The notes below the pieces were generated by a model. That model did no database searches, had not been told where the DNA came from, and saw only the letters and a list, made by a program, of their open reading frames with translations. A program made the position numbers and the translations under genes. A stretch of DNA of 52,305 bases, from positions 1 to 52,305 of the forward strand of contig JANXER010000008.1 of the NCBI GenBank assembly GCA_025057955.1, given 5' to 3'. The first letter of the stretch is position 1. Each line of letters starts with the position of its first letter. The DNA is from Candidatus Methanomethylicaceae archaeon (lineage in GTDB: Archaea; Thermoproteota; Methanomethylicia; Methanomethylicales; Methanomethylicaceae). This document shows positions 1 through 52,305 of the stretch, one piece after another.

Positions 1-954
1 ACAGTATTAACTGGTGATGAAACCTTGAGAAAGAGGCCAGTGGGCGAGCTTTTAAACTCTCTCAATTCTTTAGGAGTAAAGTGCTATTCAACAAAAGGTA
101 ATGGACTACCTCCTGTGGTGGTAATGGGAGGAGGAATAGAAGGAGGAAGAGCATACATTCGTGGAGATGTAAGTTCACAATTTATATCAGCTCTATTAAT
201 ATCATGTACAAAAGCAAAAAATGATACAATATTGAATATTATAAAACCAATATTTTCAAAAAATTATATAGAAATGAGTTTAAAAGTTTTAAGTAGTTTT
301 GGTGCTGATATTGAAAAAACAGAGGAAGGTTTTCTTATAAAGGGAAATCAAAAATTAACACCATGTGATTTTGTTGTAGAAGGAGATTATTCTTCAGCTG
401 CATTTTTAATTGCTGCTGGACTCTTAATGGGAGATGTTAGTATAGAAGGTCTAAATTTTCAATCATTACAAGGTGATAGAAGAATAATTGAAATACTTAA
501 TTCAATGGGAGGAGAAATAGAGATATCTAATGGAATTTTAAGAGCGAGAAAATCCAAGCTTAATGGATTAATTTTAGATATGAATGATGTTCCAGATTTA
601 GTGCCAATAATTGCAGTTGTAGCAACTCAAGCAGATGGAACTACTATTATAAAAGGGATTGAAAGGCTGAGATTAAAGGAAAGTGATAGAATAATTACCA
701 CTACAAATATGCTAAGGGCATTTGGTGCAATGGTTAATATTCATGAAAATACAATAATAATCCATGGTCCATCAAGTCTAAAGGCGGCGAAAATTAATCC
801 ATTTAATGATCATAGAATAGCCATGGCCTCAGCAATTGCTTCACTTATAGCTAAGGGAGAGAGCATAATAGAAAATGCAGAATGTGTTTCAAAAAGCTAT
901 CCATCTTTCTTTGATGATTTAAAATCCTTAGGAGCAAAAGTGGAGGCATTATAA
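1..954 (+). CDS. aroA: 3-phosphoshikimate 1-carboxyvinyltransferase (EPSP synthase), 5' end truncated by window edge
   Basis: Frame is open to base 1 (TVLTGDETLRKRPVGELL...); motifs GDYSSAAF, LRLKESDRI, NDHRIAMA typical of EPSP synthase. Confidence 0.95.
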   Translation, partial: TVLTGDETLRKRPVGELLNSLNSLGVKCYSTKGNGLPPVVVMGGGIEGGRAYIRGDVSSQFISALLISCTKAKNDTILNIIKPIFSKNYIEMSLKVLSSFGADIEKTEEGFLIKGNQKLTPCDFVVEGDYSSAAFLIAAGLLMGDVSIEGLNFQSLQGDRRIIEILNSMGGEIEISNGILRARKSKLNGLILDMNDVPDLVPIIAVVATQADGTTIIKGIERLRLKESDRIITTTNMLRAFGAMVNIHENTIIIHGPSSLKAAKINPFNDHRIAMASAIASLIAKGESIIENAECVSKSYPSFFDDLKSLGAKVEAL

Positions 955-2049
955 ATGGGATTTAGCTTTGGAAAGAATTTTAAATTAACCATATTTGGAG
1001 AGTCGCATGGTAAGATCGTAGGTAGCATAGTGGAGGGGTGTCCAATAGGATTACAATTAAAAGAAGAGGATATTCAGGAGGAATTAAATAAAAGAAAACC
1101 AGGAGGAGAACTTACAAGTAAAAGGGAAGAAAAAGATATTGTTAATATTTTAAGTGGAGTAACCAATGGAAGAACAAATGGTGGACCAATTCTTATGTTG
1201 ATATTTAATAAGGATGTAGATTCTACTTGGTATGAAAAACATCGTTATATTCCAAGGCCTGGCCATGCCGACTATCCAGCCTTCATAAAATATGGAGGCT
1301 ATAATGATAGCCGAGGTGGAGGATTTTTCTCTGGAAGATTAACTGTAGGATTTGTTATGGCAGGTGCAATTGCAAAAAAAATTCTCACTAAAAAGGGCAT
1401 TAATATTTTAACACATGTTATTCAAATAAATGGAATTAAAGCTAAAGAGAATATTTCTGATGAAGAAATAATAAAATTAGCATCTAAAAGTCCAGTATAT
1501 TGTGCTGATGAAGATGCATCAAAACAAATGGTAGCTGAAATAAAAAGACTTATGGAAGAAGGTGATTCCACTGGAGGAATAATAGAGTGTAGAGTATTAG
1601 GATTGCCCGTGGGAATTGGAGAGCCAATATTTGATTCCGTAGAGAGTATACTTGCTCATGGCTTATTTAGTATTCCAGGTGTAAAAGCTATTGAGTTTGG
1701 ATCAGGATTTCAACTCTGTAGCATGAGGGGATCTCAATCTAATGATGAATTCTACATAAAAGAGGGAAAAATTTTAACGAAAACAAATCATTCAGGAGGA
1801 ATACTTGGAGGACTTACTAATGGCATGCCATTGGTTTTTAGAGTTGGAATAAAGCCCACATCTTCCATAAGTAAGAGACAAAGAAGTGTAAATTTAATAA
1901 CCATGAAGGAGACGGAATTGGAAATTATAGGAAGGCATGATCCATGTATAGTAATTAGAGCAGTTCCTGTGGTAGAATGTGTAACAGCATTTTGTATTAC
2001 AGATCTCATGATGCAAGCAAATATGATACCTAGAATTATGAGTGAGTAA
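955..2049 (+). CDS. aroC: chorismate synthase
   Basis: GESHGKIVGSIVEGCPIGL, RPGHADYPAFIKYGGYNDSRGGGFFSGRLT, GRHDPCIVIRAVPVVE. Confidence 0.97.
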   Translation: MGFSFGKNFKLTIFGESHGKIVGSIVEGCPIGLQLKEEDIQEELNKRKPGGELTSKREEKDIVNILSGVTNGRTNGGPILMLIFNKDVDSTWYEKHRYIPRPGHADYPAFIKYGGYNDSRGGGFFSGRLTVGFVMAGAIAKKILTKKGINILTHVIQINGIKAKENISDEEIIKLASKSPVYCADEDASKQMVAEIKRLMEEGDSTGGIIECRVLGLPVGIGEPIFDSVESILAHGLFSIPGVKAIEFGSGFQLCSMRGSQSNDEFYIKEGKILTKTNHSGGILGGLTNGMPLVFRVGIKPTSSISKRQRSVNLITMKETELEIIGRHDPCIVIRAVPVVECVTAFCITDLMMQANMIPRIMSE

Positions 2050-3112
2050 TATGAGCTTAAAGGAATTGAGAGAGGAAATAGATAAAATTGATAAAAAAAT
2101 TGTTGAACTTCTAGATGAAAGATTGAAGATTTGTAAAGAAATAGATAGGATAAAATCCAGTATGAAATTACCAATTTTTGATCCAAGGCGTGAAAAAGAT
2201 GTTATTGAAAAAGCGGTTTCAAATGCTAAGCTTGCTCCTAAAAATGATGTAATAGCAATATTCAGAGAGATTATTTCAATGTGTAGAAAAGCTCAAAAAT
2301 CAATCCATATAGCTTATCTTGGGCCTGAGGGTAGCTTTACTCATGAGGCTGCAATGATTTTTGGCACATCAAATGAATATATTCCATGTAGAAGAATTGC
2401 AGAAGTATTTCGTAGGGTTGAAAGTGAGGAAGCAGATTTAGGAGTAGTTCCTTTTGAGAACTCAATCGAAGGTCCAGTTAATGAAACCCTTGATTCCTTA
2501 ATGGAATACTCCTTACAAATTACAAGCGAAATAGTATTAAGAATAAACCAAAATTTAATGGTTAATCCACAAATCAATTCATTAAATCAAATAGAGCGTT
2601 TATATTCACATTATCAAGCTATTGCTCAATGTGAAGAATATATTACAAATAATTTAAGGCATGTAGAAATTATAACAACAGAATCCACAGCAAAAGCAGC
2701 AAAACTTGTTTTAAATGATGTAAAAGGGGCTGCAATTGGAAGCAAAATTGCTGCAGAATTATATGGACTAAAAATTATAAGTACTAGCATTGAAGATTCT
2801 CCAAATAATTACACTAGATTTATAGTATTAGAGCGGAATAAAAAACAAATAACAGGAGATAAAACTGCAATTATATTCTTCTTAGAAAATATTCCAGGGG
2901 CGCTTTTCAAAGTGCTCTCAAATTTTGCAAAAGAAAATATAAATATAACTATGATTCTTTCCAGACCCATTTTTAATAAACCATGGGAATATTTCTTCTT
3001 TATGGAATTTGAGGGAAATATTAGTAATGAAAAGTACAATAATGTTTTAGAAAATGTAAGGAGGGATACAAAATTCCTGAAAATTTTAGGAAGTTATTCA
3101 AGGTTGGCATAA
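2042..3112 (+). CDS. pheA: bifunctional chorismate mutase (AroQ) / prephenate dehydratase with ACT domain
   Basis: N-terminal LREEIDKIDKKIVELLDERLKICKEI (AroQ); YLGPEGSFTHEAA, VPFENSIEGPVNETLD (PDT); C-terminal ACT PGALFKVLSNFAKENINITMILSRP. Likely start ATG at 2051. Confidence 0.93.
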   Translation: MSNMSLKELREEIDKIDKKIVELLDERLKICKEIDRIKSSMKLPIFDPRREKDVIEKAVSNAKLAPKNDVIAIFREIISMCRKAQKSIHIAYLGPEGSFTHEAAMIFGTSNEYIPCRRIAEVFRRVESEEADLGVVPFENSIEGPVNETLDSLMEYSLQITSEIVLRINQNLMVNPQINSLNQIERLYSHYQAIAQCEEYITNNLRHVEIITTESTAKAAKLVLNDVKGAAIGSKIAAELYGLKIISTSIEDSPNNYTRFIVLERNKKQITGDKTAIIFFLENIPGALFKVLSNFAKENINITMILSRPIFNKPWEYFFFMEFEGNISNEKYNNVLENVRRDTKFLKILGSYSRLA

Positions 3113-3126
3113 TTGGAACAGGAAAA

Positions 3127-3846
3127 ATGGGAAGATGTATGGCTTATTTGCTTAAAGGTGTATCTGAAGTTATGATTAATAGTAGGGATTTCAGACAAGC
3201 TAAAAAAGTTGCAAGGAAAATAGGAGTTAAAGCATGTAGCTTTGAGGATTTATCAAATAGCGATATTATAATTGCAACAGTTCCATCAGAGATTTTACTT
3301 GAAGTGGCAAAGAAGGCTTTTCAAATTATGAAAGAAGGATCTCTATTTGTAGATGTTTCTTCTGTGAAATGTGGAATAATAGAGGAGATTGCAAACTTAT
3401 TACCACCGAAATTAGAATATATAAGCCTACATCCACTTTTCGCCTCTCCAAGAGTAAAAATAAAGAACGTTATTATGATTCCTATAAATGCTAAAAATTG
3501 GAATGAAAGATTGGAAGAACTTCTAATTAAGGCAGGAATGAGAGTGGGAAAATGTAGTGCAGAAGAGCATGATAAAATCATGGCAGCCTATCAAGTAGCT
3601 CATCATTTCACTTATCTCTCCTTAAAAGAGACTTTAAAGAAAATGAATTTTGAAAATATGCAAGAGATATTTATTACACATAGTTTAAGAAAAACATTAG
3701 CTGTATTAAGGCTTATAGAAAGAAACATTAAAACTGTTGAAGAAATACAAAGGATGAATAAATTTGCAAGCATAGCAAGAAGGATTTTCATTCAAGAGGC
3801 AAAAAGATTAGATGAGAGCTATAGCTCTTGGAGGCAAATTAAATAA
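3127..3846 (+). CDS. tyrA: prephenate dehydrogenase (TyrA family); first ATG lies inside the Rossmann motif
   Basis: Upstream in-frame translation FKVGIIGTGKMGRCM is the NAD-binding motif; SLHPLFASPRV, QVAHHFTYLS in body. See finding on missing start. Confidence 0.85.
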   Translation: MGRCMAYLLKGVSEVMINSRDFRQAKKVARKIGVKACSFEDLSNSDIIIATVPSEILLEVAKKAFQIMKEGSLFVDVSSVKCGIIEEIANLLPPKLEYISLHPLFASPRVKIKNVIMIPINAKNWNERLEELLIKAGMRVGKCSAEEHDKIMAAYQVAHHFTYLSLKETLKKMNFENMQEIFITHSLRKTLAVLRLIERNIKTVEEIQRMNKFASIARRIFIQEAKRLDESYSSWRQIK

Positions 3847-3964
3847 ATTGGAAGTTATATAAGTGAGAGGCATTGATTTAAAAATAAGGTGAATATTCCT
3901 GTCAAGCTTTCTCCATGAGTATGGATATTTAGGAGTACTTTTAATATCGATACTTGGTAATACC

Positions 3965-4531
3965 GTGCCCTTTTTACCAGTGCCATATCTTGTTCCCATA
4001 TTTATAATGTCATATATTCTAGATCCTATTATTGTTGGAGTTTGTATTGGAATAGGTGCGAGTCTTGGGAAGAGCGTTTCTTATATGATAGGAAGGGGTG
4101 GAAGAGCACTTCTTAATGAAAGAAAAAAGAAGGAATTCGAATTGTTTGGAAAATTCTTAGGAAAATATGGTGCAATTGCAGTTTATATATTCTCATCCTT
4201 ACCTCTTCCAGACGATATAATTGTAGTGCCCTTTGGCATGGCAAAATATGACTTTAAAAAATTTTTCATAGCTTTACTTTTAGGAAAATTCACTTTAGGA
4301 TTTATTGTAGCTCATGTAGCAAAATATTCATTTGAATATATTAAGTTCTTCATTGGAAATGGCGATCCAATTTTAATAACCATAATTTCCATAGCCCTCA
4401 TGATATTAATGATAACTATAGTTTATAAAATAGATTGGATGGAGGCTGTGGAATACTCAGAGAAACATGGATTTATAGCATATATAAGGCTTTTATGGTT
4501 AAGAAATAGAAATAAGCTTAGAAAAGCATAA
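3965..4531 (+). CDS. DedA/SNARE-associated (VTT) family membrane protein; true start probably upstream
   Basis: HEYGYLGVLLISILGNTVPFLPVPYLVPIF upstream plus GRGGRALLNERKKKEFELFGKFLGKYGAIAVYIFSSLPLPDDIIVVPFGM. Confidence 0.75.
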   Translation: MPFLPVPYLVPIFIMSYILDPIIVGVCIGIGASLGKSVSYMIGRGGRALLNERKKKEFELFGKFLGKYGAIAVYIFSSLPLPDDIIVVPFGMAKYDFKKFFIALLLGKFTLGFIVAHVAKYSFEYIKFFIGNGDPILITIISIALMILMITIVYKIDWMEAVEYSEKHGFIAYIRLLWLRNRNKLRKA

Positions 4532-4543
4532 TTGGTGATAATT

Positions 4544-5221
4544 TTGAAAGTAACACTATTAGCATATACTCCTAATCCAGAAAAAGTAATAGCTGCAGCT
4601 GCTAGACAATGCCATTCTAAATTAAGCGCTCTAGAGATTGCAAATAAAATCAAGAGAGAAGATATTGAAAAAACCATAAATAAAGTCATTGAAGTAGGGC
4701 ATTTTTCAGTGCTTGAGCATGCATATTTTACCTTCCTCATAGAAGGAATATCCAGAGCTTGTAGCCATCAATTGGTTAGACATAGAATTGCCTCATATTC
4801 ACAACAAAGCCAGAGATTCGTAGAAGTAGAGGATGAATTCATAGTACCAAAGAGTATTTCTGAAAATAATGAAGCTCATAAAATATTTTCAGAGGCTTTA
4901 GATAATTGTAAAAAATGTTATAAGAGATTAATCGAAATGGGAATTCCAATGGAGGATGCTAGATATATAATACCACAAGCCTCACCAACAAAAATAGTTG
5001 TAACAATGAATGCAAGATCGCTATGGAACTTCTTTGAGCTCAGATGTTGTTTGACCTCTCAATGGGAAATTAGAATGCTTGCTGAAAAAATGCTGGAATT
5101 AGTCAAAAGTATAGCACCAATTGTATTTAAAAAAGCTGGACCATTTTGTATTACAAGAGGTATATGTCCAGAGAAAAAATATGATTGTCCAAAGTGGATT
5201 GAGCTTTATAAAACTAAGTGA
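4544..5221 (+). CDS. thyX: FAD-dependent thymidylate synthase
   Basis: RHRIASYSQQSQR (ThyX RHRxxSxxxxR motif), VIEVGHFSVLEHAYFTF; TTG start 5 nt after GGTGA. Confidence 0.95.
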   Translation: MKVTLLAYTPNPEKVIAAAARQCHSKLSALEIANKIKREDIEKTINKVIEVGHFSVLEHAYFTFLIEGISRACSHQLVRHRIASYSQQSQRFVEVEDEFIVPKSISENNEAHKIFSEALDNCKKCYKRLIEMGIPMEDARYIIPQASPTKIVVTMNARSLWNFFELRCCLTSQWEIRMLAEKMLELVKSIAPIVFKKAGPFCITRGICPEKKYDCPKWIELYKTK

Positions 5222-5873
5222 ATAGTGCTCTTATTGCTTCCACAGCACTTTTCTTCACGATCATTTCTAATATGTAATCCGGCTGTATTATGAATGAGGA
5301 AGAAAATGGAATATATTTGCCATTTCTATCCTTTATTCTCAATACCATCCAATGATCCTTAAGCGGTAATTCCTCTATGCTCTTTCCAATGGCAGGCGCA
5401 TTCTTACTTACTTTTATATCTATTCTCTCCACACCAATGAAATCCTTCTCATATGATTCCTCTGCCTTTCCACTATATCGTCTAATGAGGCTTAATATTT
5501 TCTCTGCAGCAGCTTCCTCAGGACATACTGTATCAGCTATGCCTAATTTATTAGCTATTTTTGAAAGCCTTGGATCGCTAACTCTAGCAATTACCCTAGG
5601 CACTCCAAGCTCCTTTGCTAAGAGACAGCCGAGTATATTCTTTTCATCGCTTCCAGTTAAACACATGAATATTTCATAATCGTTTGGACTAACATTAGTT
5701 AATTCATCAATATTGGTAACATCTCCTTTGAACACTAGAACATCGTATTCATTTGATATTTCCTTACAAATATCTTCATTTATATCCATTACTGCTATAT
5801 CATGACCATTTTCCTTCAATTCCTTTAGAAGAAGTTTACCAACTCTACCAGCGCCAACAATTAATATCTTCAT
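5214..5873 (-). CDS. trkA: Trk/Ktr potassium uptake regulatory NAD-binding protein
   Basis: MKILIVGAGRVGKLLLKELKENGHDIAVMDINEDI; TrkA-N plus TrkA-C like C-terminus. Confidence 0.9.
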   Translation of the reverse strand: MKILIVGAGRVGKLLLKELKENGHDIAVMDINEDICKEISNEYDVLVFKGDVTNIDELTNVSPNDYEIFMCLTGSDEKNILGCLLAKELGVPRVIARVSDPRLSKIANKLGIADTVCPEEAAAEKILSLIRRYSGKAEESYEKDFIGVERIDIKVSKNAPAIGKSIEELPLKDHWMVLRIKDRNGKYIPFSSSFIIQPDYILEMIVKKSAVEAIRALFT

Positions 5874-5932
5874 AGGATTCCCTAAAATTTTTAAATTAAT
5901 TTCAATAAAAATATTACGCACTAGGGGTATAT

Positions 5933-7339
5933 ATGGAAAATGAAACAATATCTGGACTTGCTGGTCTACTTATAGTTTTTGGAATAGTAATGCTCATTCC
6001 AATTTTATTTTCACTCATTTATGAAGAATATTATAACTTAATTTTCTTTATTATTCCAGCTATAATATTCATTACCATTGGACTATATTTAAGTAATAAA
6101 TATCCATTGAGTGAAACAATATCTACAAAATCTGCAATAATTATTGCAAGTAGTGGTTGGTTGCTAGTATCAGCAATAGGCGCTATACCATATCTTAGTA
6201 TAGGCATGGGACCTTTGGATGCATTCTTTGAATCCATATCGGGATTTACAACAACAGGAATGACGTTAATTAATTCAATGGAAGAAGTGCCAAAATCCAT
6301 AATCTTTTGGAGAAGTCTTACACAATGGGTAGGAGGAATTGGAATAGTATTTTTATTCACAATTTTTCTTAGAGGAGGAATTGGAACTTGGAGATTATAT
6401 ACCATAGAGGGAAAAGAGAAGTTCACTCCTAGCATTAAAGAGAGCATAAGGGAGATTATGATAATATATTTGATTTTAACGAGCATATGTGCAATTATAT
6501 TATTTTTCTGTGGATTAAGTCCATTCGAATCCATAAATCATGCTATGACAACTTTAGCTACAGGTGGATTTTCCACTAGAACTAATAGTGTAGCAGACTT
6601 TAGCAATATTGTGAAAATAGTGATAATTTTATTTATGATTGCTGGAGCTATAGATTTCACCATATACTATGAGTTGAAAAAGTTAAAATTTAGAAAGTTA
6701 ATGAATGATGCTGAACTAAGATTATTTCTATTGATGATTCTAGCGAGCTGTTTAATAGTATCATTATTTATTATGAGGGAGAAGGGATTAGAATATGCAT
6801 TAGATGGAATATTTAATGTGGTATCGATAGCTACTACAACTGGATTCACAAGCTTTGAATTAATGGAGTTCTCTGATCAAGTTAAAGCTCTGATATTGCT
6901 TCTAATGCTTATAGGAGGTTGTGCTGGATCAACCGCAGGAGGATTGAAAGTATGGCGTTTAATAGTTCTCTTTGGATTATTAAAGAGGGAATTGCAAAAG
7001 CTTACTCTTCCATTTTCAGCCGTATTACCAGTAAAAATAGGGGAGAGGGCATTGGATGATGATTATGTAATGAAGGTGGGAGCTTTCTTTTTCACATATA
7101 TAATCACAATATTCATAATATTTTTGTTATTAAGCTTTACAATTTCAGATAAATTTGGTGCACTATCCTTAGCTATATCCTCTGTAGCAAATGTTGGTCC
7201 AGCATTTTATTCAATTACAGCTTTAGATTCTTACTCAAAAATAGTATTAATAATTGGAATGTGGTTGGGAAGACTTGAGATTATTCCAATCTTAGTCTTA
7301 ATGTCAGAAATTGGCTCTAAGTTAAGGGAATCTTTATAA
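5933..7339 (+). CDS. trkH: Trk/Ktr-type potassium uptake membrane protein
   Basis: ESISGFTTTGMTLI, LTQWVGGIGIVF, ATGGFSTR, GGCAGSTAGGLKVWR selectivity-filter motifs. Confidence 0.93.
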   Translation: MENETISGLAGLLIVFGIVMLIPILFSLIYEEYYNLIFFIIPAIIFITIGLYLSNKYPLSETISTKSAIIIASSGWLLVSAIGAIPYLSIGMGPLDAFFESISGFTTTGMTLINSMEEVPKSIIFWRSLTQWVGGIGIVFLFTIFLRGGIGTWRLYTIEGKEKFTPSIKESIREIMIIYLILTSICAIILFFCGLSPFESINHAMTTLATGGFSTRTNSVADFSNIVKIVIILFMIAGAIDFTIYYELKKLKFRKLMNDAELRLFLLMILASCLIVSLFIMREKGLEYALDGIFNVVSIATTTGFTSFELMEFSDQVKALILLLMLIGGCAGSTAGGLKVWRLIVLFGLLKRELQKLTLPFSAVLPVKIGERALDDDYVMKVGAFFFTYIITIFIIFLLLSFTISDKFGALSLAISSVANVGPAFYSITALDSYSKIVLIIGMWLGRLEIIPILVLMSEIGSKLRESL

Positions 7340-7362
7340 AATTATAATTTTAAAGTGAATTA

Positions 7363-8631
7363 TTAAATTGGCAAACGATAATACTTTAAAATTTCACGTA
7401 ATTCTTCATTTAATTTTACTTGACCAATACATATATGAGAGACCTCTCCACTATAGGGTGTTTGAATGCTTATTCTTCTATTCCAATAATCAATTTTTGA
7501 AACTAATCCAAGGCCTACGAGCTTATCATCATTCATTAAACCAACAATTATTCCTCTTTCAGATCCCTCATTAATAAGAATAATATCATTTACACCAAAT
7601 CTCTCCCTTAGTATCTCTATATTATTGGGCTCCTCTTTAACTACCAAAAAAAGGGAGTTTGAATAAAGCTCACCATAGATTATACTCAATGAGAGCTCTT
7701 TATTCAAACTCTCTATTAAGCTATTGGGCAATTCCCTTCCATATGTATAGCAATTACAGATAATTCTTACTTTATTTAAGTCGAAAATACGCTCTCTACT
7801 ATTAGCAAAGTACTTTGAATAAGCATCCTCTCGTTTATTTTTCCTCTCCTCTCTACTTCTCACTCTTGAGGCAGAGGATGGAGTTATTCTTAAAATCTTT
7901 CCATATGGCTCACAACATCTAATTATATGCTCTAATTCATTCTCTTTTTGAATGGCTATAAGAAAGTTTGGAGATAATATTTGAATAAGAGCGCATTTAT
8001 ACTCTCTTGCTCTATAACCAGAGATCCATCCACATGTATTTACAACAACAATATCCGCTTTTTGTAATAATGCTTTATCCATCAATTTTCTTGTTCCAAT
8101 CATCATACGAATTGGAGCATCCGATGGAGTGGTAGAACCTATGAAAAATCCTTCTTCTAATTGTATTTTGTCCATTGAAATTACGCCATTTTTAAAGAGG
8201 CCATAGCCAATGGTATTTGGTAGCGATATTTCAGCTTGTCCAGGATCAGCATCTATAATTGCCACTTTGAATCCTCTATTATGAGCTATATTTGATAAAT
8301 AAACTGAGAAGGTTGTTTTTCCACTATCAACATCACCAATTACTACAACCTTTATGGGGGGAGGATGTTTTAGAACCTCCTCTATAGCGTTCTTCCAAGA
8401 GGATGGAATTGCTCCTTCAAATTTCTCTATGAAGGCATTTTGACCTAATTTAACATCTATTGAGGAATCCTCTATGACTTCTATTGGTATGGATTTTCCC
8501 TCCCTTATTACTATTTCTTCATTCAATTCTACTTTTTTACCAAGCGCCAATATCAATCCTCTTCGCAAACGTAATGATAGTGGACCACTTGCAACTAATG
8601 TAATGCCTTTTTCAAAGTCCATAGTAGGCAT
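7363..8631 (-). CDS. archaeal Clp1/Grc3-like polynucleotide 5'-hydroxyl kinase
   Basis: P-loop VVIGDVDSGKTTFSVYLSNIAHNRGFKVAIIDADPGQAEISLP. Confidence 0.85.
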   Translation of the reverse strand: MPTMDFEKGITLVASGPLSLRLRRGLILALGKKVELNEEIVIREGKSIPIEVIEDSSIDVKLGQNAFIEKFEGAIPSSWKNAIEEVLKHPPPIKVVVIGDVDSGKTTFSVYLSNIAHNRGFKVAIIDADPGQAEISLPNTIGYGLFKNGVISMDKIQLEEGFFIGSTTPSDAPIRMMIGTRKLMDKALLQKADIVVVNTCGWISGYRAREYKCALIQILSPNFLIAIQKENELEHIIRCCEPYGKILRITPSSASRVRSREERKNKREDAYSKYFANSRERIFDLNKVRIICNCYTYGRELPNSLIESLNKELSLSIIYGELYSNSLFLVVKEEPNNIEILRERFGVNDIILINEGSERGIIVGLMNDDKLVGLGLVSKIDYWNRRISIQTPYSGEVSHICIGQVKLNEELREILKYYRLPI

Positions 8632-8688
8632 TAGTCCTCCTCATAATTAGTTAAATATTTACTCAATTAAAAAATAAATGGTGAAAGT

Positions 8689-9141
8689 ATGGAAAATGAA
8701 TTTGAAGAAATTTCAAATGCAATAATTTCAATGCTCAAAGATAAGGGAAGATTATCATACTTAGAGCTTGAGGAATGGGCAAAGAGAAATGATATAGGAA
8801 ATATTACATTAAGGGTGATTTTAAATTCCTTAATAGAAAGTGAAGAGATTATTGCTCCTGAGGGATATTATGAAAATGGTTCATACTTTGAGCCTCCTAT
8901 ACCTAAAGTGATAGAGCTTGTAAAATCTTCTCCAGAGCTTGAAAAATTGAAGGATTATTTGAGAGAATATAAGAGTATTGGCATTTTAAGGGTTTTTGAG
9001 GATGCGATTAAAATGGGTGTAAAAAATGTAAATGAAGTATTAAAGGAGGCAGTAAAAAAGGGATTTGCTGAAATTACTCCCTCTGGGGTTGTAAATGCTA
9101 CAGAGAAGCTTTTAAAATCCAACAAAAATAAAAACGTGTAA
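8689..9141 (+). CDS. hypothetical protein, winged-helix-like N-terminus
   Basis: 150 aa ORF with GGTGA SD upstream; IISMLKDKGRLSYLELEEWAKRNDI resembles a wHTH. Confidence 0.65.
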   Translation: MENEFEEISNAIISMLKDKGRLSYLELEEWAKRNDIGNITLRVILNSLIESEEIIAPEGYYENGSYFEPPIPKVIELVKSSPELEKLKDYLREYKSIGILRVFEDAIKMGVKNVNEVLKEAVKKGFAEITPSGVVNATEKLLKSNKNKNV

Positions 9142-9165
9142 TTATTAAATTAAAAGGGGGATTAA

Positions 9166-9501
9166 ATGTCGGAGAATAAAACCATAGGAGGAATGTTCAC
9201 AGGAAGCGCAAGAATTGGAGAGATTATGGATACGTTTACACAACTTACTTTAACACCACAAGATATGACTAGCCCAGTGGCATTACAAATGGCCTTAAGT
9301 AGAATCTATGAGGCAATGACAAAAGCTATAACCACAGGCCCTAGGAAGAAGTATATAGCAGAGGTTAGATTTATTGACTCCCTAGGAAATCCAGTTACTA
9401 TAGCATTGGATTTAGGAGAGAAAATGCCGCCATTTTCTAATAAAGAGGTAAAAGCAAGAATTTCAATAGAATTATTCGAAGAGGAAACTAGAGAATTTTA
9501 A
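9166..9501 (+). CDS. hypothetical protein (111 aa)
   Basis: ORF with AGGGGG SD 7 nt before ATG, tightly following the previous ORF. Confidence 0.65.
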   Translation: MSENKTIGGMFTGSARIGEIMDTFTQLTLTPQDMTSPVALQMALSRIYEAMTKAITTGPRKKYIAEVRFIDSLGNPVTIALDLGEKMPPFSNKEVKARISIELFEEETREF

Positions 9502-10144
9502 ATAATAATTCTCTCAAGCTTCTTATAACATATTGACCGTACATTCTACCATTTCTATCAACATAGTATGCTGAAATACCAGATCTAATTGCGCTTAAAT
9601 AATCTAGTTCATAGCTATCTCCAACATGAATCATTTGTAATGGAGATATGGAAAGACGTTTACAAATCTGAGTATAAACGTTACTATCTTTTATTCTATT
9701 GAAATCTGACACTGTAGAAAATATGTGCTTAAAGTATTTTCTTATATTCCTTGTAGTTACATCTAGAAATATTCTGGCTGAATTAGAAATTATTATTAGA
9801 TTAAATTTATCCTTCAGTGTTTCAAGAACTTCTAAAACTTCTGGATAGAGTTGAACTAAATATGAATGACTTTCTACAAATTCCTTTGGATTTACTTTCA
9901 GTTCGTACTTCTCTATCCAATAATTAATATCATACCACTCTAATCTGTTTGGACCAATGTTTTCATAATCTTTATAGATCATGCTTTTGGCTTCCTCAAG
10001 AGAAATACAATACTTCTGAGCTACTAAGCTTGGTATGGATTCAAGCCAAATAGTATCAGCAAATAATGGGGTAACTAAAGTGCCATCTACATCAAAGGAT
10101 AGCACTTTTTCCATTAAATCACCAAAAAAATTAAAGTTTTTCAA
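9488..10144 (-). CDS. HAD superfamily hydrolase
   Basis: VLSFDVDGTLVTP (motif I), LIIISNSAR (motif II), MIHVGDSYELDYLSAIRSG (motif IV). Confidence 0.9.
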   Translation of the reverse strand: MKNFNFFGDLMEKVLSFDVDGTLVTPLFADTIWLESIPSLVAQKYCISLEEAKSMIYKDYENIGPNRLEWYDINYWIEKYELKVNPKEFVESHSYLVQLYPEVLEVLETLKDKFNLIIISNSARIFLDVTTRNIRKYFKHIFSTVSDFNRIKDSNVYTQICKRLSISPLQMIHVGDSYELDYLSAIRSGISAYYVDRNGRMYGQYVIRSLRELLFKIL

Positions 10145-12011
10145 GCTCTAAGGCTACATCTTCCAATCCTATTCTAATCAACTTCTCCTTAGTTGGTATT
10201 CCCGTACGTTTATCCCAACCCTTTAGCTCATAGAATTCATCGAGCATTTTATTCAATGTGAATTCATCCGTATGCATGCCTTTTGAAGGGCCGCTGGCTA
10301 TGGGTTCTTCTAGAAATCTTCTTGGCAATGTATCATCTTTTCTCCTTATACCAGCTCTAACATTAAATGCTCTTTCTAAATCGAGAATTCTCTCAGCTAC
10401 ATCTACAAGCTCTTCATATGTATATCCAAATCCTGTCACAGGATTTATCATATCCACATGTCTTTGATTCAAAGTATATCCAAGCAATCTCTCCAAGAAG
10501 TGACATATTATCATTGAGTCGCCTATTGTAGTCCATCTCATAGTTCCAATTACCCATGAGGCTTTTCCTTCCACTGCTTTTCTATCTGAGGCGCCAGCAT
10601 ATTCTCCAGTAGGCCTTGGATCATGATGACTTCCTCCTCTACTAGCAACAGCATAACCAAGGGCCATGCCTCTTAAAGCTCTTGCAGAATGCCCAGGTAT
10701 TTCCAGCCCTTTAACTTGTATTGCAAATCTTTCAGAGTTTCCACCTATAATTCTAGCTGCTCTAAGCGATCCCTCTGCCATTAAATCGCCAATCCCTATT
10801 CTCTTTGCTATTTTTTCAATGGATTGAATAACTACATCATCATTTCCAAACTTGAATTCCATACCATCGGTATTTTCCTTTGTTATAAGACCTTTCTCAT
10901 AACACTCCATTATAAATGATATAGTTACTCCACAGCTTACAGTATCCATGCCATATTCATCGCACATGCTATCTGCCTTTATTACTAAGCCTATATCATT
11001 TATTCCACACATTGAGCCAAAGGAATATATAGTCTCATAATCTGGCCCCTCAGATATTGCGCCCTTCCATTTTCCTTCCTTTACACTAAAAATCTTACTA
11101 GAAGCAATTGGACAAGCAGGACAAGCGCTATCTTTATCCCAATATTTGCTCTTTAATAGCTCAGCACATAAACCCTCCCATCCCTCAAAGTATTCTGTCT
11201 GATAATTTCTTGTTCCAAAACCGCCAAACATATTGTTTATGCTTGAAACTAATATTGGAGTGCCATACACTGGTAGACCTGTAGTTAGAGCTGGTACCTT
11301 TTTAACTTCCTCATTATACCATTTCATCCAAGCCTCTAAAGCTTCTGGATTGGCGGGCTCATTGGTACCACTTCCTCTAACAGCTATGGCTTTTAAGTTC
11401 TTTGATCCCATTACTGCTCCAATTCCACCTCTTCCAGCTGCTCTATATTCAGTTATTACACAAGCATATCTCACTTTATTCTCTCCAGCTGGACCTATTG
11501 CAGATACACTAAGCCTTGGATCTCCAATCTCCTCTTTAATCATCTCTTGAGTCTCGCTAGTTAATCTGCCCCAAAGCCTTTCGGCAGACTTAAATTCCAC
11601 TTTATCATCATCAACAAATATATATACTGGCTTATCTGCTCTTCCAATTATTAATATGCCATCATAACCAGCATATTTTATTTCAGCGCCAATTTGTCCA
11701 CCGCTTATGCTATCGAAATATCCATTCGTAAGAGGAGATTTTGCTGCTAATAGATATTTTCCAGATGTAGGCACATAAATTCCTTGGAATGGTCCAGTCA
11801 TCATGGCTATTACATTTGTTGGATCAAAAGCATCTATTCTTGGATCTATCATATCAAATAGAAATCTTACAGCAAATCCATTTCCACCAAGATATTTTCT
11901 TGCAAATTCATCAGTTATTTCCATTATAGAGGTCTTTCTTGTGGTTAAATTTACTCTTAAAATCTTGCCTTTATAACCACCATATTTCATATTCCTCACC
12001 TCGAGAGCCAA
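10131..12011 (-). CDS. aor: aldehyde:ferredoxin oxidoreductase (tungstopterin enzyme)
   Basis: GYKGKILRVNLTTRK, RYLGGNGFA-like, GRGGIGAVMGSKNLKAIAVRG, DSACPACPI. Confidence 0.95.
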   Translation of the reverse strand: MALEVRNMKYGGYKGKILRVNLTTRKTSIMEITDEFARKYLGGNGFAVRFLFDMIDPRIDAFDPTNVIAMMTGPFQGIYVPTSGKYLLAAKSPLTNGYFDSISGGQIGAEIKYAGYDGILIIGRADKPVYIFVDDDKVEFKSAERLWGRLTSETQEMIKEEIGDPRLSVSAIGPAGENKVRYACVITEYRAAGRGGIGAVMGSKNLKAIAVRGSGTNEPANPEALEAWMKWYNEEVKKVPALTTGLPVYGTPILVSSINNMFGGFGTRNYQTEYFEGWEGLCAELLKSKYWDKDSACPACPIASSKIFSVKEGKWKGAISEGPDYETIYSFGSMCGINDIGLVIKADSMCDEYGMDTVSCGVTISFIMECYEKGLITKENTDGMEFKFGNDDVVIQSIEKIAKRIGIGDLMAEGSLRAARIIGGNSERFAIQVKGLEIPGHSARALRGMALGYAVASRGGSHHDPRPTGEYAGASDRKAVEGKASWVIGTMRWTTIGDSMIICHFLERLLGYTLNQRHVDMINPVTGFGYTYEELVDVAERILDLERAFNVRAGIRRKDDTLPRRFLEEPIASGPSKGMHTDEFTLNKMLDEFYELKGWDKRTGIPTKEKLIRIGLEDVALELEKL

Positions 12012-12427
12012 ATTAATGTAAGTGCCCCCCTAGGACAATGTTTAACGCATTGTGGATCTCCATTGCAAAGATCACAGATTATTGGTTTCTTGGTCTCTGG
12101 ATGAAGTTTTATTCCAAGAAATGGACAAGCTTTAACACAATCACCACAGGAGTCACATAGATCCTCATTTACAACTATATTTCCACCCTTATATGAGAGG
12201 GCCTTTCTTGGACAAGCAGCTATGCAGAAGCGCTTCTCACATCTAGTGCAAATCAAGTACCTCAATGACTTTATTCCTCTGCGAACTATGTTAATTCTTG
12301 ATATTGCTGATCCATACTTTCCATAATGGTATCTTGCACAAACCAACTCACATATTTTACAGAAGATACACTTTTGGGCATCGAACTTTATGAGGGGCTT
12401 TTTTTCTTGAGCTATAACAATGCTCAT
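11996..12427 (-). CDS. 4Fe-4S dicluster-type ferredoxin, probable AOR electron-transfer partner
   Basis: CIFCKICELVC, CTRCEKRFCIAACP, CDSCGDCVKACPFLGI, CDLCNGDPQCVKHCP; overlaps aor start. Confidence 0.9.
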   Translation of the reverse strand: MSIVIAQEKKPLIKFDAQKCIFCKICELVCARYHYGKYGSAISRINIVRRGIKSLRYLICTRCEKRFCIAACPRKALSYKGGNIVVNEDLCDSCGDCVKACPFLGIKLHPETKKPIICDLCNGDPQCVKHCPRGALTLIWLSR

Positions 12428-12525
12428 ACTTTACACCGAGTTAGGAAAAAAAAGAACTCATTTATTAATTTTAATGTTCTAGAAAAGTTTTTCTTACTTT
12501 AATCCGATAATAATCATGGTGATAA

Positions 12526-13761
12526 ATGATGGAACCTTGGAGGAGTGATAAGTGGTTCGTAAGTCCATTCAATTATGAAGAAGAGATTAGAAAATTAATG
12601 TTTTTACCAGAGAGGGTTATTTTTCATGATGTTACATTGAGAGATGGAGAGCAACAAGTAGGAGTAATATTTAATAAGCATGATAAAATGGCAATAGCAA
12701 GAGCTCTTAATAGAGCTGGAGTAGATAGAATAGAGATTGGAGCACCAGGGATATCTGATGAGGATAGAGAGGCCATTAAAATGATTGTTACAGCTTCCCT
12801 AGAGGCAGAGATATATTCATGGTGTAGAAATAATAGACTAGATATTGAAATTGCAAAAGAGTGTGGAAGTAGTGGTGTTGTAATAGAAACTCCCTCAAGT
12901 CCAATAATGATTGAAAAACCACATTCTACAAATTTAGAACTTTTGAAAAATCAAATTTCAGAAAATGCTCAAATTGCAAAATCTGAAGGAATGAAGGTTA
13001 TTTTATTACTTGTGGATGCTACACGCTCAAGCTTGAAAATATTAAGTGATATAATTCAAAGTTCAGAAAAATATTGTGATGGAATTACAATATCAGATAC
13101 CTTTGGATCTATTCTTCCCTTCTCTATGTTCCATTTGATAAGAAAAATTAAGGAAATAACAAAAAAGCCCATAGAAATTCACTGTCATAATGATTTTGGG
13201 CTTGCAACAGCTAATACTCTTGCTGCAGTTGCAGCTGGAGCATCATGTGTTCATGTAACAGTAAATGGATTTGGAGAGAGGGCAGGAAATGCCCCATTAG
13301 GAGAAGTTGCACTTTCGCTAAAACTACTAATGGGTGTAAATTGTAATATAAAATTAGAGGAGCTCTATAAATTGGCAAATATTGTAGCAAGATATGCAGG
13401 AATTCCAATTCCATTGAATAAGCCCATTGTAGGTCAAAATATATTCAAAATAGAGTCCTCACAATCAGCACAATGGCTTTCGAGGGGGGATCCATTAGCT
13501 GCATATCCATTTCTGAAGGAACTTATAGGCAATCCAGAGTCCAAAGTAGTTTTAAGTAAGAAGAGCGGTTTCTATAATTTAAAACTAAAGCTCGAGGAAT
13601 TGAAAATTAATGTGCCAGAGGAAAAATATCCAGAAATTCTCAGCTTAATCTATAGGTACTCTTTAGAGAAGAAAGGAGAAGTAACAGATGATGAACTTTT
13701 AGATATTCTAGAGAGGCTTGGATTATATCAATACAAAGTGGAGGATTATATGAGGGGATAG
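12526..13761 (+). CDS. homocitrate synthase / 2-isopropylmalate synthase family protein
   Basis: VIFHDVTLRDGEQQVGVIF, EIHCHNDFGLATANTLAAVAAGA, VNGFGERAGNAPLGEV. Confidence 0.85.
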   Translation: MMEPWRSDKWFVSPFNYEEEIRKLMFLPERVIFHDVTLRDGEQQVGVIFNKHDKMAIARALNRAGVDRIEIGAPGISDEDREAIKMIVTASLEAEIYSWCRNNRLDIEIAKECGSSGVVIETPSSPIMIEKPHSTNLELLKNQISENAQIAKSEGMKVILLLVDATRSSLKILSDIIQSSEKYCDGITISDTFGSILPFSMFHLIRKIKEITKKPIEIHCHNDFGLATANTLAAVAAGASCVHVTVNGFGERAGNAPLGEVALSLKLLMGVNCNIKLEELYKLANIVARYAGIPIPLNKPIVGQNIFKIESSQSAQWLSRGDPLAAYPFLKELIGNPESKVVLSKKSGFYNLKLKLEELKINVPEEKYPEILSLIYRYSLEKKGEVTDDELLDILERLGLYQYKVEDYMRG

Positions 13762-13768
13762 TTTCTTC

Positions 13769-14533
13769 ATGAGACTACTGAAGAATATAATCGTACCTGC
13801 TCCATATTCAATTATTTTTTTAAAAAATCATAATGTATTGATATTGGCAGATATTCATATAGGCTACGAATCCTACTTAAAGGAAAGAGGAATATATTTA
13901 CCTCAACAATCCTATCATCAAATGCGTTCAATAATTGAAAAAGCCATTAATATCACTAAAGCAAAATCCTTAATTTTCTTAGGAGATGTAAAGCATGAAT
14001 TTGGAAAACCCTCTCCACAAGAATGGATTGAGGTAAAGGATTTATTATCTTTTTTATTAAATAATGGCCTTGAAGTTCATTTAGTAAGAGGAAATCATGA
14101 TAATTATATAATAGCAATACTTAGTAAATTCAATATTCCATTACATGATCCATACATGATGATAGATAATATATTATTATTTCATGGTCATAAAGATATA
14201 GATATACCAAAGGATGTAAATGTTATAATAATGGGACATGAGCATCCAGCTGTTTCCTCAAAAGATTACACAGGATCAAGATATAAATTCAAGTGCTTTC
14301 TAATAGGAAAAATGAATAATAGAAGAAAATTGATTGTTCTTCCATCCTTCTCTCCATTCTCCCCTGGCATGGGAATAAATGAAATTTCAAAAAATGAATT
14401 GCTTTCACCATTACTTCGATCCATTGATATAGATTCCTTTACACCCATAGTAGTGGAGGAGGGTGTTGGAGTTTTCAGATTTCCTCAAATTGGACTGATG
14501 AGGTCTATAATTAAATTGCGAAATGCTTATTAG
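13769..14533 (+). CDS. archaeal metallophosphoesterase
   Basis: LILADIHIGYES, LIFLGDVKHEF, VRGNHDN, LLFHGHKDI, IIMGHEHPAV. Confidence 0.88.
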   Translation: MRLLKNIIVPAPYSIIFLKNHNVLILADIHIGYESYLKERGIYLPQQSYHQMRSIIEKAINITKAKSLIFLGDVKHEFGKPSPQEWIEVKDLLSFLLNNGLEVHLVRGNHDNYIIAILSKFNIPLHDPYMMIDNILLFHGHKDIDIPKDVNVIIMGHEHPAVSSKDYTGSRYKFKCFLIGKMNNRRKLIVLPSFSPFSPGMGINEISKNELLSPLLRSIDIDSFTPIVVEEGVGVFRFPQIGLMRSIIKLRNAY

Positions 14534-14545
14534 AAATATTTATGC
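14533..14545 (+). promoter_or_regulatory. BRE/TATA-like promoter of the ilvB operon
   Basis: GAAATATTTATGC about 90 bp upstream of ilvB ATG; implies a leader of about 60 nt. Confidence 0.5.
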
Positions 14546-14572
14546 ACATTAACATTATCGGAGCTGAGTAAT

Positions 14573-14592
14573 GGTGAGGGATAATCCCCGCC
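14573..14592 (+). promoter_or_regulatory. GC-rich hairpin in predicted ilvB 5' leader
   Basis: GGTGAGGGATAATCCCCGCC folds as GGUG-(A)-GGG / CCC-CGCC with AUAAU loop (7 bp with one bulge). Confidence 0.5.
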
Positions 14593-14630
14593 AACTAGGC
14601 TTATTATAAATAATAACTTGGTGAAATCTC

Positions 14631-16316
14631 ATGAAAATTTCAGGAGCTAGGGCTATTGTGGAGGCTTTAAAAAGAGAGAAGGTTGAAGTAATCTTTGGAA
14701 TTCCTGGTGGAGCTACTATTCCTTTTTATGATGTACTATTAGAAAGCGATATAAGGCATGTGCTTGCGAGGCATGAACAATGTGCAGCTCATATGGCAGA
14801 TGGATATGCTAGAGTAAAAGGCGTCCCTGGAGTATGTACTGCTACTAGTGGTCCTGGAGCTACTAATCTAGTTACTGGATTAGCCGCAGCCTATATGGAT
14901 AGCTCTCCAGTAATAGCCATAACTGGGCAAGTTCCTAGATCCATGGTAGGTAAAGATGCCTTTCAGGAAGCAGATATAGTTGGAATAGTCAATCCAATAA
15001 CAAAATATACATTTCAACTAGAATCCGCCTCTCAAATACCAGATGTCATAAGATTGGCATTTATTATTGCTTCAACAAATAGAAGAGGACCAGTTCTAAT
15101 AGATGTGCCAAGGGATGTGCAACTTGAGGATGTGGATTTTGATTATACTGAGAGAATTAAGATTAAAGGATATGTTGTTAGAACTGGAGAGCCCCATCCC
15201 TACTCCATAAAGAGGGCCATTGGATTAATCATGGGATCAGAAAGGCCAATGATATTAGCAGGAGGAGGAGTAATAGCTTCAAATGCTTCTGAGGAACTCA
15301 TTAAATTTGCAGAGCTTATTATGTCTCCCATTGTAACAACGTTAATGGGAAAAGGAGCCGTTCCAGAAGATCATCCATTATGTTTAGGAATGGTAGGAAT
15401 GCATGGAAGAATAGAGTGTAATAAAGCCATTGAAGAGGCTGATTTAATAATAGCAATAGGAACAAGATTTGGAGATAGAACTACTGGAAAATTAGATGAA
15501 TTTGGAAGAAATGCAAAAATTATACATATAGATATTGATCCTGCGGAAATTGGAAAGAATGTTAAGGTTGATGTTCCAATAGTTGCAGATGCAAAAAAAG
15601 CTTTAATTGCATTATATTCAAAACTAATAGAGTTTGGATTTTCAAGAAAGGAGAGTGAATGGATTAATAAAATAAATCGTCTTAAGGAGAGCTTTGCCTC
15701 AAACTATGAAGAGAAAGGCGATGGGCTTAAGCCCTCTAAAATTTTGAAGATTTTGAGAAATATTCTACCAAAGAATGCCATAATAACAACAGGAGTAGGA
15801 CAAAATCAAATGTGGGCAGCATTACATTTCAAAGTCTTTGAGCCAAGGACATTCATAACATCTGGAGGATTAGGAGCTATGGGCTTTGGTCTTCCAGCTG
15901 CTATAGGTGCAAAAGTGGCAGCTCCAGATAGACCGGTTTTCAATATTGATGGTGATGGTAGTTTTCTAATGACTGAACAAGATCTTGCTACAGCAGTAAC
16001 TGAGAGAATCCCCATTGTCTCAATAATTCTAAAGAATAGATCTTTGGGAATGGTGAGGCAATGGCAGTGTCTATTCTGGAATAAAAGATATGCTTATGTT
16101 GATCTTGGTAATGTGCCAGACTTTGTAAAATTAGCAGAGGCTTATGGTGCTGAAGGAATAAGAATAGAGAGCTATGAGGAATTTGAAAGAGCTGCTAGAA
16201 GAAGCCTCTCTGCAGAAATGCCAATAGTAATGGAAGTTCCAATCTCTCCTGATGAAAAAGTACTGCCCATGGTTCCCCCTGGAAAGAGTCTGAAAGAGGT
16301 GATATGGTATGGTTGA
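14631..16316 (+). CDS. ilvB: acetolactate synthase large subunit
   Basis: FGIPGGATIPFYD, RHEQCAAHMADGYAR, GDGSFLMTEQDLATAV (ThDP motif). Confidence 0.96.
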   Translation: MKISGARAIVEALKREKVEVIFGIPGGATIPFYDVLLESDIRHVLARHEQCAAHMADGYARVKGVPGVCTATSGPGATNLVTGLAAAYMDSSPVIAITGQVPRSMVGKDAFQEADIVGIVNPITKYTFQLESASQIPDVIRLAFIIASTNRRGPVLIDVPRDVQLEDVDFDYTERIKIKGYVVRTGEPHPYSIKRAIGLIMGSERPMILAGGGVIASNASEELIKFAELIMSPIVTTLMGKGAVPEDHPLCLGMVGMHGRIECNKAIEEADLIIAIGTRFGDRTTGKLDEFGRNAKIIHIDIDPAEIGKNVKVDVPIVADAKKALIALYSKLIEFGFSRKESEWINKINRLKESFASNYEEKGDGLKPSKILKILRNILPKNAIITTGVGQNQMWAALHFKVFEPRTFITSGGLGAMGFGLPAAIGAKVAAPDRPVFNIDGDGSFLMTEQDLATAVTERIPIVSIILKNRSLGMVRQWQCLFWNKRYAYVDLGNVPDFVKLAEAYGAEGIRIESYEEFERAARRSLSAEMPIVMEVPISPDEKVLPMVPPGKSLKEVIWYG

Positions 16317-16815
16317 TAACTTTCATATTATATCTGCTCTTGTTGAAGATAGGCCAGGAGTATTATTCAGAGTAACCTCTTTAATAAGGAGGAGGAATTT
16401 CAATATTGATACAATAACCGTTGGAAGTACTGAAAGAGAGGGCATTTCAAGAATTACATTGACCATGCGTGGAGATGAGAATATAGTAGAACAATTGGTA
16501 AAACAACTTAGTAAAATTCCAGACATAATAAAAATAAGCGAGCTAAAACCAAGTGAGTCGGTTTATAGGGAGATGGCAATAATAAAGGTCTTAGCTCAAG
16601 ATGCTGAAAGAAGATCCGATGTCTTAAATTATGTCTCAATATTTAGAGGAAAAATAATAGATGCTTCCAAGGATTCACTTACGATAGAGATTGTAGGAAA
16701 TCCTAATAAAATAAATGCTTTTATTGAAATAATGAAGAGCTTTGGAATAATTGAAATGGCAAAAACTGGAATTGTAGCATTACAAAGAGGATTAAGAGGA
16801 AAGATTGAAGGATGA
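16309..16815 (+). CDS. ilvN: acetolactate synthase small (ACT regulatory) subunit
   Basis: ISALVEDRPGVLFRVTSLIRRRNFNIDTITVGSTE. Confidence 0.95.
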   Translation: MVDNFHIISALVEDRPGVLFRVTSLIRRRNFNIDTITVGSTEREGISRITLTMRGDENIVEQLVKQLSKIPDIIKISELKPSESVYREMAIIKVLAQDAERRSDVLNYVSIFRGKIIDASKDSLTIEIVGNPNKINAFIEIMKSFGIIEMAKTGIVALQRGLRGKIEG

Positions 16816-16858
16816 AAACTTTAATATAAGTTCATTAAGAATTTAAAAAGGGATTATT

Positions 16859-17848
16859 ATGGCTATAATATACAAGGATGAAGATGCAAATCTTTCTATT
16901 CTTAAGGATAAGACAATAGCAGTAATAGGTTATGGAAGTCAAGGGAAGCATCAAGCACTTAATATGAGAGATAGTGGATTGAATGTAATAATAGGATTGA
17001 GAAAGGAAGGAAAATCTTGGAATATGGCTGAGGAGGATGGATTCAAAGTATATGAAATATCAGAAGCTTCAAAAATTTCAGATTTTATAGCAATTTTAAT
17101 TCCTGATGTGGAGCAACCAAGAATTTATGAAAAGGAAATTGCTCCATATTTAACAAAAGGAAAAATACTTGGCTTTGCTCATGGATTTAATATACACTTC
17201 GGCTTAATAAGACCGCCCAATTACGTAGATGTAATAATGGTAGCACCAAAAAGCCCAGGAGTTAGAGTGCGTGAGGAATTCTTAAAGGGCTATGGTGTTC
17301 CTGCTCTTGTAGCAGTATATCAAGATGCCACTGGATATGCTTGGGAGGAGGCTTTGGCTTGGGCTAAAGCCATTGGATCGACAAAACCAGGGGTAATAAA
17401 AACTACATTCAAGGAAGAAACTGAAACAGATCTCTTTGGAGAGCAATGCGTTTTAGTGGGAGGATTAATGGAGTTGATAAAGAAGGGATTTGAGGTGCTA
17501 ATTGAAAATGGCTATCAACCAGAGCTTGCCTACTTCGAAGTATTGAATGAAACTAAGCTCATCATGGATTTAATTCATCAAGGTGGAATTGAACATATGC
17601 TAAAGGGAGTAAGTGATACCGCTAAGTATGGTGGCTTAGTATATGGACCAAAAGTTATAGATGATCATGTAAAAAGGAATATGTATAAAATATTGGAAAA
17701 TGTTACAAGTGGAAATTTTGCTAAGGAGTGGATGGGTGATCCTGAAAAAAGTAGAAAGAAGTTGAACGAGCTTATGAGTGAAATACAAAAGCACCCAATA
17801 GAGAAAACTGGAAAAGAAGTAAGACGACTAATGGGAATTGAGAAGTGA
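16859..17848 (+). CDS. ilvC: ketol-acid reductoisomerase
   Basis: [55 protein letters not shown]. Confidence 0.97.
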
Positions 17849-19436
17849 GGGATTTCAATGGGGGATCGTCAAATCAGTTGAAATTTATGATACTACTCTA
17901 AGGGATGGAGCTCAATCCAAGGATGTAATTTTCTCCCTTCAAGATAAGCTAAGAATAACATCAAAGCTTGATGAATTTGGTATACATTATATAGAGGGAG
18001 GATGGCCAGGATCAAATCCAAAGGATGAAGAATATTTCAAAAAAGTGAAGGATATCTCTCTTAAGAATGCTGAAATAGTAGCCTTTGGAAGCACAAGGAG
18101 ATGCGATATAAGGCCATCAGAGGATGCTAATCTAAATGCCATAATCAAAAGCGATGTTAAAAAAGCAACAATTTTTGGAAAAAGTTGGGATTTGCATGTA
18201 ATAAGTGTGCTCAATACTAACCTTGATGAAAACTTAAATATGGTTTATGATTCCATAAAATATCTAAAGGATCATGGCCTCAGAGTGTTCTTTGATGCTG
18301 AACACTTTTATGATGGATATAGAAGAAATAGAGAATATGCTATATCTGTAATAAAAACAGCAGTAGAGGCAGGCGCTGAATTAATAGTACTATGTGATAC
18401 AAACGGTGGAACTCTTCCTTATGAATTCTTCGAAATTACCAAGCAAGTGGCATTAAGTTTAAAAGCTCCAATAGGAGTGCATTGTCATAATGATGCTGGA
18501 GTTGCTGTTGCAAATTCATTGCTTGGAGTTTTAGCTGGAGCAATACAAATACAAGGAACAATAAATGGAATAGGAGAAAGATGTGGTAATGCTGATTTAT
18601 GTCAAATTATACCAGCATTAGAATTGAAAATGGGAATTAAAGCATTAAAAACAAAAAGCTTGAGAAATCTTAAATCTCTTTCACTTTATCTCTATGAAAT
18701 TCTACATATGCATCCCAATCCATATCAACCATATGTTGGAAATAATGCTTTTGCACATAAAGGAGGAGTTCATGTAGATGCTGTTCTAAAGAATTGCACA
18801 GCATATGAACATATATCTCCTGAGGATGTAGGAAACTTCAGATTATTCTCTGTATCAGAGCTCTCTGGAAAAGCAAATATAATAGCTAAAGCAAGGGAGT
18901 TTGGATTTGAAATTAGAAAAGATGATCCCGCTGTAGCTTCCTTATTAAATAAGATAAAGGAGTTGGAGTTCAAAGGCTATCAATTGGAAGGAGCAAATGG
19001 TACTCTCTATTTACTTATGGCAAAGGAATTTGGCTTATATAAAAAGCTATTCTCAATAGTTCAATGGAGGACAATAAGCGAAGGGAGAGATGATGAAGCT
19101 TCAGCAGAAAGTTCAGTTAAAATTAGAGTGAAAAATAGAGAAATTTTTGTAATAGCTGAAGGAAATGGACCAGTGAACGCACAAGATAGAGCTCTTAGAA
19201 AGGCCATGTCGGAATTCTTTCCTGAAATAGAGAAAGTACAACTTGTAAATTATAAAGTATCCATTGCAGATATGGCTCAAGGGACTGCCTCCTCTGTTAG
19301 AACTTTTATTGAGTTCTCAGATGGAAAGGAGAATTGGATAACTGTTGGAGTTTCCACAAATATATTAGAGGCAAGCAAAAGAGCACTTATTGATGGCTAT
19401 GATTACTATCTACAGAAAATTAGGAAAAATTTATAG
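17838..19436 (+). CDS. cimA: (R)-citramalate synthase family protein
   Basis: [57 protein letters not shown]-terminal LeuA-type regulatory domain. True start uncertain (see finding). Confidence 0.88.
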
Positions 19437-19469
19437 TTCATAAAGAAGCATAATCCTTCGTGAATTCAA

Positions 19470-19715
19470 ATGAATGAAGACTTGAAAAAATGCTTAGAAG
19501 ATGCAATATACAAGCTAATAATGGAGAATATAAAAAATGGAAAATTAAGAGCCAATTTAAGAATAGAAGTAAGCACAGATATAGATATTCGAGGGCTCAA
19601 GGGAAGGCTTATAGGCGAAATCTTAATAGGCGAAGAATCAATGCCTCGCATTGAAACAAGCAAAGAGGCTAGCCTACAAGATATAGATAAGATTTTAAAA
19701 TCACTAGGCATTTAA
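19470..19715 (+). CDS. hypothetical small protein (81 aa)
   Basis: ORF between cimA and purM-like gene, same strand; an antisense ORF of equal length is treated as spurious. Confidence 0.5.
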   Translation: MNEDLKKCLEDAIYKLIMENIKNGKLRANLRIEVSTDIDIRGLKGRLIGEILIGEESMPRIETSKEASLQDIDKILKSLGI

Positions 19716-19751
19716 AAATCCATAATAACAACCTTAAACATAAAGTTTAAT

Positions 19752-20879
19752 ATGGAATACAAGTCCTTAGGAGTGGATGTAAGTAAGAAGGGAATAGAAT
19801 ATTTTAAGCTGAATAATATATTTCCAGGAGCCTTTTGTACAATAGTAAGGCATAGGGATTCATCTAAAGGTATAATACTTCATGAGGATGGAGCTGGAAG
19901 TAAGCCAATTATTTCTTATCTTTATTATAAAGAATATAAGGATGCAAAATATTTTGAGGGATTAGTAGAAGATATAATGGCAATGAACTTTGATGATGTA
20001 ATTTGTGTTGGTGCCATTCCTTTGGCTATTTCAGATTATATAGCAATAAATCCATTTGTGATTAATAAAGAGGAAGTTCTTCATCATTTAGCCATTAGTT
20101 TTTCAAGAAGCTTGGAAAAATTGAAGTCCCTTGGATGTGAAATAAGCTTCTGTGGAGGAGAAACAGCTGAGCTTCCTGATATAATAAGGACAATGGATAT
20201 TTCTGCCACAGTATATGCTGAAGTTTCCCTTGACTCTGTTATAACGGGATATGATATATCTCATGGAGATGTAATAATAGGATTGAGAAGTGGAGGAAGA
20301 GCTTCTTATGAAGATAGAGAGAATAGTGGAATAATGTGTAATGGAATTACTCTAGCTAGATATGTATTGCTGAGCAGCAATTATAGTAAGAAATATCCAG
20401 AAACCTCCTCTCTTGGTGGATATAGAGGAAGGTTTAAGCTTGAGGATTATTTAGAACCCTTGGGAATGACAATTGGAGATGCACTTTTATCGCCAACTAG
20501 AATTTACTTGCCAGTAATGATTGAAATTTTGAAGAAAATGAAGGTTAAAGCATTAGTACATAATACAGGAGGGGGTTTAACTAAATGCCTTAGAATAGGA
20601 AAGGGCATAAGATATGTGAAGAATAATCTTCCAGAGCCCGATCCAATTTTTCTTTTAATACAAAGAGAGGGAAAAATTGCATGGGAGGAGATGTATAAGG
20701 TATTCAATATGGGCATTGGTATGGAAGTAATTGTAGATAAAATTCATTTGGATGAAGTAATTAAAATATGCAAGCGCTTCAATATTGAGGCTCAGGAAAT
20801 AGGCTATTGTGAATCCTTTAAGAATGGAAATTCCTTAATAATAGAAACAAAATATTACAAGGGTAAATTTTTAAAGTAA
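19752..20879 (+). CDS. purM: phosphoribosylformylglycinamidine cyclo-ligase (AIR synthase) or AIRS-related protein
   Basis: GIILHEDGAGSKPII, MNFDDVICVGAIPL, CGGETAELPDII, HNTGGGL. Confidence 0.82.
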   Translation: MEYKSLGVDVSKKGIEYFKLNNIFPGAFCTIVRHRDSSKGIILHEDGAGSKPIISYLYYKEYKDAKYFEGLVEDIMAMNFDDVICVGAIPLAISDYIAINPFVINKEEVLHHLAISFSRSLEKLKSLGCEISFCGGETAELPDIIRTMDISATVYAEVSLDSVITGYDISHGDVIIGLRSGGRASYEDRENSGIMCNGITLARYVLLSSNYSKKYPETSSLGGYRGRFKLEDYLEPLGMTIGDALLSPTRIYLPVMIEILKKMKVKALVHNTGGGLTKCLRIGKGIRYVKNNLPEPDPIFLLIQREGKIAWEEMYKVFNMGIGMEVIVDKIHLDEVIKICKRFNIEAQEIGYCESFKNGNSLIIETKYYKGKFLK

Positions 20880-20912
20880 GTTCTTCCATCCATTATATGG
20901 AGAAAGCCCTTT

Positions 20913-21716
20913 GTGAATGGGATTAAATATACCATTTTAATTCCACTACTACTAATACCTGTAGTGGTTACTGCTAATCAAATATCCATTAAAATTCAAA
21001 GCTTCACTATTTATGATATTAGTAGAGATTACATAAATTTGGAATATAAAGGAAGTTCAGAAATAAATATAGTAGTAGTTAGATCCGATCCTAATATAAA
21101 TGTTGAAATATTCAAGCAAATAAATGATGTTACTTCAGGATATGCTAAAATATATTTAACAAATACATCACGTCAATCATTAACATGTATAATAGGGATG
21201 TTCTCTTATGAGCCATTTTCAGTGAGTATATTAGCAAGAACAACAGGAGTAGCAGTTCAACAACCTCAAATAATATCAGTCCCTGGCAATGTTAGTGTAC
21301 AAATAGAAATTCCCATAATATATGGTAGATATCAACAGCCCGTTGAAATGAAATCAGAAACCAATTATTCACCCAACTTCCCATTATGGGCTATAATCTC
21401 ATATGGAATTATCATTCCAATGTTTTTAGCAACAGCTCATCTTGATAAGGGATCACTTAAGCTATTAAAGAAACGATGGTCTCAACTTGATACATTTGCT
21501 TTAATTCTCAGATATTTATTTTATGCATTTTTAGTGATATTTTTCATTTCCACTATAGCAATAATAGCTGAGTTCATAATGATTAGAATAGGAATGATTT
21601 CCACTTTACATATTGGAGATTGGTTGCTAACTTGTACAATATTTTCAGCCATAGCCTTAGTATATGGAATAGGAAAATGGAGGGGGTTGTTCGAGAACCT
21701 TGATGAAGAAGAATGA
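20913..21716 (+). CDS. membrane protein: N-terminal signal/TM, about 130-aa extracytoplasmic region, about 3 C-terminal TM helices
   Basis: MNGIKYTILIPLLLIPVVVTA signal-like; hydrophobic FPLWAIISYGIIIPMFLATA, LILRYLFYAFLVIFFISTIAIIAEF, WLLTCTIFSAIALVYGI; stop overlaps next ORF start by 17 bp. Confidence 0.75.
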   Translation: MNGIKYTILIPLLLIPVVVTANQISIKIQSFTIYDISRDYINLEYKGSSEINIVVVRSDPNINVEIFKQINDVTSGYAKIYLTNTSRQSLTCIIGMFSYEPFSVSILARTTGVAVQQPQIISVPGNVSVQIEIPIIYGRYQQPVEMKSETNYSPNFPLWAIISYGIIIPMFLATAHLDKGSLKLLKKRWSQLDTFALILRYLFYAFLVIFFISTIAIIAEFIMIRIGMISTLHIGDWLLTCTIFSAIALVYGIGKWRGLFENLDEEE

Positions 21717-24426
21717 AGATATGTTTGGAAAGAAGGAAAATTCCTGGTGGTGGATAAATCATACATATCTTAGAAAGCTATTGGCACTTCCACTAATGCT
21801 TTCAAATAGAGAGTATAGAAGATGGAAAAATGCTTTGCTAAATCCAAGAAAAATGGCAAAGAGGCTTTCAGAGCTTGAAAAGAGATTTCCAAAGAAGAGA
21901 GATGATTTAGTTGGAAGGGATAGGGAATATCAATTAATAATGAGCGCCATAGGATATCATGTAATAAGAGATAATGCTCTGCTAAATCTATTAAAGGGAG
22001 CTCCTCCTCCAAAGTTCTTTATATTAAAGGGCACAACTGGTTCTGGAAAAACTCTATTAGCTGAAGTATGTATAAGGGATGGAATAGAATATGGTGTAAA
22101 CAAGAACGTTAATGTACAGCCCATTGTAGTCATGGGAAGTGATATATTCAATCCACTCTATGGTCAATCTGTTCTAAATCTATCCTATATATTCAGAAAG
22201 GCAAGAGATGTACCAAGCATAATATTCTTTGATGAATTTCAAAGCATAGGATTAAGAGTGGAGAGACCAATGTATGGTGCAGATAGAGAGGATATGAGAG
22301 TACAAGATGCCTTCGTAGAGCATATGAATAGAATTTTGAATAGCTCTCAGAGAACTGTTGTAATAGCTGCTACAAATAAATTCGAGAGCATTAGAGAGGA
22401 TATTAGAAGAAGAGCCTATTTGATCGACTTAGATCAAAATATTACAAGGGAAATGCTATTAGCAGTTCTAAAGGCTGAATTGGAGAAGTATGGATGGATT
22501 CATCTTTCGCCTAATGAAGTTCTAAGCGTTTTAGAAAAAGCTGTTAGTACTTATAGACAAACGCAACTTACGCCCTTCGATATAATAGATGCTTGTAATA
22601 AAGTAAGAAGTAGAAAAATAGAGCCTCTTAGAGAGAGCTTCTTTAAAAGATTGACAAGTAGAAAATTCTCCTCAGAGGATTTGAAAGTTCTTGTAACCAT
22701 TGATGATTTCAAAATGGTTGCAAGAGAGCTAAGAGGATATACAGAACAAGAGAAAAGCGATGAAGTTATGAGCTCAGTATTAAGAATTAAGCCCTCAGTG
22801 AGCTATAGAGATATAGGAGGATTATTTGGAATAAAGGAGAAGCTATTTAAGATAATTTCACTCAGTCTATCTCCTGAGCTTGCAAGTAAACTTAGTTGGG
22901 TCCCTCCAAAGGGCTTTCTCCTTTGGGGAGAACCAGGATGTGGTAAGACCTATTTATCTAAGGCAATAGCTAAGGAAAATGATGCTGCATTTTTCTATGT
23001 GCCAGCAGCTCAATTATTAATAAATGCCAAGTGGGTGGGAGAGCCTGAAAAAAATGTTAGAGATCTCTTTGCACTTGCGAGAAAATATGCTCCTAGTATA
23101 ATATTCTTTGATGAATTTGATGTAATTGCAGGAAAGAGAAAAGGAGATCCTGTAAGCGATAGATTAACTGCTCAAATACTTACAGAATTGGATGGCCTTC
23201 AACCATTGGAGAATGTTATAGTAATAGCAGCAACCAATCGCCTTGAGATGATAGATGAAGCAATAATAAATAGATTTGAGCCCTATGTAATAGAAATCCC
23301 ATTGCCTAGAAACGATGCTGAAAGATTGGATGTTCTTAAAGTTCATTTAAGGCATTATCTTCCTCATCTTCATCCCGAGGTTACTCCTGAGGGAGTATTA
23401 AATATATTGAAAAAACATAGAGCTATATCTCCAAGGGTTGTTGCTGAGATAATAAAGGAGGCCAATAGATTAAGATCTCAAGAGGTTAATGTTGCTCTAG
23501 AGTTGGCAAAGGATTGGAGTAGATTCTCTGATCTTTATAATCTATATAAGGAGGAAATTGGACGCTTAAAGGAAATTCTCGGAGAGTTAGACTATGATGT
23601 TATAAAGAATATTATGCCAGAGAATTATAAAATAAGGCTCTATCATTTTGAGAAGGCAGCTGAAGAGCTTGAAGGTGAAATAGAGAAGGAAATAATGGAT
23701 GCTCAAGAGAGCATGGTTTATAATAGGCTTGATCCTGGTGTGGCGCTTGGACTAGCCACTGATGTGCAAGGAAGAAAGGGAATTATATTAATAGTGGAAT
23801 GTACATGTAGACCAAATGGTAGTGGAAAAGTTATTGTAACTGGTGCTGCAAAAGCAGCCCTTATTGGACCAGGAATGCCAGTTGAGGATGTAAGTGTAAT
23901 TGAAAGTGCAAACAATATTGTGGAGTATATAAAGAACTACATTTATGAAAAAATAGGAATAGATATATCAAACTATGACTTTACATTTCAAGTTATAAGT
24001 CCATTGGAAGGAGCTCCAGGAATGGGTGTAAGTGGTCCGAGCCTTGGCTTAGCCTTCAGTGTTGCAGCTATGTCTGAGCTTGCAAAAATAGAGGGTAGAC
24101 CTGATGTGGTTATGAGTGGAAAGGGAGATATAAAAGGAAATGTTGGCCCAGTTGGTGGAATGGGATGGAGGGGCTCGGGAAAAATCCTTGCTGCAGTACA
24201 AACAAGAAGAATTAAAATAAGGAAGTTTGTTGTTCCAAAATGGAACTATGAGCGGGCACCAGATGAAATGAAGATTTTAAGGGATGAAGGAATAGAAGTG
24301 GTACCAGTTGAAAAGCAATTGGATGCATGGTTGAATATATTTTCAATAAATGAGGAGGAGTTGCTGGATAAGCTTTTTACCAATCTTATGATGAAGGAGA
24401 GCGATGTTACAAAAATAGTTAAATAG
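21700..24426 (+). CDS. tandem AAA+ ATPase fused to C-terminal Lon-type (S16) protease domain
   Basis: AAA1: LKGTTGSGKTLLAE, IIFFDEFQSIG. AAA2 (CDC48/PAN-like): YRDIGGLFGIKEKL, GEPGCGKTYLSKAIA, IIFFDEFDVIAGKR, VIAATNRLEMIDEAIINRF. Lon: GAPGMGVSGPSLGLAFSVAAMSELA (Ser), GKGDIKGNVGPVGGMGWRGSGKILAAV (Lys). Confidence 0.9.
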   Translation: MMKKNEDMFGKKENSWWWINHTYLRKLLALPLMLSNREYRRWKNALLNPRKMAKRLSELEKRFPKKRDDLVGRDREYQLIMSAIGYHVIRDNALLNLLKGAPPPKFFILKGTTGSGKTLLAEVCIRDGIEYGVNKNVNVQPIVVMGSDIFNPLYGQSVLNLSYIFRKARDVPSIIFFDEFQSIGLRVERPMYGADREDMRVQDAFVEHMNRILNSSQRTVVIAATNKFESIREDIRRRAYLIDLDQNITREMLLAVLKAELEKYGWIHLSPNEVLSVLEKAVSTYRQTQLTPFDIIDACNKVRSRKIEPLRESFFKRLTSRKFSSEDLKVLVTIDDFKMVARELRGYTEQEKSDEVMSSVLRIKPSVSYRDIGGLFGIKEKLFKIISLSLSPELASKLSWVPPKGFLLWGEPGCGKTYLSKAIAKENDAAFFYVPAAQLLINAKWVGEPEKNVRDLFALARKYAPSIIFFDEFDVIAGKRKGDPVSDRLTAQILTELDGLQPLENVIVIAATNRLEMIDEAIINRFEPYVIEIPLPRNDAERLDVLKVHLRHYLPHLHPEVTPEGVLNILKKHRAISPRVVAEIIKEANRLRSQEVNVALELAKDWSRFSDLYNLYKEEIGRLKEILGELDYDVIKNIMPENYKIRLYHFEKAAEELEGEIEKEIMDAQESMVYNRLDPGVALGLATDVQGRKGIILIVECTCRPNGSGKVIVTGAAKAALIGPGMPVEDVSVIESANNIVEYIKNYIYEKIGIDISNYDFTFQVISPLEGAPGMGVSGPSLGLAFSVAAMSELAKIEGRPDVVMSGKGDIKGNVGPVGGMGWRGSGKILAAVQTRRIKIRKFVVPKWNYERAPDEMKILRDEGIEVVPVEKQLDAWLNIFSINEEELLDKLFTNLMMKESDVTKIVK

Positions 24427-24451
24427 TCATATTCCTTTTACTCTCGAGATT

Positions 24452-26122
24452 GTGGAAGAGTTAGTAGGATTTGCAGCAGTACTTCTAATAGCATCAATAA
24501 GCTCATTGATATTTAGGAGGCTAAAAATAGCATCTATTGCTGCTTATATTCTAACAGGATTAATAGTTGGACCATTCTTTGGTATAGTTAATCCTAGCTC
24601 AAGTGCTATACAATTTCTCAGCAACCTTGGCATAGCGCTAATTGCATTTCAAATAGGGCTTAGCATAAAGATGGATATCATAGAGAGATATGGATTGAAA
24701 ATTCTAATGATATCCATTCTTGAGCTAATCTCCATTTCTTCTTTACTATCAATGTTTGGAATAATGGTAGGATTAAGTGGCACATATATATTTGTATTAA
24801 TAATAGTTACAGTAAATTCAAGCACAATAGTTGCATTCAAATTTTTAGAAGGTAAGAAAGCTCAAAATCCTCACTTAATGGAGTTATTAGTGGGAATTGG
24901 ACTTGCTGAGGATATTATAGCCATGGCAGGAATTTCCATGATTCCAGCTATAGCTACATTGGAAAAATTGATGATTGAGGAAACATTCTTCATAATAGGG
25001 AATATAATAGTAATAGCCATGGGAATTTTAGTATTTGGTTTACAAATACTTCCTAAATTAATAAAAATTATAATCAAGGAGGGAGATATTGAAACCGTTC
25101 TACTATTAATTATAGCTGTAGCGCTTGGATTTGGACTATTGGGTGGTTTCCTCGGCCTTTCATTTGCATTTGGATCATTTTTAGCTGGTGTAATAATATC
25201 TAGGCTTGAAATCCCTCGCATAGTAATTGAAAAATTGATTTCCCTTAGAGATCTCTTCGCAATAATATTTTTCATATCCATTGGATTATCAATACCAAGA
25301 ATAGAGCAATATCAATTAATTCCATTTGGAATAGCATATTCATTAATTATAGTATTAACTAGATTTATCTCCATTCTCTCTGCGGGATGGATGAGTTTAG
25401 GCATTGAACAAGCTATTAAACTTACAATCTATGGAATAACAATAAGTGAATTTGCATTAATTGTTGCAAAGGATGCATATGGCTTTGGATTAATTGATCA
25501 AACGCTATTTGTAACTTCAGCATTAGTGGTGCTTATATCAACCATAATTAGCTCCATAGTAGTCAATAGAGAGGAAAATGTAATAATAAAAATTAATTCA
25601 ATAATTCCTATTCAATTAAGACAAAATATGGATAGATTTGCTTTTAATCTAAGATCGTGGCTTAAGAAATTAATAATCTCTTATGAATTGAGGCCCATAT
25701 TGATAAGTTTGAGCAAAAAATTAGCTAGTCTAATAGGAATAACCACTTGTGGATCCATTATAATTCAAAAAATAATTGAAGTGTTTGGACTTATGGAATC
25801 TGCAATTTTCATATCCTTAATGATAACAATTGGACTCTTTGCATTTTCAATTATAGTTCTATCCACAATAAGAGGGGATTTAGATAATATTGTGGCGTTA
25901 TATAGAGGGGGTTTTAAAATAATTAAAAATTCAATTTACATATTCATTTTTATGATTATGAGTATAATAGTGGTACTGAATAGCATCTTAATAATTAGGA
26001 GAATTATTGAGAGCTATTTAAATATAGGGGAGTTTGTTACCTTAATTCTCATTTCCTTATTTCTACCCACGATAGTCTACATAACATATAACATGATAAA
26101 AAAGATCTCCTTAACACCTTAG
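24452..26122 (+). CDS. cation:proton antiporter, CPA2/Kef family
   Basis: IASIAAYILTGLIVGPFFGI, LLVGIGLAEDIIA, GLSFAFGSFLAGVIIS; many TM helices; GTG start. Confidence 0.88.
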   Translation: MEELVGFAAVLLIASISSLIFRRLKIASIAAYILTGLIVGPFFGIVNPSSSAIQFLSNLGIALIAFQIGLSIKMDIIERYGLKILMISILELISISSLLSMFGIMVGLSGTYIFVLIIVTVNSSTIVAFKFLEGKKAQNPHLMELLVGIGLAEDIIAMAGISMIPAIATLEKLMIEETFFIIGNIIVIAMGILVFGLQILPKLIKIIIKEGDIETVLLLIIAVALGFGLLGGFLGLSFAFGSFLAGVIISRLEIPRIVIEKLISLRDLFAIIFFISIGLSIPRIEQYQLIPFGIAYSLIIVLTRFISILSAGWMSLGIEQAIKLTIYGITISEFALIVAKDAYGFGLIDQTLFVTSALVVLISTIISSIVVNREENVIIKINSIIPIQLRQNMDRFAFNLRSWLKKLIISYELRPILISLSKKLASLIGITTCGSIIIQKIIEVFGLMESAIFISLMITIGLFAFSIIVLSTIRGDLDNIVALYRGGFKIIKNSIYIFIFMIMSIIVVLNSILIIRRIIESYLNIGEFVTLILISLFLPTIVYITYNMIKKISLTP

Positions 26123-26135
26123 AAAACTTTTATAT
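26123..26135 (+). promoter_or_regulatory. BRE/TATA-like promoter
   Basis: AAAACTTTTATAT element about 35-45 bp before ATG at 26169; near-identical to 45531-45545. Confidence 0.45.
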
Positions 26136-26168
26136 TCTCTAATCATATCATTGTTTCAGTGATTTTCT

Positions 26169-27332
26169 ATGGAATATGATGCTGTTATAGTTGGAGCAGG
26201 TCCAGCAGGACTTATGGCTGCAAGGAAAATAGCTGATAAAGGTTTTTCAGTTCTAATATTGGAGAAAAATAAAGATCTTGGGGTTAGAGCTTGTGCTGAG
26301 GCAGTATCAGCTTCAGCCTTTGAAACTGCAGAAATCCCCCCCTCACCATCATTGATATCAAATTCAATCAATGGCGCATATATTTATCCACCTGATGAAA
26401 AAAAATACGTGAAAATTTCAGGGGGCAATTATAGAGGATACATTTTGAATAAACCTTTGTTTCTATATGCACTTGCAAGCATTGCTGCTTCAAAAGGCTG
26501 TGATATAAAAATGCAATGTGAAGTTATTGATGTAGAATTCTCAAATAATCGAGCTCATTATCTAAAATATAGATATAAGGATGAATGGCATTATGTGAAG
26601 TTTAAATATTTAATTGGCGCAGATGGAGTTGGTTCAATTGTTGCTCGCTCATGTAAATTTGATATGAGCAACTATGAAATAATTCCCACCATTCAATATG
26701 TTATGGTTAATTGTAATATTCCAGAGAGGGATATGATAAGAATATACTTGGGAAATGAAGTAGCCCCACGTGGTTATGCATGGATATTTGCTAAAAATGA
26801 ATATGTTGCTAATGTTGGAATTGGCGTAAGGGGGGCGCCTGCAAAACCATATCTTGAAAAATTCATAGAAAGTCATGGTGATTTCTTCAAAAAAGCAAAA
26901 ATAATCAAAGAGGGTGGAGGAGGAGTTCCAGTTGGAGGGCAATTGAATGAATTGGTGAAGGGAAATGTTTTACTTTGTGGAGATGCTGCTGGTCAAGTGA
27001 TACCTCTAACTGGTGGAGGCATAAGAAGTAGCATGGAGGCTGGAAAGATTGTAGGAGAATGTGTAGCAAAAGCTTTGGAAGCTAATGATTCTTCACTACT
27101 GAACGAATATCCCAAAAGATATATGAACCCATGGGGCAATAGAATATCAAAAAGTTTAAAGGTTCTCAGAGTATTTGAGGAACTTTCAGATGAGGATTTA
27201 AATGCCTTAGCTGAAGTATTAGTGGGAGAAGATGTTGTAGATCTTGCAAATGGACTTGATATAAAAAGGGTGGCAGTAAAACTCATGTCACATCCAGTTC
27301 TCGCTCTAAAAATTGCATATAAACTAATTTGA
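26169..27332 (+). CDS. geranylgeranyl reductase family FAD-dependent oxidoreductase
   Basis: YDAVIVGAGPAGLMAARKIADKGFSVLILEK, GADGVGSIVAR, GNVLLCGDAAGQVIPLTGGGIRSSMEAG. Confidence 0.92.
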   Translation: MEYDAVIVGAGPAGLMAARKIADKGFSVLILEKNKDLGVRACAEAVSASAFETAEIPPSPSLISNSINGAYIYPPDEKKYVKISGGNYRGYILNKPLFLYALASIAASKGCDIKMQCEVIDVEFSNNRAHYLKYRYKDEWHYVKFKYLIGADGVGSIVARSCKFDMSNYEIIPTIQYVMVNCNIPERDMIRIYLGNEVAPRGYAWIFAKNEYVANVGIGVRGAPAKPYLEKFIESHGDFFKKAKIIKEGGGGVPVGGQLNELVKGNVLLCGDAAGQVIPLTGGGIRSSMEAGKIVGECVAKALEANDSSLLNEYPKRYMNPWGNRISKSLKVLRVFEELSDEDLNALAEVLVGEDVVDLANGLDIKRVAVKLMSHPVLALKIAYKLI

Positions 27333-27683
27333 GGAAAATTCATGAAGAAGAGAAGGAATATTTTATTTAATTCGTCCAAGGCTTATGTAATAACATCATG
27401 ATGTTTTTATGCATTGCTTTCATAAGCGCACTCATGATTGCTCTATTAATTTGAAGGTAAACTCATTAAATCCTTTTAATCCCTCGTAGGCTGAAGGAAT
27501 GAAGATAAAATTAAATTAATTTAATCCTTAAAAGAGTAAAAATTGTTCAATAATTGAATATTTAATCACTTTCTTTATTTTCATCATTGTAAGAGCATAA
27601 TATTTATATCGACAGCTCAAGAGTATCTTGGGAAAAGGATTTTATAGTCTATTATTACATAAAAGCCTTCATGAGGTGGTGAA

Positions 27684-28055
27684 ATGAAGATAATATTTGA
27701 AAGTGGAATTGAAGTAGAATGTCAATTATACTTAGATAAATGCCCTAGGACAATAAAAGCACTTTTAAGCTCCTTGCCAATTAAGTCCACAGTAAATCTT
27801 TGGGGTGATGAAATTTATTTCCATGTACCATTTTCAGTAGGAGAGGAAAATTCAAAGGATGTAGTTGAGGTGGGGGATGTAGCATATTGGCCAGAGGGGC
27901 CCTCATTATGTATATTCTTTGGACCTACTCCAATAAGCCCATCTTCTGACGTTATAAAACCCTATAGTCCAGTCAATGTGATAGGGAAAATCTTAGGTGA
28001 TGTAAGGATTTTAAAAAGAGTGAAGGATGGAGAGGAAGTAAAGATTGTTGAATAA
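27684..28055 (+). CDS. cyclophilin-like fold protein (archaeal, TM1367-type)
   Basis: CPRTIKALLSSLPIKSTVNLWGDEIYFHVPF, VGDVAYWPEGPSLCIFFGPTPIS. Confidence 0.8.
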   Translation: MKIIFESGIEVECQLYLDKCPRTIKALLSSLPIKSTVNLWGDEIYFHVPFSVGEENSKDVVEVGDVAYWPEGPSLCIFFGPTPISPSSDVIKPYSPVNVIGKILGDVRILKRVKDGEEVKIVE

Positions 28056-28201
28056 TTACTCTTCAAATAATTTCTATTATTTAATTTTTATTTACTTTTT
28101 CAGCAAGCTTATTAACCTTAATCCCCTAAAATATTTATGGATGTATATGTTAGCGCCTTTTAATTGGAGATTTATTAAATACACTAAAAATAGCCAAGAG
28201 G

Positions 28202-28672
28202 ATGTGTAAAATGATAGAGGTTTTTATAAAACAAGCTGAAATGGAGGAAAAGTATGCTAAAGAATTGAAGAATATGGCAAATGGATTAAAGCATCCTGTT
28301 TTAAGCGCTATATTCTTGGCTATTTCAAAGGATTCAGAAAAACATAGTGAGCTTTACAAATCCATGGCAAAACTATTGAAAGAGGCTCAACCCTTTATAA
28401 GCGAGGAGGATTTTAAGATTATAAAAAATACCATTGATGATCACATAAGATTGGAAAGTATAATGCTTGAAAAAGCAAAAGGCTTATTATTAGAGGCAAA
28501 TGATTCAAAAATTAAGCTAATTCTAGCTGCTATAGTTGAAGATGAAGGAAAACATCATAAGCTATTATTAGACATAAGGGAAAAAATAGCGAAAATTGAG
28601 ACTTTAACTGAAAACATGCTATGGGATATGATTTGGAAGGACAGCCCTTGGCATGGAAGTCCAGGTGGATGA
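28202..28672 (+). CDS. ferritin-like/rubrerythrin-like helical protein
   Basis: Helical ORF with spaced acidic/His residues (QAEMEEKYAKEL, DSEKHSELY, EDEGKHHKLLLDI). Confidence 0.6.
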   Translation: MCKMIEVFIKQAEMEEKYAKELKNMANGLKHPVLSAIFLAISKDSEKHSELYKSMAKLLKEAQPFISEEDFKIIKNTIDDHIRLESIMLEKAKGLLLEANDSKIKLILAAIVEDEGKHHKLLLDIREKIAKIETLTENMLWDMIWKDSPWHGSPGG

Positions 28673-28680
28673 TTGAAAAA

Positions 28681-30075
28681 TTAAATTCCCAAGAGGAATG
28701 TGGCAACCAAGAAGTATGAAAGAACTGTTAAAATATCAGCTATTGTAGTTATAAGTGGAGCTGAAACTACTGCAGGATCTAGCTTAATCTTTATAAGCAA
28801 AAATGGAAGAGAGGAGCCCACTATATCAGAAACATATGATGAGACTGCTAAAGCCACTCCCACAACAAATGTAACTTTGATTGCCATGGAGAAATCTCCA
28901 ATTGTTAGAAAAGTTATTGTAAATCCTATTATGGAAGCTGTTGGTAAAAGAAATAATAGCATCATTGTAGTAATCATGAATTCCTTAATAACTACTTTCA
29001 TGAAATCTATTCTATTACATTTTATCTCTCCCAATATCATGCTTCTAATTATTATTGAGGAAGCTTGAGAGCCAATATTTCCTGAGTTATCTGCAAGCAT
29101 GGGAAGAAAGGCAGCAATAATAGCAACTCTAGCAATAATATTCTCAAAGGATGCTACTATACCTCCTGTTATAGCATTCATAAAATATAAATAAATTATC
29201 ATTGGAGCTCTCTTTAATGCTAACTTAAGTGGATTAAGAACAATATAGCTTCCTCTAATTACTTCCAATAAACCTCCATGCTTTAATAAATCCTCGGAAA
29301 ACTCATGAACCACAACATCCAATATATCATCTAAAGTTACTGCTCCAAGAAATTTATTATCTTTATCTACTACTGGCACTTCACTTAAATCATATAGTAC
29401 TGCCATTCTTGCAGCATCTTCTCTATCTCTATCAGCCCTAATAGCCATTGGACATCTTTGAATAATCTTATTCAATAGAAGATCTCTTGGCTTTGTTAAA
29501 AATGATTTTACATCTATCCATCCAAGGAATTTATTATCCTCATCCACAACGTATATATATTGATGTTTATCATATAGCCCAAGCTTATCCTTTGTTATAT
29601 ATGTATTAATAGCATCCTCCACTCTCATATTATGATTAAATACTGGAACTTGAGGCGTCATTACTCCACCTACGCTCTCCGGTGGATATTTTAATAATTT
29701 CAATACTTCATTCTTAATATTCACTGGAAATAGCTCAATTATTTTACTCTTGAACTTTGGTGGTATTTTATCAAGAACGTCAGCAATTTCATCATAACGA
29801 AGATTCTGTAAAACCTTATTTATTTCATCTACTCCTTTAACAAACATTATTTCATAGAGGATATTCTCTGGAAGCTTATTCAATAATGAAGAAATTGCAT
29901 GAAGATTTATGAATGCAAATAATCTCAAACGAACTTCATCGTCCAATCTTATTAGAATATGATATATTATGGGTGGATCAAGAGATTCAATAACAAAGGC
30001 TGCACCGCTATAGTTCTCTTCTTTAATTAATCTATTTATCTCTTCTAAATATTTCTCAATTTTCGATAGAGGCAT
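28681..30075 (-). CDS. mgtE: MgtE-family magnesium transporter
   Basis: MgtE-N like repeats, paired CBS domains, LADNSGNIGSQASSIIIR, DIVGSSLPFLLIKIKLDPAVVSAPLITTIADI. Confidence 0.93.
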   Translation of the reverse strand: MPLSKIEKYLEEINRLIKEENYSGAAFVIESLDPPIIYHILIRLDDEVRLRLFAFINLHAISSLLNKLPENILYEIMFVKGVDEINKVLQNLRYDEIADVLDKIPPKFKSKIIELFPVNIKNEVLKLLKYPPESVGGVMTPQVPVFNHNMRVEDAINTYITKDKLGLYDKHQYIYVVDEDNKFLGWIDVKSFLTKPRDLLLNKIIQRCPMAIRADRDREDAARMAVLYDLSEVPVVDKDNKFLGAVTLDDILDVVVHEFSEDLLKHGGLLEVIRGSYIVLNPLKLALKRAPMIIYLYFMNAITGGIVASFENIIARVAIIAAFLPMLADNSGNIGSQASSIIIRSMILGEIKCNRIDFMKVVIKEFMITTMMLLFLLPTASIIGFTITFLTIGDFSMAIKVTFVVGVALAVSSYVSDIVGSSLPFLLIKIKLDPAVVSAPLITTIADILTVLSYFLVATFLLGI

Positions 30076-30205
30076 TATTAAACCCTATCTCCATAATCAT
30101 TATTAAAAATTTTTCATACATTTTACTCAAATATTTTATTTTATTATTTTATTCTATTCAGCACTTCAAAAATCTACATATAGAGGAGCAATTATAATAG
30201 AATCC

Positions 30206-31441
30206 ATGAAAATTATCGCTATTCCAATAGCCTCAAGCCTACATAGACGTGAGTTCTATGAAGAGATCTTCAATTTAATTAAAAGTAAATTCATTGGAAT
30301 TGAAGTATTAAACATCGTAGAGGATGAAATCAATAATGAATTAATTATGAAGCTTGAGAACTCCATGCCAATAATAATAGTTCTTACTGGAGGAGTTAGT
30401 AATTTAGCCATGAGAATTATTAAGAGGAGTAAAATTAAAAGAGCCATATTAATATCTCACTCTAAGCACAATAGCCTCGCCTCAGCATTATCTATTAAAA
30501 GTAAAGCTGAGGGAATCATGATTAGAAACTATTTCTTCAAAAGGTCAGAGGATTTAGATTTTATAGTGAAGATTACAGAAGCTTTAAATAGCCTCTTAGG
30601 AATAAGAGTGGGATTAATTTCTGAGGAATTAAGCGAATATGTTGATAAATTCAAAGAGAAATTAAACGCTGAGGTATTATTAATAGGATATGATGAATTG
30701 AATAGAGATGTTGAAGAGGAGGAAATTAATACCATATTAAAATTCATTAGTAATAAAATTGATTTGACTAAAGCTGATAAAAAACTCCTTGAAAGGACAA
30801 TTAAGCTCTATTTAATTATTAAGAAGATAATGCTAGAAAAAAAATTGAATGGAATTGCTATAGATTGTTTTCCCTACTTAATTAAATATGGAGTTACACC
30901 ATGTTTAGCAGTATCACTACTTAATGATGATGGTCTTGTGGCTGCTTGTGAGGCAGATTTAAGATCACTTTTATTAATGCTCATAGCGAAAGCAATTGGT
31001 AAAAACTCATGGATGGCTAATGTAGCATCAATTAATGGTAAGGAGATAACTTTAGCTCATTGTACAATATCCACTAAGCTTACAAATGAATGTAAGCTTT
31101 TAAATCACTTTGAATCTGGATTGCCTTATTCACTAGCATGTACTTTAAAAGGCCATGAATTCACAATGGTTGGTATTAATAGAGAGTTTTCAAAAATTGC
31201 TGCTCTTAAAGTCAAGCTTTTGAGGAGCGGACTTTTGGATGAAAATATGTGTAGAACCCAAGCGATATTTGAAGCTCCAATAGACTTAGGTGATTTTCCA
31301 AATATGGCCTTGAGCAATCATCATGTAATAATCCATAATAATGTCATAAATGAATTAAAGGAGCTTGCTCATCTACTTTCCATGGACTTTACTACATATG
31401 ATAAAAGCTTTTATATCTCAAAAGAACATTATGCGCCATAA
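30206..31441 (+). CDS. L-fucose/L-arabinose isomerase-like protein
   Basis: IAIDCFPYLIKYGVTPCLAVSLLNDDGLVAACEADLRSLLLML typical of the fucose isomerase-like fold. Confidence 0.7.
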   Translation: MKIIAIPIASSLHRREFYEEIFNLIKSKFIGIEVLNIVEDEINNELIMKLENSMPIIIVLTGGVSNLAMRIIKRSKIKRAILISHSKHNSLASALSIKSKAEGIMIRNYFFKRSEDLDFIVKITEALNSLLGIRVGLISEELSEYVDKFKEKLNAEVLLIGYDELNRDVEEEEINTILKFISNKIDLTKADKKLLERTIKLYLIIKKIMLEKKLNGIAIDCFPYLIKYGVTPCLAVSLLNDDGLVAACEADLRSLLLMLIAKAIGKNSWMANVASINGKEITLAHCTISTKLTNECKLLNHFESGLPYSLACTLKGHEFTMVGINREFSKIAALKVKLLRSGLLDENMCRTQAIFEAPIDLGDFPNMALSNHHVIIHNNVINELKELAHLLSMDFTTYDKSFYISKEHYAP

Positions 31442-31542
31442 ATGCTACTTGGCTATAAGGAATTATTTGAGCAAAAATGAACTATATTTTTTCCCATTAT
31501 GTATTTTTAAGTATAAGTAGATATAATAATTGGGGATAAACC

Positions 31543-32388
31543 ATGGCTGAAGGAGTATTTATAATAGAGCCTGCGGGTAAATTCTTAAAATTGCTCTTTA
31601 AGGTAAGTAAAATATATGCTTTGAAAAAATCCCAATATCAAGAGATTGTGCTTGCAGAAATTGAAGGTTTTGGAAAGGCCCTTATATTGGATAAATTCAT
31701 TCAAAGCACTGAGAAAGATGAACATATATATCATGAGCTATTAGTTCATCCAGCCATGACGCTTCATCCCAATCCAAGGAGAATTCTAATAATAGGAGGG
31801 GGGGAAGGAGCCACTCTTAGAGAGGTTTTAAAGCATAATACAGTTGAAGAAGCAATTATGGTGGATATTGATTCAGTGGTTGTTGAATTTTCTAAAAAAT
31901 ATCTAGGGATAATACATCAAGAGAGCTTTAATGATAAAAGGGCAAAGGTGATAATAATGGATGGAAAGGATTATGTTGAACAAGCATCAAATGAAAGCTT
32001 TGATGTTATAATAATGGATCTCACAGATCCATATGCAGGAGATGTGGCAAAGCCCCTTTATAGCTCAGAGTTTTTTATGAAATTAAAGAGAGTTCTCAAG
32101 CGAAATGGAGTTTTAGCCACTCAAGCGGGCAGTAGCTACTTTTATTCAGAGGAATACAACTATGTCTTAAATAACATTAAGAAGGTATTCAAAAATATAT
32201 CAGAATATTGGTTTTGGCTGCCTAGCTTTGGCCTAAATGTTAACTTCATAGTTGCCTCTGATGAATATAATCTGATGAATGTTGCTAATATGATGGATGA
32301 GAGGCTTAATTCAAGGGGTGTAAAAACAAAGTTCATAAAGGGAAGCTTAATGGAAGGTCTTCTAAAAATTGGAGTATTATATCCATAA
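31543..32388 (+). CDS. speE: spermidine synthase-like aminopropyltransferase
   Basis: SQYQEIVLAEIEGFGKALILDKFIQSTEKDEHIYHELLVHPAM, ILIIGGGEGATLREVLKH, VIIMDLTDPY. Confidence 0.92.
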   Translation: MAEGVFIIEPAGKFLKLLFKVSKIYALKKSQYQEIVLAEIEGFGKALILDKFIQSTEKDEHIYHELLVHPAMTLHPNPRRILIIGGGEGATLREVLKHNTVEEAIMVDIDSVVVEFSKKYLGIIHQESFNDKRAKVIIMDGKDYVEQASNESFDVIIMDLTDPYAGDVAKPLYSSEFFMKLKRVLKRNGVLATQAGSSYFYSEEYNYVLNNIKKVFKNISEYWFWLPSFGLNVNFIVASDEYNLMNVANMMDERLNSRGVKTKFIKGSLMEGLLKIGVLYP

Positions 32389-32960
32389 TTATCTCATAAT
32401 CATCTAAGGATTTTTATTTGATTTTTATCTTCCTTAGCCTTATTATTTTATTTCACAAAGGTCATCGCTTACATTTTCATTATTGATAATAGACATATGC
32501 TACATATTGTCCTTTCACCGCTATGAGCTATATTAAATATTTGAAGAGGTTAAAGAATAAACCCGTGAATATATATGTAACTCGTTAGAGAACCCATAGA
32601 TAATGAAAGGGCCTTGGGTTTTCATCGTTCAAATTTCTGATTTCATTTACAAAATGTTATTACAATTATTGAAGGAATAAAACACCTTACATCCATGAGC
32701 TACCGAGGCATTGAAATCTTTTATATAAAGAACTTTGGAAATTGAATTGTTGGAAAAAATTATTGGAAATTACGAATTTATTAAGGGCGAATTTACTAAG
32801 GGAATCTGCTAATAAAATAATAAGAATTGAATGTTCTATGGCTGAAAAATTATGTCATCAAGGATTTTTTAATAGAAATATTATCAAAGCAATTTAAAGA
32901 ATTGTTGAATTATTTTAAGATATAAAATATGATGTTAAAATTTACATAAAATATAGTTGA

Positions 32961-32999
32961 TATTATTTATTTTTATTATTTATTTTTATTATTTATTTC
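32961..32999. repeat. tandem repeat, 13 bp x 3
   Basis: TATTATTTATTTT x2 then TATTATTTATTTC. Confidence 0.95.
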
Positions 33000-33039
33000 T
33001 AGGGCATTATTTTAGCATAATTATGAAAAATTATGAAAA

Positions 33040-33291
33040 TCATCTATATAGAAGCTTCTCAAGGATAAGGGTAAAAATACCAATAGCTGCTAAAATATTT
33101 GCGAATACAACTGCAATAGAGCTTATGGTGAAGCCATAGAATAGCCATAGGAGAATTCCAATCAATTGCATTAATAAGAACGGCAAGGAAATTTCCTCAG
33201 CAGATTTCATTTTATAGATTTTTAATATTTGTGGAAGGAATGAGGAAGATGTTAGTAAACCTGCTAAAATGCCAATTATCTCAAGGTTCAT
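33040..33291 (-). CDS. SemiSWEET-like PQ-loop transporter
   Basis: 83 aa, 3 TM, GLLTSSSFLPQILKIYKMKSAEEISLPFLLM. Confidence 0.85.
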   Translation of the reverse strand: MNLEIIGILAGLLTSSSFLPQILKIYKMKSAEEISLPFLLMQLIGILLWLFYGFTISSIAVVFANILAAIGIFTLILEKLLYR

Positions 33292-33326
33292 ATTAATTTG
33301 CTAATCCATATAATTATTAAACTTTT

Positions 33327-33929
33327 TTATTTAAGTGACCTCATCATATTGATTATTCCTTCTCTTATCATTGCTACTGCAAGGGCAGCAAGTATGAAAG
33401 AGATAATTCTAGCAATAATCAGTGATCCATTTCTACCTAAAATTTTCAGTACCTTATGACTATTAGTTAGCACTATCCAAGCTATTACAACATTAGCTAT
33501 TATGGATACTACGGTTGGAGCAGCTCCATATCCTCCCTCCATTAGATATATCACCACGGATATACTCCCTGGACCTGCTAGCAAAGGAGTAGCTAATGGA
33601 ACTACTGCCAATTGTTCTGCCTTGAGCTTCATAGCTTCAACCCTTCCTAAAAGCCCCTCAATGGATACAATTAATAATATCACTCCTCCTGCAACCCTAA
33701 AATCATCAAGGCTTATATGAAAGAACCCTAATAGATGCTTTCCTCCAAAGGCAAATATAAATAGCATTAATCCAGCAATAACAACTGAATTTTGAATTGT
33801 CTTTCTTCTAACATTTTCCTCCAATCCTTCGGTTAATGTATAGAAAATTGGAACATTTCCAACAGCATCAAATATAAGAAATAGCATTATAAAGGCGGTG
33901 AAGTAAAGTTGAAGATATTCGATAATCAT
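33327..33929 (-). CDS. MarC family integral membrane protein
   Basis: FDAVGNVPIFYTLTEGL, AVVPLATPLLAGPGSISVVI. Confidence 0.88.
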   Translation of the reverse strand: MIIEYLQLYFTAFIMLFLIFDAVGNVPIFYTLTEGLEENVRRKTIQNSVVIAGLMLFIFAFGGKHLLGFFHISLDDFRVAGGVILLIVSIEGLLGRVEAMKLKAEQLAVVPLATPLLAGPGSISVVIYLMEGGYGAAPTVVSIIANVVIAWIVLTNSHKVLKILGRNGSLIIARIISFILAALAVAMIREGIINMMRSLK

Positions 33930-34165
33930 TCAAACCCCAAAAGTTGATAAATTTTTCAAATTAATAATAATTTTGCATAATCATTCCCTTGCCCTTCTTC
34001 CATTGATTTTTTATTAGCATAATAATTTCTTAAGGGAAGGAAGAGGTTTAAAGAGTTCAAATCATTTGATATAAAGAATGATTGAACTCATGTTTTTTCA
34101 GCTTGATTTCAACATTTTTTGACATTCTTATAATTAATTAAATAAACCGTGGAGTATTAAGGGAA

Positions 34166-34193
34166 AATTTTTATTTAATAATTTTTATTTAAT
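34166..34193. repeat. tandem duplication, 14 bp x 2
   Basis: AATTTTTATTTAAT x2, perfect. Confidence 0.95.
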
Positions 34194-34220
34194 ACGCTCA
34201 TGTTATAATAATATTATTAT

Positions 34221-34275
34221 ATCAAGATGATATAATCTTGATAATATAATCTTGATAATATCAAAATGATATTAT
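34221..34275. repeat. nested inverted/direct repeat cluster
   Basis: TATCAAGAT-GATATA-ATCTTGATA inverted repeat; TATAATCTTGATAA x2 (34231-34258); TTGATAATATCAA palindrome. Confidence 0.9.
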
Positions 34276-34345
34276 TGATTTAAAATTCATAACACCATAA
34301 GCTCTAAATTTCAATTTATTGAAATAGAGGGGGATGATTGAAAGA

Positions 34346-34567
34346 TCAAGTACGTAATATCCATAGAATATACATGATGATTCCAATTATTATTAATATT
34401 GGAGAGGTGGCAAACCAAAATCCATCACTTTTATAAACCCATAGTAAAATCCACGGAATTTGCTCCAATTGTACTGAGGAAAGGGATTTTGCTATAATTG
34501 GAACTAGTATAAGGGCTATTCCTAATATTATGAATAATATGCCCAAATTTATGAATAATCTATCCAA
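34346..34567 (-). CDS. DUF2905-like small membrane protein
   Basis: 73 aa, two TM: LGILFIILGIALILVPII ... WFATSPILIIIGIIMYILW. Confidence 0.65.
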   Translation of the reverse strand: MDRLFINLGILFIILGIALILVPIIAKSLSSVQLEQIPWILLWVYKSDGFWFATSPILIIIGIIMYILWILRT

Positions 34568-34600
34568 TGATACCCCTCAATTATTTACGAAAATTTACAA

Positions 34601-35875
34601 TTAAAAAGCTTTGCGATACTTTGCCCGATATTTTGCCACTTGCTCATAGTGATTTACAATAGGCTCATAATAACCTTTAATTTTATATTTCAATGGATCA
34701 TGAAGTTGATGGCATTCATACCCTTCAAGCTCTGGGATGTATTTCTTTATGTATAAACATTGTGGATCATACTTAGAGGCTTGTATAATTGGGTTGAATA
34801 TTCTCATGGGCAAGGGATCTACACCAACTGATGCACACCATTGCCAATTCCCCACATTTAATACTTCATCATAATCTATTAAATATTCTTTGAAGAATTC
34901 CTCTCCTATCCTCCAATCTATATTTAGATCCTTTACGAAGAAGTTTGCCATTATAAGCCTTATTCTATTGTGAATCCAATTCTCCTGCTTCAATTGTCTC
35001 ACGCCAGCATCAATTATAGGATAACCAGTCTTAGCCTCTTTAAAAGCAAGAATATATTCCTTTTTATTCTCCCACTTTATATTTCTCATATTAGCCTTAA
35101 GCTCTAAATTTTTCATAAAGGGATATCTTATTCTAAGATGATAGTAATATTCTCTCCATGCCATCTGTCTAATGAATTCCTCACTTTCCTTAGCTATACT
35201 ATAGAGATATCTAATGGAAATAACTCCTAAATTTATAAATGGAGATAACCTTGATGTGCCATCTAAGTAGGGATAATCCTTCAACTCAGCATATCTTTTG
35301 AAGTTGAAGCTCTTTATCCTTTTGCTAAGCCATTCACACCATCTATTCTCAATAATCCATCCATGCCTTTTAATAAGCTCCTTCAAGCTAGGTCCATCCA
35401 ATCTTATGAGCTTTTCCAATGGAAAGTTCACCACCATATTTAAATCTAAATTCCTCTTCCAAATGCTATAGAAGGACTTGAAGTTATAAGAGGGCTTAAT
35501 GGTTAAGGGATTGGCGAGCACATTATCCACCACTTTGAAGAACTTCAAACCCTTGGATTGGCAGAATTTTTCTATTCTAGCAATTAGCTCATCCTCACTC
35601 CAAGACCATGGATGAGATGTATAAATTGCATCAAACTTATGGCTAAGTTCCTCCAAGATATCAATAGTATTTCCATAGAATACATTCACTCTATCGCCCA
35701 AGCTCCTCAATATTTCAATTATTAATCTAAATTTCGAACTTTCAGGTTTAGCTTCATCAATAATGAATATAGGAGCTACCACATCAGATTTTGAGAGGGC
35801 TTCCATTAATCCTCTATTATCGGAAAACCTCAAATCCCTTCTGAATAGATATAGTGATTTCACACTTACCCCCAC
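34601..35875 (-). CDS. phr: deoxyribodipyrimidine photo-lyase
   Basis: YLFRRDLRFSDNRGL, YPIIDAGVRQLKQENWIHNRIRLIMANFFVKDLNIDWR, VGNWQWCASVGVDPLPMRIFNPI. Confidence 0.94.
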   Translation of the reverse strand: MGVSVKSLYLFRRDLRFSDNRGLMEALSKSDVVAPIFIIDEAKPESSKFRLIIEILRSLGDRVNVFYGNTIDILEELSHKFDAIYTSHPWSWSEDELIARIEKFCQSKGLKFFKVVDNVLANPLTIKPSYNFKSFYSIWKRNLDLNMVVNFPLEKLIRLDGPSLKELIKRHGWIIENRWCEWLSKRIKSFNFKRYAELKDYPYLDGTSRLSPFINLGVISIRYLYSIAKESEEFIRQMAWREYYYHLRIRYPFMKNLELKANMRNIKWENKKEYILAFKEAKTGYPIIDAGVRQLKQENWIHNRIRLIMANFFVKDLNIDWRIGEEFFKEYLIDYDEVLNVGNWQWCASVGVDPLPMRIFNPIIQASKYDPQCLYIKKYIPELEGYECHQLHDPLKYKIKGYYEPIVNHYEQVAKYRAKYRKAF

Positions 35876-35944
35876 TTCAAAGTATTATAATCGTAAAATC
35901 CTCTTTCATAAATTTAATTAGTGGATGATGTATTCTCCATGATC

Positions 35945-36810
35945 ATGCGCATAGGGTTTGGAATATTTTGCTCCACAAGCGATAATAAGCTCTCAACAAA
36001 TCATAAGTTGTCAATTTAAATAGAGAAAATCTAATGAAAACATTCATGAGAAACCTCAATGATTTATATAAACTATTGGAGCTATCGAAGGGGATGAACT
36101 TGACAATTTTCAGATTGGGCTCAAACTTCATACCATTTGCATCTCATCCTCAATTCAATGAAGAGTGGTTCAATGATATAGAGGGGGAGCTGAAAAAACA
36201 CGCCTCGGAAATAATCAAATTTAGCATTAGAATAACCATGCATCCTGGGCAGTATGTAGTATTAAATAGTCCATCATCAAGTGTGCTCAAGAGATCATTG
36301 AAGGAGGTGAATTATCACTTTTGGCTTTTAGATGTCCTTGGCTTAAAGGAGAGCGTAGTGGTAATTCACATGGGAGGGAGCTATGGAGACAAAAGAAAGG
36401 CTGTAAATCAATTTATGAAAACCATGGATGAAAACCCTTGGCTGACTAGAAGATTAGCCCTTGAGAACGATGAGAGATTTTACACAATAGAGGAGATTAT
36501 AGAGATTGCTGAATCCTATGGCATTCCAGCGGTATTCGATTATCACCATCATAGATTGAATCCATCTAATTTCAACATAGATCGATTAATTTCAACATGG
36601 AAGGGCAGAGTGCCAGAGGTTCATCTCTCCTCTGATCCAAAAGGAGCTCATAGATTTGGAGAGCATGGGAACTACATTGAACTTAAGGACTTTGAGAGCC
36701 TAATTTCAATTCTCAATGAAGATCAATTCATTGATATTATATTAGAGGCTAAAATGAAGGAAAAGGCCATAATAAGGCTCATGGAAGATATAAAGGCCAG
36801 ATCTTTTTAA
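35945..36810 (+). CDS. uvsE: UV damage endonuclease (UVDE); apparent frameshift near codon 24
   Basis: MRIGFGIFCSTSDNKLSTNHKLSI then frame change to ...MKTFMRNLNDLYKLLELSKGMNLTIFRLGSNFIPFASHP; ITMHPGQYVVLNSP, ALENDERFYTIEE, FDYHHHRLNP. Confidence 0.85.
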
Positions 36811-36978
36811 ACAATTGTTTAATTTCCAATGAAAACTTGTGCTCTTGAAAACGCCATTTACGATACTATATCCCCTTCCATTAAAGGAGGAATTATATTC
36901 TCACGTCATAAAAATTACAATTTAGCCTAATCTGTGCTCTTTTTAACACAAACCATATTGGCTAAAATTGAGGGTAGG

Positions 36979-37000
36979 CTTGAATAAATCTTGAATAAAT
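36979..37000. repeat. tandem duplication 11 bp x 2 inside a TAGGCTT/AAGCCTA inverted repeat
   Basis: CTTGAATAAAT x2; flanks 36975-36981 and 37002-37008. Confidence 0.9.
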
Positions 37001-37292
37001 TAAGCCTACAATTTATCGAAGCTTAATTATGAAAAATGCCTCATTTTTATGATTTTAAATGTAAAAAATTCACAACTTTATTGAAGGGATTATTTCTTAA
37101 TCCAATAATGAATAAAATTTTTCATATATTAAAAATAATAAAATCATGAGGCGAAAAATATGAAAGTGGAATATCCTTTAAATACATCAATTAAACTTAT
37201 ATAAATGCATAAATTAGAACACATATATTAAGGGCTATCCTTGATAAGATTTATAAGTTTTTCATGATAATCTTATAAAAAGTGATTTAAGA

Positions 37293-38162
37293 TTGAGCGT
37301 CGTAGAGAGGAACACTGTAGAGAGATTATCCATTATCTCTTTAATAACCATGACGACGATAGGCCTCTTCGAAATATCCATAGGATTTCTATCGGGAAGC
37401 ATTGGGCTTATTGGAGATGCTGTAGACTCCTTCTCAGATGCCACCATATCCTTGCTCATTTGGATTGGACTTCGTATATCCAAGCGAGGGCCAGATGGAA
37501 AATTTCACTTCGGCTATCTAAGGGCTGAAACTCTTTTCTCAATGATGGGTGCCATAATAATTGTGATTATGGGATTGGAAATCATTCGTGAATCCTACAG
37601 TAGATTATTCATTGAAAGAGAGCTTATACATGGAGATATTGCAGTTATTACAGCACTTATTGCAATGATGATATCCACCATGATGCTAGTTTATAAGATT
37701 AAAATTGGAAGATCCTTTAAATTGCTCTCCATGAAGACAGAAATATTAAATTCAATAACAGATAGCTCATCATCCATATTTGCCTTCATTGGATTAGCTC
37801 TAGCTGAATGGCTGGGAATGATTAAATTTGATTCAATTGCAGGAATGATTATAGGCGTTATTGTCATGTTCTCATCCTACAATATAATTAAGGAGGGTTC
37901 GCTAATATTGATGGATGCTTGTACATGCCCAGATGTAACAATGAACTTAGAAAACATGGTTAAAAATATCCATGGAGTAAAAGGAGTAAAGGGATTGAGA
38001 TTGAGAAGGATGGGCTCAAAGATTGCAGGAGATATAACGATAATTGTGGATTCAAAAATTTCCGTAAAGGAGGCAAATAAAATATCAAAGGAAGTGGAAA
38101 AAATAGCCGAAGATTTATTCAATATAGAGGATATTTTGGTTAAAATAGAGCCCTCTGATTAA
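37293..38162 (+). CDS. cation diffusion facilitator family transporter
   Basis: SGSIGLIGDAVDSFSDATISLLIWIGLRISKRGPDGKFHFGYLRAETL. Confidence 0.9.
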   Translation: MSVVERNTVERLSIISLITMTTIGLFEISIGFLSGSIGLIGDAVDSFSDATISLLIWIGLRISKRGPDGKFHFGYLRAETLFSMMGAIIIVIMGLEIIRESYSRLFIERELIHGDIAVITALIAMMISTMMLVYKIKIGRSFKLLSMKTEILNSITDSSSSIFAFIGLALAEWLGMIKFDSIAGMIIGVIVMFSSYNIIKEGSLILMDACTCPDVTMNLENMVKNIHGVKGVKGLRLRRMGSKIAGDITIIVDSKISVKEANKISKEVEKIAEDLFNIEDILVKIEPSD

Positions 38163-38220
38163 AATCATTTTATTAGTTAACCCTCTTTCCATTCAATAAA
38201 TTATTTCTCTATAAAAGAGA

Positions 38221-39066
38221 TTATTTCCTTGTAAATGTAAGAAGTAGAGCATGAATGGCTCTTCCTATGTTCTCTCCAATATAACCTCCCTCAAGAACGA
38301 AGAACGTTGGCCTCTCTAAGCTTGCAATAATTTCCCCTATTTTACTAAAGCTTTCCTCTCTTAAGCCTAGGGATGCAATATCTCCCATAAATGTATCGAA
38401 ACCAGCTGATATGGCTATAACCTCAATTCTATTTAAATCAATCATTTTCAATGCTCTATTAAGAGTTTTCAGATAAATAGCTTCACCACACTCTGATGGA
38501 AGTGGAAAATTAAGACAATTTCCCTCTGAGTAATATCCTGTGCCTGGATATAGAGGATGTCTATGAATGGAAACATATATCACTTTTTCATTCCCAAAGA
38601 ATATTTCTTGTGTTCCATTTCCATGATGGCCATCTATATCTAAAATTAAAGTTGTTTTATCAAGCCTCTTAACAGCTATAGCAATATTATTTAAATAGCA
38701 AAATCCACGCGTATATGCTCCTAGGGCTACACCCTTTCTTCCAGCATGATGGCCAGGAGGCCTCATGAGGGAAAATCCATTAATCTCAGCAGCTAATATA
38801 GCCCCTCCAGCTGAAAGACGAGCATATTCATATATATTCTCATAAGCTGGTGTATCTGAATCCTCAATTAATCCATTCTTAAGCCCTTCAATATATTCTA
38901 AATCATGAACTCTTAGAATATCTTCCTCACTAGCAGGATTAGGTTCAATAAACTCATAGCCATGCTCCTTTAAAATTTCATAAGCCCTTTTAACTCTCCT
39001 CGGCCCTTCTATATGCCAAAAGCCATAATTAAGGCATTTTTCAGAGAAAATAATCTTAGGCCTCAT
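38221..39066 (-). CDS. histone deacetylase / acetylpolyamine amidohydrolase family protein
   Basis: LMRPPGHHAGRKGVALGAYTRGFCYLNNIAIAV, LILDIDGHHGNGTQEIF, SAGFDTFMGD. Confidence 0.93.
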   Translation of the reverse strand: MRPKIIFSEKCLNYGFWHIEGPRRVKRAYEILKEHGYEFIEPNPASEEDILRVHDLEYIEGLKNGLIEDSDTPAYENIYEYARLSAGGAILAAEINGFSLMRPPGHHAGRKGVALGAYTRGFCYLNNIAIAVKRLDKTTLILDIDGHHGNGTQEIFFGNEKVIYVSIHRHPLYPGTGYYSEGNCLNFPLPSECGEAIYLKTLNRALKMIDLNRIEVIAISAGFDTFMGDIASLGLREESFSKIGEIIASLERPTFFVLEGGYIGENIGRAIHALLLTFTRK

Positions 39067-39107
39067 AATTACATTAGAAGTTTACCTTCTGTTAAATATT
39101 TCCTATG

Positions 39108-39133
39108 AATATTATCAAAAAATATTATCAAAT
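39108..39133. repeat. tandem duplication 13 bp x 2 (one mismatch)
   Basis: AATATTATCAAAA / AATATTATCAAAT. Confidence 0.9.
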
Positions 39134-39155
39134 ATGAATATTATTAAGTAATATT

Positions 39156-40328
39156 TTATTGTAAATACTTTCTAAAAAGGATGAAGGCTAAAATAGAGCC
39201 AAATATTAAAAGCATGGAAGAGGACATTAGAAGAAGAGGAGGATTTATGGAATATATGAATCCACCTAGAATTCCACCTATAAAGCTCCCAAAATAAAAT
39301 GATAAATTCATAAATGTTTCCCCCCTCCCCCTCATGGATTGTTTTGTAGTTTCAGCCAATATTGTTCTCTCTATGGAATATGTAATAGCGCCCATAATAT
39401 TCATTAAAATCATGGAAATCAATATGGAAATTTTCGTTCCAATGAGGAATACTGCTATGGAAATCCCCTCACAAAATAATATGCTAGGATAGAAGGATTT
39501 TTTCAAAAATTTAGTTAATGGAAGGACTGCTAAATAGAATAGTGAGGATATTGCTAATACAAACCCCCACTCAGTGAATGAAACAACTTTAGCATATCTA
39601 ATAGCATAGATTATGGAAAAACTATAAAACATGGAAATAGCGCTTAGTAATATGAATGCCCTAAGTGCAATTATTTTAACTATTAATGGATTCAACTCCC
39701 TAAGATTATTTAAAATCTTAATATAAGGCTCAATGAGCATTTTCGCATGAAGGCTCCTCGTCTCAATCAAAGTTTCCAATAGCAATTTCCATCTAATAAT
39801 TCCAATAATTATCATTAATGCTCCACTCACCATAAAGCATATTCTCAAGCCAACTATTCCATAAGAATCTCTAATAATTCCTCCAAAAATTGGAGTTAGA
39901 GAATAAGGCAAATGATCTACAATTAGCACTAATGTAAATATTCGCATAAGCTCATTGCCTCTTGTGGAATCCATTATCATAGCACTAAAGGCTGGAAAAT
40001 AAAAGAAGGAAAATCCCTCAAGTATTACAGCTAAAATCAACCAACCCATATCATTTGAAATAGCATAAATAATATGAGAAAAACCAAGCATAATAGTTCC
40101 AATCCATATGGGCTTCCTTCTACCTATGCTATCTGCAAGAAATCCCCCCAATATAAGAAAGAATATTCCAAAAATGCTTCTCAATGAAGATAAAAATCCC
40201 ACAGCAATCGCACTATAAGTTATGGAGTATATATATTCTGAAATTAAAGGATATGAAATGCCCATGAAGGAGCTTAGAAGAAGAGAAGTAATTAGCAAAA
40301 TAGAGATATTGCGATTTAAAAGTTGCAT
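39156..40328 (-). CDS. major facilitator superfamily transporter
   Basis: About 12 TM; GGFLADSIGRRKPIWIG between TM2-3. Confidence 0.88.
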   Translation of the reverse strand: MQLLNRNISILLITSLLLSSFMGISYPLISEYIYSITYSAIAVGFLSSLRSIFGIFFLILGGFLADSIGRRKPIWIGTIMLGFSHIIYAISNDMGWLILAVILEGFSFFYFPAFSAMIMDSTRGNELMRIFTLVLIVDHLPYSLTPIFGGIIRDSYGIVGLRICFMVSGALMIIIGIIRWKLLLETLIETRSLHAKMLIEPYIKILNNLRELNPLIVKIIALRAFILLSAISMFYSFSIIYAIRYAKVVSFTEWGFVLAISSLFYLAVLPLTKFLKKSFYPSILFCEGISIAVFLIGTKISILISMILMNIMGAITYSIERTILAETTKQSMRGRGETFMNLSFYFGSFIGGILGGFIYSINPPLLLMSSSMLLIFGSILAFILFRKYLQ

Positions 40329-40329
40329 A

Positions 40330-42066
40330 TTAATTACCCTTCTTTAATATAACAATGGATTCATATCTTATAGCACCTGTGCTAGTTTTTTCCAATGGCC
40401 TCTTTAAATAGAAGTCTAATTTAAAACCCATAATTTCACTCATTTCAATTATAATTTCATCATTTTTCACTTCAATAATTCTTCCATCAACTCTATAATT
40501 ATTATTTCCAATAATTATTGCACACTTTCCTCCTCTCTTTAATACTCTAAACATCTCCCTAAGAGCAGAGCGCATATCCTTATGAAACTTATAAACTCTT
40601 AAGGCTACATCCCTTCTATGAGTTATTAATTCAAAGATAATCTCCTTCAATATCATAGAAATATCATCCTTTTCTACCTCATAAAGCATATTATAATCAT
40701 AGATTTTTATATCAGGATGACCTATCATCTTTCTTGCTAAATCATCTAATGAGGCCAATTTTAATAATTCAAGCTGAAATTTATCATTTTCAATATAATT
40801 TATTGCTGTTGAATATGGAGGTGAAGTGACAATAGCATCTATTTTTTCATCTTCTATTTGAGCCATATCCCTAGCATCAGCCATTAAGGTTATGGAATTT
40901 CCAAGCTTAATCCTCAAAAATTCATTAAGCCTTTTAAATGTATATATTCTTAAAAGTGAGCTTTTTAATCTCTCCTCAAGTATTATATTAAATTCAGCCC
41001 TTCTTCTCCTTACAGCATCGCTTATTGCACCACTTAAGTTTAAAAGTAGAAACTCTTTAATCTTCTCATCATTAATTTCATTCAATAACTTCTTTGCTAA
41101 AATTATTTTCTTAATGGTTTTTTCATTAAGCGATTTCTTAATAAAATTTGGCATTTCAATTGAGTCAACATCATTTAATTGATGATATCTCATAATAAAC
41201 TTATTAACTTCTTTCTTCAATTTCTCATAATCTAAAGAAAGTGAAAAGCACTTAACATTAGACATCAATACAGATAGTGGATTAATTTCAACACCAATGC
41301 TATTTATTCCCATTAAACAAGCCTCAAGAAGTAATGTTCCTGATCCTGCAAAATTATCCATAACCATTCCATCCTCATATGGATGAACATAATTAAGCAA
41401 AGCTCTACACATCTTTGCATGAAACTTCCCCTTGTATGGATGAATATGATGAGTAAGATATAGCGATTCCTCCTCTCTTATGGCGAAATAATCTTGTAAT
41501 CTTTTTCCAATTTTCATAGTGGCTGAAGAGGGAATTCTATAGAGCTCATTCATGGGAAAATTCATTAAAATTTCAATATTTCTATCAATTTCTCTCTCAT
41601 TTCTACTTACTTTATTAATATATTCCGACTTCTCAAGAAAATATTGATGTGTAATAAATCTAAATAAGCACCAATCATTTTTCATCCAAAATTGTACATT
41701 CTTTCCAATAATTCCCTCAGGAAAAATATTCATTAATAAATTGCTAGGGGACTCTTGAGCTTTAATAATGAGAAATATTTCTCTAGTGTATGCTAATCTT
41801 CTCACCAGCTTAGCAATATTTTGAGGATTATTTCCATGGCCATAGAATCCATGAAATTTTCCATAGGGAAGCTCATAAGTGAATATATCTTGAACTCTTA
41901 GATCCTCACTCATGAAATTAATAAATGGCTCCTCTTTCATTATATCAAATATATTTCTAACCCTCTTAACCTCTCCAAATAAGGATTTAAGCTCAAGCTC
42001 AGCAAAATCCACTTCATGCTCTTCCTTTATGCTATTGAATAGCTTGAAAAAGAAATGGGAATTCAC
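40330..42066 (-). CDS. SAM-dependent nucleic acid methyltransferase (TSPPYS type), orphan
   Basis: DNFAGSGTLLLEACLMGINSIGVEINPLSVLMSNVK (motif I) followed by DARDM...DAIVTSPPYSTAINY (motif IV). Confidence 0.82.
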   Translation of the reverse strand: MNSHFFFKLFNSIKEEHEVDFAELELKSLFGEVKRVRNIFDIMKEEPFINFMSEDLRVQDIFTYELPYGKFHGFYGHGNNPQNIAKLVRRLAYTREIFLIIKAQESPSNLLMNIFPEGIIGKNVQFWMKNDWCLFRFITHQYFLEKSEYINKVSRNEREIDRNIEILMNFPMNELYRIPSSATMKIGKRLQDYFAIREEESLYLTHHIHPYKGKFHAKMCRALLNYVHPYEDGMVMDNFAGSGTLLLEACLMGINSIGVEINPLSVLMSNVKCFSLSLDYEKLKKEVNKFIMRYHQLNDVDSIEMPNFIKKSLNEKTIKKIILAKKLLNEINDEKIKEFLLLNLSGAISDAVRRRRAEFNIILEERLKSSLLRIYTFKRLNEFLRIKLGNSITLMADARDMAQIEDEKIDAIVTSPPYSTAINYIENDKFQLELLKLASLDDLARKMIGHPDIKIYDYNMLYEVEKDDISMILKEIIFELITHRRDVALRVYKFHKDMRSALREMFRVLKRGGKCAIIIGNNNYRVDGRIIEVKNDEIIIEMSEIMGFKLDFYLKRPLEKTSTGAIRYESIVILKKGN

Positions 42067-42158
42067 ATCCTCTTATAATTAATACTTCTAAAAAAATATT
42101 GATGCTAAATATTATACAATGAAAAGCATAAATATTGCTGAGGTAATTCTATCATTTT

Positions 42159-43031
42159 ATGCGCTTTGCTACATGCGAATATAAAGGTGCTACATTTCCT
42201 TGTGTAATAAAGGATAATTTTGCAATAAAACTCTCCCATTTTATTAATATATCAACAATGAGGGATTTGTTGCCATTCATTGAAGTGGCTAATGATGAAG
42301 TTCTAAGGAAAATTGAAAGTGAGCTTAAGGAAATTAAAATGGAAGTAGATAATGAAATTATATTCAAATTGAGCGATCTTAAATTAAGAGCCCCCATCCT
42401 ACGTCCCCCAGCTGTATTTTGCTTAGGCTTCAATTATAGAGCCCATGCCCCTGAATTGAAAAGATCAATACCAGAGGAGCCCATTGTATTTATGAAGCCC
42501 TCTGTAAGCGTAATTGGCCCAGAGGATTATATAATTTTACCAAAGGCATCTAAAAGAGTGGATTATGAGGTGGAACTTGCAATTGTTATTGGAAGAGGGG
42601 GAAGATACATAAGCAAAGAAAGAGCTTATGAAAGTATTTTTGGTTATACAATTTTAAATGATATAACTGCTAGAGATATTCAAGAAAAGGACTTTGCGCT
42701 CTCAAGACCATGGTTGAGATCCAAGGGTTTTGACACTTTTGCTCCTATAGGACCATTTATTGTAACAAGGGATGAAATTGGGTATCCAATTGAATTGGAA
42801 TTGGAACTAAGAGTAAATGGAAACCTAAGACAGAAATCCAACACAAGAGAGATGATCTTCGATGTTAAAACAATAATTGAGTATATTTCCTCCTTTACAA
42901 CTTTAGAGAGTGGAACAATAATAGCAACTGGAACACCTGAAAAAGTTGGACAGTTAAATGAAGGAGACGTTGTTGAAGCGTATGTGGAAAAAATAGGAGT
43001 ATTGAGAAATAAGGTGATAAGGGAGAAATGA
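42159..43031 (+). CDS. fumarylacetoacetate hydrolase family protein
   Basis: VFCLGFNYRAHAPE, FMKPSVSVIGPEDYI, VDYEVELAIVIGRGGRYI, TGTPEKVGQLNEGDVV. Confidence 0.93.
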   Translation: MRFATCEYKGATFPCVIKDNFAIKLSHFINISTMRDLLPFIEVANDEVLRKIESELKEIKMEVDNEIIFKLSDLKLRAPILRPPAVFCLGFNYRAHAPELKRSIPEEPIVFMKPSVSVIGPEDYIILPKASKRVDYEVELAIVIGRGGRYISKERAYESIFGYTILNDITARDIQEKDFALSRPWLRSKGFDTFAPIGPFIVTRDEIGYPIELELELRVNGNLRQKSNTREMIFDVKTIIEYISSFTTLESGTIIATGTPEKVGQLNEGDVVEAYVEKIGVLRNKVIREK

Positions 43032-43699
43032 GAGGAAGAGATATAGCAATAATAGCAGCATTTTCATCCATTTATGCAGTTATAAGCTTAATACCTGGAT
43101 TTCAAGTGATAGGAGTGCCTGGAACCGATATAAGAATTAGTAGAGCGCTTGAGGCCATTTATGGAGCTATGCTTGGGCCATTTATTGGACCATTAGCAGC
43201 ATTCATAGGAGCATTAGTGGGAAGATTCTTAGCTGGAGGTGGGTTTGGAATGCTATTTACTCCATTAGCTCTTATTTCATCATTTATAGCTGCATGTATA
43301 GCATGGAGAAATGATCGGAAAATTCCCTCAATTATATTTTCAGTGCTTATAATTACATGGTATATATTGGTGGGAAGGGAAATACCTCTATATGCAATTC
43401 CACATATATTAGGGCTATTGATTATAATATTATTTGGAAGTAAAATTTACGAATTATTAAATTCAAGGGATAAGGGAAGGCTATTCTTAGGGCTTTTATT
43501 ATTAAGCTATCCTTCAACCATGGCTGGACATATGATGGGAAATATAATATTCTTCATATTCATCAATCCCTCTCCTACGCTATTTCTCACTACTCTTCCT
43601 CTCACTATTATTGAGAGGAGCATAATTACTTTAATTTCAGCCTCTCTTGGAGTTCCAATATTAACTATTGCTAAGAGGATTTTTCCAATTCAGCAATAA
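43028..43699 (+). CDS. ECF-transporter S-component-like membrane protein
   Basis: AIIAAFSSIYAVISLIPGF, RALEAIYGAMLGPFIGPLAAFIGALVGRFL. Confidence 0.65.
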   Translation: MRGRDIAIIAAFSSIYAVISLIPGFQVIGVPGTDIRISRALEAIYGAMLGPFIGPLAAFIGALVGRFLAGGGFGMLFTPLALISSFIAACIAWRNDRKIPSIIFSVLIITWYILVGREIPLYAIPHILGLLIIILFGSKIYELLNSRDKGRLFLGLLLLSYPSTMAGHMMGNIIFFIFINPSPTLFLTTLPLTIIERSIITLISASLGVPILTIAKRIFPIQQ

Positions 43700-44237
43700 G
43701 CTCATTCAAGGACATTATCTTAGCATTATAGGCAAATTCCAAATATTTCAATCCTTTTTCTTGATCCTCCTCTGTAAGCGCTTCCACACAATCCCTCACC
43801 ACAATTATTCCATAACCCCTGAAAAATGCATCTGCAGCAGTATGTTGAATACAAATATTTGTAAGAACACCAGTTAAAATTACAGTATCTACTTTCAAAC
43901 CTCTCAATAATGTATCCAATTCAGTCTCATGAAAAGCACTATAAGTATGCTTTTCTACTATAAAGTCCCTTTCCTCTGGCTTTAATTCAGAAATTACTTC
44001 CGCCCCCTCAGTTCCTTTTATTGCATGTAAACCCCAACGATTTACAACTTCAAAATCAATTTCATAATGAGCATCATTACAATATATTATTGGAATTCCA
44101 ATTCTTCTAGCTATATTAAGTAATCTTTGAATATTTGGAATAATTCTTCTCACTCTTTCAAACTTTCCATAAATAAAATCCTTTAGCATATCAATTACAA
44201 GTATGGAGGGATGCATATGAGTCATAATATGAGTCAT
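43671..44237 (-). CDS. isochorismatase/nicotinamidase family cysteine hydrolase
   Basis: SILVIDMLKDF, VEKHTYSAFHETELDTLLRGLKVDTVILTGVLTNICIQHTAADAFFRGYGIIVVRDCVEAL. Confidence 0.92.
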   Translation of the reverse strand: MTHIMTHMHPSILVIDMLKDFIYGKFERVRRIIPNIQRLLNIARRIGIPIIYCNDAHYEIDFEVVNRWGLHAIKGTEGAEVISELKPEERDFIVEKHTYSAFHETELDTLLRGLKVDTVILTGVLTNICIQHTAADAFFRGYGIIVVRDCVEALTEEDQEKGLKYLEFAYNAKIMSLNELIAELEKSS

Positions 44238-44239
44238 AA
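44216..44239. repeat. tandem duplication 12 bp x 2 at nicotinamidase start
   Basis: TATGAGTCATAA x2; gives N-terminus MTHIMTHM on minus strand. Confidence 0.95.
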
Positions 44240-44281
44240 TAATAACTAGATTTAAATATTTTTAAATTTTAGTTAAATTTT

Positions 44282-45022
44282 ATGAAGGAAAAAGTGGCAA
44301 TTTCTTTTACAATTATTCTTGTTCTAATATATGCTTTTCAAAATAATTATCCAAGCTTCATGTATTATTTTTCCAATATATTTCCAATAATTATTAGTGG
44401 AATGGTTTTTTCCATATCACTCCTATCATTAAAAAAATATTATAGTAGCTTTGGCTCAATATTTTCAAAAATATGGACAGCTATATCAATAGGACTTGGG
44501 CTTTGGTTCCTTGGAGAGCTCACTTGGGGGATTTATACAATAATATTTAGTTGGGAGGTGCCTTATCCATCAATAGCAGATTTATTCTGGATTTCCGGCT
44601 ATATACCTATGATATTAGGCTTTCTTCTCTATGCTGAAACTTTTGCAAAAATCCTCCCTAAAACCAGAAGGATTGGAATTTTAACAATGGCTTCAATATA
44701 TATTATTTCCATAATCTCCACACTCATGCCAATTCTCAAAAATAATTTACTTGAGCTAATACTGAGCTTAATATATCCAATACTTGATGTATTCTTAATA
44801 TATAGCACAATGTTAGGAATTGCAATATTCTTCAAAGGTAAAATATGGAAATCCTGGATAATGTTATGCTTAGGATTCATATGCTATGCCATGGCTGATA
44901 TATTATTCAGCTATACTATAGCTCTAGGAATTTATCGTCCAGGAAATCCTCTTGAGCTATTCTTTCATATAGGGTATATTCTTTTAATATTAGCTATTCT
45001 TGAACATAAAAAGGAGCTTTGA
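44282..45022 (+). CDS. multi-TM membrane protein, unknown function
   Basis: 246 aa with about 7-8 hydrophobic segments; PSIADLFWISGYIPMILGFLLY. Confidence 0.7.
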   Translation: MKEKVAISFTIILVLIYAFQNNYPSFMYYFSNIFPIIISGMVFSISLLSLKKYYSSFGSIFSKIWTAISIGLGLWFLGELTWGIYTIIFSWEVPYPSIADLFWISGYIPMILGFLLYAETFAKILPKTRRIGILTMASIYIISIISTLMPILKNNLLELILSLIYPILDVFLIYSTMLGIAIFFKGKIWKSWIMLCLGFICYAMADILFSYTIALGIYRPGNPLELFFHIGYILLILAILEHKKEL

Positions 45023-45031
45023 GGTGAAAAT

Positions 45032-45445
45032 ATGAGAGTGGGCTTTAAGGAATTATTTTTAAATACCAAGAGGAGAAGGGAAATAATTGATATAACTGAG
45101 GAGGTTCAAAAAGCTATAACTGAAAATGATATAGAGAATGGAATTTGTTTAATATATTCTACACATTCTACAACTGCAATAATAATAAATGAGGAGGAGA
45201 GTGGGCTTATGGAAGATATTTTGAGAAAAATAGATGAAGATTATCCAAAGAATGGAATATGGCTTCATAATAGAATTGATGATAATGCAGATGCACATTT
45301 AGCAGGAGCATTTATTGGACCATCAATAGCCATTCCAGTAAAGGATGGAAGGCTCTGTTTAGGAACATGGCAAAATATATTCTTTTTAGAACTTGATGGT
45401 CCAAGAATAGGAAGAAGGGTAATCATAGAAGTATTGGGTATATGA
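45032..45445 (+). CDS. YjbQ/UPF0047 family protein
   Basis: LIYSTHSTTAIIINEEESGLMEDI, NADAHLAGAFIGPSIAIPVKDGRLCLGTWQNIFFLELDGPR. Confidence 0.93.
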   Translation: MRVGFKELFLNTKRRREIIDITEEVQKAITENDIENGICLIYSTHSTTAIIINEEESGLMEDILRKIDEDYPKNGIWLHNRIDDNADAHLAGAFIGPSIAIPVKDGRLCLGTWQNIFFLELDGPRIGRRVIIEVLGI

Positions 45446-45530
45446 GATTTATTTACTTCATATGTCATTATTGATGTCATTATCTGAAAAAGCAATATTG
45501 AAATTCAGCAAAATATTTTTAAAGTATTCT

Positions 45531-45545
45531 CAAAACTTTTATACC
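45531..45545 (+). promoter_or_regulatory. BRE/TATA-like promoter
   Basis: CAAAACTTTTATACC, shares AAAACTTTTATA with 26123. Confidence 0.45.
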
Positions 45546-45587
45546 ATTATATTTTAGAATGGTGAATGCTATTGGAGGATCAATAAT

Positions 45588-46161
45588 GAAAATTAACGGC
45601 ATTATAAAATGCTTAATATCCTTTGATTTCGCAGTATTGACTGGTAGTGGTTTAATCACCCCTATTTTTGCAATTTTCATTACAAATAGAATTATAGGTG
45701 GTACTGCAATTGTTGTTGGCTTTGCCTCAACAATTTATTTAGCCTTTTTCTCTATCACAAGGCTTGCTTCAGCTTATATAGTTGATAGAAGCTTGAGTGA
45801 AAGGAATAAAATCCTTCTCTCAATATTAGGCACAATTTTAGTGGGACTCTCCTATCTTCTCTATATAATGGCAAGATTTCCATGGCATATCTATTCACTT
45901 CAAGCATTAAATGGCATAGGAACTGCTCTTCGCTATTCTCCTTTTATGAGTCTATTCACTCGTTATATAGATAAAGGTCAAGAGTCCCTTGAATGGGGCA
46001 TGGCAGCAGTATCAACAAGTATGGGTCAAGCATTAACTGCTGCAATAAGTGGAATATTAATTGAAGAATATGGATTCAATATTGTATTCTCAATGGCAGG
46101 CATTATCATTATTATGAGTTCCTTCATTCCAATCACAATATATGGAAGGCTTTTTAAATAA
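45588..46161 (+). CDS. half-size MFS-like transporter (about 6 TM)
   Basis: SD GGAGG 7 nt before ATG 45588; RLASAYIVDRSLSERNKILL between helices; ends at TAA 46159-46161 after YGRLFK. Track start is 45559. Confidence 0.7.
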
Positions 46162-46199
46162 TTTATAAATAATTTATAAATAATTTTGTAAATAATCAT
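46156..46199. repeat. tandem repeat about 11 bp x 4 (last two degenerate)
   Basis: AAATAATTTAT, AAATAATTTAT, AAATAATTTTGT, AAATAATCAT. Confidence 0.9.
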
Positions 46200-46795
46200 A
46201 AATTGTTCTTAATAATTTCACCTATTAATTTAAAATCCTCCACTAAATATTTTCTTATGCTTGGATTATAGAGGGCGGCTGCTGGATGATATGTAAAAAT
46301 TGCAAAAATTCTCAACCCTTGATAATCTATTGAGAACAATCTACCCCTTATTTTCGCTATGCTATTCGGTATTTTAATTCCACTTTTTTTCAATATATAA
46401 TTTGTAGAATATCTTCCAAGACATACAATAACTTTTGGCTTTATTATTAATATCTGTCGATCAAGATATTCTGCACAAGCAGCTATTTCATCAAATAGAG
46501 GAGCTCTATTGTTTGGTGGTCTACACTTCACAATATTTGTTATAAAGAGCTCCTCTCTATTTAATCCCATTAATAATTGATTCAATAATCTTCCTGCTGC
46601 TCCAACAAATGGCTTACCTTCAATATCCTCATAATACCCAGGAGCTTCACCAATAAACATAATTTTAGCATTTGGATTTCCATCCCCTGGAACAGGATTT
46701 AATCTCATGGTCCATAATCTACATTTTCTACATTCAGCAATCTCCTTTGCTATAGCTTGAAGCGCCTCTATTTTCAAAATAATCCCATTCTTCAA
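46196..46795 (-). CDS. uracil-DNA glycosylase, family 4 (Fe-S)
   Basis: ECRKCRLW, VPGDGNPNAKIMFIGEAPGYYEDIEGKPFVGAAGRLLNQLL, FITNIVKCRPPNNRAP, TYHPAAAL. Confidence 0.95.
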   Translation of the reverse strand: MKNGIILKIEALQAIAKEIAECRKCRLWTMRLNPVPGDGNPNAKIMFIGEAPGYYEDIEGKPFVGAAGRLLNQLLMGLNREELFITNIVKCRPPNNRAPLFDEIAACAEYLDRQILIIKPKVIVCLGRYSTNYILKKSGIKIPNSIAKIRGRLFSIDYQGLRIFAIFTYHPAAALYNPSIRKYLVEDFKLIGEIIKNNL

Positions 46796-47172
46796 TCTTT
46801 CTTCAATGCTATAGCTTCAATCATTAAATCAGCATCCCTTGGAAGAGATGAAACACCAATAATAGCTCTTGCTGGCTTATGATTTTTAAGGTATTCACCA
46901 TATATTTCATTAAATTCATTGAATTTATTCATATCCTTTAAATAAATGGTCATTTTAAATATTGTATTAATATCACCACCAGCAGCTCGAATTATTTCAA
47001 TAACATTGTTTAATACTTGCTTAACTGAATCCTTAAATGAGCCTCTAATAATGCTATTTGTATTTGGATCAATTGGTATTTGTCCTGATACAAATATCAA
47101 TTTATCAATGATTACAGCTTGTGAGTATGGACCAATGGGTTTAGGGGCTTTATCAGTATAAACATAATTCAT
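46792..47172 (-). CDS. RidA family (enamine/imine deaminase)
   Basis: PKPIGPYSQAVIIDKLIFVSGQIPIDP, RAIIGVSSLPRDADLMIEAIAL. Confidence 0.95.
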   Translation of the reverse strand: MNYVYTDKAPKPIGPYSQAVIIDKLIFVSGQIPIDPNTNSIIRGSFKDSVKQVLNNVIEIIRAAGGDINTIFKMTIYLKDMNKFNEFNEIYGEYLKNHKPARAIIGVSSLPRDADLMIEAIALKKD

Positions 47173-47181
47173 AATATAATC

Positions 47182-48174
47182 TTAGAATTTCTCCTTTAAG
47201 AATTTCTCCTTTAAAGATTTTGCTCTACAATATTCTCTTAATATTGAATGACAAAGATAACATTTTGGCTTATAGGTTTTACATATTGAGCTTCCAAATA
47301 AATATGTAAGAGTTTGAATCCATCCTCCAAAGCTTGGAAAAAGCTCACTTATAGCCTCTCTTAAGCATGGTCCATATTTATTAATACATTCCTCACACCA
47401 ATATTTTAAACATAGAGCCTTCTTTGGCAATCTAACATCACAATCTATCCATCCAAGCCTTTTAGATATTTTATATAAATGAATATCACATGGAACTATC
47501 CAAGGGGATTTTGTAGTAAATAGAAGAGTGGCATCAGCAACCTTTGGTCCAACCCCCCAACAGAGCATAAGCATTCTTCTAAGCTCATTCACATCATTGC
47601 TTTTATTAGATAGCTTTAAATAATCTCTCATTGTTTTAATTAAATCCATCAATTGATAGCTCCCTTTAATTTCACTTAATTTAGCTATTACTTCAATATT
47701 ACATTTCCATTTTTCCCAAAGATCCTTCATCCATCTACGAACCATTTCATAATTAGCTCTTTTTGAGAGAACACTAGCAATGAAAATACAATTGAAATCA
47801 TGAGGAGCTATTGAAATTCTAACGCCAGGAAATATTTCTGAAAGAGCTTTAATTTGCTCCTTCAATGAGCCACTAAGCTTTGAAATTCTTGAGGATGGCT
47901 TATCATCCCATAATCCAGATTCATAGAGGATAATTTCATGATCAATTTCACAACTCATAAATACCTTAAGATAATCATTTACTTGCTTTAAGAATATGGC
48001 TCTAGCATTTAAACCAATATGCTTAATCCAATAATATTTTTCCTCTCTTTTATAAAGGGATGAAACAAACGATGGTTTAAGTGTGAAATCAATATTATAC
48101 TCTCCATTAATTTTAAATTTTACAACTTTCATAGCTATTGATAATAATGCCCTTTGATGCATTAAAGCTTTCAC
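47182..48174 (-). CDS. OGG/AlkA-like HhH-GPD DNA glycosylase with C-terminal Cys-rich motif
   Basis: MLCWGVGPKVADATLLFTTKSPWIVPCDIHLYKISKRLGW (HhH-GPD with Lys); CX6CX2CX7C at C-terminus. Likely start is internal Met (MKVVKFKING). Confidence 0.85.
   Translation of the reverse strand: MKALMHQRALLSIAMKVVKFKINGEYNIDFTLKPSFVSSLYKREEKYYWIKHIGLNARAIFLKQVNDYLKVFMSCEIDHEIILYESGLWDDKPSSRISKLSGSLKEQIKALSEIFPGVRISIAPHDFNCIFIASVLSKRANYEMVRRWMKDLWEKWKCNIEVIAKLSEIKGSYQLMDLIKTMRDYLKLSNKSNDVNELRRMLMLCWGVGPKVADATLLFTTKSPWIVPCDIHLYKISKRLGWIDCDVRLPKKALCLKYWCEECINKYGPCLREAISELFPSFGGWIQTLTYLFGSSICKTYKPKCYLCHSILREYCRAKSLKEKFLKEKF
47184..47213. repeat. tandem duplication 15 bp x 2 in glycosylase C-terminus
   Basis: AGAATTTCTCCTTTA x2, encoding LKEKFLKEKF. 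Confidence 0.95.
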
Positions 48175-48884
48175 ATATTATGGAGAAAATTGTTGTTAAA
48201 GGAATTCATAGAAAATACTATAGAGTTAGAGGAGGAAGATGGTATGGAGGTATTGCAACTGCAGATTGTTGTGGATGTAATTTAAGGTGTATTTTCTGTT
48301 GGAGTAAAACCAAGCTTATGGGAAGCTTCTATTCTCCAAGCCAAATTTATAATGCGCTTAAAAATTGTGCTCTTAGAAGAGGCTATAATCAAATTAGAAT
48401 AAGTGGAAATGAACCAACCATAGGAAAGGAACATTTATTGAGGATTTTAGAGCTTATTGAAGTGGATGGACTCTTTAATTTCATTTTAGAAACCAATGGT
48501 ATACTCATTGGAAATGATAAAAATTATGCCAAGGATCTTTCAAAGTTCAATAGAGTACATGTGAGAGTATCAATTAAAGGCACAAATAATAGAGAATTTT
48601 CACTATTAACTGGTGCTCTTCCTGAACAATTTCATCTTCAACTTCAAGCTCTAAGGAACCTCTTAGATTATGGAGTTTCATGTCATCCAGCAATAATGCT
48701 ATCCTTTAGCAATAGAGAGGAAATAAATGAAATATATCGAAAAATTTTAGAAATTGATTCAAAGCTGGAAATAGAAGAGGAATATGTCTTTATGTACCCT
48801 CATGTTATTGAAGGGCTTAAAAAGCATGGAATTTCACCAAAGCTCTCGTATGATCCAAATAATATTCCAAGGGATTTAATATAA
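48138..48884 (+). CDS. radical SAM protein
   Basis: CNLRCIFCW (CxxxCxxC); RISGNEPTIGKEHLLRILE, FILETNGILIG. Confidence 0.88.
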   Translation: MIIMPFDALKLSHIMEKIVVKGIHRKYYRVRGGRWYGGIATADCCGCNLRCIFCWSKTKLMGSFYSPSQIYNALKNCALRRGYNQIRISGNEPTIGKEHLLRILELIEVDGLFNFILETNGILIGNDKNYAKDLSKFNRVHVRVSIKGTNNREFSLLTGALPEQFHLQLQALRNLLDYGVSCHPAIMLSFSNREEINEIYRKILEIDSKLEIEEEYVFMYPHVIEGLKKHGISPKLSYDPNNIPRDLI

Positions 48885-48936
48885 AGGGCTAATAATTCAC
48901 ATATTTTAAAAGCAATAATAAATCAAGAAAATTTAG

Positions 48937-48964
48937 CTTAAAATTCTCTTCTTAAAATTCTCTT
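48937..48964. repeat. tandem duplication 14 bp x 2
   Basis: CTTAAAATTCTCTT x2, perfect. Confidence 0.95.
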
Positions 48965-48998
48965 AAAAATAATTATTTATTATTAATTCTAAATAATT

Positions 48999-49760
48999 TT
49001 ATTTTTTTAATATTGCATTTTTCGCCCTTTCATATGTATTTTCTGCAATTTTAGGAGATCCCTTCATTTCAACCACTTTAAGATCAAATATTTCAGCAAA
49101 TTTTCTAACATTTCTCTCAAATTCCTCATCATTTGCTAAACCATTATCCAATTTAACTAAGTATTCATATCCAATATATTTGAAAATAAACTTATGCCTT
49201 GATAGATCATCGGGGTTTGGTGTAATTCTAGATTTTTTAAGCAATTCCTTCCAATTAGCAGCCCACATGGGAGTTAGGAAAAATGCACCCTTTCCACTGA
49301 AGCTCTTCAAAGCCTTAAAATAAGCCTCTCTTCCACCAAGAGTTGCTCCAATACAATCATCAACAATTTCTCCACTATCATCCTTCAGTATAAAAAGTGG
49401 ACATAATTGACTCAAATCCCTCTCCACATACATTAAACTACTTCCACAGAGGCCATAGAATAAAAGAATTCCATCGGAAAACCTTGAAAACTCTCTAACT
49501 TTTTCATAAACAGCCTCCTTAAGCACCTTGGGATCATTATGAAGAGCAAGCTCAAGAATATCCACAACAACGAAATAATTTCCACTCTTCGATATATCCC
49601 CCTCAGAGGATATCACCTTTGCACTCTTCAATTTCTTAATCAATCCAATTGAATATGGACTTTCCATGATATAAATGCGCTCTATATCTTCATCTCGAGA
49701 AAGGATGTATGCAATCTCATCCTCAAACATTCCACATCCAATGATCGATAGCAAGGCCAT
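48999..49760 (-). CDS. DUF1638-like protein
   Basis: IIGCGMFEDEIAYIL, LALHNDPKVLKEAVYEKV, ILLFYGLCGSSL. Confidence 0.75.
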   Translation of the reverse strand: MALLSIIGCGMFEDEIAYILSRDEDIERIYIMESPYSIGLIKKLKSAKVISSEGDISKSGNYFVVVDILELALHNDPKVLKEAVYEKVREFSRFSDGILLFYGLCGSSLMYVERDLSQLCPLFILKDDSGEIVDDCIGATLGGREAYFKALKSFSGKGAFFLTPMWAANWKELLKKSRITPNPDDLSRHKFIFKYIGYEYLVKLDNGLANDEEFERNVRKFAEIFDLKVVEMKGSPKIAENTYERAKNAILKK

Positions 49761-49828
49761 TTATAACACCGTTAAGAAGTATCAAGAGTGATTTCCTCAA
49801 TATAAAATATTTGTTAATTATTTCCTTC

Positions 49829-49850
49829 CATTCTTATATCATTCTTATAT
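49829..49850. repeat. tandem duplication 11 bp x 2
   Basis: CATTCTTATAT x2, perfect. Confidence 0.95.
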
Positions 49851-49963
49851 CATTTTTGTACTTTTTTGTATCATCCTTGTGAAAACTCCTAACCATAATC
49901 TAATAACATCAAAAATAAAAGGCCAAAAAACAATAAAAGATTATTAGAGCGTGATTAATAGTA

Positions 49964-50905
49964 ATGTCAAGCATCAACACTCTTCTCATAAGATTTGCCA
50001 CAGAAAAACCAATTTCCTTTCAAAGCTTCTCAGGATTTGCTTCTTGTGGCGTCTTCTATAATTTGATAAAAAGCATTGATGAAAGTTTGGCAGAAGATCT
50101 TCACTCCTCCAAGAGGTTAGCTCCTTGGTCTGCATCACCAATATTTCTTGAGTATCCCCCTCCCCCTAGAATAATCTATCGAAACCTTCCAGCACCATCT
50201 ATTGCCAGCATTTCCTTCACTATAATGGAAGATAAGCTTAATAACATCATCAAGGAGATTTTAATAAGACCTAATTTCAGCATAGATTTAGTTGATGTAA
50301 AGCCGAGAATTTTAAATATTGGCGTAGAAACATATGACTTCTCTAAAATAGCATCAAGTGCTGAGCCCCTTCCAATGAAGTTCTCCATAAAATTTCTTAC
50401 ACCCACAGTTTTCAGAAGATCAATTTATGATTGTTGTCCATATTGTCCATATTATATGGATTATCTACGTACTTTAAAAGAGGGTAGAAAATTAGAGAGA
50501 CCATGTAAATATGCTAAATCCTGTAGAGGAACAATTCTCCCCCTTCCATTGCCTTCGCTTATGTTTAAGAATATGGCTAGAATATGGGCTGCATTTTCAG
50601 ATGAAAAATTAGATGTATGGGAGGCTGCACGTTGGGCTGAAGAGGCCATAGTGATTGCAGGATTTCCAAAAGGCATAAGGACTGTAAGAGTTTATGAGCA
50701 TCCAACCACAAATAAATGGATTGTTGGATTTACTGGGGAAGTTAGATTTTCCATAAGAGAAGATTTTTACAAGGATAAATATGCTAAAATAGCATCTGCA
50801 CTAATAAAGATGGCAGAGAAGACTAATGTAGGTGTAAGAAGAACTGCGGGATTGGGGATGATTAAGTATAAAGAATCTAATGCAAAAAAGGACGTTTCTA
50901 CATAG
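49964..50905 (+). CDS. cas6: CRISPR-associated endoribonuclease Cas6-like (RAMP) with Cys-rich insert
   Basis: 313 aa; FTGEVRFSIREDFYKDKYAKIASALIKMAEKTNVGVRRTAGLGMIKY resembles the Cas6 C-terminal Gly-rich region; DCCPYCPYY...PCKYAKSC; about 0.7 kb from the array. Confidence 0.8.
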   Translation: MSSINTLLIRFATEKPISFQSFSGFASCGVFYNLIKSIDESLAEDLHSSKRLAPWSASPIFLEYPPPPRIIYRNLPAPSIASISFTIMEDKLNNIIKEILIRPNFSIDLVDVKPRILNIGVETYDFSKIASSAEPLPMKFSIKFLTPTVFRRSIYDCCPYCPYYMDYLRTLKEGRKLERPCKYAKSCRGTILPLPLPSLMFKNMARIWAAFSDEKLDVWEAARWAEEAIVIAGFPKGIRTVRVYEHPTTNKWIVGFTGEVRFSIREDFYKDKYAKIASALIKMAEKTNVGVRRTAGLGMIKYKESNAKKDVST

Positions 50906-51198
50906 GAAAGGGAGGATTAGATTTTTCAAGAGGATTAATTATATTATTAATTTAATATTCCTTCAATTATGAGAATTTTCATATACAAAGTAGATCCTTC
51001 AGAGTTGGCAAATAGAATATCTTCATGAAGGTAAGCTAATAATAAAATGAGTTTATAAAGGGATTTTTCAAATGAATAAAATCATAAAAGAAAAGTTGTT
51101 AAATGTTTAATTTACAAAATTATTGCTGAAGAATGGAATTAAAGGTTTTAAGAAATTGTGAAATTTACTACCACACCTCCTCAAGGATAGAATCCTAC

Positions 51199-51226
51199 AA
51201 ACTTATTAGTATAAACTTATTAGTAT
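51199..51226. repeat. tandem duplication 14 bp x 2
   Basis: AAACTTATTAGTAT x2, perfect. Confidence 0.95.
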
Positions 51227-51598
51227 TTATTCATCAAAGACTTTTCTTATTTCGATGATGTCTAAATTTTATGGTTTACCAAAAGTTGTTATAAATTTAT
51301 TAGATAATAATGGAAAAAATGAGAATGATATTTTGGTTTCAAATGAGGCAAGGTGTATTCAATAGGAGTCGTTCAAAGGATTTGAAAAAGAAAATTAACA
51401 ATCTCAGGTGTATTGCTGAGATAATATTATAGCTAGATGAAATTTTGTCTCTATTGATTGAACTGTTCTTCCACAGTCAAATTTCTATAAATTTTTCAAT
51501 ATAAGTAGAAAAAATCTTTTTACGAATATAAAAGTGAGGTGCACTTATAATGATTAATTTTATCAATTAGCTGTGGACTAGGACATAATTGATGTCTT

Positions 51599-52074
51599 CT
51601 TTTATTTCTCTCTTCTTGAGATTCCCGCTTGAAGTTGCTATTTGCACAAATGTGCCGTTCTTTCAATTCTCTTTTCTTGAGATTCATTTCTTTTTCGTTA
51701 ATTTATATTGAGGTGAAATAATGACTTTCAATTCTCTTTTCTTGAGATTCCACAAATATGAGCGCATTAATACGATGGTCAGCGCCGAATGCTTTCAATT
51801 CTCTTTTCTTGAGATTCACACAATAGAAAACGAAACAAAAAGCGTATATGAGTACTTCTTTCAATTCTCTTTTCTTGAGATTCGGGAATAGCCAATTTAA
51901 GAATTCATGTGTACGAATCTTTCAATTCTCTTTTCTTGAGATTCTTCCCAATGGAAGCCCGCATTCGGTTATCGATGGGAAGACTTTCAATTCTCTTTTC
52001 TTGAGATTCATCCTTAAAAAATGAAGGATCTTTTGCAAAATCTTTGCTCTTTCAATTCTCTTTTCTTGAGATTC
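51599..52074 (-). CRISPR. CRISPR block 1: 8 repeats of 26 bp, crRNA sense on minus strand
   Basis: CTTTCAATTCTCTTTTCTTGAGATTC at 51660, 51725, 51792, 51858, 51919, 51984, 52049, plus degenerate terminal copy at 51599-51624 (3 mismatches); spacers 35-41 bp. Confidence 0.98.
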
Positions 52075-52114
52075 TTCCGCGGATAAAAGGACCGATCCGC
52101 TCAAGCCTGATCGA

Positions 52115-52305
52115 GAATCTCAAGAAAAGAGAATTGAAAGCACATTTCCACGCTTCTCTTCAATTTTTATGTTCTTAAGAATCTCAAGAAAAGAGAATTG
52201 AAAGTTTTCAGTTAAGTGAAAGGTAGCATCAAGTACCCATGCTCTTGAATCTCAAGAAAAGAGAATTGAAAGTGTCTAATTCTGATATTTATGTTGTGCT
52301 AATTT
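52115..52305 (+). CRISPR. CRISPR block 2: at least 3 repeats in inverted orientation, runs off window edge
   Basis: GAATCTCAAGAAAAGAGAATTGAAAG at 52115-52140, 52179-52204, 52247-52272; spacers 38 and 42 bp, then 33 bp partial to the end. Confidence 0.97.

Follow-up and report, generated by a model that had tools for sequence, protein, structure and literature searches.

Reversed repeat orientation in a CRISPR array at the contig end of a Methanomethylicaceae draft genome: a probable inverted chimera or misjoin

The CRISPR array at the end of contig C48 of a Candidatus Methanomethylicaceae archaeon reverses direction across a single short segment, and this reversal is probably an artefact, an inverted chimera or misjoin at the contig end, rather than a real inversion of the array. 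The window (the whole stretch of DNA that was analysed, 52,305 nucleotides) is the entire contig, position 52305 being its true end, and the source genome is a draft of 49 contigs and 1.21 Mb. The flipped part comprises only the last 191 bp of this 52-kb contig; the junction lies close to a contig end, where a local inverted chimera or misjoin would be expected. The relevant features of the window are as follows.

49964-50905, plus strand: Cas6-like endoribonuclease gene near the array (Pfam CRISPR_Cas6, E 5.4e-12; NCBIfam cas_cas6, E 2.3e-10, a match that falls below the curated cut-off of that model)
51599-51624, minus strand: degenerate terminal (leader-distal) repeat of block 1, with 3 mismatches to the repeat
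51660-52074, minus strand: block 1, seven perfect repeats and six spacers of 35-41 nt
52075-52114, no strand: junction segment at which the repeat orientation flips, 40 nt, spacer-sized, not a leader
52115-52272, plus strand: block 2, three perfect opposite-orientation repeats with spacers of 38 and 42 nt
52273-52305, plus strand: last spacer, incomplete (33 nt), cut by the contig end

The array repeat, CTTTCAATTCTCTTTTCTTGAGATTC, occurs in 11 copies across 51599-52272 (10 perfect, 1 degenerate), and shuffled sequence gave no match to it. In block 1, perfect copies start at 51660, 51725, 51792, 51858, 51919 and 51984, and the last occupies 52049-52074; a search of the window found no further copy to the left of 51599. 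In block 2, perfect reverse-complement copies are located at 52115-52140, 52179-52204 and 52247-52272. The spacers of both blocks are 35-42 nt long, regular in length and all different, as is typical of a CRISPR array. The single orientation expected of one array is kept inside each block and lost at 52075-52114. A preliminary description had reported this flip, and it was confirmed in every detail: eight forward repeats including the degenerate one, 40 nt, and three perfect reverse-complement repeats. A simple hairpin (snap-back) duplication was considered and rejected, since the spacers of block 2 are not reverse-complement copies of those of block 1; inverted matches between the blocks are confined to the repeat and a few flanking bases. 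The positive control for this test, locus L080, does show such a duplication: its two arms are reverse complements throughout, in the spacers as well as in the repeats.

The same repeat is found on contig C32, beside csa1 (Cas4 family), cas1, csa3 and an AT-rich leader, after which the array reads GAATCTCAAGAAAAGAGAATTGAAAG. This leader precedes the same repeat and therefore fixes the true direction of the array in the window. Judged by it, the functional direction of block 1 would be the minus strand, and the leader sides of the two blocks would therefore face each other without an intervening leader. Contig C32 and the Cas6-like gene of the window show that the genome also holds the leader and cas genes belonging to this system. 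It is plausible that C32 and C48 hold the start and, in block 1, the end of a single array whose central part was left unassembled.

The repeat of C48 resembles those of crenarchaeal-type arrays with Csa1, Cas1 and Csa3, such as Sulfolobales type I-A, in length and in its ending ATTGAAAG (24-26 nt). Spacers of 35-42 nt and a leader beside csa1 and cas1, as on C32, also match such loci; unlike C48, Sulfolobales type I-A loci have no block of repeats in the opposite orientation. A variant repeat, GAATCTCAAGAAGAGAGAATTGAAAG, is located at the end of contig C30, which also encodes RAMP proteins and a Csx1 protein; this neighbourhood is a type III-like module. The degenerate repeat at 51599-51624 carries the AAGAAGAGAG core of this C30 variant (L012, 6987-7206), hinting that the core form may be an older version of the C48 repeat. 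In another genome of the same genus, G030, a related array is built on a different repeat. The flanks of that array, on contig C1 of G030, are syntenic with 40.3-45.1 kb of the window and not with the flank of the window's own array; the array end that was expected is therefore not seen in G030.

The junction segment has a G+C content of 55%, compared with 21-51% in ten ordinary spacers of the same genome, and both of the repeats that border it are intact and perfect. It was rejected as a leader because it is short and, at this G+C content, unlike the AT-rich leader of C32. A pair of divergent arrays sharing a leader was rejected on the same grounds, as the 40 nt between the blocks do not resemble the C32 leader. 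Here the preliminary description had judged correctly; the actual leader, AT-rich and accompanied by csa1, cas1 and csa3, is on C32 and is dissimilar. A hairpin stem was uninformative as a sign of fold-back, the 6-bp stem of the window being equalled or exceeded in 15% of ordinary spacers. Neither 20-nt end of the segment has an exact match in IMG/VR, and the whole segment matched nothing in the phage collection. The first 24 nt have no second copy in the genome; this is not decisive, because the middle of the array appears to be unassembled. The array repeat itself is present in no IMG/VR contig, and no other genome of the family sample contains it when up to 2 mismatches are allowed; the array region has no match in the plasmid or phage collections.

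Flips of this kind are extremely rare. About 85,000 species genomes were searched for two head-to-head repeats with a spacer-sized gap, in a collection that may lack records close to the genome of the window; this and the other pattern searches covered only repeats that end in GAATTGAAAG. Twelve stretches matched, and only three were true flips: L015 in the Thermofilaceae MAG SKYB99, L017 in the Caldarchaeum MAG SKYG24, and L019 in the Sulfolobales MAG SKW88. Among 398 genomes of the window's phylum, 3 head-to-head junctions were found against 5,853 ordinary adjacent repeat pairs, the latter from 104 genomes. These three belong to the window's genome, G223 and G279; by identical coordinates and sequences, G223 is L017 and G279 is L015. 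A fourth match in the phylum sample, in G127, was rejected as merely a spacer containing the motif. No flip was detected in the genomes of this sample with at least 99% completeness (about 3,400 pairs by hand tally), a contrast that is weak evidence per flip because there are only three flips. When shorter head-to-head gaps were searched, one extra case was obtained, contig C122 of G201, which is the L080 control.

The contigs that carry these comparison cases are of poor quality. L015, L017 and L019 are all SPAdes contigs, with coverages in their titles of 3.0, 2.8 and 4.6, respectively. Like the window, they have head-to-head repeats, in their case across a segment of 43-65 nt (38 and 65 nt in L015 by its 22-nt repeat core). 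L015 and L019 differ from the window, which flips once, in having more than one flip and in being visibly scrambled. In L015, two repeat variants alternate within one block and both of its two flips join one variant to the other; it is a scrambled contig. L019 contains two flips, a run of Ns and a 320-bp insert. In L017 a single flipped repeat, at 62-86, is located beside the contig start. The case in G201 (1-230) is a perfect hairpin inside a CRISPR array, with 109-bp arms that include a spacer, at the start of a 45-kb contig, and it has the appearance of a fold-back artefact in a publicly deposited draft genome. As in the window, the array direction reverses near the contig end, in this case at a distance of no more than about 140 bp; unlike the window, whose spacers differ, the second arm is an exact 109-bp copy of the first. 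The flips of both L017 and G201 fall within about 140 bp of contig starts. Thus, in all of the flipped contigs with long normal flanks (the window, L017 and G201), the flip is about 200-230 bp or less from a contig end, which is roughly the length of one or two reads.

Several other features of these and related arrays were recorded. The insert of L019 (1683-2002) lies between oppositely oriented array blocks and contains an open reading frame; no relative was found when it was sought as viral sequence, and it is possibly viral sequence reached via an assembly jump. In L025 (G127, contig C82), the spacer at 1590-1630 begins with GGGGATGGAATTGAAAG, the end of a CRISPR-type repeat unlike that of its own array, which suggests that it was derived from another CRISPR array. 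In SKW88 (G400; L073, L076, L077, L078 and L079), the spacer pairs overlapping by at least 15 nt comprise 30 same-strand and 9 opposite-strand pairs and include near-duplicates that differ by point changes, which suggests that related virus sequences were sampled repeatedly.

The reading favoured here is the artefact. The assembly would have left out the central part of the array, which would connect block 1 with the leader fragment on C32, and C48 would have been extended over the gap by an inverted join of two places in the same array. In that case block 2 would be authentic array sequence from this genome, attached the wrong way round. Ligation of random fragments would not supply the same repeat, and the join would therefore have to be local or made via shared sequence. 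Two routes may be envisaged. A chimeric molecule or read may have arisen in library preparation or amplification. Alternatively, the assembly graph may have jumped via a pair of spacers whose source sites overlap on the two strands of one virus; spacers of this kind form inverted repeats, between which an assembler that uses short words could slip and so reverse direction. A substrate for this jump exists in one related draft genome, SKW88, where 228 spacers include 9 pairs that match in opposite orientation for 15 nt or more, the match being 21-29 nt long in five.

Inverted joins with an intervening deletion are the main class of chimeras in multiple displacement amplification (MDA) (PMC1855051). 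Like them, C48 has a local inverted join and the stretch between is apparently missing; a difference is that no general fold-back was seen at the other contig ends of this genome. Assembly of arrays from short reads gives chimeric contigs (PMC6617893). Some stretches of Sulfolobus arrays were, by error, first published in inverted orientation with respect to the leader and later corrected (PMC4390879), a reminder that array orientation is readily mistaken.

Three observations count against an artefact. Intact repeats with a spacer-sized gap are expected in only about 7% of joins with random breakpoints, so that a join made wholly at random is somewhat disfavoured; if the graph jumped via an overlap, with word lengths of 21-33, the corresponding expectation is 20-53% under a simple uniform-offset model. 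The search of the genome for another copy of the junction sequence, from which its two parent spacers could have been recognised, gave none. Furthermore, none of the 32 readable other contig ends of this genome shows a fold-back, and the assembly is therefore not generally full of errors of that type. The artefact is nevertheless favoured, on the basis of the position at a contig end, the low-coverage or scrambled comparison contigs and the lack of flips in near-complete genomes of the phylum sample.

A genuine in vivo inversion of an array segment is unlikely, although it is the strongest of the alternatives. Homologous recombination between spacers acquired from overlapping protospacers on opposite strands would flip the block between them. 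One border of the inverted block would then be a head-to-head junction containing a hybrid spacer and the other a tail-to-tail junction, and cells with either orientation may coexist. The preliminary description had stated that recombination between direct repeats is unable to invert part of an array; this is correct, but it had overlooked that spacers acquired from overlapping opposite-strand sites are inverted repeats, and SKW88 has nine such pairs. Overlaps of up to 29 nt in the arrays of that genome would allow such an event, and the C48 junction has precisely the length of a spacer, between repeats that are intact. Sulfolobales arrays are also known to recombine both internally and with one another, but structural irregularities are very few in these loci (PMC4390879). 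Moreover, near-complete genomes of the phylum sample have no flip, the comparison cases are all poor contigs, and no second, tail-to-tail junction is visible in the genome, C48 ending too soon to show one. The sequence signature alone does not distinguish an artefact from an inversion, because the same spacer overlap could in principle serve recombination in the cell.

Two separate arrays that truly stand head to head, with their leaders lost or with a minimal shared leader of 40 nt, would also bring the leader sides of both blocks to the junction, and longer-range examples exist, such as L068, with about 545 bp between its blocks. This explanation is nonetheless very improbable for C48: the segment is spacer-sized and, with its 55% G+C, unlike the AT-rich leader of C32, and the leaders of Sulfolobales are about 200-400 bp (PMC4390879). 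In L068 (527-3041; G398, contig C20), which is in the same draft genome as L015, the two blocks have the same repeat and could be true divergent arrays with leaders.

The adaptation machinery, in which Cas1-Cas2 integrates single spacer-sized fragments at the leader end, offers a further explanation. A spacer in L014 (295-345; Thermoproteota GXS.bins.2, NODE_13, coverage 50), 51 nt long, ends in 12 nt of an inverted repeat end, CTTTCAATTCTA, as if this machinery had captured CRISPR array DNA. That a multi-repeat array fragment was inserted inverted at a repeat border by aberrant integration in C48 would agree with such uptake and with the perfect repeats that border the junction on either side, but it is scarcely credible given that a block of at least three repeats far exceeds one spacer-sized fragment and that a literature search for array inversion found no precedent. 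Thus, among the three origins that the preliminary description had offered, the evidence favours the misjoin or chimera, and inversion and aberrant integration are less likely. Its further proposal, that a transcript across the junction would carry antisense repeats able to pair with pre-crRNA, is without support, since it presupposes a junction whose presence in the DNA is itself in doubt.

Important consequences follow in either case. If the flip is real, inversion of an array segment would be a CRISPR rearrangement for which no precedent was found, able to make antisense repeats. That the arrays of thermophilic archaea undergo such segment inversion via opposite-strand overlapping spacers, with head-to-head arrays possibly giving antisense repeats, is unlikely. 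If the flip is an artefact, then array direction, spacer order and the spacer-based links between hosts and viruses that are drawn from low-coverage drafts can be wrong, and a flip in repeat orientation provides a simple warning sign for screening the arrays of draft genomes.
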